From: Lachnospiraceae bacterium
GTDB taxonomy: Bacteria > Bacillota > Clostridia > Lachnospirales > Lachnospiraceae
Direction: 5' to 3'
Assembly (NCBI GenBank): GCA_017397645.1
Contig: JAFQIE010000018.1
Coordinates: 23,488-87,487 of the forward strand
Length of the DNA: 64,000 nt
In this document: positions 1-64,000 of the stretch, piece after piece
How the letters are laid out: every line of letters begins with the position of its first letter
Numbering within the stretch: the first letter of the stretch is position 1
The notes under the pieces: model-generated
Seen by the model: the letters and a program-made list of their open reading frames with translations, nothing else
Databases searched by the model: none
Told to the model about the DNA's origin: nothing
Translations under genes and position numbers: made by a program

Positions 1-493
1 TAGAACCATGATTTAACTGCATAGCACAACCGCAATCTTCCAGATAATGTGCGAACTCCGGTTCTCTTTGCATAAATACATATCGCTCCGGGTGCGACAG
101 AATCGGCTTATATCCGCTCTCCAGCAATTCTAATATCCTCTTTTCCACATGAGGAATATTATCCTCAAATCGAAACTCCACTAGGACGTACTTCGTGTTG
201 TTTACGGTCAGAAGTTTGCCCTCGTCCAATAAACTCACCACATTCCTGTCCATGAAAATCTCCATGCCGGGATGTAGTTCCACCGGAATATCCTCTTGAC
301 GAAGCCGTTCCTGCAAAAGAGCCAACTGCTTATGATACTCTTCAATTGTATACTCGAAACAATTCCCGTGACTGGATGCAACGATATGCCGGATGCCACT
401 CTTAGCAGCGATTCGAGCAATCTCGAGGGATTCCTCTATGGAAGAGGAGCCGTCATCTATGTGCGGGAGAATGTGGGAATGGATGTCGATCAT
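1..493 (-). CDS. CpsB/YwqE-type PHP protein-tyrosine phosphatase, C-terminus beyond window
   Basis: The reading frame is open from an ATG at 493 to the left edge, giving the first 164 residues. The start MIDIHSHILPHIDDG carries the HxH metal ligands of the PHP fold (His5, His7), and a later SHPERY motif near residue 134 is also typical of the CpsB/CapC/YwqE family. These manganese-dependent phosphatases dephosphorylate the tyrosine kinase that controls capsule or exopolysaccharide export; family members are about 240-260 residues, so roughly a third is missing. The gene begins 5 bases after the stop of the small membrane protein at 499-792, so it is probably transcribed with the TRAP permease, an unexpected pairing. 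No partner kinase is visible in the window. The family call is firm; the substrate is inferred. Confidence 0.85.
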   Translation of the reverse strand, partial: MIDIHSHILPHIDDGSSSIEESLEIARIAAKSGIRHIVASSHGNCFEYTIEEYHKQLALLQERLRQEDIPVELHPGMEIFMDRNVVSLLDEGKLLTVNNTKYVLVEFRFEDNIPHVEKRILELLESGYKPILSHPERYVFMQREPEFAHYLEDCGCAMQLNHGS

Positions 494-498
494 AGTTT

Positions 499-792
499 TT
501 ATAATTCACCTTTATGCTTAGACGCTTTCTTTTTGTCTGCAGTCAACGCCTTTTCACCATTTAAATACATTGCCAACAGACCCAAGAGCACCAAGACTGT
601 TGACGCATACACAATAACTGGTATCACTTTTTTATAGATAAACTCACAAATCTCTACTGCTACTGTTCCACCAACAAGTAAAGCGACCAAATATCCTACA
701 AATGTGAGTCCTCCTGCAAATAAGCATATCATAACTCCGTATCCAAATACAATTCTAATTTTTTCAGATAATTTCTTTAACCACTTTTTCAT
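499..792 (-). CDS. small membrane protein next to TRAP permease
   Basis: A 97-residue protein beginning MKKWLKKLSEK. I chose the ATG at 792 because a GAGGTGAG-like ribosome binding site lies just upstream; a longer frame to 876 would overlap the permease gene much further. It has a basic N-terminus, two hydrophobic segments (about residues 17-40 and 45-76) and a lysine-rich C-terminal tail. The start overlaps nothing but lies only 11 bases after the permease stop, so the two are co-transcribed. Its position matches that of a TRAP small subunit (DctQ), yet DctQ proteins usually have four membrane segments and about 160 residues. I therefore call it only a permease-associated membrane protein. 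Confidence 0.65.
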   Translation of the reverse strand: MKKWLKKLSEKIRIVFGYGVMICLFAGGLTFVGYLVALLVGGTVAVEICEFIYKKVIPVIVYASTVLVLLGLLAMYLNGEKALTADKKKASKHKGEL

Positions 793-803
793 CTTCTCAC
801 CTC

Positions 804-2162
804 TTACAATCCCATAATAGGAAGCCATCCCATGAGGACAACCACCTCTAAAATAAACTGCGCTGCTACCCACCACAGGTTGTTTTTAAAAGTTTTATCA
901 AAGTCGGACTCTGCCAATGTCATTCCCGCATACATCCCCAAGCCCAAGGGCGGGGTGATTCCGCACATAACACCACAGATACAGGGTAACATTGCGGCAA
1001 CCAGCAGAGGATTACATCCAACTGCCTCCAATACAGTGATAAACATAGAACCAAAGATGACAACCAAAGACGAGCCTGGTATAACCATGCCCATAAAACA
1101 GGTAATCAGACAAATTGCAATTACCATGCCAAGTTTTCCGAAATTCCAATTCATAATAATCTCACCCATTTCGGAAGCCACGTTTAAATCAGCAAACAAT
1201 GCGCCAATCATGTATCCAAAAATACACACTCCAATGGCGGGTGCTATGGTTTGTACCGAATTACTAAAAAATTTAGCGATATTTTTTATTTTAACTACAG
1301 ACTTATCTTCTGCAACACAGCATGCATATATTGCAGCGACGCCACCGATAAACAATAAAATGGAACTTGAAAAATATTTGGCTCCTGTCTCTCCCAGCCT
1401 TGCTGCAAATAACGAATCCTTAAGCAAATAATCCAGTAGGAATGGCAAAATGATAATTATAGGAAGCAGAAGCCCCTTCCAACCTTTGCGCAGTGTTTCC
1501 CGTAAATCAGGTAATTCATCTTTTGGAATGGGCTTTACTTTATAGTACTTGCAAAAACTCCAGACCATAATAATTCTCTGAAGAACAAACCAAATGGAAA
1601 TCCCCCATAAAACAATCCAAAACTGACCCGTTGTCAGATTTACGTTGGGATATAACGCTGTAAATGCACCTAACGCAGCTACAATATTAGAGGATGGAGG
1701 TATCATATTTCCCATATAACTGGCGTTGCTTTCAATATTTGCTGCCAAATGAGAAGGAAATCCGGACTTTTTCATGGCAGGAATCGTTATTGCACCCGTA
1801 GCCATGACATTGCCAGGGCCGGAACCGGACAATGCGCCCATAAATGCACTGGCTACGACCGCAGTATAACCTGCACCACCAGTAATTCGTCCAATCAAAG
1901 ATAATATAATTGCAATACAACTATCAATAATTTTTGTTTTCGTCAAAATAATCGACATTGCAACAAAGGAAACCATAGAATATAATAATGATGTGGAAAG
2001 AGCATCATCAATATATATATATATATTGCTCCATGTTCCTGTAATAGTCAGCAACAAAATAAAGCTTAATAAAACTCCCTCGTATACAGGACGTTTCAAT
2101 AAAGCAAACCAAATTATGATTGCGACAAGCATAACAAATATGTAAATAATACTTGATGGCAT
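804..2162 (-). CDS. TRAP-type transporter large permease (DctM-like)
   Basis: A 452-residue, almost entirely hydrophobic protein with about 11-12 predicted membrane segments. Features of the DctM/ion-transporter superfamily are visible: a GALSGSGPGNVMATG segment near residue 110 and a second GMVIPGSS/GITPPLG pair in the C-terminal half, matching the two re-entrant hairpin loops of these elevator-type transporters. The ATG at 2162 has GGAGG eight bases upstream. TRAP transporters move carboxylates or sialic acid with sodium using an extracytoplasmic binding protein, but no DctP/TAXI binding protein is present in the window, so substrate and even TRAP mechanism stay open. It is divergent from a LysR regulator that probably controls it. 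Confidence 0.75.
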   Translation of the reverse strand: MPSSIIYIFVMLVAIIIWFALLKRPVYEGVLLSFILLLTITGTWSNIYIYIDDALSTSLLYSMVSFVAMSIILTKTKIIDSCIAIILSLIGRITGGAGYTAVVASAFMGALSGSGPGNVMATGAITIPAMKKSGFPSHLAANIESNASYMGNMIPPSSNIVAALGAFTALYPNVNLTTGQFWIVLWGISIWFVLQRIIMVWSFCKYYKVKPIPKDELPDLRETLRKGWKGLLLPIIIILPFLLDYLLKDSLFAARLGETGAKYFSSSILLFIGGVAAIYACCVAEDKSVVKIKNIAKFFSNSVQTIAPAIGVCIFGYMIGALFADLNVASEMGEIIMNWNFGKLGMVIAICLITCFMGMVIPGSSLVVIFGSMFITVLEAVGCNPLLVAAMLPCICGVMCGITPPLGLGMYAGMTLAESDFDKTFKNNLWWVAAQFILEVVVLMGWLPIMGL

Positions 2163-2195
2163 AATTGTATCCTCCTTGATATTCCTTTTTGGTTA

Positions 2196-2247
2196 TTGAT
2201 TTTATTCCATTTATGTTATATTATAACTATTAGTCATGAAATGTCAA
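2196..2247. promoter_or_regulatory. overlapping divergent promoters and LysR-type box
   Basis: On the minus strand TTGACA (2242-2247) and TATAAT (2220-2225) are 16 bases apart and face the permease gene. On the plus strand TTGATT (2196-2201) and TATTAT (2219-2224) are 17 bases apart and face the LysR gene. Both -10 boxes fall in the palindrome GTTATA-T-TATAAC (2215-2227), which fits the T-N11-A pattern of LysR operators. Binding there would affect both promoters, the usual arrangement for an autoregulated LysR gene and its divergent target. The sites are read from the sequence; the regulatory logic is inferred. Confidence 0.55.
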
Positions 2248-2294
2248 GGAAAATGTACACCATATTGATGCCAAAAGCTCGAAAGGAAAAAAAT

Positions 2295-3191
2295 ATGAAT
2301 AGTCGCCAACTAAAATACGCTATTGAACTATCCCGCACCTTAAACTTTTCCCTTGTATCCGAACAATTGGGAATTAGCCAACCTGCGCTTAGCAAACAAA
2401 TTCTGGCATTAGAAAACGAATTAGGTGTAAAACTATTTGATCGTTCTTCAACTCCTCTAAAACTAACAGCAGCCGGCGAGTTTTTCATTACTCGTGCAAA
2501 ACAAATTGTATTAGATGAAGATATGTTGATAGATTCTATGGCACAATATAAGTGCGGAGAAAGAGGACAACTTGTCATTGGTTCAACACCTTTTCGAAGT
2601 CAATATTTGATACCCAAGGCAGCTAAAGATTTTATGGATATATATCCAAATGTAAAAGTGATTCTAAAAGAGAATGACAGTTCACAATTGCGCCAAGACA
2701 CCGTTGATGGGAAATATGATTTTGCAGTTGTAAATTTACCAGTGGACGAATCTATTTTAGATGTGATTCCACTTGAAGCCGACACAATTGTTCTCGCCAT
2801 ACCCAAGGAATTGGTCGAACAACCTCTTCCTGCAAAAAATCAGTGCGAATGCAAAATAAAGCTTAGTAAATATAAAGACATCCCCTTTATAACCCTTGGA
2901 AAAGATCAGGAACTACGACAATTATTTGATAAATATTGTGCTTTCGAATCTTTATCTCCCGAGATATGCATGGAAGTCAAAGGCATCAGCACCGCTTACG
3001 AAATGTGTACCGCCGGTGTAGGTGCTACACTTCTACCATTGCAGTTTATTGAATATAAGGGTATAAACGATAGTATTTTTCTGTTTCACCTAGAACAAAA
3101 CCTACACACCAGGCGTCCTGTAATTATTACCAGAAGGGGGCAATACATGTCCGAATACGCAAAAACATTTATACGATTTCTTTGCGAATAG
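2295..3191 (+). CDS. LysR-family transcriptional regulator
   Basis: A 298-residue protein starting MNSRQLKYAIELSRTL. The ATG at 2295 is preferred over upstream in-frame starts because GAAAGG lies about 8 bases ahead and because LysR proteins begin this way. The N-terminal winged helix-turn-helix (about residues 1-60) contains LGISQPALSKQILALENELG, a textbook LysR recognition region. Residues 90-295 form the two-lobed effector-binding domain. It is divergent from the TRAP-like permease and shares the promoter region with it, so the transported substrate, or a derivative, is the likely effector. Typical family length, no defect seen. Confidence 0.9.
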   Translation: MNSRQLKYAIELSRTLNFSLVSEQLGISQPALSKQILALENELGVKLFDRSSTPLKLTAAGEFFITRAKQIVLDEDMLIDSMAQYKCGERGQLVIGSTPFRSQYLIPKAAKDFMDIYPNVKVILKENDSSQLRQDTVDGKYDFAVVNLPVDESILDVIPLEADTIVLAIPKELVEQPLPAKNQCECKIKLSKYKDIPFITLGKDQELRQLFDKYCAFESLSPEICMEVKGISTAYEMCTAGVGATLLPLQFIEYKGINDSIFLFHLEQNLHTRRPVIITRRGQYMSEYAKTFIRFLCE

Positions 3192-3217
3192 TGGAACTCC
3201 ATGTCTTCTTTAATTAA

Positions 3218-3240
3218 GGGTCTGGCATCCAGCCAGACCC
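3218..3240. terminator. stem-loop between convergent LysR and hydrolase genes
   Basis: A perfect 8-bp stem GGGTCTGG/CCAGACCC with a 7-base loop lies 27 bases after the LysR stop. There is no strong T run on the plus side; the minus side continues into TTAATTAAAG. It may act as a bidirectional terminator between the two convergent genes. Confidence 0.4.
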
Positions 3241-3354
3241 TCAACAAAGAACCATCAAAAATTATGCTATATTTTATGCTTGACCCTCATGACAAACCTC
3301 AAACAGATTGGCAAACCCTCAAAAACTTTGATTGTCCCTTCTGCTTGGAGGTTT

Positions 3355-4227
3355 TTAATCATTCTTCTTATGTTTCTCTATAAAACCAAAAACTTTATCC
3401 CAGTACATTGTCTCATCTTGCATTAACGCTTCGCCATGTCCTGCACCTTCAACAACGTACAATTGCTTTGGACATGTTGCCGCATAATATAGCCTATATG
3501 CATCTTCCACCGATACCGTTTCGTCGTCTGTTCCATGAATAAAGAGTGTGGGGATATTGCTGTTCATTACACCTTCCATTGCAGAAGCATCGTCCATCCA
3601 ATAGCCGGCCATGACTTTAAAGGAAACATTTGCTATAGGGATAATAGGAAAAGACGGCAACGAAAACCTCTGCCTCAATTTCAACGTTAAATATTCTCTG
3701 GCGGAACTGTATCCACAATCTTCTATGATTACAGTCACATTCTCTGGAATTTGCTCTTGTCCAGAAAGGATCATCAAAGTTGAACCGCCCATAGAAACTC
3801 CGTGCAAGACAACTTCAGCATCCGGATCTCTTTCTATAATATAATTAATCCAGCAAAGAATATCAAATTGATCCAAATAGCCCATTCCGATATATTTCCC
3901 CTCGCTAATTCCATGGGCACGGTTGTCTGGTTGAAGCGTGTTGTAACCTCTCAACTGATACTCCCTCGCATACGGATCTGTGAAGGAACGGGATGTTCTG
4001 TATGAATGCACAAAAATCGCCCATTTATGCCCATCACTTACAATAGTTTCGGTGGCATAAAGTTTTATTCCATCCGAAGAAATAATTTTAACATCTGCAT
4101 CCGGCTTCTCTGAAGGCGAGTGGTCGGAAAACAATATATATCTAACTGACACATACCCAATCGTCACAAGGGAAAAAAATAGCACAATCACGGTTAAAAT
4201 AGTAAACTTCATTAATTTATTGTTCAT
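3355..4227 (-). CDS. membrane-anchored alpha/beta hydrolase
   Basis: A 290-residue protein with an N-terminal hydrophobic anchor (about residues 8-30) and an alpha/beta-hydrolase domain outside it. The nucleophile elbow GVSMGG places the catalytic serine at Ser145; HGTDDETV supplies the acid (Asp234 or Asp235) and GAGHGEA the histidine (His264). It resembles the YkkD/BAAT-like extracellular hydrolase group often annotated as esterase or peptidase. It is the last gene of the polysaccharide cluster, 18 bases beyond the GT32-like gene, so removal or transfer of acyl groups on the glycan is possible but not shown. Catalytic fold is well supported; substrate unknown. Confidence 0.85.
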   Translation of the reverse strand: MNNKLMKFTILTVIVLFFSLVTIGYVSVRYILFSDHSPSEKPDADVKIISSDGIKLYATETIVSDGHKWAIFVHSYRTSRSFTDPYAREYQLRGYNTLQPDNRAHGISEGKYIGMGYLDQFDILCWINYIIERDPDAEVVLHGVSMGGSTLMILSGQEQIPENVTVIIEDCGYSSAREYLTLKLRQRFSLPSFPIIPIANVSFKVMAGYWMDDASAMEGVMNSNIPTLFIHGTDDETVSVEDAYRLYYAATCPKQLYVVEGAGHGEALMQDETMYWDKVFGFIEKHKKND

Positions 4228-4245
4228 AATAACCTTACTTATAAA

Positions 4246-5004
4246 CTACCATCCTCTGTTCTTCCAATAACTTTTTACCTTCTTATATCCTTTATACCCC
4301 AATACGAACTGCAAAAGTTTTATAACAACCTTGTATTTCAACCAGTCAGTGCAACTCATTTTCTCCTTCCAACTAGCAGTATAATGATGAATTGTATATG
4401 TATTTTTGGTGCGTACAATACAGGTGTTTGTCATATCATATCCACAAAAGTATTCAAATGGATATATAATCATATCCTGAATTTTTTGCATACTGCCATC
4501 TGTTATCAATCCAAGTTTCACCAATGCGCTGGTATTTCTAGCAGGACATGGAGTCAAATCCATTTCGCCGTCCTTCAAAAAATGAACACCCTCGTACTCT
4601 TGAATCAATTTTAAAATCACTTCATTTTGAGGTGGGGCTGCAAATCCAAGTCCAGTTGCCACTTCCTTCCCCATCGCATCTTCACTTGCGTTTTCGAAAC
4701 AAAGATATCCTCCCCTTTCTAACAAAGGCTCAAAGTTCTTAACGACCTCTACGTCTGTATCAAAATAGATTCCTCCTTGTTGATACACAACTACTAACCT
4801 TGCAAAATCACTAACAAAAGCCCATTTTTTGTTCGAATACGCTTCCCTCATGTAGTCAGTTTGATTTACGTCAAAATTATCCTCATTCCACTCTATAATT
4901 TCATAATCCGGGAAGTATTTCCGCCAGGAAGCAATGCTCTTCTGTACCATGGGCGGTTTGTCCCCTTTCCCAAACCAGCAATAATGGATTATTTTGGGTA
5001 TCAT
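4246..5004 (-). CDS. GT32-like glycosyltransferase (capsular polysaccharide synthesis)
   Basis: A 252-residue protein starting MIPKIIHYCWFGKGDKP, the characteristic opening of GT32/capsular polysaccharide synthesis glycosyltransferases. The nucleotide-sugar DXD motif is Asp82-Thr-Asp84 inside GGIYFDTDVEV. I chose the ATG at 5004 because GGAGG lies 9 bases upstream; the longer frame starting at 5031 would bury that site. It probably transfers a sugar from a nucleotide donor to the growing lipid-linked repeat unit on the cytoplasmic face. It follows the DegT aminotransferase with a 96-base gap, and precedes the hydrolase. Confidence 0.85.
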   Translation of the reverse strand: MIPKIIHYCWFGKGDKPPMVQKSIASWRKYFPDYEIIEWNEDNFDVNQTDYMREAYSNKKWAFVSDFARLVVVYQQGGIYFDTDVEVVKNFEPLLERGGYLCFENASEDAMGKEVATGLGFAAPPQNEVILKLIQEYEGVHFLKDGEMDLTPCPARNTSALVKLGLITDGSMQKIQDMIIYPFEYFCGYDMTNTCIVRTKNTYTIHHYTASWKEKMSCTDWLKYKVVIKLLQFVLGYKGYKKVKSYWKNRGW

Positions 5005-5100
5005 TTTTTTGCCTCCTCCAAAAAAATTCAATTTTGTGATATACTCTGCCTACAGATCTTTTCTGACAATTATTTTCTATTCACAACTAATGTCCCATCC

Positions 5101-6201
5101 TTATCCCAAAACGATATCACATATTCTATCCACATCTTCCATTGGCAAATCCGCATACAGTGGCAATGTCAAAACTCTGTCCGCTATGTACTGTGCCACA
5201 GGCGTTTTTTCGCCACCTGCCGTAGGATAATCCTGATAGCACTCAAAACAATTTGTCAAAGGATAAAAATATTTTCTTGCGACAATATCATTTTCTTTTA
5301 ATAGTTCGTGCACTCTATCTCTTGTATATTTATAACCATCAAAAATCACCGGGAAATATGCAAAATTCGATCTTACACCGATTTGAGGAGTACTTAACTT
5401 GATTCCCTCTATTCCTGTCAGGCGTTCACGATAGCGTGCTACAACTTTCTGACGCTTTTGAATTTCTTCATCCACATGACGTAGGTTACAGATACCCATA
5501 GCAGCTTGAAACTCATTCATTTTCGCATTTCCACCAACAAAATTCACACTCTCCGTGCCACGAATACCAAAATTTTTCATATCATTCATTACTTGGACAA
5601 GGGAATTATCTGCAAAAGTGATAGCTCCACCTTCTATTGTGTTAAATACTTTTGTGGCATGAAAACTAAACATAGAGGCATCTCCAAAATTGGCCGCATT
5701 TACACCATTTTTTTCAACCCCAAAAGCATGTGCCGCGTCATATATTACCTTTAAGTCATACTTTTTTGCAATAAGATCAATTGCTTCTATATCACACAAA
5801 TTGCCATAAACATGCACCGGAACTATCGCACAAGTTGCATCCGTAATCAGATCTTCTATCTTGGTAACATCCATCGTATAATCTGTATCGTTGATATCAC
5901 AAAATACAGGGACTAAATTGTTTCGCACAATTGCATGTGTGGTGGATGCAAAGGTAAACGGCGTTGTAATCACCTCACCACCTATGGGTAAATTTAAAGC
6001 TGCCAACACATTTTCCAAGGCCAAATGTCCGTTGGTATATAAAATCGCATGCGGAGTATTCAGATATTCTTCCAAATCCGCTTGAAATTTCCTGTGTTTT
6101 ACTCCCATATTGGTAAGCCAATGACTATCCCACAACTCCTTAATCTCATCGCAATATTCTTCATATAAAGGCATGGAGGATTGTGTCACATTGATACCCA
6201 T
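5101..6201 (-). CDS. DegT/DnrJ/EryC1/StrS sugar aminotransferase
   Basis: A 366-residue PLP-dependent enzyme of typical family length. Lys184 in SFHATKVFNTIEGG is the Schiff-base lysine, and Asp155 in IYDAAHAFG binds the pyridine nitrogen. These enzymes transfer an amino group from glutamate or glutamine to a keto-sugar nucleotide, making an amino-deoxy sugar. In this operon it should supply an amino sugar, or possibly an amine for the neighbouring acetyltransferase or ATP-grasp ligases to modify. No 4,6-dehydratase is in the window, so the keto-sugar must come from elsewhere. It sits 14 bases downstream of a GT2 gene. Confidence 0.93.
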   Translation of the reverse strand: MGINVTQSSMPLYEEYCDEIKELWDSHWLTNMGVKHRKFQADLEEYLNTPHAILYTNGHLALENVLAALNLPIGGEVITTPFTFASTTHAIVRNNLVPVFCDINDTDYTMDVTKIEDLITDATCAIVPVHVYGNLCDIEAIDLIAKKYDLKVIYDAAHAFGVEKNGVNAANFGDASMFSFHATKVFNTIEGGAITFADNSLVQVMNDMKNFGIRGTESVNFVGGNAKMNEFQAAMGICNLRHVDEEIQKRQKVVARYRERLTGIEGIKLSTPQIGVRSNFAYFPVIFDGYKYTRDRVHELLKENDIVARKYFYPLTNCFECYQDYPTAGGEKTPVAQYIADRVLTLPLYADLPMEDVDRICDIVLG

Positions 6202-6215
6202 ATTTCAAATCTCCT

Positions 6216-7193
6216 TTATTTTTTCTTTACAAAAATATCAGGCAAAATATAATCAACGATAGCCAGCAGTAAATATTTCACCCTTCTGTGCTTCAATGAA
6301 TTATGTCCAATATATTTTAACATCTTCCTATAAGTCCGATCGATAATGTAAATTGTAATCTCATCTCTTATAATCACATTACATATATCTTCGTGGTATT
6401 TATATTCTGTAAATTGGTCCAAACTCTCAAGTGCCATAATTCCCTTTTTATATCTTTCACTTAACTTTTGCATGTCCGTTTTAATCCTCGTAGTCCAACT
6501 ACCAACAGCATTAGTTCTATATGAAGACATTACCTCGTGGATATAATAGCACCCCCCACATGTTGCGGCATAACAAAGCAGCGCAAAATCTCCTATAGGA
6601 AATAGTTTATAAAATTCCGGTTTTTCGTCCATATACCGATCGAGAAGTGATTTTCTATACATAAAGGAACTCGTGTGAAATGGATACCCATTCTGCAAAA
6701 TTTCCCTCATAAACCTGTCCTGCTCAAGCATTCCTTCCGAATATGAATTTCCTGTTGCCGGTATCAAATCCCCTACAATCACCTCTCCCCCTTCAGTAAC
6801 TTTTTGTACGTCATGAGTACAAATCACACAGTCAGAATATTTTTCCAGCATATCTACCTGTTTTTGTAATTTATACTCGTCTTCCCAATAATCATCCCCT
6901 TCACAAACAGCAATGTATTTGCCACGCATAATAGGGTACAAAAGAGTGTTTCGAATGTGTACCTTCTTTGAATGCTGATTATCAGTTTGTAGAATCGGTA
7001 TGATAATATCGGGATATTTCTCCGCAAATTCCCGAATGATATTAGCTGTACCATCCGTAGATGCATCATCATGAGCTAATACCTCAAAACAAAAATTTGT
7101 TTTTTGTTTTACAAACCCTTCTAATGTTTTTCTGATATATTTTTCATGATTATAACACAGATTAATTACACTGACCTTTATCTCTCGATTCAT
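6216..7193 (-). CDS. family 2 glycosyltransferase
   Basis: A 325-residue protein with an N-terminal GT-A domain: SVINLCYNHEKYI at residues 8-20, HDDASTDGT at 41-49 and the metal-binding EGDD at 98-101. This is the inverting GT2 family (WcaA type), cytoplasmic or peripheral, which adds a sugar to the undecaprenyl-linked intermediate. The C-terminal third has no recognised domain. It lies 23 bases downstream of a second GT2 gene, inside the polysaccharide operon. The donor and acceptor sugars cannot be read from the sequence. Confidence 0.9.
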   Translation of the reverse strand: MNREIKVSVINLCYNHEKYIRKTLEGFVKQKTNFCFEVLAHDDASTDGTANIIREFAEKYPDIIIPILQTDNQHSKKVHIRNTLLYPIMRGKYIAVCEGDDYWEDEYKLQKQVDMLEKYSDCVICTHDVQKVTEGGEVIVGDLIPATGNSYSEGMLEQDRFMREILQNGYPFHTSSFMYRKSLLDRYMDEKPEFYKLFPIGDFALLCYAATCGGCYYIHEVMSSYRTNAVGSWTTRIKTDMQKLSERYKKGIMALESLDQFTEYKYHEDICNVIIRDEITIYIIDRTYRKMLKYIGHNSLKHRRVKYLLLAIVDYILPDIFVKKK

Positions 7194-7216
7194 TCTACAC
7201 TATCTCCCATTTTTTA

Positions 7217-8257
7217 TCAGCACAAAAATTTACGGAGCAACTTGACAAAACAAATAAGGCTTGTATACCACCTATATCTTAAAAAAAACAAAGTAGTTGC
7301 AGAATACATTGTATTCTTTTTCCCTGTTGCAAGATTTTTATAATCACACTCAGAAATCGCTTTTATATATATATTCGATTGCATTAATTCTTTTAACTGC
7401 AATGCACTTTTTGTAATTGACATACCGCTTCTTGGATCTGCATAAAAACCCTCTACCAATTCCGTCAGTCTACCAACAATAAATTTATTCAAATATGATT
7501 GCAATTCATCATTTATCAAATGTTGGCTTATGATTTCCACCTGACTTTGAATAACCTCGGGCCAGTTTTTGTGAAATTTGTGTGTCACGGATTCCACATT
7601 ATCCCGGTAATGATAAATAACGCTATCGCTTACTATGACTCCTCTTGCCACTTTTGCATACATCATACAAAACAGAAAATCTTCTCCGAATTCAATACCC
7701 ACCGGAAATTTAACATTGTTTTCGAACAGCACCGATTTTCGATAGAATCTTCCGCAACTGCTCCAATGGTCGTACTCTGTGATGGATGTCACATCTTTTC
7801 GCTCATCTTTAAATCCCTCGATATTCAATATAGATTTTTGAACTTCTTGTGACGACAAATATTGATATGTATCCTTCGATGTATTTACATCTGCTCCCCT
7901 GGTATTTTTGGCAATTATCATATCAACGCTGTCATCAGCCAAGTCTAACAGTTTGAGTGCGTCTGATGACAACATATCATCTGCATCCAAAAAAGTCAGC
8001 CATTCTCCCGTCGCCTTCATAATTCCATTATTACGCGCCACAGACACTCCCCGATTCTCTTGTTCGATATAGATAATTCGATTATCAATCTCACAAAGTT
8101 CTTCACAGATTCTTGAAGAAGCATCCCGTGAACCGTCATTGACTAAAATCAATTGCCAGTTGGGAGTATTAAGAGCAAGTACACTATTAATGCAATCTTT
8201 TAGATATGCTTCTGCATTATATATTGGCACAATAATAGACACAGCTTTATCCTTCAT
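7217..8257 (-). CDS. family 2 glycosyltransferase
   Basis: A 346-residue protein. The GT-A fold is evident from SIIVPIYNAEAYLKDCINSVL near residues 7-27, NDGSRDAS at 40-47, and the DADD metal-binding motif at 91-94. It belongs to the GT2 group commonly found in capsule and teichoic-acid clusters. The C-terminal 60 residues are basic and may contact the membrane. It is 49 bases downstream of the flippase gene. A specific linkage cannot be assigned. Confidence 0.9.
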   Translation of the reverse strand: MKDKAVSIIVPIYNAEAYLKDCINSVLALNTPNWQLILVNDGSRDASSRICEELCEIDNRIIYIEQENRGVSVARNNGIMKATGEWLTFLDADDMLSSDALKLLDLADDSVDMIIAKNTRGADVNTSKDTYQYLSSQEVQKSILNIEGFKDERKDVTSITEYDHWSSCGRFYRKSVLFENNVKFPVGIEFGEDFLFCMMYAKVARGVIVSDSVIYHYRDNVESVTHKFHKNWPEVIQSQVEIISQHLINDELQSYLNKFIVGRLTELVEGFYADPRSGMSITKSALQLKELMQSNIYIKAISECDYKNLATGKKNTMYSATTLFFLRYRWYTSLICFVKLLRKFLC

Positions 8258-8306
8258 AACTCCACCCTATTTTGTCATACAACAAATATCTATCCTAAAA
8301 CAATAG

Positions 8307-9848
8307 TTAACCCTTCTTAATTAATCGCAAAAAAAGCACCTTCACATGTTCAAATTCATCCATACGACAATATACTATCGTAAAAACGATATTGCTTATA
8401 ACAACACATATAGTAGATTTTACGATTATACCTATCCATCCGTCCCACGGAACATAACTGCATGTAAAATAACAAAGCACACAAGCCACCAACGTTACAA
8501 GCACGTAACAAAACAGTCTCTTGATGTAATCTGCCGGGCTCCGATGAAACAGCAATTTAAAAATATTATGAATCAGCCACGGCATACCTATAAAAGCAAA
8601 ACTGATTACCGTAGATAAGAGAACACCAACCACGCCAATGTACTGTACTAAAATAATATTAATTGCTAAATTTGAAAGTGCCGTTACCAACGGCCTAAAT
8701 CTATCCTCGTGCCAAATACCTGCCGCGTCTTTATACTGAATCATCAAAGACACCATTTCAAATACGAAAAAATAGGATACAAGCCAAACCACTTCCTTCA
8801 TGCCAAGCATTACAGCGGTATCTTTTAACCAAACTAACATAAACGGCTGATACAAACACAACAAACAACAGGAACAAAAACCAGCCAGCCAAGCGATTAA
8901 TAACGTAAATGTACAAAAATCCTTGTAATTTTTCTCTGAAGTTTCTGTGACGAGGCTATTTCCGATTCCTGCCAGACATGAACTAAAAATAATAGCTATA
9001 AAACCAACAACCGAGCTAAGAATATAATAATAATTATTATATATTGCCAAAGTTGAAAGCCCCAAAAAAGCCGAAATCACAATTGAGTCCACTGAATTAA
9101 CAATTACACCACCTAACTTTGCGGTAAATAAGTCCTTGACTTTTTGGTTAATTGCAGTCGACTTTTCTTTGCTTAACTGACCACCTGGAAAATAATCCGG
9201 ATATTGCTTGCCGGATACCACAGAAGTCACAATATTACGTGCGATTTGCATTAACATTTTAATAATCAAAAAGAAATAATAGTTGCGAAATGCAATCAAT
9301 GTCACAAACTGTAGCATATATTCAGCTGTCGAAATTACAATACCAACTTTACTGGTAAGATCGGAACGTTGATGTGCCGTCAATAGACAATTTTTGTATG
9401 CAAATAGCCAGTAAGATAATACTGTTGCTCCCAGATTTAAGAAATAGAGCACATATAAATTTAGCCCGTCAGGAACATCACCTTTTACAAGATACCTCAA
9501 AAAGGGGGTTAGCAACAAACCCAGTGATAAAACTACAAATCCTATAAGACGATAATACCGTTTATACAATTGCATCAGTGCGCAAATAGTTTCAGAATCT
9601 CCTTCTGCTATTGGCTTATACATACTAAATACCATGGCACTACCCACGCCTAATTCTGCCAAATTCAGCACCTGCAAAATGGCAACAAAAAGACTGTTTA
9701 GCCCCACGTACTCAATTCCCAAATAATAAATCATTGTGGTCCTGAGTGCAAAAGGAACAATAATCTGATATAGTTTATAAGCTCCACCAAAAATGATGTT
9801 ACGCCCTGCATTTTTTATCCTATGAAATTTTACTACTTTCTCTGCCAA
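8307..9848 (-). CDS. polysaccharide flippase (Wzx/MATE-like)
   Basis: A 513-residue polytopic membrane protein of the lipopolysaccharide/O-antigen flippase superfamily. The N-terminal stretch with GAYKLYQIIVPFALRTTMIYYLG and about 12-14 hydrophobic helices fits a Wzx-type transporter that moves the finished undecaprenyl-linked repeat unit to the outer face. The gene starts 4 bases after the polymerase stop, so translation is probably coupled. Its presence beside a Wzy-type polymerase indicates a Wzx/Wzy-dependent assembly route rather than an ABC-export route. Confidence 0.9.
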   Translation of the reverse strand: MAEKVVKFHRIKNAGRNIIFGGAYKLYQIIVPFALRTTMIYYLGIEYVGLNSLFVAILQVLNLAELGVGSAMVFSMYKPIAEGDSETICALMQLYKRYYRLIGFVVLSLGLLLTPFLRYLVKGDVPDGLNLYVLYFLNLGATVLSYWLFAYKNCLLTAHQRSDLTSKVGIVISTAEYMLQFVTLIAFRNYYFFLIIKMLMQIARNIVTSVVSGKQYPDYFPGGQLSKEKSTAINQKVKDLFTAKLGGVIVNSVDSIVISAFLGLSTLAIYNNYYYILSSVVGFIAIIFSSCLAGIGNSLVTETSEKNYKDFCTFTLLIAWLAGFCSCCLLCLYQPFMLVWLKDTAVMLGMKEVVWLVSYFFVFEMVSLMIQYKDAAGIWHEDRFRPLVTALSNLAINIILVQYIGVVGVLLSTVISFAFIGMPWLIHNIFKLLFHRSPADYIKRLFCYVLVTLVACVLCYFTCSYVPWDGWIGIIVKSTICVVISNIVFTIVYCRMDEFEHVKVLFLRLIKKG

Positions 9849-9852
9849 AACG

Positions 9853-11136
9853 TTAACCCCGCTTCATTCTGTGCTCATATTTACGTCGTAACATTTGTGC
9901 GATAGAAATCATTTGAACTGCCGCAAAAAAGTAGAAATAAATAACAGCATCATAAATTGCATTGCCAAAATAACAATATATACCAAATACCACGGCAATG
10001 TACAATCCCACCATGGCGTTCAACAACATTTTTTCATCTTTTTTATCAGAATAAAAAACAACATTCAAAATCGCTGTAATTATTGTATATAGCATCAAGA
10101 TTACATATAATACCAATCCAATATACCCTTCTTCACATAAAATTTGAAGGTATACATTGTGTCCATTGGGCACTTTACCACCATATGGCGTCTGCATGAT
10201 TCTATTGGAAAAACTTTTCCACCCGATGCCAATGAGTTCATGTCCCTGTCTCCATTCATTCATATACTCCACCCATGTGGAGCGCATGTTCGTGACATCC
10301 TCTCCATTTGCCACACCAATCAGCGTAGCTCCGAATCGACCAAAAGCATTGTCGGCACCAGAATAATAAGATATCATAATCACAATTAATGCAACCACCA
10401 ATACTCCCACACAGCTAACAACTGTTTTGATCAGTCTACTAGAATATAAAGAGGCTCTCGCAAAAAAGACCACCATCAGAGCAATTAGACAAATGATTAA
10501 GGAAGAACGCTTTCCTGTTGCAACCATCATACCAAACAAAACGATAGCTGCAATTAGATTTTTCCACAAAATTTTGCCGGTTTGCGTCTTAACAATTGCA
10601 AGTTCAATGAAATATACACCCGTTGCAAAACATATTATGTATGCTGCAAATGTCGCATCTGGAGCAAATCCAGTTCTACCCGATGACCAATAACCAAACA
10701 ACCGCCATGCGATTGATGTGTATAGTCCTCCTATTACTGCCTGAAGAAAAATTCCGAGCACCTGAAACCATGCAAATAACTTAGTAAACAAAAACAAATT
10801 TTTACAAAATTCTAAATACTGAATATCCCCTATAAGAATAAACAACATTGGCGTAATATAACATAGTGCTACAAAAAGGGACAAGCCGACCTCACCGCGG
10901 ATAAATGCATCAGCCAATGGATAAATAGCGATAAAGGCACTCCACATTATATTGAGCGCTGATTTTGTCATCCGCTTTGTCCTAACAAAATGAATAAGCA
11001 TAACGGCAATCGCGAGAGCATTTGCATAATTCATCCACCTCGCCACCGTAGCGGACAAAATACAAATACAGTACAAAATAGCCACAAGAGATATGTCTTT
11101 ATCCTTTAATATAATTCGTTTAAGCCGCATTTTCAT
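9853..11136 (-). CDS. O-antigen ligase/Wzy-type polysaccharide polymerase
   Basis: A 427-residue protein with about 11-12 membrane helices and one large external loop (about residues 265-330) that carries R..W and NGHNVYLQILCEEG, the conserved signature of the O-antigen ligase/polymerase superfamily (Wzy_C). It would polymerise repeat units on the outer face. It overlaps the upstream pyruvyl transferase gene by four bases (ATGA at 11133-11136), showing tight coupling. Polymerase versus ligase cannot be separated by sequence alone; the Gram-positive setting and the flippase favour polymerase. Confidence 0.85.
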   Translation of the reverse strand: MKMRLKRIILKDKDISLVAILYCICILSATVARWMNYANALAIAVMLIHFVRTKRMTKSALNIMWSAFIAIYPLADAFIRGEVGLSLFVALCYITPMLFILIGDIQYLEFCKNLFLFTKLFAWFQVLGIFLQAVIGGLYTSIAWRLFGYWSSGRTGFAPDATFAAYIICFATGVYFIELAIVKTQTGKILWKNLIAAIVLFGMMVATGKRSSLIICLIALMVVFFARASLYSSRLIKTVVSCVGVLVVALIVIMISYYSGADNAFGRFGATLIGVANGEDVTNMRSTWVEYMNEWRQGHELIGIGWKSFSNRIMQTPYGGKVPNGHNVYLQILCEEGYIGLVLYVILMLYTIITAILNVVFYSDKKDEKMLLNAMVGLYIAVVFGIYCYFGNAIYDAVIYFYFFAAVQMISIAQMLRRKYEHRMKRG

Positions 11137-12272
11137 ACTTGTTCCCTAATCTGTTCTAAAAAATTTAAGGATTTTAAATACATAGAACTAATCCTTGGAT
11201 GAATATCCGGTATAGACTCCAATATAGTTATCCACTGTTCAGGATCATTAATCTCATGTGAATCCATGTTTACCATGCGTAGCAAGTCACTGATTCTACT
11301 TTCTTGCCCTGTTCGTTGAAGTGCTAAAAATTTTTTTTGATATAACAGGGAAAAAACAGTCATATGGAAGGAGTTTGTCACTATATATTCTGCATGATTT
11401 ACATAATACAAGAATTCTGCGGGTCCTGCCGTTTTATCACACACTGCAGTGGATAAATTACCTTTTTTTCCTGGCATAATGTCCACTATCGGAAGTCCCA
11501 ACTCTTTTGATACTTTACGCGCAACGTCCTCATAAGAAGATTTTCTGTCCAAAAAATACACTAATATATAATTCTTCGGAAGCTTATAACTTGGTTTCTT
11601 TTCCATTTTTTTCCATTCTTCTTTGGATAGCATAAGAGTAGGATCCAACACCGTTTGAACATTCTTGCAACCAAGTTTACGCATATGCTCTTCTAAACTT
11701 TTTTCCCTAACACTAATTCCACAAAATGTTTTTGTTCTATCTATAATTTCTTTTATATATTCGTCACTTTTTTCCCCTCCAGCACTGGCAGCATAAGAAA
11801 AACAAGGCCTATCAGCCGGTGCAAATGCAAGAAAATACGCTTCTTTAAACGTACCATTTGTAAATTGGTTATTCCAAACCTGATCACTACCTGTGATATA
11901 TCCATCATAATCTCCACAAAACTTCTGCAACTCCTCACTTCTATAATACGGCGTACATATCATATTTTGTCGGATAAAGCCTTTAAAATTAGTTTCTTTT
12001 TTTTTCAAAGCAAAATAGTGAATATTAGATAACAGTGTTTTTACAAATCCACCGCATGTACGCAATTTATTCTTTATACCCTTGGTATAATTAGAATTTT
12101 TCCTGTTTTGCACATACTTAATTGGGCTTTTCCATGAGGGTGTCATTATCTGACACGTAATATTCACCCCTTCCATGCCCAATGCTCTTAATTTCTTACT
12201 TAACGCTACCGACTGCAACACACCACCATAGTTGATACTGTTTGATAATGTTACAATTCCTATCCTTTTCAT
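11133..12272 (-). CDS. polysaccharide pyruvyl transferase family protein
   Basis: A 379-residue protein starting MKRIGIVTLSNSINYGGVLQ, the usual opening of the polysaccharide pyruvyl transferase family (CsaB/PssK/WcaK type). A GSDQVWNN motif near residues 118-125 is also characteristic. Family members attach a ketal pyruvate from phosphoenolpyruvate to a sugar, giving the polymer an acidic group, though some act as glycosyltransferases. It lies between the polymerase and acetyltransferase genes. Family assignment is firm; the sugar modified is unknown. Confidence 0.88.
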   Translation of the reverse strand: MKRIGIVTLSNSINYGGVLQSVALSKKLRALGMEGVNITCQIMTPSWKSPIKYVQNRKNSNYTKGIKNKLRTCGGFVKTLLSNIHYFALKKKETNFKGFIRQNMICTPYYRSEELQKFCGDYDGYITGSDQVWNNQFTNGTFKEAYFLAFAPADRPCFSYAASAGGEKSDEYIKEIIDRTKTFCGISVREKSLEEHMRKLGCKNVQTVLDPTLMLSKEEWKKMEKKPSYKLPKNYILVYFLDRKSSYEDVARKVSKELGLPIVDIMPGKKGNLSTAVCDKTAGPAEFLYYVNHAEYIVTNSFHMTVFSLLYQKKFLALQRTGQESRISDLLRMVNMDSHEINDPEQWITILESIPDIHPRISSMYLKSLNFLEQIREQV

Positions 12273-12293
12273 ACATTCCCCTCTTACTTTGCA

Positions 12294-12851
12294 CTAATCA
12301 ATATCATTTCCCCAATAAAATCTCATAATGGTATCAATACTTTCCTGGTTTGTGGGAATATCTCTATACTTCTCTCTTTTCCGTATAAATTCATCCACAG
12401 AACCAATAATTTTAGCTGGATTTCCCCCAACAATTGCGCCCTCTGGAACGTCTTTCGTAACAACACTACCTGCTGCAACAATAGCATTGGGACCAATTTT
12501 TGTGTTATACAACACAGTCACATCTGCACCAATTGCAACATTGTCATATATTTCTATTGTACCCATATGATACGCAGAAAGTATCTCCCCCGGATTGGCA
12601 TCAACTTTACGCGTAAGCATGTCATTTATTATATCGTGGGTAATAAAATTTACATTTGCTGAAACCACAACATTATTATGAATTTTTACCAAATATGGTT
12701 CTTCCGGAATCTTTTTACTGCAATAATAACAATTCTCGCCAAATTCAGCAAATACACCTATTTTTTTTAAATAGTCCGTTCTCTTCCTGTTTGACATTAA
12801 TGCTACCAATAACTTCGTTACTGCCATTTTACGGTGTGTCAACTTTTTCAT
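12294..12851 (-). CDS. hexapeptide-repeat O/N-acetyltransferase
   Basis: A 185-residue protein with imperfect hexapeptide repeats (about residues 90-150, for example IGADVTVLYNTKIGPNAIVAAGSVV) forming a left-handed beta-helix, ending in VPEGAIVGGNPAKIIG, the hallmark of the CysE/LacA/NodL acetyltransferases. It uses acetyl-CoA to acetylate a sugar. A His in the middle region (DIINDM preceded by THD, near residue 72) may belong to the active site. The gene begins one base after the stop of the ATP-grasp gene at 12853. Acetylation of the DegT-made amino sugar is a reasonable guess. Confidence 0.85.
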   Translation of the reverse strand: MKKLTHRKMAVTKLLVALMSNRKRTDYLKKIGVFAEFGENCYYCSKKIPEEPYLVKIHNNVVVSANVNFITHDIINDMLTRKVDANPGEILSAYHMGTIEIYDNVAIGADVTVLYNTKIGPNAIVAAGSVVTKDVPEGAIVGGNPAKIIGSVDEFIRKREKYRDIPTNQESIDTIMRFYWGNDID

Positions 12852-12852
12852 A

Positions 12853-14034
12853 TTAAGGCGTTCCCTCTTGACATTCTACATACATCTCATAAAATCTCTC
12901 TGTATCAATCTGATATAGTCCATGGGCTTCATAGAATAATTTTGCGTTAGTATTTGCTAAAATCGGTGCACACATCACTTGTGCATAATCCGCTGCAGGA
13001 TGTGTATTAATCTCACAAAATTTTAATCCATCAGGAGTAATGATGACGTCAAATCCAAGATAATCTAACGAGGAAATATGCTGACATACCTGCTCAATTT
13101 TTTTCTTTACAACTGACCAATTGGGGAGTTTATACCCTTTCCATACAACATGAGTATCAGGATGTTCTTTGCATATCCATTTCCCATCAGGACAGAAACG
13201 TTTATAGCGAATACCAAAATCCTTGAATCTTCCAGTTTCAAAATCAAACCCAACTCCGATTCCTCCGGCGGAAAGATTGCTTGCTCCTCCAGATATAGAA
13301 GTGCCAAATCTTGCAAAAGAAACAATACATTGCCATTTAGATGAATCGTACGGTAATTCATAGGGTATTTTGACCATAATAACTCTTAAGGTACACTCAC
13401 TGTCTGTCCAAATTTTCGAAATCTCAGAATGCTGATATGCATATTCTGTAACTATATGGTTCCCCAACTGCGAAACCATCTCGTCAAAATTTTCTTGTGT
13501 GATCTGTTTGTTGTTTTCGTACAACATACCATTTTTATACTCAAGCTTCATAAATCCCCGGCCACCGGATGTACCTGAGTTCGGCTTTATGGCAAGTGTC
13601 CCCTTTTCTTTAAGCAAATTGATAATGAAATCTTTATTTTTTTCTATATGTTCCGGAGCATCCATAAGATATGTATAGTTACCATTATTCTCAACATACA
13701 AATAGTATTCTGGCATTGTGTCCTGACATCCATTACTATTCAAAATGTATTTCAATGTCAGTTTATCGTTTACCCATATTTTGAAATGATGATTGATTGG
13801 GTGAATCATGAAATAATTGTAATCCGGAAGATAATCGCGATAATTCTCTTCCGTTAAACCATACAATTCTACACGTCCAGGGTAAAACCCTTTAGACAGT
13901 GCCCATTCTTTTGTTTTGTCATCAGCAGCAAAAGCTTGTTCATCGTCAGAAAGTTTTTTAACAAACATCTTTGCCCATTTTGCATCCATGCCATTGTTTC
14001 TCATCAATTCCAACAGTTTTTCATAATTTGTCAT
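12853..14034 (-). CDS. sugar-transfer-associated ATP-grasp protein
   Basis: A 393-residue protein of the ATP-grasp fold. A glycine-rich nucleotide loop LAIKPNSGTSGGRGF lies near residues 147-161, and FCEINTHPAADYAQV near 343-357 supplies metal-binding Glu/Asn. The arrangement matches the ATPgrasp_ST family found in polysaccharide and glycopeptide clusters. Such enzymes activate a carboxylate as acyl phosphate and join it to an amine or thiol. It sits next to a second ATP-grasp gene (14053), which is unusual, and suggests that amide-linked substituents such as amino acids decorate the glycan. The chemistry is inferred from fold. Confidence 0.8.
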   Translation of the reverse strand: MTNYEKLLELMRNNGMDAKWAKMFVKKLSDDEQAFAADDKTKEWALSKGFYPGRVELYGLTEENYRDYLPDYNYFMIHPINHHFKIWVNDKLTLKYILNSNGCQDTMPEYYLYVENNGNYTYLMDAPEHIEKNKDFIINLLKEKGTLAIKPNSGTSGGRGFMKLEYKNGMLYENNKQITQENFDEMVSQLGNHIVTEYAYQHSEISKIWTDSECTLRVIMVKIPYELPYDSSKWQCIVSFARFGTSISGGASNLSAGGIGVGFDFETGRFKDFGIRYKRFCPDGKWICKEHPDTHVVWKGYKLPNWSVVKKKIEQVCQHISSLDYLGFDVIITPDGLKFCEINTHPAADYAQVMCAPILANTNAKLFYEAHGLYQIDTERFYEMYVECQEGTP

Positions 14035-14052
14035 TTTTACTCTCCCATACCA

Positions 14053-15288
14053 TTAGAACTTCAAATCAGTTAGCAAGTCTCTTCTTGTCATATCCATTCC
14101 ATGATTATCAATAACTCTAATTCTTTTTACCGTTTCAGCATGTTTTTTATTCATCTCTTCAATAGTGTCTGCCTGAATGGTAAAACCGGCAATTCTATCT
14201 CCGCTATTCTCAATTGTATCGAACCTAGCACCACACCATTTAAATAAATAATAGTCTGTTATAATCCCATCTTCTTTTAATTCTTCGAAACCTTCGAGAT
14301 GCTCAAAAACTCCGGGCTTACAATAGATAAATTCGTTGGCTATATAATTATTCTCCGTAATCACTTCACCAACATGCGGTTGGATTCCTAATGTCAAGTC
14401 AACAACAGCTGAAATTACATCAAATCCTGAAGTCTTGTTTATGAGTATATATTTTACGCTTCCTCCAGTTCTTGCGCTAAACTCTAAAACAGAGACCCGT
14501 TTGCCATCTGTAATCATTTGGATTAACATTGGCGTATTTTTTAGGTTGAATGCTTCGGTAATCTGCTGAGCAACTGAACGAACCAGCTCATGCACTTTTT
14601 CTGCAGTATCCTTCGCATACCGTCCTCTAAAAATGACAAACTTATCTCGCTCCGCAATTTTATCTGAGATGGAAATTGAAAGGATGTGAGGAACACCATT
14701 TTCAACATAGAGGTCAACACTTAATTCTTCTCCATCTATAAACTCTTCAATAATTGCCGTTTGCGTTCTGCTGAGTTTTACTGCTTTATGAAAAGCAATC
14801 TGCAGTTCTTCTATGTTTTCAACACGTTTTACACCTTTTGAACTATTGCAATCTACCGGCTTCACAATCAAAGGATACTTCATCTCTTTAATAAGTGACT
14901 CATCAAGTTCTGCCATTGTCACATGCTTCGCCGTAGGAATATTGTTTTTAACAAATACTTCCTTCATGTATTGTTTGTTTGTAACATTAAGGGCAGTCTG
15001 ATAATCGATATAACATGGTAGCCCTAACGCTTCTGATACATAGGCAACTGTCAATAACGCCTGGTCGGTACATGCTGTTATCAAAAAATCTACTTTCTGT
15101 GTTACTGCCAACTTCTTAATTGCTTCAACATCTAATGTTGATACTCTAAAAAAATCATCTGCATATGGCTTCGCAACAGGATTTTCGTAATAATCCGCAA
15201 GTATTGTATATATCCCTCTTTTTTTCAACTCATTAATTAACGCAATCTGAGGATATCCTCCGGCTAATACTAATGCTTTTTTGTTCAT
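14053..15288 (-). CDS. CarB/PurK-like ATP-grasp ligase
   Basis: A 411-residue protein with a Rossmann-like pre-ATP-grasp domain (VLAGGYPQIALINELKKRG at the N-terminus) followed by an ATP-grasp domain with YPLIVKPVDCNSSKGV near residues 137-152 and VLEFSARTGGSVKYILI near 262-278. It resembles the stand-alone carbamoyl-phosphate-synthase-like ligases that couple amino acids or other carboxylates to amines. The gene is 18 bases upstream of the other ATP-grasp gene and 12 bases downstream of a GT4 gene, so it is in the polysaccharide operon. Substrates are unknown. Confidence 0.8.
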   Translation of the reverse strand: MNKKALVLAGGYPQIALINELKKRGIYTILADYYENPVAKPYADDFFRVSTLDVEAIKKLAVTQKVDFLITACTDQALLTVAYVSEALGLPCYIDYQTALNVTNKQYMKEVFVKNNIPTAKHVTMAELDESLIKEMKYPLIVKPVDCNSSKGVKRVENIEELQIAFHKAVKLSRTQTAIIEEFIDGEELSVDLYVENGVPHILSISISDKIAERDKFVIFRGRYAKDTAEKVHELVRSVAQQITEAFNLKNTPMLIQMITDGKRVSVLEFSARTGGSVKYILINKTSGFDVISAVVDLTLGIQPHVGEVITENNYIANEFIYCKPGVFEHLEGFEELKEDGIITDYYLFKWCGARFDTIENSGDRIAGFTIQADTIEEMNKKHAETVKRIRVIDNHGMDMTRRDLLTDLKF

Positions 15289-15300
15289 ATTGCTTTCCTT

Positions 15301-16515
15301 TTATAACAATGATTGGTACAGGTCTATGAGCCTTGAATCATATTGAGTTGGATGAAACATATTCTTTGATTTTTCTATGATACGTTGACTATCATATGTG
15401 CTATGTTTTGAAGCCATACTCATCTTCTCCGCCAAGTCCTTCACATCTCCCGCTTTGGCCACATATCCGGTCACTCCATCTTCTACCAGTTCCGGCAATC
15501 CGCCATAGCCTGACACAATCACCGGCTTCCCCGCCGCCTGAGCCTCCATAATCGTGTAGGGACCATTTTCGTACCATTCACTTGGCAGGCAAACACAGAG
15601 TGCATTTGCGATGATATCTTTCAACTCTTGTCCGGATTTGAAGCCCAGCAGTTTGACTTTATCCTGCAATCCTTCTTGTTCGATTAATGCCTCTATCTGT
15701 TCCTTTACAGGGCCTGTCCCAACGATGTACAAGGGCTTGTCTACCTGTGCTTCTTTGTATGCCTTCACCAAGGTGAGAATGCCCTTTTCACGACTTAGAC
15801 GACCGAAATAGAGGAAGTAATCTCCCCCCTCCCGCTTGCAACCATATTCTGTGCCCTCAGGCAAAAAGTTTGGCATATGCACAACGGGACATTTTGCGAT
15901 TCCGGCTTCCTCTATTTTTTTCTTATAGAAGGCAGAAGGTGTGATAATCAAATCCATCTTCTGATATGTTTTTCTGATTTTATATACATAAGCTTCCAAA
16001 GTGGCTAATAAGCTCTTTAATTTGGAATCCTTCATACAACCTGTTTTAAAACAGTTCGTATAGTTCCCGTGTAGGCACTTTTCACAAACCTCTGTATGAT
16101 TTAACATTTGATAATTGGGGCATACGCTCTTTAAATCATGCGCCGTATATACCACAGGTATCTTATATTTCTTTGCCACATCAACAATGGAACCGGTCAA
16201 CTGGCTCTGGAAAATATTGAGATGTATGATATCGGGTTTTTCATCTTGAATCAGTTGTTCAAATTTCTTCTTTGCCTCAAAAGAGTATAGCATCTTGATG
16301 GCAGCCTTAATGGTCTGTAATTTGCCCATAGGCGCATTGAAATCCACATTTCCTACGAAGTACTTCTCTTGCTCACAGGGGAAGTTTTTTTCATCCTTCA
16401 TAGAAAAATATATCACTTCGCAACCGTGTTTTTTTAACAGCTCTCCGAGACCAAAATAATAGGTTTCAGAACCACCTTTGATATAATGAAATTTGTTTAC
16501 AAGCAATACTTTCAT
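15301..16515 (-). CDS. family 4 glycosyltransferase
   Basis: A 404-residue GT-B enzyme. GGSETYYFGLGELL at residues 14-27 is the acceptor-side loop, and NGPYTIMEAQAAGKPVI near residue 320 is the EX7E-type donor-binding motif of GT4. A cysteine cluster (Cys132, 144, 147, 155, 160) between the two domains is typical of one clade and might bind a metal. It overlaps the upstream DUF1972 gene by four bases. It is probably an early retaining transferase in repeat-unit assembly. Confidence 0.9.
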   Translation of the reverse strand: MKVLLVNKFHYIKGGSETYYFGLGELLKKHGCEVIYFSMKDEKNFPCEQEKYFVGNVDFNAPMGKLQTIKAAIKMLYSFEAKKKFEQLIQDEKPDIIHLNIFQSQLTGSIVDVAKKYKIPVVYTAHDLKSVCPNYQMLNHTEVCEKCLHGNYTNCFKTGCMKDSKLKSLLATLEAYVYKIRKTYQKMDLIITPSAFYKKKIEEAGIAKCPVVHMPNFLPEGTEYGCKREGGDYFLYFGRLSREKGILTLVKAYKEAQVDKPLYIVGTGPVKEQIEALIEQEGLQDKVKLLGFKSGQELKDIIANALCVCLPSEWYENGPYTIMEAQAAGKPVIVSGYGGLPELVEDGVTGYVAKAGDVKDLAEKMSMASKHSTYDSQRIIEKSKNMFHPTQYDSRLIDLYQSLL

Positions 16516-17669
16516 ACTGAAAATACCTTCTCATATTCTCCGGCAATAAATTCCCAACTGTAATTGTCTGCAATTCTTTGTTTTGCCGCTGTTCCAAGTT
16601 TTTGAATCTCTTCTGCATGCATATGGTCTGCTTCGTGAATCATCTCAGCAAGGTCACCCGCCGTCTTTGACCAATATAGCGCACTGTCCTCTGCCACTTC
16701 TTTGTTGAATCCAACATCCAGAAGCAGATTCAAATCCGTGCTTCCAAGTGCCTCCAACAGGCTGGGGTTTGTGCCACCCACTTCATGTCCATGGAAATAT
16801 CCGTAGGCATTTTCACGAATCTTCTTAAGGAGTTCCTGCTCATAAACAGTGCCAACGAATTTGATTCTTTTATCCTTCCGGAACTGTAATTTCTGTTCCA
16901 GCTCATCCAGGAATTTTTCGTTCACATTAGTGATAATGGCGAAATCCTTGGTGGTGTCGGAATTCATAAATTCTCTGATCATAGTTTCGTAGTTATTTTC
17001 CGGCACAAAGCGTCCGACCACCAGGTAGTAATTCTTTTTCTGAAGTTTTTTATCCTGATACCAACCGGTCAGCTTCGCATCTTCATCGTTCAATATGGAT
17101 GGCTTTATATCTGCACCATAGGCAATGAATGTGGTATTCGGTTGATATTTTTGATATGTGGTTTGAATATAGCGTTCTATGTTCTTACTGTCACAAATCA
17201 GAAGGTCCGCATGTTTCACCATCATGCCTTCGGAAATTTTCCAGTATTTTCGGACAGGAGCACTCCACTTGGCACGCATCCATTCGTGACCATCCGGATT
17301 CACATATACTTTACCACCAAATTGGTGGATTTTTTGCTGGAAGTATTTTGCAAAGGGTCCGATACGGCATGCCAATATGTATACTATCGAATTCTGGATG
17401 TGGTATTCTTGGATGTATTTGCAACATTTCTGTAATGCTGCCACGTCGTAGTATATCGCCTGGGCAGGGCCTATATTAGGCACCTTCACCTTAAAGCACC
17501 TTGCATTGTGGTACTCAAACTCGCCTTCTTCCGTGGCTTTACATGCCACATGATACTTGATACTGTCTGATGTCTGATGGTATTCTGTCAGTTTGTCCAC
17601 AAAGGTTTCATATCCGCCGTAGTTGCCGGGGATGCCTTTGGAGCCAACGATAAAGACATGTTGGACCAT
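16512..17669 (-). CDS. DUF1972-type glycosyltransferase (rhamnosyltransferase-like)
   Basis: A 385-residue protein starting MVQHVFIVGSKGIPGNYGGYETFVD; the KGIPGNYGGYET motif (residues 11-22) marks the DUF1972/Cps2T group, often beta-1,4-rhamnosyltransferases acting second in capsule assembly. The ATG at 17669 is chosen because GGAGG lies 7 bases upstream; the frame could extend to 17690 but without a better site. It is the first gene of the operon, directly behind the promoter at 17712-17740. No polyprenyl-phosphate sugar transferase precedes it here, so the priming enzyme must be encoded elsewhere. Confidence 0.88.
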   Translation of the reverse strand: MVQHVFIVGSKGIPGNYGGYETFVDKLTEYHQTSDSIKYHVACKATEEGEFEYHNARCFKVKVPNIGPAQAIYYDVAALQKCCKYIQEYHIQNSIVYILACRIGPFAKYFQQKIHQFGGKVYVNPDGHEWMRAKWSAPVRKYWKISEGMMVKHADLLICDSKNIERYIQTTYQKYQPNTTFIAYGADIKPSILNDEDAKLTGWYQDKKLQKKNYYLVVGRFVPENNYETMIREFMNSDTTKDFAIITNVNEKFLDELEQKLQFRKDKRIKFVGTVYEQELLKKIRENAYGYFHGHEVGGTNPSLLEALGSTDLNLLLDVGFNKEVAEDSALYWSKTAGDLAEMIHEADHMHAEEIQKLGTAAKQRIADNYSWEFIAGEYEKVFSV

Positions 17670-17711
17670 TGTTTGCCTCCTATAACCCAATAGTTAGACA
17701 TATTCTAGTTT

Positions 17712-17740
17712 ATTATAACCTAAAATTCACAATTTGTACA
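17712..17740 (-). promoter_or_regulatory. promoter of the polysaccharide operon
   Basis: Read on the minus strand, a perfect TATAAT (17712-17717) lies 17 bases from TGTACA (17735-17740), a 4/6 match to the -35 consensus. It is 43 bases upstream of the first capsule gene, which has a GGAGG site. This is the only good promoter seen ahead of the twelve-gene run to 4246, so it may drive the whole set. Confidence 0.6.
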
Positions 17741-17748
17741 CAGATAAT

Positions 17749-17810
17749 TCATCATTTTGTACAAACTGTAGTAAATACTACAGGGCGATGCCTACATTGG
17801 CACCGCCCTG
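17749..17810. promoter_or_regulatory. palindromes and hairpin upstream of the polysaccharide promoter
   Basis: Three dyads are stacked directly upstream of the promoter. TTTGTACAAA lies near 17756-17765; CTGTAGTA-AA-TACTACAG occupies 17766-17783; a 12-bp stem with a 6-base loop occupies 17781-17810 (CAGGGCGATGCC with GGCACCGCCCTG). The last pairs fully only in minus-strand RNA, where the single mismatch becomes G-U. No T run follows, so it is not a simple terminator. The dyads look like operator sites for a dimeric regulator. Confidence 0.45.
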
Positions 17811-17915
17811 ATATGACAGTTTCCCGCCTCGTCAAAGAATTATGCGTTATTTTCTGCAATTTACACAACTGACAAAAACTTTACTCTATTTACTGACAAA
17901 ATTTAATTTACATAG

Positions 17916-17950
17916 AAAAAAAGGATCCTAACACTACTGTTAAGACCCTT
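17916..17950 (-). terminator. Rho-independent terminator, minus strand
   Basis: On the minus strand a 12-bp stem (17921-17932 with 17939-17950, two G-U pairs, 6-base loop) is followed by seven T residues. It lies 166 bases beyond the stop of the DUF3800 gene and upstream of the capsule promoter, so it separates the two transcription units. Confidence 0.75.
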
Positions 17951-18115
17951 ACTAATCTTTGGTTGATGGGTTCGACTGGTTGCTTACTACTCTACATATT
18001 CGTAAGGATATGCTTCATAAACGGTTAACTAAAGTTCATTAGCACCTCACAACCACAATCCCATTAATCTATATTATAGACACATTCATACGAATGTCAA
18101 TACATATTGATTGAT
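17951..18115. other. noncoding stretch after DUF3800 gene
   Basis: The rest of the 425-base gap between the DUF3800 and capsule genes. I find no convincing open frame, tRNA or repeat in it. A GGGTTCGAC string near 17968 recalls a T-loop but has no cloverleaf around it. Confidence 0.4.
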
Positions 18116-18898
18116 TTATGATAAAATTTTTAGACCATACTTATATTTCCCTTCCATTACACTGCCGTCATATAGTTTATCTCTTATACTTTTTGAAAAA
18201 TCCCTGTTTTTCGGCTTCATCATGGCCACATATCTACCCAATGTGTTCGGAACAAAATCTGCAAGTTGCAATCCTGCAATATTATTCTTTTTCATTAAAA
18301 AGCATATTTCTTTCAAATGCTCCTGTATTGTTTTCGGCGCATAATATAGTGTACCTAACGCTTTCAATTCGTAGAGTCTTTGTTGAATCTTCATATTCTG
18401 TTCTGGCTGCATCGCTTCATAGCAAATATCTCCAATAGCATTATTTTTAATTAAAAACTGACAATAATTCTCAACCAGCAGTTGGATTGCTATTGTAAGC
18501 TGATTATTCATATTTACCTCTCCATAACGAGAATATAAGGCACCTTTGTCTATGCATACTCCAATTGTTATCATATTCGAGTTTTTAAACAATTTCGAAA
18601 GTTCATTATATAGCATAGTAACCGTATGCTTACTTTGAAACACCTGATAATGTGCCGGCAATTTATTCATCCATTTCGAATTCATTCGATTACTCGCAAA
18701 ACCCACATCTTTCTCATGTAATATGTATTGCTCACATCCCGCAGATTTATTCCACACTAATTGTTTAATTTCATTTAATCCATTTTCCACCACGGAATAA
18801 TCGTTGTTTTTTATAATAACTCCGCTCATAACAAAAAACCTATTTCCAGAGTCATTAAATGTTTCACTTTCGTCCATATATAGCGTATAATCTGCCAT
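18116..18898 (-). CDS. DUF3800 domain protein
   Basis: A 260-residue protein starting MADYTLYMDESETFND; the YxDES motif at residues 7-11 followed by a beta strand and a later acidic residue are typical of DUF3800, a family with a predicted RNase H-like fold. Function is not established; the family is common in prophages, mobile islands and near defence genes. The ATG at 18898 has AAGGGG five bases upstream. It lies 133 bases downstream of the small-protein pair, the gap being filled by a repeated element (18936-18991), so it may be the last gene of the Panacea module or an independent neighbour. Confidence 0.82.
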   Translation of the reverse strand: MADYTLYMDESETFNDSGNRFFVMSGVIIKNNDYSVVENGLNEIKQLVWNKSAGCEQYILHEKDVGFASNRMNSKWMNKLPAHYQVFQSKHTVTMLYNELSKLFKNSNMITIGVCIDKGALYSRYGEVNMNNQLTIAIQLLVENYCQFLIKNNAIGDICYEAMQPEQNMKIQQRLYELKALGTLYYAPKTIQEHLKEICFLMKKNNIAGLQLADFVPNTLGRYVAMMKPKNRDFSKSIRDKLYDGSVMEGKYKYGLKILS

Positions 18899-18935
18899 AC
18901 TAACCCCTTCTTTCCACTAAATATACAATTTTCTT

Positions 18936-18991
18936 TTTTGGGTTTTCGCGTTATGGGAACATTAACAAAGAATAAAAGAGCCAAAAGAAAG
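18936..18991. repeat. repeated structured element, copy A
   Basis: About 56 bases that are nearly identical to 20868-20924 in the same orientation; only a handful of positions differ across the alignment. Both copies contain outer arms TTTTGG and CCAAAA in inverted order and an inner GTTA/TAAC dyad. Copy A lies between the second small protein gene and the DUF3800 gene. The two copies bracket the Panacea gene and the two small genes. Confidence 0.75.
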
Positions 18992-19031
18992 TTTCGTTTT
19001 AAAAAATTGCACATTTTTAATTTGTTTATCA

Positions 19032-19307
19032 CTATTGGTTTATTAATCCTTGAATCTGCTCTGGTGAAAAATCGAAATACTCAACAATTTCCTCAGAGGT
19101 TAACTTACCATCCGCCAAAAGTCTCTTGATACTGTCTTTAATACAACGCTTCATTAATATTTTGGCGCCTATCTTAACTCGTTCATTTACCATCGTCTCC
19201 ATCGCCGGAATATACTCTTCCATAATTTTATCCGGCAATAAGTCTACCGCCATAAAAGGCGCCATTTCCAATCCCCATTTATATGCCAATTCTTCAAATT
19301 TACTCAT
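19032..19307 (-). CDS. small helical protein, Panacea module
   Basis: A 91-residue protein beginning MSKFEELAYKWGLEMAP, predicted all-helical, without a signal peptide or membrane segment. GGAGG sits 8 bases ahead of the ATG. The C-terminal part LLADGKLTSEEIVEYFDFSPEQI resembles the helical tail seen in Rpn/YhgA nuclease-type proteins (pattern L..G.s.eeI......s.eqI), but the nuclease domain is absent. Its N-terminus is related to that of the upstream small protein. It begins 3 bases after that gene's stop. Function unknown; a toxin, antitoxin or regulator role is possible. Confidence 0.7.
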   Translation of the reverse strand: MSKFEELAYKWGLEMAPFMAVDLLPDKIMEEYIPAMETMVNERVKIGAKILMKRCIKDSIKRLLADGKLTSEEIVEYFDFSPEQIQGLINQ

Positions 19308-19310
19308 ATT

Positions 19311-19577
19311 TTAATCCTCCGGTCTCGTATCGTATTTATATGCAATTCTTTCTATATTCTTCCCCCTCAACTCAGCTTGCTGTATCAATTGATTCCCTTT
19401 CTCAAGTAAGTTGTTTAATCCAACAGCAAGTTCCTCGGGGGTCATGTTTTCCTGTTCAAAAAGGTTTTCCTGCCATTCTTCCAGCACCTTTTTAATCGTG
19501 TACTGAACTAACTTCTTTATCGTTTTTGGTAATGCTTCCGCACACCATTCTGCCGCAAGTTTTTCGTAATCTTCCAT
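19311..19577 (-). CDS. small helical protein, Panacea module
   Basis: An 88-residue protein beginning MEDYEKLAAEWCAEALP. It shares the N-terminal pattern (F/Y)E(E/K)LA..W..E..P with the next gene, so the two look like diverged duplicates or parts of one family. It is rich in Glu, Leu and Lys and predicted helical, cytosolic. AGGGGG lies upstream of the ATG at 19577, which follows the Panacea gene stop by 5 bases. I do not recognise a named family. Tight linkage implies joint expression and perhaps a complex with the Panacea protein. Confidence 0.7.
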   Translation of the reverse strand: MEDYEKLAAEWCAEALPKTIKKLVQYTIKKVLEEWQENLFEQENMTPEELAVGLNNLLEKGNQLIQQAELRGKNIERIAYKYDTRPED

Positions 19578-19582
19578 TATAC

Positions 19583-20632
19583 TTATGCCCCCTTCTCTCT
19601 TTCATTTGAAATCGTATGCAGATTCTTAGCATACTCAAAAGAAATTTCTTGTCCTAAAGGTGTTATTCTGTACGCTTCTTCTTCGTGCATTCTATCCACA
19701 ATTTGTTTTTTTGACATTCTGCCAAAATTATCTATAATAATATCCAATATAGAAATATCGTCTTTGGTAAGATGTTCATAAACAGGCGCTTCGTCTAAGT
19801 AAAAAAAATATGTACTTCCCTCCCCCTCGTCAATTTCGTCACAGGGCACCCCATCAAGATTAATGATCGAATGATGTCCTATCGGTAAAGCACCCATAGA
19901 CATAGCAAGATACACTAAGCCGGTAATGGCCGTTCCTCTCATTTTATAAGACAAGGCATCCGCATACCATAGTAAGTTCATTAGTTTCACCTTGTATAAC
20001 CTGGTAACCCGGGATAAAGTTGAAAAGTATCGGATTATGTCTATCACCTTATCCAGTGACAAGCACACATTGCCGTTTAAAGCAGAGATATCTTTATATT
20101 TGATATACTCAGCTTCTATCGCTTTTCTCAAATATACATCTCTCTTACTTTCGTATAGAAGTTTCGCATATTTCAAATATCGCTGGTATGCACGTTCAGC
20201 CAGATTTTTCTTTGATTCAGTCAATAAGGAGAGATACCATTCTGTATCATCCTGTATCTTCTTCAATATTGCATCATGCGCTCTATCCTGTACTTGGTGA
20301 CTTTCATATCTGGTTATCGTCTTTTCTCCCCAGCCAAGCAGAATGCATAGGTCTCTCTGCGAAATATCATACGCCACACGAACATTTGATATTTCATCAG
20401 ATGTAAGCAACCCTTCTGCTTTTCGATACGCGTCTTTAAGGCTAATGTCATTGTATTGTAACTGGTTCTCATCAGTGTACAATTCATTCGTATTGCAGCA
20501 ATAGAAATATTGCGCTTCATACTCTACTTTTCTTTTTTTGAAAGAAGTACACTCTATGACAGATACAACGTCCACTTGGTGTTCTTCCATACAGCATGTA
20601 CAAAGACGCATTTCACTCCTAATAACATTCAT
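19583..20632 (-). CDS. MqsA-type zinc finger/HTH protein with Panacea (SocA-like) domain
   Basis: A 349-residue protein in three parts. Residues 10-50 hold a cysteine cluster (CTCC at 11-14, YCC at 44-46) like the MqsA/YgiT zinc-binding domain. Residues 77-112 are a helix-turn-helix (ISQRDLCILLGWGEKTITRYES). Residues 193-330 match the Panacea/SocA/DUF4065 domain (VKLMNLLWYADALSYKMRGTAITGL). Panacea proteins are antitoxins that neutralise diverse toxins, and MqsA-like domains autoregulate. So this is probably an antitoxin and repressor of its own operon, with a palindrome on the promoter. The toxin would be one of the following genes. ATG at 20632 has AAGGAG upstream. Confidence 0.85.
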   Translation of the reverse strand: MNVIRSEMRLCTCCMEEHQVDVVSVIECTSFKKRKVEYEAQYFYCCNTNELYTDENQLQYNDISLKDAYRKAEGLLTSDEISNVRVAYDISQRDLCILLGWGEKTITRYESHQVQDRAHDAILKKIQDDTEWYLSLLTESKKNLAERAYQRYLKYAKLLYESKRDVYLRKAIEAEYIKYKDISALNGNVCLSLDKVIDIIRYFSTLSRVTRLYKVKLMNLLWYADALSYKMRGTAITGLVYLAMSMGALPIGHHSIINLDGVPCDEIDEGEGSTYFFYLDEAPVYEHLTKDDISILDIIIDNFGRMSKKQIVDRMHEEEAYRITPLGQEISFEYAKNLHTISNEREKGA

Positions 20633-20693
20633 GTTAGTAGCTCCTTCTAACTAGAAAGCTAAATGCAACTTCATTATCATATACCGTTAACTA

Positions 20694-20741
20694 GGTATCA
20701 TTTGATACCATAATACTATTATATTATAATTTCCATGTCAA
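20694..20741 (-). promoter_or_regulatory. promoter and palindromic operator of the Panacea module
   Basis: On the minus strand TTGACA (20736-20741) and TAGTAT (20713-20718) are exactly 17 bases apart. Just downstream, across the expected start point, lies a perfect palindrome GGTATCA-TT-TGATACC (20694-20709). A repressor bound there would block initiation, which fits autoregulation by the HTH-bearing first gene. Confidence 0.65.
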
Positions 20742-20760
20742 GTACCGTTTTTTTTATACT

Positions 20761-20827
20761 TGAAGACACAATTTGTGACTTCAAAACTTTTTCAGCTTCG
20801 TTTAAAGTCGGATTTTTCGACTTTAAA
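20761..20827. repeat. two consecutive palindromic hairpins
   Basis: A 23-base imperfect palindrome with TGAAG/CTTCA ends (20761-20783) is followed by a perfect 10-bp stem TTTAAAGTCG/CGACTTTAAA with a 7-base loop (20801-20827). They lie upstream of the Panacea promoter in a 356-base noncoding gap. Purpose unknown. Confidence 0.55.
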
Positions 20828-20867
20828 AATTCGTCTGGTGCTTCACCTCATACCCTTAGATTTCTAC

Positions 20868-20924
20868 TTTTGGATTTTCGCGTTAAGAGAACCTTAACAA
20901 TGAATAAAAGAACCAAAAGAAAAG
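20868..20924. repeat. repeated structured element, copy B
   Basis: Second copy of the 56-base element at 18936-18991. On the minus strand it reads CTTTTGG, then a perfect GTTAAG/CTTAAC hairpin, then CCAAAAG. Both copies keep the outer arms. It abuts the terminator of the TIGR04086 gene. Together the copies flank the Panacea gene and the two small genes like an insertion boundary. Confidence 0.75.
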
Positions 20925-20948
20925 GTGTACATTTGAACTGTACACCTT
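20917..20948 (-). terminator. Rho-independent terminator after TIGR04086 gene
   Basis: A perfect 10-bp stem AAGGTGTACA/TGTACACCTT (20922-20931 and 20939-20948) with a 7-base loop is followed on the minus strand by TTTTCTTTT. It lies 40 bases after the stop of the TIGR04086 gene. Confidence 0.75.
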
Positions 20949-20988
20949 GATGCTAACACTATATATCCTTTATCGTCAAGAGCAAATT

Positions 20989-21372
20989 CTACTGCCCCTT
21001 ACTGAACATCCCGCCCAGCATTCCGCCTGCCGCACATAATACGAAGGTGGTCAAAAAGAATTTGGATCCTTCCTCATGTCCGCCAACGAAGGCAGAAACT
21101 ATCGCTAGCAGTGCATAATACAGGCATCCTGCCAACAAGCCCCATAGGAACTTGCGTTTTTCCATCTTGCTGCCCGCCATCCAGCCACCAAAAGCGGTCA
21201 CCAGTAAATAGATTAAGATAACAGAAATGGAAACCGCTTTCTCTCCCCAGCCAAACTGATACAGCAAAAAAGCGAGGATGAGCAAAAGCACTCCGGTCAA
21301 AATACTGCAATACAGTAATAATTTAGCAAAAAACACAATACCAGCCTTGTTTTTATTGAAAACATTATTCAT
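20989..21372 (-). CDS. TIGR04086 family membrane protein
   Basis: A 127-residue protein starting MNNVFNKNKAGIVFFAKLL with four hydrophobic segments (about residues 10-35, 40-62, 75-95, 100-122). The GGWMAGSKMEKRKFLWGLLAG loop is characteristic of the clostridial TIGR04086 membrane family, whose function is not known. I chose the ATG at 21372 with AAGGT upstream; a longer frame runs to 21432 but adds a charged, non-matching extension. It is 84 bases downstream of the Na/Pi cotransporter gene and ends at a strong terminator. Confidence 0.78.
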   Translation of the reverse strand: MNNVFNKNKAGIVFFAKLLLYCSILTGVLLLILAFLLYQFGWGEKAVSISVILIYLLVTAFGGWMAGSKMEKRKFLWGLLAGCLYYALLAIVSAFVGGHEEGSKFFLTTFVLCAAGGMLGGMFSKGQ

Positions 21373-21456
21373 AGGATTTACCTTAAAACATCTTTGTGTA
21401 ATCCTATGCTTGATTCCGAAAAAAATGAACAAGATTTCAAAAGGAATCTGCCCCTA

Positions 21457-23229
21457 TCAAGGCATTTGGTATTTTTCCTTGTACTTCATCACGTTGTTCC
21501 TAAATTCCGTGTTGTTTTCCTGCTTCAAATACTCCAAATAGTGATGGGCATCAAACTCATTGCCACGCATTTGCTGAAGTACTGCAATAGCTACGTTGGA
21601 ACAATGGTCGGACACGCGTTCCAGATTGGTGCTGATGTCAGATAGTACGAATCCCAATTCAATGGTGCAATTGCCCTGTTTCAAACGGCTGATATGACGG
21701 GCCTTCACTTCCAGATTAAGTGCATCCACCACTTCCTCCAGCGGTTCTACCAAAGAAGCAAGGGCAGTGTCATTCTCACAAAAGCTTTGAACGGTCAAAT
21801 CCAAGCTCTCTCGTACCGCACCCACATAGACTTCAACTTCTTTCATGGCACCCTCTGAAAAAGCGATTTGTTTCTCATACATTTCACGGGCCGCTTCCAT
21901 GAGATTGCGGGCATGATCGGAAATTCTCTCAAAGTCTCCGATACAATGAAGCACAGTTGTCATCAAATGGCTGTCCGCATTGGTCATGTCGCCGGGATTC
22001 AGTTTTACCAGGTAATTACCTATCTGGTCCTCATACTTATCGATAATGCCTTCCAGTTCTGTGACGCGTTCCGCTTTTGCACTATCATATCCATGCATCA
22101 GTTCAACCGCCATATCAAAGGTATCCCTGGTCAGCCGAGCCATGGCCATGGCTGCCGCCTTACTGCGGTCAATTGCCAAAGAAGGCATTTCCATAAATCG
22201 GGGCTCCAAATACTGCAGTGGAGCCATTGCTTCGTCTGTACTCTCCTGCTCCTGATCCTCACGCACACTGATGGTTGCCAGTTTCACCAAACCTTTAGAA
22301 AAAGGTAACAATACAAGTGTCGCCACTATATTGAAAATACTGTGAACGGTTGCGATTCCAAAGGGCGTTGCCGCCTGTTCCATAAACGCAAAAGGTCGGA
22401 CAGCATGAATCACATAGAAGGCGATCATAAACAGGAATGTGCCAATCAAGTTGAAATACAAGTGAATCAAGGAGGCTCTCTTTGCATTTTTGCTGGCTCC
22501 CACACTGGAAATCATAGCTGTCACGCAGGTACCGATGTTTTGACCCATGATAATGGGCAACGCCGTGTTATACCCCACTGCTCCGGTAAGACACAATGCC
22601 TGCAGAATACCTACGGAGGCAGAGGAGGACTGAATCACTGCGGTTAGAATAATACCTGCTAAGAGGCCTAACAGGGGATTGGAAAATTTAACCAATATAT
22701 TAGTGAATTCCGGCACATCCCGCAAGGGCTTCACTGCATTACTCATAGTATCCATACCATTCATCAGAATGGTAAATCCAATCAGAATCATCGCTGTATT
22801 CTTCAGTTTATCCCTTTTGGAAAACATAATAATAGCCACGCCTACAATGGCCAGAATAGGGCCAAAGGAGGATGGCTTACATAATTTCAAAAACAGAGAA
22901 GTGTCCTCGATTCCGGCAAGGCCCAAAATCCAGGATGTCACTGTAGTACCTATATTGGCACCCATGATAATACCAACTGCCTGTTGCAGTTTCATGATGC
23001 CGGAGTTTACAAAACCAACTACCATAACTGTGGTTGCGGAGGAGGATTGAATGACCGCCGTCACCCCCATACCAACCAGCACTGCTTTGAGTGGCGTGTT
23101 GGTAAGTTTTTCCAAAAACTGTTCCAGTTTGCCGCCGGACATTTTTGCCAGGCCATCACCAAGCAAATGCATACCAAACAAAAACAATGCTAAACCACTA
23201 ATTGCATTCAGTACATCAAAAATCGTCAT
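21457..23229 (-). CDS. Na/Pi cotransporter family protein (NptA-like, PhoU-like tail)
   Basis: A 590-residue protein. The first 320 residues form a polytopic membrane domain with the duplicated QSSSA motif (VIQSSSATTVMVVGF near residue 60, VIQSSSASVGILQAL near residue 200) that defines the NptA/SLC34 phosphate transporters. The remaining 240 residues are a soluble helical PhoU-like domain, probably regulatory. It would import phosphate with sodium, or as reported for relatives act in phosphate homeostasis. AAAGG precedes the ATG at 23229. It is the usual length for the bacterial two-domain form. Confidence 0.93.
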   Translation of the reverse strand: MTIFDVLNAISGLALFLFGMHLLGDGLAKMSGGKLEQFLEKLTNTPLKAVLVGMGVTAVIQSSSATTVMVVGFVNSGIMKLQQAVGIIMGANIGTTVTSWILGLAGIEDTSLFLKLCKPSSFGPILAIVGVAIIMFSKRDKLKNTAMILIGFTILMNGMDTMSNAVKPLRDVPEFTNILVKFSNPLLGLLAGIILTAVIQSSSASVGILQALCLTGAVGYNTALPIIMGQNIGTCVTAMISSVGASKNAKRASLIHLYFNLIGTFLFMIAFYVIHAVRPFAFMEQAATPFGIATVHSIFNIVATLVLLPFSKGLVKLATISVREDQEQESTDEAMAPLQYLEPRFMEMPSLAIDRSKAAAMAMARLTRDTFDMAVELMHGYDSAKAERVTELEGIIDKYEDQIGNYLVKLNPGDMTNADSHLMTTVLHCIGDFERISDHARNLMEAAREMYEKQIAFSEGAMKEVEVYVGAVRESLDLTVQSFCENDTALASLVEPLEEVVDALNLEVKARHISRLKQGNCTIELGFVLSDISTNLERVSDHCSNVAIAVLQQMRGNEFDAHHYLEYLKQENNTEFRNNVMKYKEKYQMP

Positions 23230-23409
23230 CTTTTTTACCTTTAGTCCCGGTTACTTCTTCCTAAGTCACCTTCTTCCACGGACTACCTTTCTTATTTTCT
23301 TTATATTTCCATTTTGGATTGTATCATACCTCTTTGCATTTTTCTATCGTTTTTTTCTACTAAATTTATACTATAAGTTTTATCATTCTTGTACTATATT
23401 TGCCATTTC

Positions 23410-23934
23410 TTATATGGAATCCAAAATCCCCTGTGCAATCGCTATCGCAATATTGTTAAATTGCGCATCAAACAGGCGGTTATCCGCATCTGTATTGATA
23501 AATCCCACTTCCACCAGTGCCGCCGGCATGTAAGTGTCGTTGAGCACCGACAGGTTTTTCCTCTCGTTTACTCCCTGGTTTTGAAATCCAACCGCCTCTA
23601 GTCTTTCGTTGATGTTGGCTGCCAAATCCCCCGCTTTGGAATTTCGGTTGAACACCAATGTTTCAATGCCGGTATATTGATTGGGGTAAGGGCTGGAATT
23701 GCGGTGCAGGGAAACAAAATAATCTGCCCCTGCAGCATTGGCCTCCATTGCCTTCTGATACGGCGTTTCATAGATATCCTCGGTGCGTGTATATACCACG
23801 TCCACTCCGCTGTTTTCTAATATTTCTCCCACTTCCAACGCGAGACGAAGTACATCATCCTTTTCCCTGCGACCGTTATAGATTGCGCCGGGATTCACGC
23901 CACCATGTCCTGCGTCTATTACTACTTTTGCCAT
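23410..23934 (-). CDS. N-acetylmuramoyl-L-alanine amidase (amidase_3)
   Basis: A 174-residue zinc amidase starting MAKVVIDAGHGGVNPG. Zinc ligands are His10, Glu24 and His77, and Glu142 in LVEVGFINT is the catalytic acid. It cleaves the bond between muramic acid and the stem peptide. The ATG at 23934 is preceded by AGGT; the frame continues to 24033 but that extension gives no signal peptide. The lack of any export signal or cell-wall domain is odd for an enzyme of the wall. It may be released by lysis, act inside the forespore or mother cell, or be secreted by another route. Confidence 0.88.
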   Translation of the reverse strand: MAKVVIDAGHGGVNPGAIYNGRREKDDVLRLALEVGEILENSGVDVVYTRTEDIYETPYQKAMEANAAGADYFVSLHRNSSPYPNQYTGIETLVFNRNSKAGDLAANINERLEAVGFQNQGVNERKNLSVLNDTYMPAALVEVGFINTDADNRLFDAQFNNIAIAIAQGILDSI

Positions 23935-23971
23935 AATGATTACCTGTAACCGTTTTTCTAGTATTATATGC

Positions 23972-24003
23972 AAAAAAAGAGAGGATGGTTTCTCCTCTCT
24001 TTT
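23972..24003 (-). terminator. Rho-independent terminator after ABC exporter genes
   Basis: A perfect 11-bp stem (23975-23985 with 23993-24003) with a T run on each side, so it can act in both directions. It sits 31 bases after the stop of the ABC transporter gene at 24034. Confidence 0.8.
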
Positions 24004-24033
24004 GTAACTACTCGTATTCGTTTTCAAATACAT

Positions 24034-25758
24034 TTAAAACTGTGCTTCATACAATTCCCTATAGAATCCACCCCGAGCAAGCAGTGTTTCATGATTGCCC
24101 TGTTCAATGATATTGCCATCTTTCATCACCAATATGATATCCGCTTCACGAATGGTAGAAAGTCTGTGAGCCACGATGAAACTGGTTCTTCCCTCCATCA
24201 TTTTGGCAAAAGCTCTTTGGATTCTCATCTCGGTTCTGGTATCAATGGAGGAGGTAGCCTCATCTAATATCAACATAGGCGGCAACGCCAGCATCACTCT
24301 GGCAATACATAAGAGCTGCTTCTGTCCTTGGGAAAGATTGCCTCCGTTTTCTGTAATCAGGGTATGATATCCTTCCGGCAAACGTTTGATAAAACTGTGT
24401 GCGTGGGCTTCCTTCGCGGCCTGCATGACTTCGTCGTCAGTAGCATCCGGCTTACCGATACGGATATTGTCCAGGATGGTACCTTCTTTTAACCAGGTCT
24501 CCTGCAATACCATACCAAAGTTTTCCCGCAAGGATTCTCTGGTCAGATGTCGGATATCCGTGCCATCGATAGTGATACTGCCTCCATCCACGTCATAGAA
24601 ACGCATCAGCAGGTTAATCAGTGTCGTCTTGCCGCATCCGGTGGGGCCTACAATAGCCACTCTCTGTCCCGGTTTGACATGAAGAGAAACATTTTGAATC
24701 AGCCTCTTATTCGGGTCATAGGAAAAGGAGACATCACGAAATACCACTTCTCCCCGAACCTCTTCCAACACAACCGCGTCCACGTCATCCGGTGTCACAG
24801 GTTCTTCGTCAATCAAGGCAAAGATTCGTCCTGCGCAAACCAATGCATTCTGCAATTCCGTAATCACACCTGATATTTCGTTAAAAGGCTTTGTGTATTG
24901 GTTCGCATAGCTTAGGAAACAGGACAATCTACCTACGGAAATGCCGCCCTTGATGGCAAGCAATGCTCCAAACACGCCTACACCTGCATAGACCAGACTG
25001 TTGACAAAGCGTGTGGATGGATTGGTCAGGGAAGAAAAGAAAATCGCCCTTAGGGAACTTTTTTCTAATCTATCGTTGATGTCCGCAAATTTGTCTATCA
25101 TATTTTCTTCCTGGGAAAATACTTTGACCACCTTCTGGTTACCCACCACCTCTTCTATCAAAGAGGTTTGCTCTGCTCGGGTTTCTGACTGGACCTTAAA
25201 CATGGCATAAGTCTTCGTAGAAATAAACCTTGCCACCACAAAAGACAAGGGTGTGATACATACCACCACTAGCGCAATGGGTACATTGGTCACCAACATA
25301 AATATCAAAGTACCGAGAATGGTAAGCACTCCGGTAAAGAACTGTGTGAATCCCATCAGTAATCCATCCGCAAAGGTATCCACATCTGCTACCACTCTGC
25401 CGACCATATCTCCTATAGGTTTTTGATCCAAGTATTTTAGTGGCAATTTTTGTATCCTACGGAAGGCTTCTTCCCGGATGTCTTTTACCACGTGATATGT
25501 GATGTGATTATTGCAGGTATTCATCAGCCACTGGGCTGCTCCTGCTACCACAATACACACTCCCATTTTGAATAATATATCGCGGATTGCCATAAAATCC
25601 ACCTGCCCTTTGGCAAGGATGTGGTCAATGGCATCTCCGGTTAAGATGGGCACATAAAGGGTCAATACTACACTCACGGTAGCTAGTCCTATGGATACAC
25701 CCACCCAAAACCAATATTTTTTAATATATTTCATTACCTTTTTCAGGGTTTGCATCAT
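24034..25758 (-). CDS. ABC exporter, permease-ATPase half (canonical site)
   Basis: A 574-residue half-transporter: six membrane helices in residues 1-310, then an ATPase with Walker A GPTGCGKTT near residue 367, the signature LSQGQKQ near 467 and Walker B LILDEATSS with the catalytic Glu. It overlaps its partner gene by four bases (ATGA, 25755-25758). With the partner it forms a heterodimeric exporter of the LmrCD/TM287-288 type, exporting drugs, lipids or peptides. Here the signature has Q in place of the second G. The exported compound is unknown. Confidence 0.93.
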   Translation of the reverse strand: MMQTLKKVMKYIKKYWFWVGVSIGLATVSVVLTLYVPILTGDAIDHILAKGQVDFMAIRDILFKMGVCIVVAGAAQWLMNTCNNHITYHVVKDIREEAFRRIQKLPLKYLDQKPIGDMVGRVVADVDTFADGLLMGFTQFFTGVLTILGTLIFMLVTNVPIALVVVCITPLSFVVARFISTKTYAMFKVQSETRAEQTSLIEEVVGNQKVVKVFSQEENMIDKFADINDRLEKSSLRAIFFSSLTNPSTRFVNSLVYAGVGVFGALLAIKGGISVGRLSCFLSYANQYTKPFNEISGVITELQNALVCAGRIFALIDEEPVTPDDVDAVVLEEVRGEVVFRDVSFSYDPNKRLIQNVSLHVKPGQRVAIVGPTGCGKTTLINLLMRFYDVDGGSITIDGTDIRHLTRESLRENFGMVLQETWLKEGTILDNIRIGKPDATDDEVMQAAKEAHAHSFIKRLPEGYHTLITENGGNLSQGQKQLLCIARVMLALPPMLILDEATSSIDTRTEMRIQRAFAKMMEGRTSFIVAHRLSTIREADIILVMKDGNIIEQGNHETLLARGGFYRELYEAQF

Positions 25759-27512
25759 GATTTTCTGTCCCCCTTTTCTACAGACTCTTCCACAGAATAC
25801 TGGGACTCATAGATTTCCTGATATACAGGACAGTTGACAAGCAATTCGTCGTGGGTGCCCACCCCTGCCAGTTCACCATCATCCAACACAAGAATCTTAT
25901 CTGCATGACGCACACTGGATGCGCGTTGGGACACAATAAACGTGGTGGTGCTTCCTTCGTATTCCTGAATGGCGCGACGCAGTGCTGCCTCTGTAGCATA
26001 GTCCAGAGCAGAAGCACTGTCATCCAGTATCAGAATCTCCGGATTGCGCACCAGGGCTCTGGCAATAGTCACTCTCTGCCTTTGCCCACCGGAAAGGTTT
26101 TTACCATTTTGTGCCACTCTGGCACGCAAGCCACCCTTCTCTTCTATCACTGATTTGATTTGCGCACGTTCTAATGCCATCCACATTTCTTCCTGTGTGG
26201 CATCTTCTTTGCCGAAGGCAAGATTACTTTCAATGGTACCTTCAAACAAAACCGCCTTTTGAGGAACCATACCAATCATGTTTCGCAGGGTCTGTGTGTC
26301 CATTTCATTGACATCCACCCCGGACACAGACACCGTTCCTTCAGTCACAGGATATAACCCGGCAAGCAGTTGTACCAAAGTGGTCTTACCGGAGCCGGTA
26401 CTGCCAATGATACCCACGGTTTCGCCTTTTTGCACATTGAAGTGAATATCCTTCAAGGTTTCGTCTCCTGCGCCGGGATATCGGTAGCTCACATGGTCAA
26501 AGGCAACAAAAGGTGCCTCCCTTTGCACTGTAGTTTCTCCATAAATCATACCAAGACGCTGGACATCCGTACCGGGTATTTCAAACACATCCGCCACTCT
26601 GTCCGCACAGGCAAGGGCTTTGGTGATGGTAATCATAAGATTAGCAAATTTCACCAATTCTACTAAAATTTGCGACATATAGTTTACAATAGCAATCACT
26701 TCACCCTGTGTTATGGTGCCCACATTGACTTGAATGGCACCGGTATAAATTAACACAATGGTAGCCACGTTTACGATGATGAAGGTGATGGGATTCATAA
26801 TGGCACTGATTTTGCCCACAAAGGTCTGTAATCCGGCTAATTTTTCCGTATGCTCTTCAAACTTTACAGTCTCTGCATCTTCTTCACAAAAAGCACGAAT
26901 CACACGAACGCCGGTTAAATTTTCACGGGTTAAGCGAAGCACCTGCTCCAATGCTTTCTGCACCTTTTTATACAGGGGCATGGTAATCCACATAATACCA
27001 AATACAACCACAGCAAGTACCGGAATCGCTACCACAAAAACAAGCGCACTTTTCACATCTATGGTAAACGCCATAATCATGGCACCAAATACGATTATCG
27101 GAGAGCGCAAAAAAAGGCGGAGTACCATGTTGACACCGGACTGTACTTGATTCACATCACTGGTCATGCGGGTTATCATGGCAGATGTACCAGCCTCATC
27201 AATATGGGTAAAATCAAACCCTTGGATATGCTCAAATAAAGCCTGTCTCATTTTAGCAGATACGCCCACTGCAGCCTTTGCCGCGAAGAACTGGGCCGTT
27301 ACAGATACGGTCAGTCCAATCGCTGCCAACACCACCAACACCAAGCTCATGCGTCCAATAAGACCTCTGTCTGCCTCCGCAATGCCCCTATCAATAATTG
27401 CCGCCATAACTAAGGGCACAAAGAGTTCGAAAACAGCCTCCAATAACTTGAAGGTGGGAGCTAACACTATTTCTTTTTTGTAATCTCTGAAAAATCTAAG
27501 CAACCTCTTCAT
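25755..27512 (-). CDS. ABC exporter, permease-ATPase half (degenerate site)
   Basis: A 585-residue half-transporter with six helices and a C-terminal ATPase: Walker A GSTGSGKTT near residue 375, intact signature NLSGGQRQRV and Walker B LILDDSASALD. The residue that should be the catalytic Glu after Walker B is Asp. Together with the neighbour's normal Walker B and altered signature, this is the pattern of a heterodimer with one consensus and one degenerate ATP site. Translation of the two is coupled. Confidence 0.93.
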   Translation of the reverse strand: MKRLLRFFRDYKKEIVLAPTFKLLEAVFELFVPLVMAAIIDRGIAEADRGLIGRMSLVLVVLAAIGLTVSVTAQFFAAKAAVGVSAKMRQALFEHIQGFDFTHIDEAGTSAMITRMTSDVNQVQSGVNMVLRLFLRSPIIVFGAMIMAFTIDVKSALVFVVAIPVLAVVVFGIMWITMPLYKKVQKALEQVLRLTRENLTGVRVIRAFCEEDAETVKFEEHTEKLAGLQTFVGKISAIMNPITFIIVNVATIVLIYTGAIQVNVGTITQGEVIAIVNYMSQILVELVKFANLMITITKALACADRVADVFEIPGTDVQRLGMIYGETTVQREAPFVAFDHVSYRYPGAGDETLKDIHFNVQKGETVGIIGSTGSGKTTLVQLLAGLYPVTEGTVSVSGVDVNEMDTQTLRNMIGMVPQKAVLFEGTIESNLAFGKEDATQEEMWMALERAQIKSVIEEKGGLRARVAQNGKNLSGGQRQRVTIARALVRNPEILILDDSASALDYATEAALRRAIQEYEGSTTTFIVSQRASSVRHADKILVLDDGELAGVGTHDELLVNCPVYQEIYESQYSVEESVEKGDRKS

Positions 27513-27550
27513 TGATTTATTCCTTGTCGGATTTATTATTTATCGGATTC

Positions 27551-28237
27551 TTACTTTTCGATATCTTTGCAAATACAGATACAATATTCAGGGTATCGGT
27601 CAATTTCCTTGATAACCACATCATCCGGGACCGCCTTCCCCAAATATCCTGCCACACCCTCTCCGGTCATCTTACCATAAGCTTCCTTGCGGGTCCACAA
27701 TCGGTAAAACTCACGCTTACCTTCATACTGCGGGCATAGCACCATGAAAGACACTTCCTCCGGGGCATAATACTTACGTGCCATCTGCAGGAAATCAATA
27801 TCCTTACATTCCTGTACATCAATTCCCACTTCTGCGTCAGAAATCACGCAAGCCACCAGATTGCCGGAATGAGAGAGATTATAATAGAATGGTTTCCCAT
27901 TCCATCTATTCTCCTTCACATAGGGTTTCCCCTTGGGGCCGTAGTGGATTTTGGGCAATTTCAAGTCGTGGATTTTTAGATATTCTATGACATTTGCAAA
28001 ATCAACTTCTTCAAATTCCGGGGCATTTGCTTCTGTTTTAAACTGTGCAATTTCACATTGTTCCGCTTCATACTGTCTCGCCACCGCATATTGAAAAAGT
28101 AAAGCAGCGGCCATACCGGCGCGCCGCTTTATCTGATGTTTAATGCGATTACATTTCTCTTTAAGTTCAGGACAAAGCAGTGCCTCGTAAGCTTCTATTC
28201 CTTCTCCGAAGCGTGCAATATAGATTCTATCCTGCAT
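27551..28237 (-). CDS. 4'-phosphopantetheinyl transferase (Sfp type)
   Basis: A 228-residue protein with the Sfp-type motifs: YNLSHSGN near residue 118, VGIDVQ near 135 (magnesium-binding Asp), and FYRLWTRKEAYGKMTGEG near 173-190 (WxxKEA). It moves the 4'-phosphopantetheine arm of CoA onto a carrier protein serine. The Sfp class usually serves nonribosomal peptide or polyketide synthases, though it can serve fatty-acid ACP. No such synthase is in the window. It begins 8 bases after the aspS stop and ends 38 bases before the ABC exporter, so the three may be co-transcribed. Confidence 0.93.
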   Translation of the reverse strand: MQDRIYIARFGEGIEAYEALLCPELKEKCNRIKHQIKRRAGMAAALLFQYAVARQYEAEQCEIAQFKTEANAPEFEEVDFANVIEYLKIHDLKLPKIHYGPKGKPYVKENRWNGKPFYYNLSHSGNLVACVISDAEVGIDVQECKDIDFLQMARKYYAPEEVSFMVLCPQYEGKREFYRLWTRKEAYGKMTGEGVAGYLGKAVPDDVVIKEIDRYPEYCICICKDIEK

Positions 28238-28245
28238 AAATTCTC

Positions 28246-30042
28246 TTATTCTTCACTTTCTGCCTTCACGATGCTCAGCATCAGTTCTTCCAATTGCTTG
28301 TCGTCTACAGTTCCGGGTGCCTCTGTCATCAGGCAGGACGCATCCTTCACTTTCGGGAATGCAATAACTTCACGGATATTGTCTGCTTTCACAAGGAGCA
28401 TAACGAAACGATCCAAACCGATGGCCAAACCTGCGTGAGGGGGCACACCGTACTTGAAAGCATCCAATAGGAATCCAAACTGATTATAAGCAGCCTCTTT
28501 GGTAAAGCCCAATACTTCAAACATGGTTTCCTGAATGTCACTCTGGAAAATTCTCACACTACCGCCACCCAGTTCGACACCGTTAAGGACAATGTCATAT
28601 GCCTTCGCACGTACTCTGCCGGGGTCTGTGGTCAAATACTGTAAATCCTCATCCATGGGCATGGTGAAAGGATGATGCATTGCAACAAATCTCTCATCCT
28701 CCTCACTCCACTCGAACTGAGGGAACTCAGTCACCCAAAGGAAATTAAATTTATCATGGTCTACCAATCCAAGTTGTTCTGCCAACTCGCAACGAAGTGC
28801 ACCTAACACATTCCATACCAGTTTCAACTTGTCCGCTGCGAACAAGAGCAAATCTCCTGCCTCACCGCCCATGGCATTTACTAAAGTAGTGAGTTCTTCC
28901 TCTGTCATGAATTTTGCAAAAGAAGACTTATAGCTGCCGTCGGGCATTACAGAAAGGTAAGCCAATCCCTTCGCGCCGTAGCCTTTTGCAAACTCTACCA
29001 AAGCATCAATTTTCTTACGGGGCATTTCTGCCTGTCCCTTTACATTGATACCACGCACACTTCCGCCGGCAGCGATAGCACCGGAGAATACGGAGAATCC
29101 GCAATCCTTCACAACATCGGATACATCCGTAAGTTCCATGCCGAAACGGGTATCCGGCTTATCGGAACCAAATCTATTCATAGCCTCATCCCAAGTCATG
29201 CGAGGAATGGGCAACTGCACCTTTAATCCAATGGCTTCTTCGCATACATTTGCCACCATTCTTTCGGTCGCATCGATGACGTCGTCCACATCCACAAAAG
29301 ACATCTCTAAGTCCACCTGGGTAAATTCAGGCTGACGGTCCGCACGAAGATCTTCGTCACGGAAGCATTTTGCAATCTGGAAATATCTGTCATATCCGGA
29401 GCACATCAAAAGCTGTTTGAAAATCTGGGGAGACTGGGGCAATGCATAAAAACAACCGGGATGTACACGGCTGGGCACCAGATAGTCTCTCGCACCTTCC
29501 GGGGTGGATTTATTCAAAATAGGAGTTTCAATCTCCAAGAATCCTTCTTCACTCATGAATTTTCTGATGGTGGTTGCTATCTTGCTGCGCAACATCAGAT
29601 TCTGCTGAATATCAGGACGGCGTAAATCCAAATAACGATATTTTAAACGAAGTTCTTCCTTTGTCTTGGAATCTGCTTCGATAGGGAAAGGCGGAGTTTC
29701 TGCCTCAGACAGGATACGCACCTGTGTGGCTCTGATTTCGATTTCACCGGTTGCCAGATTCTCGTTGACAGCACCGGATCTGCGTTCTACCTTTCCTACC
29801 ACTGCGATAACAAACTCGCTGCGCAGCTTCTCTGCCTTTGCAAAGTTCTCGCTTCTGCAATCACTTTCCTCAAAAATCACCTGCAACAGACCTGCTCTGT
29901 CGCGCATATCTACAAAAATAATACCGCCTTTATTACGCTGTTTCTGTACCCAGCCCATAACGGTAACCACTTCACCTACATTTGCTGTAGAAAGTTCACC
30001 GCAACGGTGGGTTCTCTTCAATCCTCTCATTGATTCTGCCAT
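28246..30042 (-). CDS. aspS: aspartyl-tRNA synthetase
   Basis: A 598-residue class II synthetase of bacterial type. The N-terminal OB-fold anticodon domain (about residues 1-110) includes [19 protein letters not shown]; motif 2 is [19 protein letters not shown] near residue 215; the bacterial GAD insertion lies near 290-420; motif 3 is [13 protein letters not shown] near residue 560. It charges tRNA-Asp (and tRNA-Asn if non-discriminating). AGAGG precedes the ATG. It follows hisS by 15 bases, an order common in Firmicutes. Confidence 0.98.
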
Positions 30043-30057
30043 AATCCAACCTCTTTT

Positions 30058-31320
30058 CTAATTCTTCAATGCTTCTTTATAAAACTCAACAAACTCCTCA
30101 TAACCCTGTGCAATCAGCTGGTCCTTTTGGAATTTTTTGTTCTTGTTCATACGCACTACCAACACCTGACCGCCTTCTTCTCTGGCCTTCTGTGCCTGCG
30201 CAATCACCTCACAAAGGCGGTCACCGCCAACACCTTTTTCAATCAGGTAAGCTGTCTTTTTAGGCTTGCCTGGAATTTGGAATCCGCTTTCCATCAAAAG
30301 CAGAATGATGCGCTCAAATCCGATGGAAAATCCGCATGCAGGGACATCATTTCCGGTAAATTTACCCACCATTTTGTCATATCTTCCGCCGCCACCGCAG
30401 CTGCCGCCGAACTCAGGGATGGCAATCTCAAAAATGGTACCTGTGTAATAAGACATTCCACGTACCAGGGTGGCATCAAATACCATTTTAAATTGTGCCC
30501 GTTTGGTACTCTCTACACTGTCGATGATTTCCTGTAAGCCCTTGGTCACAGATTCGTCCAGCACACCTGCCAGCTTCTCTGCCAGATAAGCCACGCCATT
30601 AGAAGCGTTTTCAAGGCCCTTATATAAATCCAAATACTTGTCCACACATTCCTTGGGATATCCACCCGCCAAGAGGTCTGCTTCTACGCCCTCCAGGCCG
30701 ATTTTGTCCATTTTATCCAAAGTTATGAATACATTGTCGTACTCTTCCTCTGCGAAGCCGCTGTAAGCCGCCATAGCCTTCAAAATTTGTCTGTCATTGA
30801 TACGGATTTCAAAGTTTTTGAATCCCAATTTACCAAGTGTAGTCGTGGTCGCCAAAATCAATTCGATTTCTGCCAAGTTAGAAGGCTCTCCAAAGATATC
30901 AATGTCGCACTGCATAAACTGGCGGTAGCGTCCTCTCTGGGGTCTGTCCGCGCGCCATACACTGCCCATCTGTAATGCCTTGAAGGGTGCAGGTAACTGT
31001 GCTGCATTATTGGAATAATATCTCACCAAAGGCACGGTAAGGTCGTATCTTAAGCCTCCGTCCACCACTTCTGCTTCGGTGGTTGCAGCTTCCACATTCA
31101 GTTTTTCACCACGCTTCAAAATCTTGAAAATCAGTTTTTCATTATCGCCGCCCTGCTTATTCGTCAGATTCTCAATGTGCTCCACGCAGGGGGTCTCAAT
31201 AGAAGTAAATCCATAACTTCCGTAAGTCTCTTTAATCACGCCGATGACATAGTCTCGGATTTGCATTTCCTCAGGCAGAATATCTTTCATTCCTGTAACC
31301 GGTTTCTTGCTCAGTGCCAT
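30058..31320 (-). CDS. hisS: histidyl-tRNA synthetase
   Basis: A 420-residue class II synthetase. Motif 2 with RADRPQRGRYRQFMQCD lies near residue 112; the histidine-specific GGRYDKMVGKF and the motif 3 segment GFSIGFERIILLL lie near 285-310; a C-terminal anticodon domain follows. The ATG at 31320 is chosen because AAAGGTG lies about 9 bases upstream; an in-frame GTG at 31338 overlaps that site. Only 92 bases separate it from the upstream gene, too little for a T-box leader, and none was seen. Confidence 0.97.
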   Translation of the reverse strand: MALSKKPVTGMKDILPEEMQIRDYVIGVIKETYGSYGFTSIETPCVEHIENLTNKQGGDNEKLIFKILKRGEKLNVEAATTEAEVVDGGLRYDLTVPLVRYYSNNAAQLPAPFKALQMGSVWRADRPQRGRYRQFMQCDIDIFGEPSNLAEIELILATTTTLGKLGFKNFEIRINDRQILKAMAAYSGFAEEEYDNVFITLDKMDKIGLEGVEADLLAGGYPKECVDKYLDLYKGLENASNGVAYLAEKLAGVLDESVTKGLQEIIDSVESTKRAQFKMVFDATLVRGMSYYTGTIFEIAIPEFGGSCGGGGRYDKMVGKFTGNDVPACGFSIGFERIILLLMESGFQIPGKPKKTAYLIEKGVGGDRLCEVIAQAQKAREEGGQVLVVRMNKNKKFQKDQLIAQGYEEFVEFYKEALKN

Positions 31321-31412
31321 ACTTATCACACCTTTCACTTTTCCAACAAAATTTTATCCTATATATGATATATTTTTTATCCTTGAATGTCAATGTTTTC
31401 CAAGAAATCCAC

Positions 31413-32963
31413 CTATGATTTAACCTTAGTTTTTCTTGGTTTTTTCGTAATTTCATGATACATGAAGTCCAACGTTGAGGCAACGCTTGGAATCAAAATA
31501 AACACGTAAGGGTATATATACTGGCTCTTTGCCTCCCAGACCAGATGAAACAGGAATCCTCCGATGAAGAAAAGAAATGCATATTCCATGCCGTGCTCCC
31601 CCTTTCTGCATCTTATCAGAAAGGCAAATGCACCCACATACAGCAAAAGAAGCATACCATTCATCCATTCCCGAAGATAGGGCTCCGGCCCTTCTCCCCG
31701 AAACAAGGGTCTTAAGATGGGGGAATTGGCCTGTTGTCCCATAGCCTCCAGTGGTCCGCTCCACACCGATTGAAACATTGGTTCACACCATTGTGAGATG
31801 GTTTTTCTGCCAAAGAACTTTAGCGTTTTTACCGGTTCATTTTTGTATACCGTCATGCAGTTGCACAAACATTCCTCTGCTCTTTCCACCGTTTTGGCAT
31901 GGTCATATCCTGCATTTTTATACCAATTGTAATTGCTGCCGTCATACCATCCGGGACCCGCACCATCGTTCATGGGGTTGACTCCCATCGCCACATAGGT
32001 AATCATGGGTTCCCCTTCCACTGCGGGAAGTCCGGTTTCCAACTGATAGACCAGCGGAAGGACCTTCAGTGTACATACCGGCAATGCCAGGGCCGTTAAG
32101 GCTACGAATAACATGCGTCCTTGTTTCTGTTTCATGGCGTGCAATAGGGCAAGCAGCGCAACCACAATCCCACCAATCAAATAATTGGACTTAAAACCTG
32201 CCGCCACTGTGACAGACACTATCGAAAGCACCGCACGCAAGGCGCCGCCGTTTTTAAAATACTTCTGCACAAGATAGATTCCCAACAGCAAAAAGAAAAA
32301 TCCGGGCACCAATCCATAGGCAAATACCACGAAGAAAAACTGGGGCAAAAACAGATACGACAGACAAACTGTCAACACATTCACTCTTTCCTTCTGTCCG
32401 AAGCACAAATCCGCCAGTCTGTAGGTCAGATAATTGATACCATTCACAAATAATAAATTTAGTAAAAATATTAATCTCACATCGAAGGTAATCAGTCCCA
32501 ACAAGCGTTCATAAGTGAGCAAGCCCAATTGATGTGCCTTATGAAAAATATATCCACCGGGTGCAAACGCCTGAAAGTCCTTATTAGACAACTGCAACGC
32601 GGTTTCATAGACATGTAACGGATCTTCCCGCAATTGTCCGCCCACACCCCAAATATAAAGGATGCCTGCCAACAAAGTAATTCCGCAGAAAACCAGATAC
32701 AGGGCTTTGGCATTTTTGCACAATTTTGTGATGGCGAATAGGACACCCACAATCAATGCGACCATCAAAATGGCTACCAGTGGGAATTCACCTTGAATGC
32801 TCACCCGCTCGGATTTATCGTAAGCCACCGACGCACTTGCCATGAGTTTCAGGGCAATCAAAACAAAAAGAAATACCAAAGACAAAGAAAGCACCACGAT
32901 TTCGGCTGCTTTCTTCATCTTACTTATGAGTTTTTCATGATTTTCCTTATTGATTGGACACAT
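31413..32963 (-). CDS. polytopic membrane protein, glycosyltransferase-39-like
   Basis: A 516-residue protein with about 11-12 hydrophobic segments and a long external loop (about residues 300-410) rich in Trp, Tyr and Gly. The layout resembles GT-C transferases (ArnT/PMT type), which use polyprenyl-phosphate sugars on the outer face, but no family motif can be called with confidence. It overlaps the upstream GtrII-like gene by 17 bases, so they are coupled. The start at 32963 has GGAG 13 bases ahead, rather far. Probable role: envelope glycosylation. Confidence 0.65.
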   Translation of the reverse strand: MCPINKENHEKLISKMKKAAEIVVLSLSLVFLFVLIALKLMASASVAYDKSERVSIQGEFPLVAILMVALIVGVLFAITKLCKNAKALYLVFCGITLLAGILYIWGVGGQLREDPLHVYETALQLSNKDFQAFAPGGYIFHKAHQLGLLTYERLLGLITFDVRLIFLLNLLFVNGINYLTYRLADLCFGQKERVNVLTVCLSYLFLPQFFFVVFAYGLVPGFFFLLLGIYLVQKYFKNGGALRAVLSIVSVTVAAGFKSNYLIGGIVVALLALLHAMKQKQGRMLFVALTALALPVCTLKVLPLVYQLETGLPAVEGEPMITYVAMGVNPMNDGAGPGWYDGSNYNWYKNAGYDHAKTVERAEECLCNCMTVYKNEPVKTLKFFGRKTISQWCEPMFQSVWSGPLEAMGQQANSPILRPLFRGEGPEPYLREWMNGMLLLLYVGAFAFLIRCRKGEHGMEYAFLFFIGGFLFHLVWEAKSQYIYPYVFILIPSVASTLDFMYHEITKKPRKTKVKS

Positions 32964-34602
32964 GAATAATGATATTCTCCTCGTTCTCGTAAATGTATCC
33001 CGCTTGAGGATAAGGGGGGATTTTGTCTAACACATCATACGCCCCATCTATTCTTTCCAAATCCGTTTCGGTAGAAAACGAATATCCATGCATATTCCAA
33101 AATGCCTGCAGTTCTCTGGGGGTGCCGTCAAAAGCTGTAACGCCCCAACGGAAGGTGGATGCCACAGGTGTTTCTGCAAACACGTATCCCCTGCCATCCT
33201 CTGCATTGTATTTTTCCAACAGATGAGGGTCCACCACATCTGCAATTTTCTTCATGGTCTGATACTTTGCACTGTAAAAAGGCAAATACGCATCTTTCGC
33301 TATCTCGTAGGGTACCATGTAAGCCCCCTTGAAGATAATGGGTTTGGATATATCATGGTCCTTTTGCAAGTCGTAAGCGATTTGCTCCATTACCTGCTTG
33401 GTATCTTCGTATTTCAAATAGTCCACGTAGAACCATTGATTCATTTGAACTGACTGATTCCAAAGAAGCACGAAACCAAGTGCCACCGCACATAATCTGC
33501 AAGTTTTTTCTATTCCTTTCCCCTTCAGTGCCGCCATTTCATAAAAACACAAAAACACCGCAAAAGCGCCAATCAGAGGCACATATTGGCTTGCTCTATA
33601 ATGTGTGGGCAACCCTTCTATCACCACCATAGCCAAAGGCGCCAATGGAATACAAACCATACTCAACGCAAGAAAAACGTCTTTTCTGCGGATTGCCTGC
33701 GTGATACCGTAGACCACCAGGGCAAAGATGGCAAGCACCAAAACCGTGATGGGTAAATAACAGAATCCATTCAGATAATGCATCACCCAAAAGCGCTTTA
33801 ATACTATAGCAAAATCTGTTTCACTTCCGGTCAGGCTCTCAATCACGCCCCTCGCCGTCACAGTGAAATCCTCAGGAATGGCAAAGCCATAAATCCACTG
33901 AAGAATCCGGACGATGACCGTTCTGAAAATCACTGCGCCTGCCACACTGATAAGTGCTGCGATAATCCAGAAATGCGGTTTTTCTTTATTCGTGACTTGG
34001 TTTTTGTCACGTTGCAGGCGAATGAGGAAGAATACCACCAAAATCCCGATAAGATACACAATCATAAAAGATTCATAACATCCAAGGGCAATGGTAAGAC
34101 AGCCTGCGGAAAACAGTAAACGCCAAATGCTCTTCTGCTCTATCGCATCTAACAATTCCATAATGGCAATGGCTGTGATACCATAGGCAATACAAATACC
34201 ATTGTGCAGGTAGAACACAAACACTTCACTGATCAGCGGGCAGGAAAGGAACAGTGCTGCAAATAGGGTGTATCCCCAAATACCCACTTCCCGCTTCACC
34301 ACTCTCCGGATCAGCACACACCACAGAGTAACGGAAAGTACAAAAATCGCCACAGCAACTACTTCCGTCATCCAAGGCAGGAATATGTCCAGTGTAATCA
34401 GCTTGTTGAGCAAATACAGCACCCATCTTCCCACAGCCGGAGCCAATCCCTCTTCAAAATAAAGTCCAATGCAGGTATCGTCAATACCAATGGACGGATG
34501 GGTCATGGCAAATCCATAACTGAACAAAGCTGTCAGAGAAACAACTATCATATATATTTTGTTTTTCAAAAAGTAGGAAAGGTCATTCCACAATTTCTTC
34601 AT
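32947..34602 (-). CDS. GtrII-like glucosyltransferase domain membrane protein
   Basis: A 551-residue membrane protein with about 11 hydrophobic segments. The opening region with PSIGIDDTCIGLYFEEGLAPAVGRW near residues 35-60 matches the glucosyl transferase GtrII family (PF14264), in which the acidic residues after helix 1 are conserved. Such proteins add glucose from a polyprenyl-phosphate carrier to surface glycans. The ATG at 34602 (AGAGG ten bases upstream) is preferred to the longer frame to 34626. It starts inside the last 20 bases of hemZ, so it is coupled to a housekeeping operon. Confidence 0.75.
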   Translation of the reverse strand: MKKLWNDLSYFLKNKIYMIVVSLTALFSYGFAMTHPSIGIDDTCIGLYFEEGLAPAVGRWVLYLLNKLITLDIFLPWMTEVVAVAIFVLSVTLWCVLIRRVVKREVGIWGYTLFAALFLSCPLISEVFVFYLHNGICIAYGITAIAIMELLDAIEQKSIWRLLFSAGCLTIALGCYESFMIVYLIGILVVFFLIRLQRDKNQVTNKEKPHFWIIAALISVAGAVIFRTVIVRILQWIYGFAIPEDFTVTARGVIESLTGSETDFAIVLKRFWVMHYLNGFCYLPITVLVLAIFALVVYGITQAIRRKDVFLALSMVCIPLAPLAMVVIEGLPTHYRASQYVPLIGAFAVFLCFYEMAALKGKGIEKTCRLCAVALGFVLLWNQSVQMNQWFYVDYLKYEDTKQVMEQIAYDLQKDHDISKPIIFKGAYMVPYEIAKDAYLPFYSAKYQTMKKIADVVDPHLLEKYNAEDGRGYVFAETPVASTFRWGVTAFDGTPRELQAFWNMHGYSFSTETDLERIDGAYDVLDKIPPYPQAGYIYENEENIIIHVSNQ

Positions 34603-36031
34603 ATAACAGTTTCCTCTTACGCTCAATCATCTCATCGATTTTTTCCATATATAATGTGACATCTTTAATATTGTCCACCCGTTCTATCCTGCCGTCCGGT
34701 GTCACCAATTTGGTAATGGATCCGGCACCCAACGCCACTATGGTCTGTTTTTCTTCCATAATCAGGATATTGTACAGTCCCAGTTTACCCTCAGCCGCAT
34801 ATCCTACATTTTCAAAATTACCGGACATGTTTTTCTGACGATACAAATAATAGGGCTTTAATCCAAGTGTTTCCGCACCTTGCGATGCAATTCTCATAGT
34901 TTCATCCGTATTATGCAACATGGATACGCCGTTTTCTTCAATCCACTGATATAATCTGGAGGCGCGTTTCACCGCAAGAGAATGTACCGTCAGGCTATCC
35001 GGTGCCATTTTTACTATTTCTCTTATGGTTATCTGTACCTGCTCCTCCAATTCTCCGGGCAGTCCCAAAATAATATCCATATTGATGTTGTCGAATCCCA
35101 CTTTTCTGGCACAGGCATAGGCTTCTCTCACCTGTTCCACCGAGGCTTTTCTGCCGATGGCATCCAAGGTGCACTGGTGCATGGTCTGAGGATTGACGGA
35201 AATTCTGCTGACACCATGACGGTACAGCACTTTTAATTTATCTTCTGTGATACTGTCCGCTCTTCCCGCCTCCACGGTAAACTCCTTCACCTGCGAAAAA
35301 TCAAACAATTCCTTTAGTCTGGTGATTAGCCGGTCCAGTTGCTCCGGTTCCAAAGTGGTGGGGGTTCCTCCACCAATATATACAGTATCCAAAATCTTAT
35401 GGCGGTAAATGTCTGCCACGAATTCCATTTCTTTAATCAGGCAATCCACATACTCATCCACTCGCTTGCGGAATGCTGCAATCGGGTAGGAAGTAAAGGA
35501 GCAATACAGACATGTGGTGGGGCAAAAGGGAATCCCTATGTACAGACTGTATCCCCCCTCGTAATGCACAGTACGCAGTAGTTCCCGCTCCCGCTTTGCT
35601 ATGTCGATGGAAAGCAATGCCTTCTCTTCACTGACATAATGGTTGTCCCGGTAGAACGCTACGATTTCAGCATCACTTTTCCCCTCTTCCAACATAGCAT
35701 AAGCAATCTTAGTTGGACGGATGCCGGTGAGATTACCCCAAGGCAGTTCCCTGCCTGTATGGTCTCTTAAACAGGTGTAAATAAACTTCTTAAAGCAGTT
35801 TTTGAAATCCTCCGCAGGTGCCTGCAAGAGGTATTCCTGCCCAAGAATGGTCACTGTTGCAGTTTTCTCGGATATCTCAATATTAATGGATTCATTTCTC
35901 TCTAAAAGAAGGGCATTCCAATCCTTGCTTTCCGGTGTCACCACCTTCACCTGTTCCTCGGCGTAAAAAGCTTTTACAATGGAATGCACATCATATTCGT
36001 AATTGATTTTATTTAATTTCACAATGAACAT
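34583..36031 (-). CDS. hemZ: radical SAM coproporphyrinogen dehydrogenase-like protein HemZ
   Basis: A 482-residue protein. An N-terminal domain of about 160 residues precedes a radical SAM core with Cys170, Cys174 and Cys177 (CPTTCLYC) binding the 4Fe-4S cluster, followed by IGGGTPTTLE near residue 218. It matches HemZ of clostridia, assigned as oxygen-independent coproporphyrinogen III oxidase, although in heme-less anaerobes its true substrate is unsettled. AGGAG lies about ten bases before the ATG at 36031. It follows the MBL-fold gene by 6 bases, as in related genomes. Confidence 0.9.
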   Translation of the reverse strand: MFIVKLNKINYEYDVHSIVKAFYAEEQVKVVTPESKDWNALLLERNESINIEISEKTATVTILGQEYLLQAPAEDFKNCFKKFIYTCLRDHTGRELPWGNLTGIRPTKIAYAMLEEGKSDAEIVAFYRDNHYVSEEKALLSIDIAKRERELLRTVHYEGGYSLYIGIPFCPTTCLYCSFTSYPIAAFRKRVDEYVDCLIKEMEFVADIYRHKILDTVYIGGGTPTTLEPEQLDRLITRLKELFDFSQVKEFTVEAGRADSITEDKLKVLYRHGVSRISVNPQTMHQCTLDAIGRKASVEQVREAYACARKVGFDNINMDIILGLPGELEEQVQITIREIVKMAPDSLTVHSLAVKRASRLYQWIEENGVSMLHNTDETMRIASQGAETLGLKPYYLYRQKNMSGNFENVGYAAEGKLGLYNILIMEEKQTIVALGAGSITKLVTPDGRIERVDNIKDVTLYMEKIDEMIERKRKLLYEEIVE

Positions 36032-36037
36032 CAGGTT

Positions 36038-36703
36038 TTATGCTCCTAAAAAAGGATTGTATTTTTTCTCGTGTCCAATGGTGGTCTCATCGCCGTGACC
36101 GGGATAAACTTTTGTTTCCTCAGGCAGAATGAGCAATTTTTCACGAATGGAACGAATTAATGTCCCCATACTGCCGGTAGGAAAGTCAGTGCGGCCTACA
36201 GACTCTTGGAACAGCGTATCACCGGAAACCAAAAAGCCGGCCTCTTCAATGTAATAACAGCAACCGCCGGCAGTATGACCGGGTGTCGCGATGACCCGAA
36301 TCTTCATATCCGCCAGAGCAATCTCTTCACCATCCGTCATATAAACATCCGCTTCCACACCGCAAGGTCTGCCTGCCTGCAGGGAAACATTCATTTTAGG
36401 TATGCCAAGCAACTGTTTTTCCTCGGCACAGGCATATACCTTTACCTGAGGTCTTCCCTGGGCATTTGCCTTTTCATTTGCAGCTTCTCTGAGGGCATCC
36501 ATTCCCCAAATATGGTCAAAATGTCCATGTGTCAGCAGGATACCAACCACAGTGAATCCATTTCTCTCTAAAGCCCCATGGATATTTTGGCCCTGGTCAG
36601 CAGGATCCACTACAATGGCCTGGGGACTACCCTCACGATATAAAAAATATACATTTGTCTGGCACATACCCATGGTCATGCGTCCGATTTTGATTTCCTT
36701 CAT
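36038..36703 (-). CDS. MBL-fold metallohydrolase (glyoxalase II-like)
   Basis: A 221-residue beta-lactamase-fold protein with THGHFDHIWG near residue 54 (HxHxDH metal motif), TPGHTAGG near 141 and GHGDETTIG near the C-terminus, giving the full set of metal ligands. It belongs to the small hydroxyacylglutathione-hydrolase-like group common between hemZ and rel in clostridia. A thioester or similar ester is the likely substrate. The ATG at 36703 follows GAGGG closely (4 bases); a TTG six codons upstream is the alternative. Confidence 0.88.
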   Translation of the reverse strand: MKEIKIGRMTMGMCQTNVYFLYREGSPQAIVVDPADQGQNIHGALERNGFTVVGILLTHGHFDHIWGMDALREAANEKANAQGRPQVKVYACAEEKQLLGIPKMNVSLQAGRPCGVEADVYMTDGEEIALADMKIRVIATPGHTAGGCCYYIEEAGFLVSGDTLFQESVGRTDFPTGSMGTLIRSIREKLLILPEETKVYPGHGDETTIGHEKKYNPFLGA

Positions 36704-36744
36704 ATCACCCTCGTTTATCAAATAGACTCGATGTCCGACACGGA

Positions 36745-39051
36745 TTAACCGGTGGTTCTCTCAATGTCTACAACACCTTCCACGGAACGGATTTTATCGA
36801 TCACGCGGTTTAATTCTTCCCTGCTTTCTACCGCAAATGCGGTCTGCAGGGATGCCATACCCTGCTTGTTGATTCGGGAATTCATAGACAGAATATCAAT
36901 ATTTTTCTCCGTCAAGGCTCTGGAAATGTCTGCCAGTAAGCCATTTCTATTGGTAGCATAAATCTGGATTTCTGCTGTATACTTCTCCTGTCCTTCTTCG
37001 GTCTTCCACTCTGCATCAATGACACGGACACGCTCCATCTCGGGAAGATTCATCATATTCACACAGTCTGTTCGATGAATGGATATACCACGTCCTCTGG
37101 TGACGAATCCTACGATTTCATCTCCGGGTACGGGGGAACAGCATTTGGAGAAATGAACGGACAAATCATCAATGCCACGCACAGTAATGCCGCTCTTTTT
37201 CTTCATATGGACAGGACGTATACCACTTCCGCCGGCCTCCGCAATGGCTGCCAGCACTTCCTCGTTGGTCAATTCCTTTTGGTGGTCTCTGTCATAGAGT
37301 TCGCGCATTTTGTTGACCACTTGTCCCTCTTTTAAGGCACCATGACCAATGGCTGCCAGCACTGCTTCCCAATCCCTAAAGCCGTATTTTCGCATAATGG
37401 CTTCCATATATTCCGGTTGCAACAGTTCTGACATATTGATGGATTTATTCTTGCAATAAGTGGCCAACTGCTCACGGCCACTGGTGATGTTTTCTTCTTT
37501 GAATTCGTTCTTAAACCACTGGTTAATTTTATTCTTTGCCTGGGTACTCTTCACCAAGTTCAACCAGTCTCTGCTGGGCCCCTTAGAGTTGGCTGAAGTG
37601 ATAATCTCCAGGCGATCGCCGTTTTTAATCACGTAGTCTATGTTAACCAGTTTTCCATTGACTCTTGCACCCACCATTTGATTGCCAACTGCCGAGTGAA
37701 TACTGTATGCAAAGTCAATGGGAGTAGAACCTGCAGGAAGGTTTTTAACTTCACCCGTAGGGGTAAAACAATATACATTGTCGGAGAACAAATCCAGGTC
37801 ATTCTTCAACAAGTCCATAAATTCGGTGTTATCCGACATATCACGCTGCCATTCCAAAATCTGGCGCAGCCAAACCAATTTTTCTTCTTCCTGGGTTTCC
37901 ACCTTCTTGCCGTCAGAAGCATCCTTGTACTTCCAATGGGCAGCGATACCATACTCTGCCGCCTTGTGCATCTCGTGGGTACGGATTTGCACTTCAAAGG
38001 GCTGACCGTTGGTACCAATCAAAGTGGTATGCAGAGATTGATACATATTGGGTTTAGGCATGGCGATATAATCCTTAAAGCGCCCGGGAATGGGTTTATA
38101 CATCTCATGGATCACACCCAGTGCCGCATAGCAATCCTTCACTGACTCCACGATGATACGGACAGCAAACAAGTCATAAATCTGGTCCAGGGTTTTGTTC
38201 TGGTTCTTCATTTTTTTGTAGATGCTGAAGAAGTGTTTCACACGACCATCTACCGTGGCGGGAATCTCAGCATTTTTGATATGCTCTCCCACCTCTTTTA
38301 CGATATCCTGAATATAGGATTCGCGAACACTTTTGCGCACCGCGATTTTATCCACCAAATCGTAATAGACGGTGGGCTCCATATATTTCAGGGAAAGGTC
38401 ATCCAGCTCAATTTTTAGTTTACTGATACCCAGTCTTTGGGCAATGGGGCAATAAATCTCCAAAGTCTCCTTGGCAATGCGCTTCTGGCTGTCAGGATTT
38501 TTAAACTGGAGAGTACGCATATTGTGCAAACGGTCTGCCAGTTTAATCATAATGACACGGATATCCTTAGCCATGGCAAGGAACATTTTGCGCAGGTTTT
38601 CCGCTTGCATTTCCAGTTTCTCATCGGACTGGTCAGTTACGTCAGTTGACAACGGAATCTTCTCCAGCTTCGTAACACCATCTACCAAAAGTGCCACGTC
38701 CTCACCAAACTCTTTCTTTAAATCCTCTTCCGTCATGAAGGTATCTTCCACTACATCGTGAAGGATACCTGCCATAATGGTCTCCTTATCCAACTCCAGG
38801 TCTGCCAGGATAATAGCAACGTTGAGCGGATGAATAATATAAGGTTCTCCGGATTTACGGACCTGGTCTTTATGCGCCTGTGCCGCTGTAAGGTAGGCTT
38901 TCTTAATCATGGTGATATCATCGCTGGGATGATATTTCTGCACACGGGAAATAAGCCCTTCAAAGAGAGCTTCCGGAGTGTTTTTGTCATTCTTTTTCGC
39001 TAAAACCTCACTGTCAAATGAGATTACTGATTTCTCAGACATAGAATTCAC
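36745..39051 (-). CDS. rel: bifunctional (p)ppGpp synthetase/hydrolase
   Basis: A 768-residue long RSH protein. The hydrolase HD motif HDVVEDT (His98, Asp99, Glu102, Asp103) is intact, as is the synthetase region with YQSLHTTLIG near residue 330; TGS (about 400-460) and ACT (about 695-765) regulatory domains follow. It makes and degrades the stringent-response alarmone. The start is a GTG at 39051 with AGGA seven bases ahead; the in-frame ATG three codons later would be too far from that site. It follows apt by 66 bases. Confidence 0.97.
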   Translation of the reverse strand: MNSMSEKSVISFDSEVLAKKNDKNTPEALFEGLISRVQKYHPSDDITMIKKAYLTAAQAHKDQVRKSGEPYIIHPLNVAIILADLELDKETIMAGILHDVVEDTFMTEEDLKKEFGEDVALLVDGVTKLEKIPLSTDVTDQSDEKLEMQAENLRKMFLAMAKDIRVIMIKLADRLHNMRTLQFKNPDSQKRIAKETLEIYCPIAQRLGISKLKIELDDLSLKYMEPTVYYDLVDKIAVRKSVRESYIQDIVKEVGEHIKNAEIPATVDGRVKHFFSIYKKMKNQNKTLDQIYDLFAVRIIVESVKDCYAALGVIHEMYKPIPGRFKDYIAMPKPNMYQSLHTTLIGTNGQPFEVQIRTHEMHKAAEYGIAAHWKYKDASDGKKVETQEEEKLVWLRQILEWQRDMSDNTEFMDLLKNDLDLFSDNVYCFTPTGEVKNLPAGSTPIDFAYSIHSAVGNQMVGARVNGKLVNIDYVIKNGDRLEIITSANSKGPSRDWLNLVKSTQAKNKINQWFKNEFKEENITSGREQLATYCKNKSINMSELLQPEYMEAIMRKYGFRDWEAVLAAIGHGALKEGQVVNKMRELYDRDHQKELTNEEVLAAIAEAGGSGIRPVHMKKKSGITVRGIDDLSVHFSKCCSPVPGDEIVGFVTRGRGISIHRTDCVNMMNLPEMERVRVIDAEWKTEEGQEKYTAEIQIYATNRNGLLADISRALTEKNIDILSMNSRINKQGMASLQTAFAVESREELNRVIDKIRSVEGVVDIERTTG

Positions 39052-39117
39052 ACTTTCGTCCTAAGTAGTATTTCCCCAAATACTTTAGATTATGTAGTTA
39101 TTTGCTTCTCGGCCTTC

Positions 39118-39642
39118 TTATTTACCGGGATAGCAAATCGCAGAATCCAAGCGATACTTGCCCAGTCTCTTACGGCCCTCCAAGCCAGCCAGCTCAATCA
39201 TTACCACAATGCCTACCACTTCTCCTCCCAGAGACTCGATTAATTTAATCATTGCCTCTGTGGTGCCGCCTGTGGCAATCAGATCATCTACGATAAGTAC
39301 CTTCTGTCCGGGCTTAATGCTGTCCTTATGCATCTCAATAGTAGCCTTGCCATATTCCAAATCATAATCGATGGATACGGTTTCTCTGGGTAACTTGCCC
39401 TTTTTGCGGATCAGCACAAAGGGTTTGCCTGTGTTGTAAGCAATCGGGGTACCAAAGATAAAACCTCTGGATTCCGGTCCTACAACCACATCATAATCCA
39501 AATCGGCAATCAATCCCTGCATGGTATCCACAGCCAGTTTCAGTCCTTCTGCATCTTGCAACACACTGGTCACATCTCTGAAAATGATGCCCTCCTCAGG
39601 GAAATCAGGGATGCTTACTACATATTCCTCCAATTTTTTCAT
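39118..39642 (-). CDS. apt: adenine phosphoribosyltransferase
   Basis: A 174-residue type I PRTase. The PRPP loop VLIVDDLIATGGTTEAM near residue 125 and GPESRGFIFGTPIAY near 63 are diagnostic of Apt. It salvages adenine to AMP. The ATG at 39642 has a full AAAGGAGG site; the frame reaches 39717 but that part carries a terminator-like hairpin and is not coding. The apt-rel order is conserved in Firmicutes. Confidence 0.97.
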   Translation of the reverse strand: MKKLEEYVVSIPDFPEEGIIFRDVTSVLQDAEGLKLAVDTMQGLIADLDYDVVVGPESRGFIFGTPIAYNTGKPFVLIRKKGKLPRETVSIDYDLEYGKATIEMHKDSIKPGQKVLIVDDLIATGGTTEAMIKLIESLGGEVVGIVVMIELAGLEGRKRLGKYRLDSAICYPGK

Positions 39643-39681
39643 GTTACAGTAACCTCCTTTTGAAAAAAGCGAATTTTCACC

Positions 39682-39709
39682 AAAAAGAACTCTTTTCACC
39701 GAAAAGAGT
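39682..39709 (-). terminator. terminator or attenuator between SEC-C gene and apt
   Basis: A perfect 9-bp stem ACTCTTTTC/GAAAAGAGT with a 3-base loop (39689-39709), followed on the minus strand by TCTTTTT. It lies 14 bases after the SEC-C stop and 40 bases before apt, so it may also limit read-through into apt-rel. Confidence 0.7.
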
Positions 39710-39723
39710 CCCTTCACCTTCTA

Positions 39724-40227
39724 TTACTTCTTGCCGCAGCATTTTTTGTATTTTTTACCGCTTCCGCAGGGGCAAGGATCGTTCGGATAAACCTTTGCAT
39801 CCTTCACAATGGTAGTGGAGGTCTTCTGCTCTTTATAAAGAGCTTTTCTGGTATCCTCATCAAAAATATCATTCCACTGTTCCAGATTATAAAGCCAGTC
39901 TGCCTTGGCTGCCACCATATTCTTATACAAAAGAGCCTTGTCAAAAGCCAGGGACACTTCCGTGTCTTCCTTCATTTCCTCAATGGGATTGGGGGTAATC
40001 AGACTATCGTTGATTCCATCCAGAAATCCCGTCATGGTCATAATAGAAACGCCGTATTTTTTAGCCAGTTCCTTCACTGTACCGGTGACTGCCTCATCAG
40101 GATTTGCCAAAAGTTTCTCATATATGCCGGTCTCTTCCACAAAATACGCATTCCAAAACCGCTCTAACTGATCAGGGGCTGTTGACTCATTATATGCAAC
40201 ATCGCGCCACTTTTTTAATAATGCCAT
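39724..40227 (-). CDS. SEC-C motif protein
   Basis: A 167-residue cytosolic protein whose last 16 residues are the zinc-binding SEC-C motif [16 protein letters not shown], the same motif that ends SecA. The helical first 140 residues have no named fold that I recognise. SEC-C proteins are thought to bind zinc and contact ribosomes or SecB-like partners, but the function here is unknown. AGGCGG precedes the ATG. It has its own upstream noncoding region (40228-40312) and a terminator after it. Confidence 0.88.
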
Positions 40228-40312
40228 CGTAACTTACCGCCTTTTTGTATATTTTTGTTTGCAATTATATCCATAAGTATATAACATATCACCCTTGAAA
40301 ACAACATAAATT

Positions 40313-41200
40313 TCAAGTAATTTCCATGATTTTCAACAGATTTTTTGCGGCCTGCGACAGAACCGTCTTAGAATCCGTCACAACACAAAAATGTCGCTTG
40401 GGAATCATCTTATTAAACCGCAATTCGAACAACTTCCCTTTCTCCAGCGCCGGAATTGCAAAATCCTTCACCACACACCCCACACCGAGATTTCGCAGTG
40501 CAAATTGAACAATCATATCGCTGGTGGCAAGTTCAAACTCCGGTTGAATACTCACTCCCTGCAAATGCAAGAATTCATCCATGTAAGTTCTTGTGCTGGT
40601 GTTTTGCTCCAAAAAAATCATGGGTAGTTTTTCCAATTCCTGAAAGTCCAGCGTTTTATTCTTATAGGAGGTAAATTTCCTGCCGGCCACAAAAACATCC
40701 TCTATCTGGCGTACTGCGCGGCATTCCACATCTTCGGGCGTGATAAACGGCTCGCTGACCACCCCAAAATCTATTTTTCCCTCCCCTAAAAGTTCTAATG
40801 TCTCCGGCGTGGGTGCATTCTTAACAACGACTTTAATGTTGGGATAAGCTTCGTGAAACTTTTCCAAATAAGGCAAAAGATAGTATTGCAGTGTCATATC
40901 ACTGGCACCGATATGTACTTCGCCGATTTCCATATTTTTCATTCGCTGAATCCGTTCAACTCCCTGCTCTATCTGTTCATATCCTCGCCGGACATGTGTA
41001 AATAGCGCACGTCCCTCTGCCGTCAGCACAACCCCCTTCGAGGTTCTCTGAAATAAAGTAACCTGCAATTCCTGCTCTAAGTGTCGCAAGGACTGGCTCA
41101 CCGCCGGCTGGGATATGGATAACTCTCCTGCCGCCCGGGTGATACTGCCATATCTTGCCGTATAATAAAAAACTTTATAATAATCTAAATTTCCTATCAT
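40313..41200 (-). CDS. LysR-family transcriptional regulator
   Basis: A 295-residue LysR protein starting MIGNLDYYKVFYYTARYGS, with the winged HTH ITRAAGELSISQPAVSQSLRHLEQEL at residues 20-45 and a substrate-binding-like effector domain. The ATG at 41200 is chosen because GGAAGGA lies about 8 bases upstream; the frame could extend to 41221. It is divergent from the PlsC-like acyltransferase gene and may control it. The effector is unknown. Confidence 0.9.
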   Translation of the reverse strand: MIGNLDYYKVFYYTARYGSITRAAGELSISQPAVSQSLRHLEQELQVTLFQRTSKGVVLTAEGRALFTHVRRGYEQIEQGVERIQRMKNMEIGEVHIGASDMTLQYYLLPYLEKFHEAYPNIKVVVKNAPTPETLELLGEGKIDFGVVSEPFITPEDVECRAVRQIEDVFVAGRKFTSYKNKTLDFQELEKLPMIFLEQNTSTRTYMDEFLHLQGVSIQPEFELATSDMIVQFALRNLGVGCVVKDFAIPALEKGKLFELRFNKMIPKRHFCVVTDSKTVLSQAAKNLLKIMEIT

Positions 41201-41295
41201 TATAGCTTTTCCTTCCGTCATAATCTGTAATTATACTACCATCGCCCCTTTGTTTTTGTCAAATATAGTATTCTTCATCCTGACTCAAAAACCGT

Positions 41296-41324
41296 TTGCC
41301 ACTTTTTCTAAAATATACTATGAT
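41296..41324 (+). promoter_or_regulatory. promoter of the PlsC-like gene
   Basis: TTGCCA (41296-41301) and TATGAT (41319-41324) are 17 bases apart, 44 bases ahead of the acyltransferase ATG. Good fit to a sigma-A promoter. Confidence 0.65.
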
Positions 41325-41367
41325 AAATAATGTATTGTTTTATGATTAAGCTTATTAAGGAGCAAAT

Positions 41368-42489
41368 ATGAATAAAAAACACAGTTTTTATTACAGGGCG
41401 CTTCGTCCGTTGTTAATATTGTTTTGCAAAATAGGTTTTGGATATCGCTGTGAAAGACCTAAAAACCTCCCTCCTCAATATATCGTACTGGCCAATCACA
41501 CTACGGATTTCGACCCGATATTCATGGCTTCTTCTTTTAAGAAACATATGTATTTTGTGGCCAGCGAGCACATTACCCACTGGGGATTTTTATCAAAAAT
41601 CATTATGGAATTGGCAGCTCCCATTGTACGCTACAAAGGTTCCGTTGCCGCCTCCACGGTCATGGATGTGTTGCGCAAAATAAAAAAAGGCGCCAACATC
41701 TGCATATTTGCAGAGGGCGACCGTTCTTGGGACGGCGTCAGTGGTCCCATCTTGGACTCCACATCAAAACTGATTCAAAGTTCCGGTTGCGGACTTGTAA
41801 CCTATCGGTTGATTGGCGGATATTTTGTTTCTCCCAGATGGAGCAGGCACCTTCGCCGAGGCCCTATCCGCGGGGAAGTGGCAGGTGTTTATACCAAAGA
41901 ACAGCTGGCCAAAATGAGCATCGTAGAAATCCAATCCTTGATTGTCAATGATTTATACGAAGATGCCTATCAGACACAGCGTATAACTCCCAAAAAATAC
42001 CACGGGCGAGCATTGGCTGAAGGTTTAGAACACCTCTTCTTCATCTGTCCGGAGTGCTCTTCCCAGGACACTTTATATTCCAAAAAGCATCATTTCATGT
42101 GCAGCAAATGTGGACATAGTATGCAGTACGATCAATTCGGCATGCTGCAGGGCGGAAGGTTTGATACTATCACCCAATTCAGTAATTGGCAAAAGGAACA
42201 GGTGCGAATTAACATCCGTGATAACATCACCTATCACATTCCCGAGGCCACATTAAGCGAGATTAGTCATCATCAAAAAACCATAATTGCCAATGGTGCT
42301 TTTCGCATGGATAAAACCGGCATACGACACAATGAGCATTTCATACCTGTGGAAGAGATCTCCAATATGGCTATCTACGGCAAAAACACTTTGGTTTTCT
42401 CTGCCGGTAAGACTTACTATGAATTAAAACCCCAAAAGGGATGCAACGGCATAAAATTTCTGCTCTACTATCATGCCTTACAGGCATAA
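41368..42489 (+). CDS. PlsC-like acyltransferase with C-terminal zinc ribbon
   Basis: A 373-residue protein. Residues 30-200 form a 1-acylglycerol-phosphate acyltransferase-type domain: the HX4D motif is His44 to Asp49 (NHTTDFDP) and the substrate motif is FAEGDRS at 114-120. Residues 227-248 carry two CxxC pairs (Cys227, 230, 245, 248), a zinc ribbon, followed by about 120 residues unlike PlsC. PlsC proteins usually have about 200-250 residues, so this is an extended form. Probably phospholipid or glycolipid synthesis. AAGGAG precedes the ATG. Confidence 0.85.
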   Translation: MNKKHSFYYRALRPLLILFCKIGFGYRCERPKNLPPQYIVLANHTTDFDPIFMASSFKKHMYFVASEHITHWGFLSKIIMELAAPIVRYKGSVAASTVMDVLRKIKKGANICIFAEGDRSWDGVSGPILDSTSKLIQSSGCGLVTYRLIGGYFVSPRWSRHLRRGPIRGEVAGVYTKEQLAKMSIVEIQSLIVNDLYEDAYQTQRITPKKYHGRALAEGLEHLFFICPECSSQDTLYSKKHHFMCSKCGHSMQYDQFGMLQGGRFDTITQFSNWQKEQVRINIRDNITYHIPEATLSEISHHQKTIIANGAFRMDKTGIRHNEHFIPVEEISNMAIYGKNTLVFSAGKTYYELKPQKGCNGIKFLLYYHALQA

Positions 42490-42523
42490 AGCAGAGCAGA
42501 TACTTTGAGTACTTCTTCACGAT

Positions 42524-43930
42524 TTATTCTTTTCCACTCCAGCAGTAGGTGCACAGTTTATCTTCGCTCAATCCTACTGCTTTTATCATGTCATCCAATC
42601 TTGCATAATGCAAACTGGTAAAGTTCAGTTTCTCACCAATGCGCTTCACCATCGCCTGATACTGTTCACTGTCTGGATCCACATAGTGCTTTAAGTCAAT
42701 CTCTCTGTCTTCTCCCTCCAATTCGCGAATAACTCTTCTGGCAATCAAATCCATTTCCGATGAAGAACGGGAAAAGTTCAAATACTTACACCCAAACATA
42801 AGAGGCGGGCATGCAGGCCTGATATGAACTTCCTTGGCACCACTCTCATACAAGAATTCCGTTGTTTCACGAAGCTGCGTACCGCGAACGATGGAATCAT
42901 CTATCAACAATAGTCTTTTATCTTCAATCAATTCCTTCACGGGGATGATTTTCATCTTCGCAATCAGATTTCTCTGGGTCTGGATGGTAGGCATAAAAGA
43001 TCTTGCCCAGGTAGGTGTATATTTAATAAAAGGTCTGGAATAAGGGATGCCTGATTTTGTGGAATATCCGATGGCATGGGCGATACCCGAATCGGGGACA
43101 CCGGCAACCGTATCTGCCTCCACATTATCCCTCTCTGCCAGGAGCGCACCACATCTGTATCTCATCTTTTCTGCACTGATGCCTTCATAGGAAGAGGACG
43201 GGTATCCGTAATATATCCAAAGGAACATACAAATCTTCATATCTTCCCCGGGTTTTACCAAAGTCTTGACACCTTCCGGTGTGACTACTACGATTTCTCC
43301 CGGTCCCAGTTCTTTTTCTTCGTGATAACCCAAATTCAAATAGGCAAAACTTTCAAAGGAGACGCAGTATGCATTCTCTTTTTTACCCACAGATACGGGC
43401 GTTCTACCCATTTTATCTCTGGCTGCATAAATACCAAGAGGCGTCATCACCAATATGGTCATAGAGCCTTCAATTACTTCCTGGGCGTATTGAATACCCT
43501 CTACCAGATTACCTTTTTGGTTAATGATGGAAGCCACTAACTCGGTGGCATTGATATCTCCACCGCTCATCTCCAGGAAATGACCATGTCCTTTTTGGAA
43601 TAGCAATTTCACCAAAGCGTCCACGTTATTGATTCTACCTACCGTAGTGATGGCATAGGTGCCGTGATGGGAACGGACAATCAAAGGTTGTGGCTCATAA
43701 TCAGAAATACAGCCAATTCCAAGATTCCCTTCCATTTTGTTAAGATCTTTATCAAATTTTGTACGAAAGGGAGAATTCTCTATATTGTGAATTGCCCTGT
43801 CATACCCCTTTTCTTTGCTGTAGACAGCCATACCGGCGCGTCTGGTCCCCAGGTGAGAATGATAATCCGTTCCAAAAAACAAATCAAATATGCAATCCTC
43901 TTTTGCGGCAACGCCAAAAAATCCACCCAT
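42524..43930 (-). CDS. PurF-like amidophosphoribosyltransferase paralogue without catalytic Cys
   Basis: A 468-residue protein with the two PurF domains: an Ntn-hydrolase glutaminase-like domain (residues 1-230) and a PRTase domain with the PRPP loop LLLIDDSIVRGTQ (340-352). Cys234, Cys381, Cys460 and Cys463 match the four iron-sulfur ligands of the B. subtilis-type enzyme. But the mature N-terminus, always Cys in working enzymes (CGVFG), is Gly here (GGFFG). AGGAG is well spaced for the ATG at 43930, and another ATG two codons earlier does not add a Cys. Without the nucleophile it cannot use glutamine the normal way; it may use free ammonia or have another role. Confidence 0.85.
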   Translation of the reverse strand: MGGFFGVAAKEDCIFDLFFGTDYHSHLGTRRAGMAVYSKEKGYDRAIHNIENSPFRTKFDKDLNKMEGNLGIGCISDYEPQPLIVRSHHGTYAITTVGRINNVDALVKLLFQKGHGHFLEMSGGDINATELVASIINQKGNLVEGIQYAQEVIEGSMTILVMTPLGIYAARDKMGRTPVSVGKKENAYCVSFESFAYLNLGYHEEKELGPGEIVVVTPEGVKTLVKPGEDMKICMFLWIYYGYPSSSYEGISAEKMRYRCGALLAERDNVEADTVAGVPDSGIAHAIGYSTKSGIPYSRPFIKYTPTWARSFMPTIQTQRNLIAKMKIIPVKELIEDKRLLLIDDSIVRGTQLRETTEFLYESGAKEVHIRPACPPLMFGCKYLNFSRSSSEMDLIARRVIRELEGEDREIDLKHYVDPDSEQYQAMVKRIGEKLNFTSLHYARLDDMIKAVGLSEDKLCTYCWSGKE

Positions 43931-43984
43931 ATTCATCTCTCCTTAGTTTTTATCACTTGACTAATATATCTCAAAAAACACGGG

Positions 43985-44845
43985 TTAGTCAATAGAAATT
44001 GTACCGTTTCTATAGTTCTCTCTCATCCTGCCAAGAATACGTCCCGCCTCTGCGGCAAACTTTTCAGATTCTCCATCTTCATACAGTTCCCTGATTCTTT
44101 TAAGCAGGGATGCCTCGGGCGATTGCTCCCACTCTAACAGCAGATTTTGCAAGCGGCTGTTCAATTCATATTCGTCATAGTATAAATGTCCTTTTTCTTC
44201 GTAAAACAATTCATACTCACGCCGTGGCATAGATAGCTTCTTGGCGGCACCATAGCAAAAGGCATCGTCCCTATCCTGATTCAAAATATAGGCTTTCAAG
44301 AAGCCTTCGGACGCTCTTTCAAATTCCATAACACCGGCTCTGGCCACGGACAAATTGTGCCAGATATCAGCAAGGCATTGAATGGCCGGCAGTGATTCTC
44401 CTGACTTTTCTTTTTCTTCCCATAAACCGATCAATTCCAAATATCCGATGATGGCAGCGTGATAATTCTTTTTATAAAGCAAAAAATCCACCTGCTTCTT
44501 TCTTTTTTCCAGTTGACTTAACCCTGCGCCCATCCTCAGCAACTGCTCCACTTCACGCATGGCAGACCCATCATATAAACCAACGTACTGAAGTATGGTT
44601 AATACAAACGCAGACAACGAACCCTTCTGGCGCATTACCCGTGTCAAATCATCCGCCAAATCACGCAATCCGCATTGTTTATCCAACCATTTCACAATGC
44701 TCTCGCACATAAGGGTCGCATCCATCAGAAACGCATTTTCCTTGAGGCAGTAGCACAGTTCTTCCGCGCAATAAACAGGTAAATCCACTCCGGGAACACT
44801 ATATGGTTTTTCTGCATAATCACCAACACAAGCTGTTATACGCAT
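43985..44845 (-). CDS. helical-repeat (TPR-like) protein of the DUF5716/DUF5717 operon
   Basis: A 286-residue soluble protein, strongly helical. Residues 120-215 look like tetratricopeptide-type repeats (KNYHAAIIGYLELIG, SVARAGVMEFERASEGFLKAY). No signal peptide, no catalytic motif recognised. AGGAG precedes the ATG at 44845; it begins 15 bases after the DUF5716 stop. The tight spacing suggests a scaffold or adaptor for that actin-like protein. I do not recognise a named family. Confidence 0.75.
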   Translation of the reverse strand: MRITACVGDYAEKPYSVPGVDLPVYCAEELCYCLKENAFLMDATLMCESIVKWLDKQCGLRDLADDLTRVMRQKGSLSAFVLTILQYVGLYDGSAMREVEQLLRMGAGLSQLEKRKKQVDFLLYKKNYHAAIIGYLELIGLWEEKEKSGESLPAIQCLADIWHNLSVARAGVMEFERASEGFLKAYILNQDRDDAFCYGAAKKLSMPRREYELFYEEKGHLYYDEYELNSRLQNLLLEWEQSPEASLLKRIRELYEDGESEKFAAEAGRILGRMRENYRNGTISID

Positions 44846-44860
44846 CTGTTATCTCCTAAA

Positions 44861-46111
44861 TTACAACTCAATTTTGTGTTTCCAGGTAAGTCCGGATGAT
44901 GCTCTAAGGTTTCCTAACCCTAAATCCGTCACTTCTACTGCCAAACTGTTTTCCTCTTCCATAAACAAATGTATCTGCACTCTGGTCAACGCTTCCGGAA
45001 GGCCATCTAAAACCACTTCTTCACTGCGTTTCACCCCTCGTGCAAGAGGCGTCAATTCCAATTGTATACGATTGCCGTCCTGAATATAAAACTCCGTTAA
45101 CCCCTCCGCCTCATACCAATTCACACCGGCATCAAGCAGCGGCTGGTAAATATATTCTGACTGACGCAACAGTTTCAGGCCGACATTTGTCTTCAGCTTG
45201 TCTTCCCCTAAAAATACATATTCCTTTGAAATCTGCGTCGGAAACATTCTTTCCCTAAGCCCGAAACAAGCGCCCTTGCTAAAGAGATTGTTACCCTGAA
45301 AAACACGTCTGCCCCTACACAAAAAACGTAGCGATTCCTTCAACCATTCTCCTGCAAAACCATCCCCAATCAAATACACACTGCTGATGAGTTGCTCTCC
45401 ACAGACTTCTTTGGCAATGTTAAGAAACGCCAAATCCCTTTTTTCATCGGACAACACACTGCTCCACAACGGGAAATCCCTCTCTGTCACATAGGCCACA
45501 TTGGGCACCGCCCTGCGGTTACATTCCAAGCTGTATACCTTGATGCGTTCCTCTTCATAGTGAAAAAGCACAACCTGCTGCGACCACAGTTCCATCGGCT
45601 GTTGTATCATAAAATGGAAAAAACTTTCAGGATGGCTCTGCAGAAATACCATGTCCGGTTTCCATTTTAGTCCCTGCACAATCTGCCCCACAATTTCCTT
45701 CCATTTTTTATCTATCACAGGACAGGTAATCATCATCGCAGAAATCTTGTCTGTAGTAGCATGTGTCTGTAAGAGTCCAAGACTCCTTTTCACAAACAAG
45801 GCCAGCAGTGCTACCGGATGAAAGGTTTCTCCGTCTACCACTACAGGTTCACCGCTTCTTGCTCTATCCACCAGATGTTCCACCAATTGCCCGTTTCCTT
45901 CCCGATGCATCTTGATGGCATCCTGTCCAAAGGCCCATTGATCGGTACCGCTCCGCTTACATAAAACGGTGGGTATATTGTAGTTTTGGGCATTGGCAGA
46001 AGTAGAAAGCGTCACCGGGTCCACTTTATCGGAAACCGCTATACTAATCTGTGAATTCTTATCATCCAATAGATAGCCCAGTATTAACTTTCCGCTGCTT
46101 AACAATCCCAT
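44861..46111 (-). CDS. DUF5716 family actin/Hsp70-like protein
   Basis: A 416-residue protein resembling the DUF5716 family of Lachnospiraceae. The N-terminus (GYLLDDKNSQISIAVSD) followed by PTVLCKRSGTDQWAFGQDA and a middle MITCPVIDKKWKEI segment are laid out like phosphate-binding and connect regions of the Hsp70/actin ATPase fold, and VYLIGDGFAGEW near residue 250 is like the adenosine motif. The ATPase motifs are degenerate, so nucleotide hydrolysis is uncertain. It lies between a 1192-residue protein and a TPR-like protein with 15-base gaps each side. Confidence 0.75.
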   Translation of the reverse strand: MGLLSSGKLILGYLLDDKNSQISIAVSDKVDPVTLSTSANAQNYNIPTVLCKRSGTDQWAFGQDAIKMHREGNGQLVEHLVDRARSGEPVVVDGETFHPVALLALFVKRSLGLLQTHATTDKISAMMITCPVIDKKWKEIVGQIVQGLKWKPDMVFLQSHPESFFHFMIQQPMELWSQQVVLFHYEEERIKVYSLECNRRAVPNVAYVTERDFPLWSSVLSDEKRDLAFLNIAKEVCGEQLISSVYLIGDGFAGEWLKESLRFLCRGRRVFQGNNLFSKGACFGLRERMFPTQISKEYVFLGEDKLKTNVGLKLLRQSEYIYQPLLDAGVNWYEAEGLTEFYIQDGNRIQLELTPLARGVKRSEEVVLDGLPEALTRVQIHLFMEEENSLAVEVTDLGLGNLRASSGLTWKHKIEL

Positions 46112-46126
46112 AATACATTTCCTTTC

Positions 46127-49100
46127 CTATCGGGCCTTAAATAATCCATCCACGATATATTCTTTGCGATGACACTCCTCCAGTATGGTCTGTACCTTGC
46201 TATACTCTTGCATGCGAAGATATTTACCCGTCTTATTGATGACCGCATACTGACCATTTGCTGTTCCTTCTGCAGGCTCCTGCTTGGTCACACTGCCATC
46301 CAGCGTCTGTTCTCCTTCCGCATCTTCCCATACAAGCGTATAGGACAGTGTTTCTCCAAAGAACAAAACAAAACTCATAGAATACACGCCCGGACAAACA
46401 GGCTTCATGATATCCTCTCCCGCAAGCAGGGGAGTATCCTTGATCTCTTCCACACGATAGCGAATCTGTACATTTTCCTTCGGATTGCCGTAAAACTCTA
46501 CCACCACTTTATCCGCAAACACTTGATTGACAAATGCAAATTCATTGAATTGACTCATGAAATCCATGCAGATATTACGATGCAGTAAATCTCTTAGGAA
46601 CCGGCCAATCATTTCCTCGTCATTGATACACTTTCTGTATTCCTTACACACCACACAGTATTTGAGAAAAGCCAGTTTTTCCAGATCACTCAACACCTCT
46701 CCCTGGTAGAAAAGTGTCCGTATCTCGTCAAACACCGGTCCCTCCGCCACCTCGCCTAAGGTTAAGAAACGGTGGGATTTCTCCTTGACGATGGCATCCC
46801 TAATCATAGGCTTGGGTTCCATACTAAAATAACTCTTTAATAGTTTCCCGTATCCGGGATGCGTGGCACCGGTTACCAAAAACTGTGCCAACAGTCGTTC
46901 TTCCAAATATCTGCAGGCAATTCCCGCCTCCGTGGCCCGGGTCCATAAATCAAGCAGATACGCACAAGTTCCCTTTGCATATCCGATCAGATACATTAAT
47001 ACATTCTCATCCCTGCAACCAAGCGCAAATGCGCCCTTAGCCACACTTAGCAACGTCTGATTGTACATTTCTACAGCATCCTCAGGAAATGCGTTCCACA
47101 CTTCTGCGTTGACCCATTGATGGCTGATGATATCTTCCCCATACTCCATAAATAATTTTGCAATCCATGGATAGTTCCCGCTTTCCATTGCCCATGATGC
47201 AGCCTGTTCGAGCTCTGCGGGAAGCATTTTATCAATAGGCAGCCCCTCTAAAATCATTGCGACATCTTCCATGCGCCCCATATTCAGGTACTGCTTTATC
47301 AGTGTCAGATATGCGCGTACTTTTATTTTTCTGGACACCCACTCATCTCTTGCAATACGGAGCATTCTTGCTTCTGCGTACTGCTGCTCTTTGGTATACT
47401 GTCCGCCTTTGGCAGCCAGATACAAATCTAACTGCAAATTTTCACAGTCAAAAGGCAGCAGCCATTCCAAATATCTTTCATCCCTTGTAAGACTTTTCTT
47501 GGTAAACTCTGCCGACTGCAGAAAACGGTTTTTATGTGCATCTTCAAACACAATTCTGTCGTTAACATCATATAGTGCAATCCAAGTGGTATTTCCATTG
47601 AGCTGATACTCCTGCGGATGAAGACTACCCCGATGATACACATAGACCTTGCGCAACGCATTATTTTTCACAGAAATCTGATATGCAAACAGGATTCTTG
47701 AAAGCATAAAACAATTTTCCTGGTCCACCATATCAGCCTTCAATACCTGATGATAGATATTGGCCAAATGCTTGTCTACTCTGCCGCGTTTCATCTGTTG
47801 AATGGCAAAGTCCTTGATTTTATCCTGATATGCGTCGTAAACATCCGGCATTTCATAGCGGTTCCGGAGTACATAATCATATAAATATGCAACCCTTGCA
47901 TAATCCAGATTGGTCTGGTAAGAGAAATACAGCAGTAGAATCTTGGGTAGCTTTTGCTCCTGATTCAAGTCCAGACTCATCATGTAGTACTCGTACAGAT
48001 TCGTGATCCTTAGGTTTTCTTCCACGCCTGCCTTAAACCATCTGAAATACTCGTTTCCAATACGGTTCCCTTTGATCAAAAGAGAACATATTTCTCTAAG
48101 AATGTATATACTTTTCTCCTGTTTATAGAGAATACTGAGCAGACGCAGCAGTATCTGGGAATACTCTCTCGTTCTCTCGGTCAGATACAAAATCTGGTCT
48201 ACAACTTCCCCGGACAGATAATCCTGTTTTGCTCCAAAATAGAGTAGCTGAAGTTCAAATCTGTCCAGTTTTCTTAAAAGTGCCGGATTCTGATTCAGGA
48301 TGTTCAGTGCTTCAATATATAGAATCGGGCTGGTGGCACCGGCCTGAAACTGTTTTTCTAAAAATACCCATTTCCCGGAGGCGGATTTATTGTATTCCTC
48401 TGACAAATAAAGTAACAACCACGCCACCCGCCAGTTGGAGACATCATGTCTGTAAATGTGTTCCAGATGAGATGTCACCTCAACGGTATACTCCACGTTG
48501 TTATGAATCAATGTGGTAAGATACAGGTAGTAGGCATCCAATGTCATATTGATATCGCCAGCACTTTGCATCAGTTCAGATACATAATCCAGCGTCCACC
48601 CGGCTTCGTTGAAATTGCCCTGGGTAATCAGAAGATGTGCCTGCATCAGTCTGGCATTTATATTCTGCTCGTCCACTGCCAGCATTTGGTCTATCACCTT
48701 CCCGGTTTCTTCCAGCCAAGTTGTTTTGGTGATTTTCCGCATACGATAAGCCTGATAATACTCCATCAGTTCTACCAGCATCCGTTTTTGACGGATAGAA
48801 GCATTGCTGCGTCCATCTTCACGGCCGAATCTCGCCATTACAGGTATGCTTATCTCCAAATAGGAATTGCGTAGCGTAATCCTGCCAAAATTTCTGCCGA
48901 CACGACAGTATGCGGTGTCTATGTACACAGGTAGTCGGCATCCGGCCCCCAGAAAGTCATCATCGGTCAGCAGACTTTTTTCTGTGTAAATAAAATCTCC
49001 ATCGCAGATGACCTCAAGATTCGTATATCCCCAGCCATTTTTCATGATTGGAAGAAACTGTTCGGAGACATAGGGCTCTCCATCCCCATACAAAGGCAAT

Positions 49101-49705
49101 TCCACCTGTAGGGAATTCATCTGAAGAACATAATCCACATATTGTTTTTTACCTGCGCTAATCAGAAACTCTTCTACATTTTGCTCATTTCCCGGATATA
49201 CCGACAACATCGCGTAGTTTTCTGAGAGAGTTTTATCCCCTTGCAGTATCTGACCGAATCCGGGTGCGTAGAATAATCTGACTGCTTCTCTCCAGTTCTC
49301 TTTTGCCAATTGGATATAGGTACTAAAGTCAGCGATAATACCTTGCGAGGATAGCAGTACCGGTGCCTTGACCGTCACTTCGTAGGGAATCTCATATTCC
49401 CCCTGGTTGGACAGAATCAAAAACTGTCCTTTTACCACGCTGCCTGCCTCTAACCCCGTGCTGTCAAACACAAAGGTAATTTCTTCTTCATTACCCAAAA
49501 ACTTGGAATTGCGGCATTCCATTCTCTGGTGGGAAGAATAAATATGCCCCTGGGAATACACAGAAGGAGTGCCAAAAATACGAAAAGAGCCCTCATAGAC
49601 TCCTCCCTTTTCTACCGTAATGACAATATTTGAGCAGGAAAAACTAAGCGGGCATCTTTCAGCGCCACAATTGCCATCCGCCATACGCTTTATCATTTTC
49701 TCCAT
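46127..49705 (-). CDS. DUF5717 family large protein
   Basis: A 1192-residue protein. Residues 1-310 look like beta-sandwich domains (alternating strands, CPLSFSCSNIVITVEKGG near the start with a Cys pair), and residues 320-1000 are long arrays of helices like TPR or HEAT repeats; a final beta-rich section (about 1060-1150) follows. No signal peptide or membrane segment was found. It matches the DUF5717 family, seen with DUF5716 in Lachnospiraceae. It is the first gene of a three-gene operon. Likely a large cytosolic scaffold; function unknown. Confidence 0.75.
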   Translation of the reverse strand: MEKMIKRMADGNCGAERCPLSFSCSNIVITVEKGGVYEGSFRIFGTPSVYSQGHIYSSHQRMECRNSKFLGNEEEITFVFDSTGLEAGSVVKGQFLILSNQGEYEIPYEVTVKAPVLLSSQGIIADFSTYIQLAKENWREAVRLFYAPGFGQILQGDKTLSENYAMLSVYPGNEQNVEEFLISAGKKQYVDYVLQMNSLQVELPLYGDGEPYVSEQFLPIMKNGWGYTNLEVICDGDFIYTEKSLLTDDDFLGAGCRLPVYIDTAYCRVGRNFGRITLRNSYLEISIPVMARFGREDGRSNASIRQKRMLVELMEYYQAYRMRKITKTTWLEETGKVIDQMLAVDEQNINARLMQAHLLITQGNFNEAGWTLDYVSELMQSAGDINMTLDAYYLYLTTLIHNNVEYTVEVTSHLEHIYRHDVSNWRVAWLLLYLSEEYNKSASGKWVFLEKQFQAGATSPILYIEALNILNQNPALLRKLDRFELQLLYFGAKQDYLSGEVVDQILYLTERTREYSQILLRLLSILYKQEKSIYILREICSLLIKGNRIGNEYFRWFKAGVEENLRITNLYEYYMMSLDLNQEQKLPKILLLYFSYQTNLDYARVAYLYDYVLRNRYEMPDVYDAYQDKIKDFAIQQMKRGRVDKHLANIYHQVLKADMVDQENCFMLSRILFAYQISVKNNALRKVYVYHRGSLHPQEYQLNGNTTWIALYDVNDRIVFEDAHKNRFLQSAEFTKKSLTRDERYLEWLLPFDCENLQLDLYLAAKGGQYTKEQQYAEARMLRIARDEWVSRKIKVRAYLTLIKQYLNMGRMEDVAMILEGLPIDKMLPAELEQAASWAMESGNYPWIAKLFMEYGEDIISHQWVNAEVWNAFPEDAVEMYNQTLLSVAKGAFALGCRDENVLMYLIGYAKGTCAYLLDLWTRATEAGIACRYLEERLLAQFLVTGATHPGYGKLLKSYFSMEPKPMIRDAIVKEKSHRFLTLGEVAEGPVFDEIRTLFYQGEVLSDLEKLAFLKYCVVCKEYRKCINDEEMIGRFLRDLLHRNICMDFMSQFNEFAFVNQVFADKVVVEFYGNPKENVQIRYRVEEIKDTPLLAGEDIMKPVCPGVYSMSFVLFFGETLSYTLVWEDAEGEQTLDGSVTKQEPAEGTANGQYAVINKTGKYLRMQEYSKVQTILEECHRKEYIVDGLFKAR

Positions 49706-49874
49706 ACTCTCACCTTCTTATCGCATATATATGTCTAATTATATCAAAATTCCTCCTACTTGTACAAGATGTAGTTATGAAAAATTGTAATTTATTTGTC
49801 CGTTTCTTGAAATCTGCAACATTTTTTCTCCCATTTCATACATTTAGTATAAAGCAAACTTAACTGAGGTTTTT

Positions 49875-51107
49875 ATGCCAGATTCCGGAACCTTAAAAAT
49901 CAGCATTCTCTCCTCCGTCGGAATGATTCCCATTGAGAATGCGCTCATTTCCATCAGTTACACCGGGGAACCCGAGGCGACTTTGATGGAAGTAACCACG
50001 GACAGCTCCGGTCAGACACAGATTCTTTCTCTGGATGCACCGGATGTAGAATTATCACTACAAGCCGACAATTTAATACAGCCCTATTCTGAATACAATA
50101 TTTCTGTCACCGCGGAAGGATATGAACCGGCCTATGTGACAGGAGTGGAGATTCTGGCCACTCGTCTGGCGCTCCAAAATATTATGATGACGCCTCTGGC
50201 GGTCACCAATGAATTGTCGGAAAGTATCGTCATCCCGGCGCATACTTTGTACGGCAATTACCCCCCTAAAATACCGGAGGCAGAAATCAAGCCAATCGAC
50301 GAAACCGGTGAGATTGTCCTAAGTCGCGTGGTAGTGCCGGAATACATCATCGTGCACGATGGCGTGCCGAATGATTCCACCGCCCCAAACTACTGGGTGC
50401 GATATAAGGATTACATCAAAAATGTAGCTTCCTGCGAAATCTATTCTACCTGGCCGGAAAGCACCATTTATGCAAATATACTGGCTATTATGTCTTTTAC
50501 TTTGAATCGTGTGTATACCGAATGGTATCGGAATATGGGATATGATTTTACCATTACATCTTCCACTGCTTATGATCAGAAGTGGGTGTATGGAAGAAAT
50601 ACTTTTGACAATATAGATTATCTGGTGGACACCATTTTTACCAACTATCTTTCCCGCCCCGGCGTGCGTCAGCCTATTTTTACCACTTATTGTGACGGTA
50701 ACCGCACGACCTGTAATGGGTTGAGTCAGTGGGGTTCTAAATACTTAGGGGATCAAGGATATTCCGCCATCGAAATCATTCACTACTACTATGGCAATGA
50801 CATGTATATCAATACAGCGGATGTGGTGTCCGGCGTTCCCTCCTCCTGGCCGGGATATGACTTAACCATTGGCGCTTCCGGCGAAAAGGTTCGGACACTT
50901 CAAATGCAGCTAAATCGGATCGCCCGCAACTATCCTGCCATTCCCACCATCAACGCAGACGGTGTTTACGGTCCTCTTACCGCGGAAGCAGTCCGCACCT
51001 TCCAAGGCATCTTTAATCTGCCCCAAACAGGAATCACGGACTATGCCACCTGGTATGAGATATCTGATATTTATGTGGGTGTTACACGGATTTCCGAGCC
51101 CGGATGA
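49875..51107 (+). CDS. SpoIID-like protein with peptidoglycan-binding domain
   Basis: A 410-residue protein. Residues 1-110 look like a beta-sandwich carboxypeptidase-regulatory-like domain (ISYTGEPEAT, SVTAEGYEPAYVTGV). Residues 150-310 resemble SpoIID/LytB (YIKNVASCEIYSTWPESTIYANILAIMSFTLNR, and a Gln-Trp-Gly SQWGSKYLGDQGY segment near 290). Residues 330-400 are a PG_binding_1 repeat (LTIGASGEKVRTLQMQLNRI, DGVYGPLTAEAVRTFQ). SpoIID is a lytic transglycosylase of spore engulfment. No signal peptide is visible. GAGG precedes the ATG. Divergent from the DUF5717 operon. Confidence 0.82.
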   Translation: MPDSGTLKISILSSVGMIPIENALISISYTGEPEATLMEVTTDSSGQTQILSLDAPDVELSLQADNLIQPYSEYNISVTAEGYEPAYVTGVEILATRLALQNIMMTPLAVTNELSESIVIPAHTLYGNYPPKIPEAEIKPIDETGEIVLSRVVVPEYIIVHDGVPNDSTAPNYWVRYKDYIKNVASCEIYSTWPESTIYANILAIMSFTLNRVYTEWYRNMGYDFTITSSTAYDQKWVYGRNTFDNIDYLVDTIFTNYLSRPGVRQPIFTTYCDGNRTTCNGLSQWGSKYLGDQGYSAIEIIHYYYGNDMYINTADVVSGVPSSWPGYDLTIGASGEKVRTLQMQLNRIARNYPAIPTINADGVYGPLTAEAVRTFQGIFNLPQTGITDYATWYEISDIYVGVTRISEPG

Positions 51108-51139
51108 TAAGCCAACGGAAAGCGCATGCCTCACAATAA

Positions 51140-52114
51140 TTATTGGGTACGCGCTTGAATCAAAGCAAGCACCTCGTCCTTTGTGGGCATCACCCGCAAA
51201 GCACCTTTTTTTGTGGTAATCAAGCTGGCTGCCGCGTTGGCAAAAATCAGCATTTCCTGTAGTTTGCATCTATCCAATTGGTCCAGACCACAAGTCAATA
51301 CTTTGTGTATAACACATGCCATAAAGGTATCTCCGGCTCCCGTTGTTTCAATGGTGTTTTCTTGTAAAAAGGGAGCTTGGGATACTATCATGTCTTTATA
51401 ATATGCTCTGCTTCCTTCCGGTCCCATGGATACCAAAATCAGGGGTATATCGTATTTTGCTCTGATTCTTTCAACACCCTTATCAAAATCCTCTTCTCCG
51501 GTAAACCACTGGATTTCATTGTCGGAAATTTTGAGAACTTGGCAGTACTCCATGCCATAGCTCATGGCCTCTCTCAAATGTTCTTCTGAATCCCACAAAG
51601 GCATACGGATATTAGGGTCAAAGGTAATCAGCGCACCGTTCTCCCGCGCAAGAGCAAGGGCATATTTCGTAGCTTCGGTGTTTTCGTCATCTGTCATAGA
51701 CAAAGTACCGAAATGAAATGCCTTTGTTTCCTTCAGCAGTTCCCCGGATACCTCTCCCTTGGTGATCATCATATCTGCACCGGGCTTACGATAAAAGGAA
51801 AAATCCCTGTCGCCATTTTCAAATGTCTGCACAATGGCAAGGGTGGTATGTACTTCTTTGTCAAACTTCAAATTCACGGTGTCAATGCCCACTTCCATAA
51901 GTGCCTGTTCCAACTGATGACCAAACCCGTCATCTCCTACTTTCCCGATAAATGCAGTCTTATGTCCCAACTTTGCCAGCATGGACAACACATTACAGGG
52001 TGCTCCACCGGGATTTGCCTCAAAGACAGGGTTCCCCTGTTCACTTTTTCCATTCTGTGTAAAATCTATTAAGAGTTCTCCCAAAGCTACAACATCATAT
52101 TTTTTCTGATCCAT
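51140..52114 (-). CDS. PfkB-family sugar kinase, probable fructokinase
   Basis: A 324-residue ribokinase-family enzyme. GGAPCNVLSMLAKLG (37-51) is the family's first signature and TTGAGDTFMACVIH (257-270) the second, with Asp262 as catalytic base. The opening VVALGELLIDFTQ and FEANPGGAP fit fructokinases (ScrK type) better than ketodeoxygluconate kinases. It could still serve hexuronate or fructose metabolism given the uxuA-uxuB genes nearby on the other strand. AAGGA precedes the ATG. It is convergent with the SpoIID-like gene. Confidence 0.88.
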   Translation of the reverse strand: MDQKKYDVVALGELLIDFTQNGKSEQGNPVFEANPGGAPCNVLSMLAKLGHKTAFIGKVGDDGFGHQLEQALMEVGIDTVNLKFDKEVHTTLAIVQTFENGDRDFSFYRKPGADMMITKGEVSGELLKETKAFHFGTLSMTDDENTEATKYALALARENGALITFDPNIRMPLWDSEEHLREAMSYGMEYCQVLKISDNEIQWFTGEEDFDKGVERIRAKYDIPLILVSMGPEGSRAYYKDMIVSQAPFLQENTIETTGAGDTFMACVIHKVLTCGLDQLDRCKLQEMLIFANAAASLITTKKGALRVMPTKDEVLALIQARTQ

Positions 52115-52232
52115 ATCCCATATCCTTTCTCATTATCAAATTAAATAACATGTACTTTTGTTATGTCATTCACACTCTCTATCAAGTCATTATAACAGAA
52201 GACCCTCTATTTGTTAACCATATAATTATTGA

Positions 52233-53123
52233 CTATTGCCCCCGATAATACTGATTATATTTACCCGGAGAGATGCCGTAGACACGTCGAAAGTTTCTTA
52301 GGAAAGAGGTATAGTCGGCAAATCCCACCTTCTCATAGCTCTCCGTCACTGAAGCGCCCTCCTTGAGCAGTTCGCAGGCTTTCATCAGTTTTTTGTTGAT
52401 GATATACCCATGTGCCGTTTCTCCGGAAACTTCTTTAAATGTCCGCAAAAAATGGTATTTGCTCATATGCATTGCTTTTGCCAGATCCTCTACCAGAATC
52501 TTCTCTGAAATATGACCATCAATATAATCTGACACCCCTTGAATCAATGGATCAGATTGGTAGTTTTCTCCCAAATGCCGGTATTCCTGCCTGTCACATA
52601 AAAGATTTAGGTATACAAAGAACAATGTGAGATATCCTCTGTCTGCCACCTCCTTGACTCCCTCCTTAGGGAATCCTACCACCTCCGTCATTGCCAACTT
52701 CAGTAGATAGTTTTGGAGCATTTCTTCATAATACACCGGGAAATGATAGGCGCAGGACTCCTTTTTGCGGAAACATGCGGACAAATCCATATGCTGCCCT
52801 GACATTTCCGCCAGGTACCCGGGCGTAATCCAAAGTATGATTCTGGTGGAGGCATCTGCCAAAGGTATGATATCCTCATATTTGTGCATCACACCTCGGT
52901 TAATCAATAAAAAATCCCCTTTTTTTGCTCGATAGATTCTATCTGCTATCATGGCAGAGTATTCTCCGGAAAGCACATAAATGACTTCATAGAAATTATG
53001 GGAATGAAGATTTGTTGCACCGGTGGGTGCCCCCTGCTTCTCATAAACCTCATAGTTTTCATTGATCAAATATTGACGTTCGTCTGTGGCATCCAGTTTT
53101 TTTAATTTATCACTGATATTCAT
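52233..53123 (-). CDS. AraC-family regulator with cupin domain
   Basis: A 296-residue protein with an N-terminal cupin sensor (LHSHNFYEVIYVLSGEYSAMI at about residues 40-60) and a C-terminal AraC double HTH (about 195-295, LAKAMHMSKYHFLRTFKEVSG and VGFADYTSFLRNFRRVYGISPGKY). It is divergent from uxuA-uxuB with 167 bases between, so it is the likely regulator of hexuronate degradation. The sugar ligand is inferred. GGGTGG precedes the ATG. Confidence 0.92.
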   Translation of the reverse strand: MNISDKLKKLDATDERQYLINENYEVYEKQGAPTGATNLHSHNFYEVIYVLSGEYSAMIADRIYRAKKGDFLLINRGVMHKYEDIIPLADASTRIILWITPGYLAEMSGQHMDLSACFRKKESCAYHFPVYYEEMLQNYLLKLAMTEVVGFPKEGVKEVADRGYLTLFFVYLNLLCDRQEYRHLGENYQSDPLIQGVSDYIDGHISEKILVEDLAKAMHMSKYHFLRTFKEVSGETAHGYIINKKLMKACELLKEGASVTESYEKVGFADYTSFLRNFRRVYGISPGKYNQYYRGQ

Positions 53124-53290
53124 GTGTCTTCCACCCCTTAATTACTATATCTCTATAATATAGCAATATTTGCATGCTTTCAAGCAATATATGAGATTAT
53201 CTTGCATTTTTAACCATGATATTATGTTGGAAATGGGAATAGTTTCCTAACAAATTGAAATGCTAATAAAAACAAATGGAGGAATTAATT

Positions 53291-54358
53291 ATGCAGATGA
53301 CATTACGTTGGTATGGCAGCAAATATGATACCGTTACTTTGAAACAAATCCGCCAAATTCCCGGTGTGACCGGCGTCATTTCCACCCTATATGGCACCAC
53401 TCCCGGTGAGGCATGGGAAATGGAGGATATTCTGGCACTAAAGAAGGAAATCGAGGACGCCGGGCTGAAGCTGGCAGGTATCGAAAGCGTGAATATCCAT
53501 GATGCCATCAAAATCGGTTCCCCAGACAGAGATAAATACATCGACAATTATATTACCACTCTGGAGCGCCTCGGTCAGGCAGGCATTCATATGGTATGTT
53601 ACAACTTCATGCCGGTCTTCGACTGGACCAGAACGGAACTTGCCCGTATGCGTCCTGACGGCTCCACCGTTTTGGCTTATACTCAGGAAGCTGTTGACGC
53701 TCTTGATCCCGAAAAGATGTTTGAGTCTATCTCCGGTGACATGAATGGCACCGTAATGCCCGGCTGGGAACCCGAGCGTATGGCAAGAGTAAAAGAATTA
53801 TTTGAAATGTACAAGGATGTAGACGACGAGAAATTATTCAATAACCTTAAGTATTTCTTAGAGCGTATCATGCCCACCTGCGACAAATATGATATCAATA
53901 TGGCAATTCACCCGGACGATCCCGCTTGGAGCGTATTTGGGCTTCCCCGTATCATCATCAACAAGACAAATATCCTGCGGATGATGAAAATGGTGGACAA
54001 TCCTCACAATGGCGTGACCTTCTGTTCCGGTTCCTACGGCACCAATTTGGAAAACGATCTGCCCGATATGATCCGTTCCCTGAAGGGACGCATCCATTTT
54101 GCACATGTCCGCAATTTGAAATTTAACACTCCTACCGACTTCGAAGAAGCGGCTCATCTTTCCAGCGACGGAACCTTTGATATGTACGAAATCATGCGTG
54201 CCCTTTACGACATCGGCTTTACCGGCCCTATACGTCCCGATCACGGCCGTATGATTTGGGATGAAGTGGCTATGCCCGGCTACGGTTTGTACGACAGAGC
54301 CTTGGGCGCATGCTATCTCACCGGACTTTGGGAAGCAATTGTAAAACAGCATAAATAA
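53291..54358 (+). CDS. uxuA: mannonate dehydratase
   Basis: A 355-residue enzyme starting MQMTLRWYGSKYDTVTLKQI. The start at 53291 is supported by GGAGG eight bases upstream. Conserved UxuA features are seen: the beta/alpha-barrel, MAIHPDDPAWSVFGLPRI near residue 204, FCSGSYGTNLEND and HFAHVRN, which supply metal ligands and substrate contacts. It dehydrates D-mannonate to 2-keto-3-deoxygluconate in the glucuronate branch. It precedes uxuB by 18 bases. The 53124-53290 gap holds the shared regulatory region with the AraC gene. Confidence 0.95.
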   Translation: MQMTLRWYGSKYDTVTLKQIRQIPGVTGVISTLYGTTPGEAWEMEDILALKKEIEDAGLKLAGIESVNIHDAIKIGSPDRDKYIDNYITTLERLGQAGIHMVCYNFMPVFDWTRTELARMRPDGSTVLAYTQEAVDALDPEKMFESISGDMNGTVMPGWEPERMARVKELFEMYKDVDDEKLFNNLKYFLERIMPTCDKYDINMAIHPDDPAWSVFGLPRIIINKTNILRMMKMVDNPHNGVTFCSGSYGTNLENDLPDMIRSLKGRIHFAHVRNLKFNTPTDFEEAAHLSSDGTFDMYEIMRALYDIGFTGPIRPDHGRMIWDEVAMPGYGLYDRALGACYLTGLWEAIVKQHK

Positions 54359-54376
54359 AAAGAAACGGAGTTTATC

Positions 54377-55993
54377 ATGAAATTAACTTTAGAAGGATTA
54401 AACACAGACCGTCAGGCATATCTCAATGCGGGATATTCACTTCCCACTTTCGACTACGAACAGATTCGTAAGAATACTTACGAGCGCCCCACCTGGATTC
54501 ACTTCGGTGCCGGCAATATTTTCCGTGCTTTTCAGGCAAATGTAGCGCAGAAGTTACTGAATGAAGGGATTCTTGACACAGGTATCATCGCGGTAGAGGG
54601 TTATGATTATGAAATCATCGAAAAAAGCATCCGTCCTCACGACAATTTGACCATATTGGCTACACTGAAGGCGGACAATACCATTGACAAAACCGTAATT
54701 GCCAGCGTGACGGAATCTTTGATATTAGATAGTTCCAATGAAACTGAATACAGCCGGCTAAAAGAAATTTTTGCAACCCCTTCTCTTCAGATGGCAAGTT
54801 TCACCATCACAGAAAAAGGGTATGCCACTACGGATGCCCACGGCAATTTATTTCCTGCCATTTCAAAAGATATTGCAGCAGGCCCTGATGCACCTGACAG
54901 TTATTTGGGCAAGGTAGTGTCCCTGCTCTATCATCGTTATACAAATGGTGCTTTACCCATCGCCATGGTCAGTATGGATAACTGCTCCCACAACGGAGAC
55001 AAACTAAAAGCTGCCGTTATGACTTTCGCAGAAGGTTGGTTGAAGAACGGATTTGTGGACGCAGGTTTCCTGTCCTATGTGAGAGACTCCGGCAAGGTAT
55101 CTTTCCCCTGGTCCATGATTGACAAAATCACGCCCCGTCCGGATGCTTCCGTGGAGTCCATTCTACGCGAAGACGGCATCGAGGAGTTAGAACCTGTTAT
55201 TACTTCTAAAAACACCTATATTGCGCCTTTTGTCAACGCAGAGGAATGTGAGTATTTGGTGATTGAAGATGATTTTCCCAATGGCAAACCCGCTTTGGAA
55301 AAAGGTGGCATCTACTACACCACTAGGGAAACCGTTGATAAAGTAGAAAAGATGAAAGTATGTACCTGTCTGAATCCTTTGCACACCACCTTGGCTGTGT
55401 ATGGATGCCTGTTGGGTTATGAATTGATTTCAGAGGAAATGAAACACCCTACACTGAAAAAACTGGTGCAGACCATCGGCTATACGGAAGGCTTGCCCGT
55501 GGTAGTAAATCCCGGCATCTTAGACCCTAAAGAATTCATTGATCAGGTCGTAAATGTACGTATACCCAATCCTTTTATGCCGGATACGCCCCAGCGAATT
55601 GCCGTGGACACCTCCCAAAAACTAGCAATTCGCTTTGGTGAAACCATCAAGGCCTACGACAAGCGTGAAGATTTAGATATTCACGACTTGAAGATGATTC
55701 CTCTAGTATTTGCAGGATGGCTTCGTTATCTGATGGCTATTGACGATGCCGGAACTCCCTTTACTCCCAGTTCCGATCCTCTTTTGGAAGAAGCTTCTGC
55801 ATATGTGGCAGATTATCAGTTGGACAAGTCTCCCAAGGATTTATCCAAATTAGACGGACTTCTCTCCAACGAGAAAGTATTCGGCGTAGACTTGGTGGCG
55901 AACGGCATGGCTCCTCTGGTAAAAAAATACTTTACCGAGTTGTCCTGTGGCGTTGGTGCTGTGGCTGATACACTGGAAAAATATGTAAAATAA
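54377..55993 (+). CDS. uxuB: D-mannonate oxidoreductase (fructuronate reductase)
   Basis: A 538-residue polyol dehydrogenase-family protein: WIHFGAGNIFRAFQANVAQ near residue 40 is the Rossmann NAD-binding motif and SPDDxxx-like TPRPDAS near 255 plus KMKVCTCLNPLHTTLAVYG near 325 (KxxxNxxH catalytic set) mark the active site. It reduces fructuronate to mannonate, the step before UxuA. CGGAG precedes the ATG. A clear terminator follows. Family also includes mannitol dehydrogenases and tagaturonate reductase; the uxuA neighbour decides the call. Confidence 0.9.
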   Translation: MKLTLEGLNTDRQAYLNAGYSLPTFDYEQIRKNTYERPTWIHFGAGNIFRAFQANVAQKLLNEGILDTGIIAVEGYDYEIIEKSIRPHDNLTILATLKADNTIDKTVIASVTESLILDSSNETEYSRLKEIFATPSLQMASFTITEKGYATTDAHGNLFPAISKDIAAGPDAPDSYLGKVVSLLYHRYTNGALPIAMVSMDNCSHNGDKLKAAVMTFAEGWLKNGFVDAGFLSYVRDSGKVSFPWSMIDKITPRPDASVESILREDGIEELEPVITSKNTYIAPFVNAEECEYLVIEDDFPNGKPALEKGGIYYTTRETVDKVEKMKVCTCLNPLHTTLAVYGCLLGYELISEEMKHPTLKKLVQTIGYTEGLPVVVNPGILDPKEFIDQVVNVRIPNPFMPDTPQRIAVDTSQKLAIRFGETIKAYDKREDLDIHDLKMIPLVFAGWLRYLMAIDDAGTPFTPSSDPLLEEASAYVADYQLDKSPKDLSKLDGLLSNEKVFGVDLVANGMAPLVKKYFTELSCGVGAVADTLEKYVK

Positions 55994-56003
55994 AGTAGAA
56001 TTT

Positions 56004-56034
56004 AGGCCAAGTTGCATCTCGCAGCTTGGCCTTT
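56004..56034 (+). terminator. Rho-independent terminator after uxuB
   Basis: A 12-bp stem (56004-56015 with 56021-56032, one G-U pair) with a 5-base loop and TTT following, 11 bases after the uxuB stop. Confidence 0.75.
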
Positions 56035-56055
56035 ATCTTGCCTCCCACTATAATA

Positions 56056-56280
56056 TTTAGGCAGTAGCGTGATTTTGGGGAGCACAATGCCTAATTCTTG
56101 ACTTTTCGTTGCCTTTTTAGGCATTGGCGGCATCTATTGACCTTCAATACCTAATTTTCATCATATCATTGCACTTTTTAGGCATTGGCGACACCTTTTG
56201 ACCTTCAACACCTAATTTTCACCCTCTCACCGCCTTTTTTAGGCATTAGCACCACTTTTCGGACCTCTAATACCGAAAGA
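56056..56280. repeat. four tandem copies of a 61-base repeat
   Basis: The word AGGCA recurs at 56059, 56119, 56180 and 56241, spacing 60, 61 and 61. Units 2 and 3 are the most alike, sharing TTTTTAGGCATTGGCG and TTGACCTTCAA(T/C)ACCTAATTTTCA; units 1 and 4 are diverged. Each unit pairs a TTAGGCA with a TGCCTAA or TACCTAA, making an imperfect inverted repeat. No open frame runs through. It fills the 371-base gap between uxuB and the FAD oxidoreductase gene. Confidence 0.8.
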
Positions 56281-56291
56281 AAACAACAAAA

Positions 56292-56331
56292 CAGGCCCCG
56301 CAGCGAACCTGCCGGACCTGAGTCTTTTTTT
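56292..56331 (+). terminator. hairpin with T run, plus strand
   Basis: Arms CAGGCCCCGCAG and CTGCCGGACCTG (10 of 12 pairs, 5-base loop) are followed by AGTCTTTTTTT. A plausible second terminator after the repeat block. Confidence 0.6.
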
Positions 56332-56364
56332 ACAAACATTTCTTTCTGATATCATGCCGAATAA

Positions 56365-57612
56365 CTACAGCACTGCGCCATAAGAAATCAATTTTGCTCT
56401 CACCTGGGCCACATCTACTGTATGTGTATTCCTGCCACTGTTTTTGGCAACCCCCACTGCCACACCAGCCGCTTCCCCCATACATGCACAAATGGGCATA
56501 ATACGGACTGCAGATTGCGCTTCATGCGTAGCAGAAATACAACGGCCTGCCACCAGCAAATTGGTGTATTCCTTGGGCAACAGACAACGATATGGAATCT
56601 GATAGTATTCATTTTCTGAAAAATCCACAATGGTGGTGCCGGTACCTGCAGGATTGTGAATGTCGATATCATAGTTGCCCAATGTAATGGTATCTTCGAA
56701 GGAAACCTTATCAATTAATTCCTGAGCCTGCAAGATATGTACGCCTTTTAGTTTCCGGCTTTCTCTGATACCAACTTCTCCTGCGATGGAGATCAACGTG
56801 GCATTGTCAAAGGCCTTTGAATTTTCTTTCATAAAATTATACATTTCCAATACCTGGCGTCTCAGTTCCATCTCTGCTTTGCTGATATCAAAGATATCCA
56901 GGGGATTGTGGTGCGTGATTCTGGTTGTATTGAAATGTAGAATACCATCTCCCAATTTTGAAAAAATCAACAAATTCTCTCTTGGATTCCTGATTTTTCC
57001 TTCTGCTTGGAACTGCTTATATAATGCCTGCAGTTTCGGACGTTCTGACTCGAAAATCTCAGAATCCACGCCACATACTCTAAAACAAGTAGTCATAGGC
57101 TGGCAAAGCCCATCCTCATCTCTTCCCACCTGAAAATCACAGCCGGAAAGAGCCATCAAATCACCGTCTCCGGTGGCATCTACAAAGAATTCTGCTTCCA
57201 CCTCCATAACACCGGATTTTGAAAGCATTTTGACGCTTTTCACCCGTTCACCTTCCGTAGCCACCTCAAAAACTCTTGTGTGAAATAACACATCCACACC
57301 GGCTTCTGTAATCATATCATCCAGCAAAAACTTATAATGCTCAGGAGAAAACTGCATCCATTCATCCCTACCGGTCATCTGGGTCTGGCGTTTTCTCATC
57401 TCTGTAAACAGTCCCCCGGACAGAGGTTTTAATGTTCCATCCTCATTATACCAATATCTCATATATGGAAATACCAGGCAATTGGACATTGCTCCGCCCA
57501 GGCATCCCTCCTTTTCCACCAGTAATACAGAGAGTCCTTCTCTAGACGCAGCAACTGCAGCTGCCACGCCGGTCAAGCCGCCACCGGCTACAAGCAAATC
57601 ATATTTTTTCAT
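56365..57612 (-). CDS. FAD-dependent oxidoreductase
   Basis: A 415-residue flavoprotein starting MKKYDLLVAGGGLTGVAAAVAASREG; the GxGxxG-type loop binds FAD and a VDATGDGD segment near residue 152 and a C-terminal CISATHEAQSAVRIMP segment match the FAD_oxidored family (PF12831) often found with sugar-use genes. I chose the ATG at 57612, with AAGGAG upstream, over the frame to 57636. Substrate unknown. Divergent from the PocR-type AraC regulator with 256 bases between. Confidence 0.85.
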   Translation of the reverse strand: MKKYDLLVAGGGLTGVAAAVAASREGLSVLLVEKEGCLGGAMSNCLVFPYMRYWYNEDGTLKPLSGGLFTEMRKRQTQMTGRDEWMQFSPEHYKFLLDDMITEAGVDVLFHTRVFEVATEGERVKSVKMLSKSGVMEVEAEFFVDATGDGDLMALSGCDFQVGRDEDGLCQPMTTCFRVCGVDSEIFESERPKLQALYKQFQAEGKIRNPRENLLIFSKLGDGILHFNTTRITHHNPLDIFDISKAEMELRRQVLEMYNFMKENSKAFDNATLISIAGEVGIRESRKLKGVHILQAQELIDKVSFEDTITLGNYDIDIHNPAGTGTTIVDFSENEYYQIPYRCLLPKEYTNLLVAGRCISATHEAQSAVRIMPICACMGEAAGVAVGVAKNSGRNTHTVDVAQVRAKLISYGAVL

Positions 57613-57868
57613 AGTTTTTCTCCTTTTTGGTTCCAATAATAGAAGTTTGTTCTATCACGCATAAATCCACATTAAGTATATTACATTTTCGGTTGTCAAT
57701 CTTGCATTTTAGAGTATATACCTTGTACAGATAATACATATTTTCTGTATTTATTGCCCGTTTTATTGTTTTTTGTTCTATTTGTGTTATAATTTTAGGT
57801 ATATTGTAAGCAATGAATCAACCATTCATACAACAATATACGACATAATTCTACCCCAAGGAGCATCT

Positions 57869-58753
57869 ATGACCTTTTCAAATTACAGTCCACTGATGGA
57901 TTTAATCAATGGACTTTGCTACGGCACAAAATTACATATCGGTGTATTGATGTTGGGTAATTACGGAAATGAGAAGTTAAAAGTGCACGGCGACAATACT
58001 ATGCACAAGGGACATGTGTGTGATGTGCTCAAAAGTTATCCCAACGGCCTGTCCAAATGTATGCGTTGCAGACAAGCCGCCCTTTCTAAAATAATGCGTG
58101 AGAAAAAACCTTTCGCAGGGTTCTGTGTCAATGGTGTTTACGAATACACCCGCCCGCTATTGGAAAATGACGAGATTTTTTGCATTATCTATATCGGGAA
58201 TATTTATCTGCCAAACAATAGACCTAAGAATCTCATTGCAGAACTAGAGAAACATAAGATTCCCTCTCAGGAAATCATCGCAACCATGGAGCCGGATTTC
58301 ACTTATGAAAAATGTATTAAATTAGCTGATATGTTGGAAAGTTACATTCGCATTCTTTTGAAAGAATCGCCTACCTCTACCAATGGAAACGAGTATATCC
58401 CTATTATCGAGAACATCAAAAACTATATTGCCGCTAATTTAGAATACAATATTACGCCCGAACAAATTGCAGAGGCGTTTCATTACAATAAGCAATATGT
58501 AGGGCGTCTGTTTAAACAAAAAACCGGCAAGAGTATCAAGGAGTATATCAATTACCGCAGATTAAAACTAGCCAACAAACTTTTGACAGAAACAAACGAT
58601 ACCGTATTATCCATCTCCATGCGTTTGGGATACAACAACATATCTTACTTTAACCGTATCTATAAACAGTATTACGGCTTAACACCGGGTGAATATCGCC
58701 AACAATTTTACAAATATGGCATTGAAAAAGCGACAGGACAGATTCCTTTCTAA
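57869..58753 (+). CDS. AraC-family regulator with PocR sensory domain
   Basis: A 294-residue protein. Residues 5-150 match the PocR ligand-sensing domain with its conserved Cys residues (CMRCRQAALSKI near 62-73, FCVNGVYEYTRPL near 85). Residues 195-290 are the AraC DNA-binding domain (IAEAFHYNKQYVGRLFKQKTGKSIKEYI and MRLGYNNISYFNRIYKQYYG). ATG at 57869 follows AAGGAG. It probably controls the FAD oxidoreductase gene or the nearby lipoprotein gene in response to a small metabolite. Confidence 0.88.
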   Translation: MTFSNYSPLMDLINGLCYGTKLHIGVLMLGNYGNEKLKVHGDNTMHKGHVCDVLKSYPNGLSKCMRCRQAALSKIMREKKPFAGFCVNGVYEYTRPLLENDEIFCIIYIGNIYLPNNRPKNLIAELEKHKIPSQEIIATMEPDFTYEKCIKLADMLESYIRILLKESPTSTNGNEYIPIIENIKNYIAANLEYNITPEQIAEAFHYNKQYVGRLFKQKTGKSIKEYINYRRLKLANKLLTETNDTVLSISMRLGYNNISYFNRIYKQYYGLTPGEYRQQFYKYGIEKATGQIPF

Positions 58754-58780
58754 TCTCAGAAAAGAAACTGTCCTGTGCTA
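58733..58780. terminator. terminator overlapping the PocR-AraC stop
   Basis: Arms ACAGGACAG and CTGTCCTGT (9 bp) flank inner CTTTC/GAAAAG arms; the first arm lies within the last codons of the AraC gene and GCTATTTT follows. It separates this gene from the convergent lipoprotein gene. Confidence 0.6.
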
Positions 58781-58813
58781 TTTTGCTCAATATTTTGCGT
58801 CTACAACTTCAAA

Positions 58814-60445
58814 CTACAATGCATTAAACGCGTCAATTGCATTCTGCATCATCTCAATCATGGTTTCGATTCCTCTATCCTTCAAGCCTTGGATATAATT
58901 GTCGAACTCAGCATCAATATCAACTTCGCCGGAAACAAATTTTGCTCTCATTTCAGATGCATAGGTGGAAACGTCAGTGCTGATTCTGGAATACTCAGCC
59001 ATATCTTCTTCTGCAACGGAAATGTAAGGGGGCATGTAAACATATCTGTCATTCTCGTTCCAAGCTACAACAGCCGCCTGCTGAATAGGATGGGAAGTGG
59101 TCTGCACAAAGTACTCATACATAGGTCTCCAAGGCCAGAAAGAACCTGCACGACAGTACTGATGCAGCATCTGTCCCATAACATACTGCTCATCCTTGGT
59201 AATTAAATCAGTGTAAACAGGAACACCGTCAACCATCTCATAGGATACACCCTCGGTACCGAAACTCATGAAGAGCTGACCCTCGGGAGTATAACCATAG
59301 TTCAGAACCTTCATAGCCAGTTCCTTATTCTCGCATGCAGTTGTAACAATACCCTGGAATGCGCTAAGCAAAAGTTCGGTAGCACCATAGAATGCTCTCT
59401 CACCGTTAGGGCCAAGCAGGGAAGGAATACCGCGAAGCTCTGCATCAGGATTCACCTCTGCCATTGCAGGGATGTAAGAACCAAGACCGGAGATAACGGA
59501 CTGCTGTACCACACCGGTACGTCCATCATAAAGCATACCATCTACCGCAGTCTGCTCTAAGGTCAGATAGTCAGGATTGATGAGGCCTTCTTCATACATA
59601 GTGTGGAAGAACTTCAACACTTCTTTGTGTTCGGGCTCATAATAACCAAGATGATACTTGCCATCCAAGTCCACATACGCTTGGCTGTTAACCAATCCAT
59701 AGGGCGAGGAGAAGAAACCGTAAGAGAACAAAAGATTCATTCTGTGAGAGGTCAAAGCCATGGGATACTCAGCACCCTTCTCGTTCTTGAATGCACGCAA
59801 CATATCAAGAAATTCTTCGGGAGTGGTGGGATTCTCGATACCCAGTTCATCCATCCAGTCTCCACGAACAATCAAACCATTGGTGGATCTCATTCGATCA
59901 TCTGCAGACCAGTTACCAAAACCAACGATTTCTCCATTGGACATGGTCAGCATTTTTCTAACGGTGTCGTTAGCCTTTACTTCTGCTGCATAGTCAGGTG
60001 CCCATTTCTCCAGTTCATCCCAAGAAAGGGTGGTAATGATTTCATCTTCCAACATACCTTCTCTGCCACCGTTGGTAAGTTCCGGACCCCACATAATAAT
60101 GTCGGGAAGGTCGCCACCAGCCAGCATCAGGTTGAAGGCGTCTTCTGTTTCGAACATTTCAACTTCCAGGTTTACACCCAAGTTCTTTTCGTACTGCTCC
60201 CAGAAAGGAGTGTCAGCGATGTTTGTGCAGTCGCCGGCAATCTTGAAGTTATAAGACATCATAGCAATCTTGATGGTCTCATCTTCAGCGCCGAGAGGAT
60301 ATACTACCTCGCCTGCATCTGCTACGTCAGATTCTACTACAGCATCACTTGCTACAGAAGAATCAACTACTTCTGCCTGACCACATGCGGTTACGGAAAG
60401 AACCATCACTGCAGCAAGCAGCATAGAAATCAGCTTCTTTTTCAT
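58814..60445 (-). CDS. extracellular solute-binding lipoprotein (ABC sugar type)
   Basis: A 543-residue lipoprotein. The signal peptide MKKKLISMLLAAVMVLSVTAC ends in a lipobox with Cys21 as lipid-attachment site. The remaining 520 residues match the large family 1 solute-binding proteins (LipO/YtcQ type) used by CUT1 oligosaccharide ABC importers. GGAGG precedes the ATG at 60445. No LplB/YtcP-type permease or ATPase is present in the window, which is unusual since these genes are normally together. The ligand is probably an oligosaccharide. Confidence 0.9.
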   Translation of the reverse strand: MKKKLISMLLAAVMVLSVTACGQAEVVDSSVASDAVVESDVADAGEVVYPLGAEDETIKIAMMSYNFKIAGDCTNIADTPFWEQYEKNLGVNLEVEMFETEDAFNLMLAGGDLPDIIMWGPELTNGGREGMLEDEIITTLSWDELEKWAPDYAAEVKANDTVRKMLTMSNGEIVGFGNWSADDRMRSTNGLIVRGDWMDELGIENPTTPEEFLDMLRAFKNEKGAEYPMALTSHRMNLLFSYGFFSSPYGLVNSQAYVDLDGKYHLGYYEPEHKEVLKFFHTMYEEGLINPDYLTLEQTAVDGMLYDGRTGVVQQSVISGLGSYIPAMAEVNPDAELRGIPSLLGPNGERAFYGATELLLSAFQGIVTTACENKELAMKVLNYGYTPEGQLFMSFGTEGVSYEMVDGVPVYTDLITKDEQYVMGQMLHQYCRAGSFWPWRPMYEYFVQTTSHPIQQAAVVAWNENDRYVYMPPYISVAEEDMAEYSRISTDVSTYASEMRAKFVSGEVDIDAEFDNYIQGLKDRGIETMIEMMQNAIDAFNAL

Positions 60446-60540
60446 ATTAAGTCCTCCTTTAGTATTTTTTTTCGTCCGCAATTCCCGCGGATTTTGAAGC
60501 TAATACTATTTTACATTATATATTCCTTTCACAATAGAAA

Positions 60541-60577
60541 TAAAAAATAGACATTTTCCGAAGAAAATGTCTATTTT
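60541..60577 (-). terminator. Rho-independent terminator after the galactosidase locus
   Basis: A perfect 15-bp stem (60544-60558 with 60563-60577) with loop CGAA, followed on the minus strand by TTTTTTATTT. It ends the galactosidase transcript. Confidence 0.85.
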
Positions 60578-60587
60578 GTACTATTAT

Positions 60588-60626
60588 TTACAACTTCACC
60601 ACTTTACCTGTAGCAATACTTTCGTA
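60588..60626. repeat. 39-base repeat, copy 1 (right end at 63752-63790)
   Basis: 35 of 39 bases are identical to 63752-63790 in the same orientation. Together the two copies bracket the galactosidase gene. Confidence 0.75.
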
Positions 60627-60775
60627 CACGCGTTCATAGCTTCGATGGTGCGTCTGTGCCATCTTCACAGTTCTCTCGGTGATTTCTTTGAAGAAGCTGT
60701 CAGGCAGGGACCAGTGATGATGGTGGCGGAGAATACAGGTCACCGTCCGGAGGATTTTATTTTCTACAGTATACA

Positions 60776-60776
<1 letters not shown>
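60588..60776 (-). pseudogene. small frame with Gfo/Idh-like C-terminus, probable remnant
   Basis: A 62-residue frame from a GTG that overlaps the galactosidase stop (TAGTG) to 60588. Its last residues YESIATGKVVKL are the same as those encoded at 63752-63790 and resemble the C-terminus of Gfo/Idh/MocA oxidoreductases. The four base differences between the copies are all synonymous. The upstream half of such a gene is missing, so I read this as the tail of a gene cut by the galactosidase. A small real peptide cannot be excluded. Confidence 0.5.
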
Positions 60777-63673
<2,897 letters not shown>

Positions 63674-63751
63674 TCAAAGAAACATCCCCCTAAATAGTTT
63701 ATGTATTTTCATAATCTACTTTAGAAGGATGCTCTTAAAAAGTCAAGTAAA

Positions 63752-63790
63752 TTATAATTTCACTACTTTACCTGTAGCAATACTCTCGTA
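63752..63790 (-). pseudogene. C-terminal fragment matching the 60588 remnant
   Basis: On the minus strand it encodes YESIATGKVVKL and a stop at 63752-63754. The frame is joined upstream to sequence without matching coding, so the rest of the gene is lost. Same 39-base block as 60588-60626, with four synonymous changes. Confidence 0.55.
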
Positions 63791-63897
63791 TAGAAAAAGC
63801 CGCTATTGCTAGCGGCTTTGACTCTAAATATTTTGCCCGGGTGGTAAAGCAATACTACGGCTGTACGCCCAGGGATTGGAAGGATTACGGGTGGTAA
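63787..63897 (+). pseudogene. C-terminal remnant of an AraC-family regulator
   Basis: On the plus strand a frame reads IEKAAIASGFDSKYFARVV, then KQYYGCTPRDWKDYGW and a TAA at 63895. This is the second HTH of an AraC protein (GF.DSKYFARVVKQYYG.TP). The first 90 percent of the gene is absent and no start codon precedes it. It overlaps the junction with the minus-strand fragment at 63752-63790, so a deletion fused two broken genes. Confidence 0.7.
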
Positions 63898-64000
63898 TCA
63901 TGGTATCTCTTTGATACTACCACTCTCTTTATTAAACTGTTCCTCAAATGCCGGGAAATTTAAAAATATATTTATTTTCTTAAACGGCTCTTTCGATTTG
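63898..64000 (-). CDS. C-terminal part of an unidentified gene, cut by window edge
   Basis: The minus strand is open from the right edge to a TGA at 63898-63900, giving KSKEPFKKINIFLNFPAFEE and further to GSIKEIP. Its 33 or more residues have the composition of a real protein and it is convergent, back to back, with the AraC remnant stop. Too short to name. Confidence 0.4.
   Translation of the reverse strand, partial: KSKEPFKKINIFLNFPAFEEQFNKESGSIKEIP

Follow-up and report, generated by a model that had tools for sequence, protein, structure and literature searches.

A proposed toxin-less MqsR-PanA-type antitoxin operon joined by free-standing RpnS-like proteins in a Lachnospiraceae genome

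Results

Genes and predicted signals at the locus

The window, that is the whole 64,000-nucleotide stretch of DNA analysed, comes from an assembly of 1.81 Mb with an estimated completeness of 74% and carries four consecutive genes on its minus strand. The first of them, panA (P0001; 19583..20632, minus strand), codes for a toxin-less antitoxin of 349 aa that combines an MqsA-type zinc domain, a helix-turn-helix (HTH) and a Panacea domain. After 5 bases follows the gene for small protein 1 (P0002; 19311..19577, minus strand; 88 aa), a probable diverged relative of an Rpn tail, after another 3 bases that for small protein 2 (P0003; 19032..19307, minus strand; 91 aa), a free-standing RpnS-like protein, and after 133 bases a DUF3800 gene (P0004; 18116..18898, minus strand; 260 aa), a downstream neighbour with an unproven link to the others. 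P0001 matches TIGR03830, the MqsA-type zinc/HTH unit, with 81.8 bits (cut-off 61.8) and SocA_Panacea (PF13274) with 64.8 bits (cut-off 25.7), and falls below the cut-off of the Pfam MqsA_antitoxin model (19.3 vs 30); P0004 matches DUF3800 (PF12686) with 58.7 bits (cut-off 21). No family in Pfam, NCBIfam, PADLOC or PHROGs was matched above cut-off by P0002 or P0003, and the best Pfam names for P0002, at E 0.017 and worse, were discarded as chance-like.

By eye, ribosome-site-like sequence precedes all four start codons. A predicted promoter (TTGACA-17-TAGTAT; 20713..20741, minus strand; 10/12 in the consensus scan) lies ahead of panA and a predicted terminator with a 13-pair stem and a T tail (17921..17950, minus strand) after the DUF3800 gene, both as consensus matches only. 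The four genes, their order and spacings, the domain calls and the antitoxin-like nature of the first gene, as described in the first-pass annotation, were all borne out, whereas the gene that is missing upstream of panA had been overlooked there.

The MqsR-type toxin gene is missing ahead of panA

Antitoxins of MqsR with a zinc-binding domain (ZBD), an HTH and a Panacea domain have already been described, according to the available text of PMC10440598. To collect relatives of P0001, genomes were scanned with eight aligned antitoxins and the best 80 of 177 relatives were taken; further loci came from phage records, from viral contigs and from genomes of the genus. This gave 92 loci, a sample of the closest relatives that contains some near-duplicates. 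In 80 of these 92, tblastn found a toxin signal (approximately 145 aa) at most 900 bp upstream of the antitoxin, nine of them by construction, since the query toxins came from these nine; the signal is partial in L088, L108, L117, L118, L131 and in L107, which is cut at a contig end. Among the 12 signal-less loci, L129, L161 and L164 offer too little sequence, and L029 has a match to Pfam MqsR_toxin (28.8 vs cut-off 26.2). Six relatives, namely L087, L089, L128, L139, L149 and L165, are toxin-less. The modelled toxin of one relative gave no significant match in Foldseek alone and was recognized as an MqsR fold in a second look.

Upstream of panA in the window, there is neither a frame nor a tblastn toxin signal, and an adjacent MqsR-type toxin gene is thus absent. 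In the tree, P0001 is nested among MqsR-paired antitoxins, with L103 and L125, both equipped with the toxin, as sisters. The gene descends from MqsR-paired antitoxins, and the toxin gene is gone from its place ahead of it. Two relatives assigned to the genus of the window genome carry antitoxins identical to those of loci labelled Acetatifactor sp. (L019/L101, L020/L140), which makes an Acetatifactor-like Lachnospiraceae the probable host.

The remaining two of the 12 signal-less entries, L020 (67-2523) and L140, are one and the same locus, at which a HipA-like gene (HipA_C, E 9.1e-50) stands upstream of a close relative of the antitoxin instead of the MqsR-type toxin, possibly a partner swap.

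The operator is retained

A palindromic operator, GGTATCAAATGATACC (20694..20709), is found 62-77 bp before the panA start codon, where GGTATCANNTGATACC also has its single exact match within the window. It is the exact palindrome common to mqsR-panA relatives, in which it lies ahead of the toxin gene. The exact 16-mer pattern occurs in 42 of 271 loci, five of which are copies of the window locus, and the 7-mer GGTATCA in 47 of 70 upstream regions, including that of the window; elsewhere it precedes the toxin gene. The core GTATCANNTGATAC is kept in five of the six toxin-less relatives, 41-91 bp before the antitoxin, L139 having only a half-site of the operator. The window operon has thus lost the toxin and retained the operator.

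Pairwise comparison of relatives with and without the full toxin gene revealed separate deletions of MqsR-type toxin genes, whole or in part, with operator and Panacea antitoxin staying in place: approximately 414 bp between operator and antitoxin are missing in L087 compared with L096 (95-96% identity on both sides), approximately 366 bp in L117 compared with L110 (flanks 96-99% identical) and approximately 303 bp in L108 compared with L115 (flanks 88-92% identical). For L139 and L124, the fourth of four pairs tried, nothing outside the antitoxin could be aligned, and no deletion point is visible. An empty insertion site was not found in 29 relatives' loci with approximately 1.5 kb per side; the other flanking genes of the window stand beside DUF3792 in none of these 29, and in the 10 relatives read, different genes come after DUF3792.

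Origin of the small proteins

The same genome encodes, on contig C23, a 305-aa Rpn/PDDEXK_2 protein, the resident Rpn (PDDEXK_2, E 7.9e-11), with whose C-terminal tail P0003 aligns (E 1.8e-8; approximately 33% identity). Against a tail profile built without sequences of its own genome, P0003 scores 40.8 bits, a value reached by none of 1000 shuffles. The homology extends to the DNA: P0003 with its ribosome site and 3' flank aligns with the resident rpn tail at a score of 58 (best of 200 shuffles 33.5), and the 3' flank alone was equalled by 4 of 2000 shuffles. This homology shows that P0003 stems from the C-terminal tail region of a gene for an Rpn nuclease.

RpnS, as presented in the accessible text of PMC10327210, is the intragenic antitoxin of Rpn nucleases which is made from the C-terminal tail and characterized by an internal ribosome site and start as well as by four-residue repeats. 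By eye, the same features are recognisable in the resident Rpn tail: a ribosome site within the gene, with a start at the position corresponding to that of P0003, and four-residue repeats of the form MAxx. P0003 is not located inside an rpn gene and has no nuclease part upstream; since it derives from the Rpn tail and starts at the tail's own ribosome site, it can be considered the free-standing counterpart of RpnS. As RpnS proteins are highly variable and the identity is approximately 33%, P0003 may not bind the resident Rpn. Its model (pLDDT 84, pTM 0.48) consists of two short N-terminal helices, a 40-residue helix and two further short helices; in Foldseek it had no match at E <=0.001, the hits being mainly DNA-binding proteins of helix-turn-helix type at E 0.7 or worse.

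That the two small proteins are related, as had been claimed, is supported by a Smith-Waterman score of 56 between P0002 and P0003 (shuffles 26.6 +/- 5.0, 0 of 2000 as high) and not by BLASTP, which gave no alignment. In the tail profile without own-genome sequences P0002 reaches 4.9 bits, a value that 46 of 1000 shuffles match, and hhalign assigns a probability of 6.6%; for a link of P0002 to Rpn there is thus support from the shuffled comparison with P0003 and none from the profile. P0002 is, by sequence comparison, probably a diverged duplicate or sister of P0003.

Both proteins are rare. Homologues in the 396 other family genomes were found neither for P0003 (E 1e-5) nor for P0002 (E 1e-3). 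Within the genus, three weak matches to P0003 were obtained outside its own genome (best 8.2e-5), and for P0002 weak matches only in 60 other genomes (best E 0.011). Viral contigs and phages contained neither of them, and plasmids no P0003.

Free Rpn tails elsewhere and their relation to Panacea genes

With a profile made from P0003 plus two tails, matches were obtained in 56 of 397 family genomes, the own genome included. With the window left out, 31 matches lie in frames of at most 130 aa, of which 28 were examined, the other three having in-frame stops, and 26 of these 28 loci yielded a short tail frame. Several of the tails, namely those of L208, L213, L216 and L222, are themselves remnants of rpn; others stand alone.

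At two loci, L202 (1995-3157) and L215 (1371-2616), a long rpn frame is followed, at a distance of no more than 300 bp, by an extra free tail, as if RpnS had been duplicated outside the gene. The long frame of L202 matches PDDEXK_2 with 51 bits (cut-off 27.4), and that of L215, with 25.9 just below this cut-off, shares 37.6% identity with the resident Rpn at E 3.6e-58. The long frame of L197 was rejected as an Rpn, as it shares the tail region only and has no PDDEXK_2 match.

A co-occurrence of the small proteins with Panacea genes, the lack of which the first-pass annotation had named among the observations that would speak against a joint module, is not seen in the 92 sampled closest relatives: homologues of P0002, P0003 or DUF3800 near the antitoxin were absent from all of them (tblastn, E 0.1; for 6 of the 92, the sequence ends less than 1 kb after the antitoxin) except for a 36-residue DUF3800 stretch in L135 at E 0.07. 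No free tail stands beside the antitoxin in 99 Panacea loci searched with a tail profile that includes window-derived rows; the matches in L140 (287-aa frame, 1702-2565) and L151 (91-aa frame, 2076-2351) are on the opposite strand and more than 2 kb from the antitoxin. A general association of tails and Panacea genes was also rejected, as among the 25 genomes with matches to both, the window genome left out, 0.107 pairs within 2 kb were expected and one genome (G427) had such a pair (P 0.10).

A looser look-alike of the window arrangement is L207 (740-3797), from another genus, in which a free tail comes 88 bp after one Panacea antitoxin and ahead of another (73.8 bits), a single case that lies within chance by the same count. 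By eye, the MqsR-type toxin of its first antitoxin has been deleted in frame, with the N-terminal remnant fused to the antitoxin, and the second antitoxin is preceded by a toxin-like gene that resembles the one of L022; this gene has no MqsR model match.

The DUF3800 gene and repeats

No terminator or promoter is predicted on the minus strand between P0003 and the DUF3800 gene, which makes co-transcription possible. The distribution of the DUF3800 gene is sporadic (2 of 61 genus genomes at E 1e-10, the own genome included), and matches are present in 2 phage and 15 plasmid records. None of the four annotated plasmid contexts opened has a Panacea gene as neighbour of DUF3800; on one of these, a C. 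difficile plasmid, the two genes are 15 kb apart. These data show no close linkage of DUF3800 with Panacea genes.

A 55-bp repeat is situated between P0003 and the DUF3800 gene (18936..18990, plus strand) and, with 89% identity, upstream of panA (20868..20922, plus strand). Four copies with E <1e-5 exist in the genome, including C23:7349-7430 and C30:443-500 of G000, and the repeat is found upstream of four frames, namely panA, the DUF3800 gene, rpn (C23) and a 77-aa frame (C30), which we take to code for an ORF6N-type protein from its appearance. Hairpins are better than in shuffled sequences in two of three copies (z -2.7 and -2.9; third copy 0.47). Elsewhere in the window (56053-56234), a 61-nt repeat occurs three times in tandem, with a spacing of 60-61 nt and 61-84% identity to the reference copy.

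Discussion

The best reading of the locus is a toxin-less, self-regulated antitoxin operon that was joined by RpnS-like proteins, and not a new toxin-antitoxin module. The latter had been proposed in the first-pass annotation, with a small protein or DUF3800 as the toxin, and is not supported: MqsR-PanA antitoxins are known, an MqsR-type toxin precedes the gene in relatives, and P0003 is related to an antitoxin domain, the Rpn tail, and not to a toxin. That the locus is an mqsR-panA operon which lost its toxin, with PanA and the RpnS-like proteins now acting as free antitoxins, has in our judgement about an even chance of being correct. With the toxin gene lost, the operator now lies directly ahead of panA, and PanA would still repress its own promoter via this site. 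Without a toxin to hold, PanA and the RpnS-like proteins would circulate as free antitoxins and could blunt MqsR- and Rpn-type toxins, be these from mobile elements or the resident Rpn, while DUF3800 would be a neighbour, maybe co-transcribed, and not the effector of the system. Several points weigh against this reading: in one published test, Herbaspirillum PanA failed to rescue from its MqsR in E. coli (PMC8832971); P0001 has a long branch and a divergent Panacea domain; the link of P0002 to Rpn is not borne out by the profile; close relatives of the small proteins were not found; free Rpn tails are often leftovers of rpn; and P0003 may not bind the resident Rpn.

A further-reaching version, in which a self-regulated PanA recruited RpnS-type antitoxins into an antitoxin-only operon that directs one transcript against two toxin classes, is possible and put forward tentatively. 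If true, antidotes to an RNase and a DNA nuclease would be supplied by one transcript, guarding the cell against addiction to, or collateral damage from, systems that enter it or already reside in it.

Rather doubtful is the view that a dying mqsR-panA operon lies beside rpn leftovers with no current function. Rpn tails do often persist as short frames after decay of rpn, as at the four loci with remnants, toxin deletions recur in the antitoxin family, a conserved association is missing, and the branch of P0001 is long (1.18 vs a median of 0.17; 0.74 vs 0.141 in a simpler model). Relaxed constraint would give both such a branch and a divergent Panacea domain. Nevertheless, all four frames are intact and each has its ribosome-site-like sequence, the operator is exact, and of the 167 positions on which at least 90% of the 63 nearest relatives agree, P0001 has kept 147 on its long branch (zinc domain 20/21, HTH 41/45, linker 26/29, Panacea 60/72), which an unconstrained gene would not do; a conservation of the Panacea domain as low as in P0001 is found in one of the 63.

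Unlikely is also a partner swap, in which PanA after the loss of MqsR neutralises a new toxin, either a small protein or DUF3800 downstream. Panacea antitoxins exchange partners, as stated in the available text of PMC8832971 and PMC10440598. The HipA-like gene at L020/L140, the tight packing of the first three genes and the C. difficile plasmid that carries DUF3800 and a Panacea gene, though 15 kb apart, could be seen in the same light. So could the Panacea domain of P0001, the fastest of 82 rows with 5.5% of the tree compared with 2.8% for the zinc domain and 3.4% for the HTH, which fits relaxed sensing or a new partner; this rate is given little weight, because the Panacea-to-rest ratio of 1.77 ranks just second of 32 rows, below L146 with its toxin upstream. 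Against a swap stand the homology of P0003 to an antitoxin domain, the lack of conserved co-occurrence in the 92 sampled closest relatives and the four annotated plasmid contexts in which DUF3800 has no Panacea neighbour. That P0002 and P0003, adjacent, related, very divergent and 3 bases apart, form a toxin-antitoxin pair of their own, independent of PanA, is highly improbable, since P0003 is homologous to a known antitoxin domain and neither protein matched an enzyme family.

MqsR-PanA pairs, orphan antitoxins and RpnS are already known. In the literature searched, titles and abstract beginnings yielded no description of free-standing RpnS genes or toxin-less Panacea operons, and in their available text the Panacea papers PMC8832971 and PMC10440598 do not contain the words "orphan" and "solitary", nor the Rpn paper PMC10327210 "solitary", "stand-alone" and "orphan". 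The toxin-less operon would show antitoxins caught in being set free: in several lineages a Panacea antitoxin has stayed behind together with its operator once the toxin was gone, and RpnS-like tails occur outside rpn. It makes testable why solitary Panacea antitoxins are kept and whether RpnS domains act in trans, and cautions that a Panacea gene with uncharacterised small genes need not equal a new toxin-antitoxin pair.

Comparison with known systems

With the MqsR-PanA pairs of Bacillus fungorum and Lactobacillus rossiae, as far as covered by the available text of PMC10440598, window panA shares the ZBD-HTH-Panacea antitoxin, and its close relatives likewise have an MqsR-type toxin upstream. 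Unlike these pairs, the window copy is without an mqsR gene, has the operator directly ahead of the antitoxin and is followed by extra small genes.

RpnS, in the text accessible from PMC10327210, and P0003 have a homologous tail domain and the same start point with a ribosome site in common. The model of P0003, in which a long helix comes before two short ones and after two short N-terminal ones, may correspond to the helix bundle of RpnAS with its long first helix. In contrast to RpnS, the small proteins have genes of their own, separate from rpn and arranged in one operon with a Panacea antitoxin, and the four-residue repeats are missing from P0003.

For DUF3800 proteins, an RNase H-like fold from AlphaFold2 is reported in the part of PMC10910872 that was available, and P0004 likewise matches PF12686 above the cut-off. 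Unlike the proteins covered there, it lies 133 bp after an antitoxin operon, and neither a Cas12 nor a TPR partner occurs between positions 14000 and 26000 of the window.

Orphan antitoxins and anti-addiction modules, as outlined in the accessible text of PMC7192599 and PMC7354431, share with the window operon that an antitoxin is kept without its toxin. Unlike those, the window antitoxin belongs to the Panacea class and is combined with a second antitoxin type, the protection conferred being putative.
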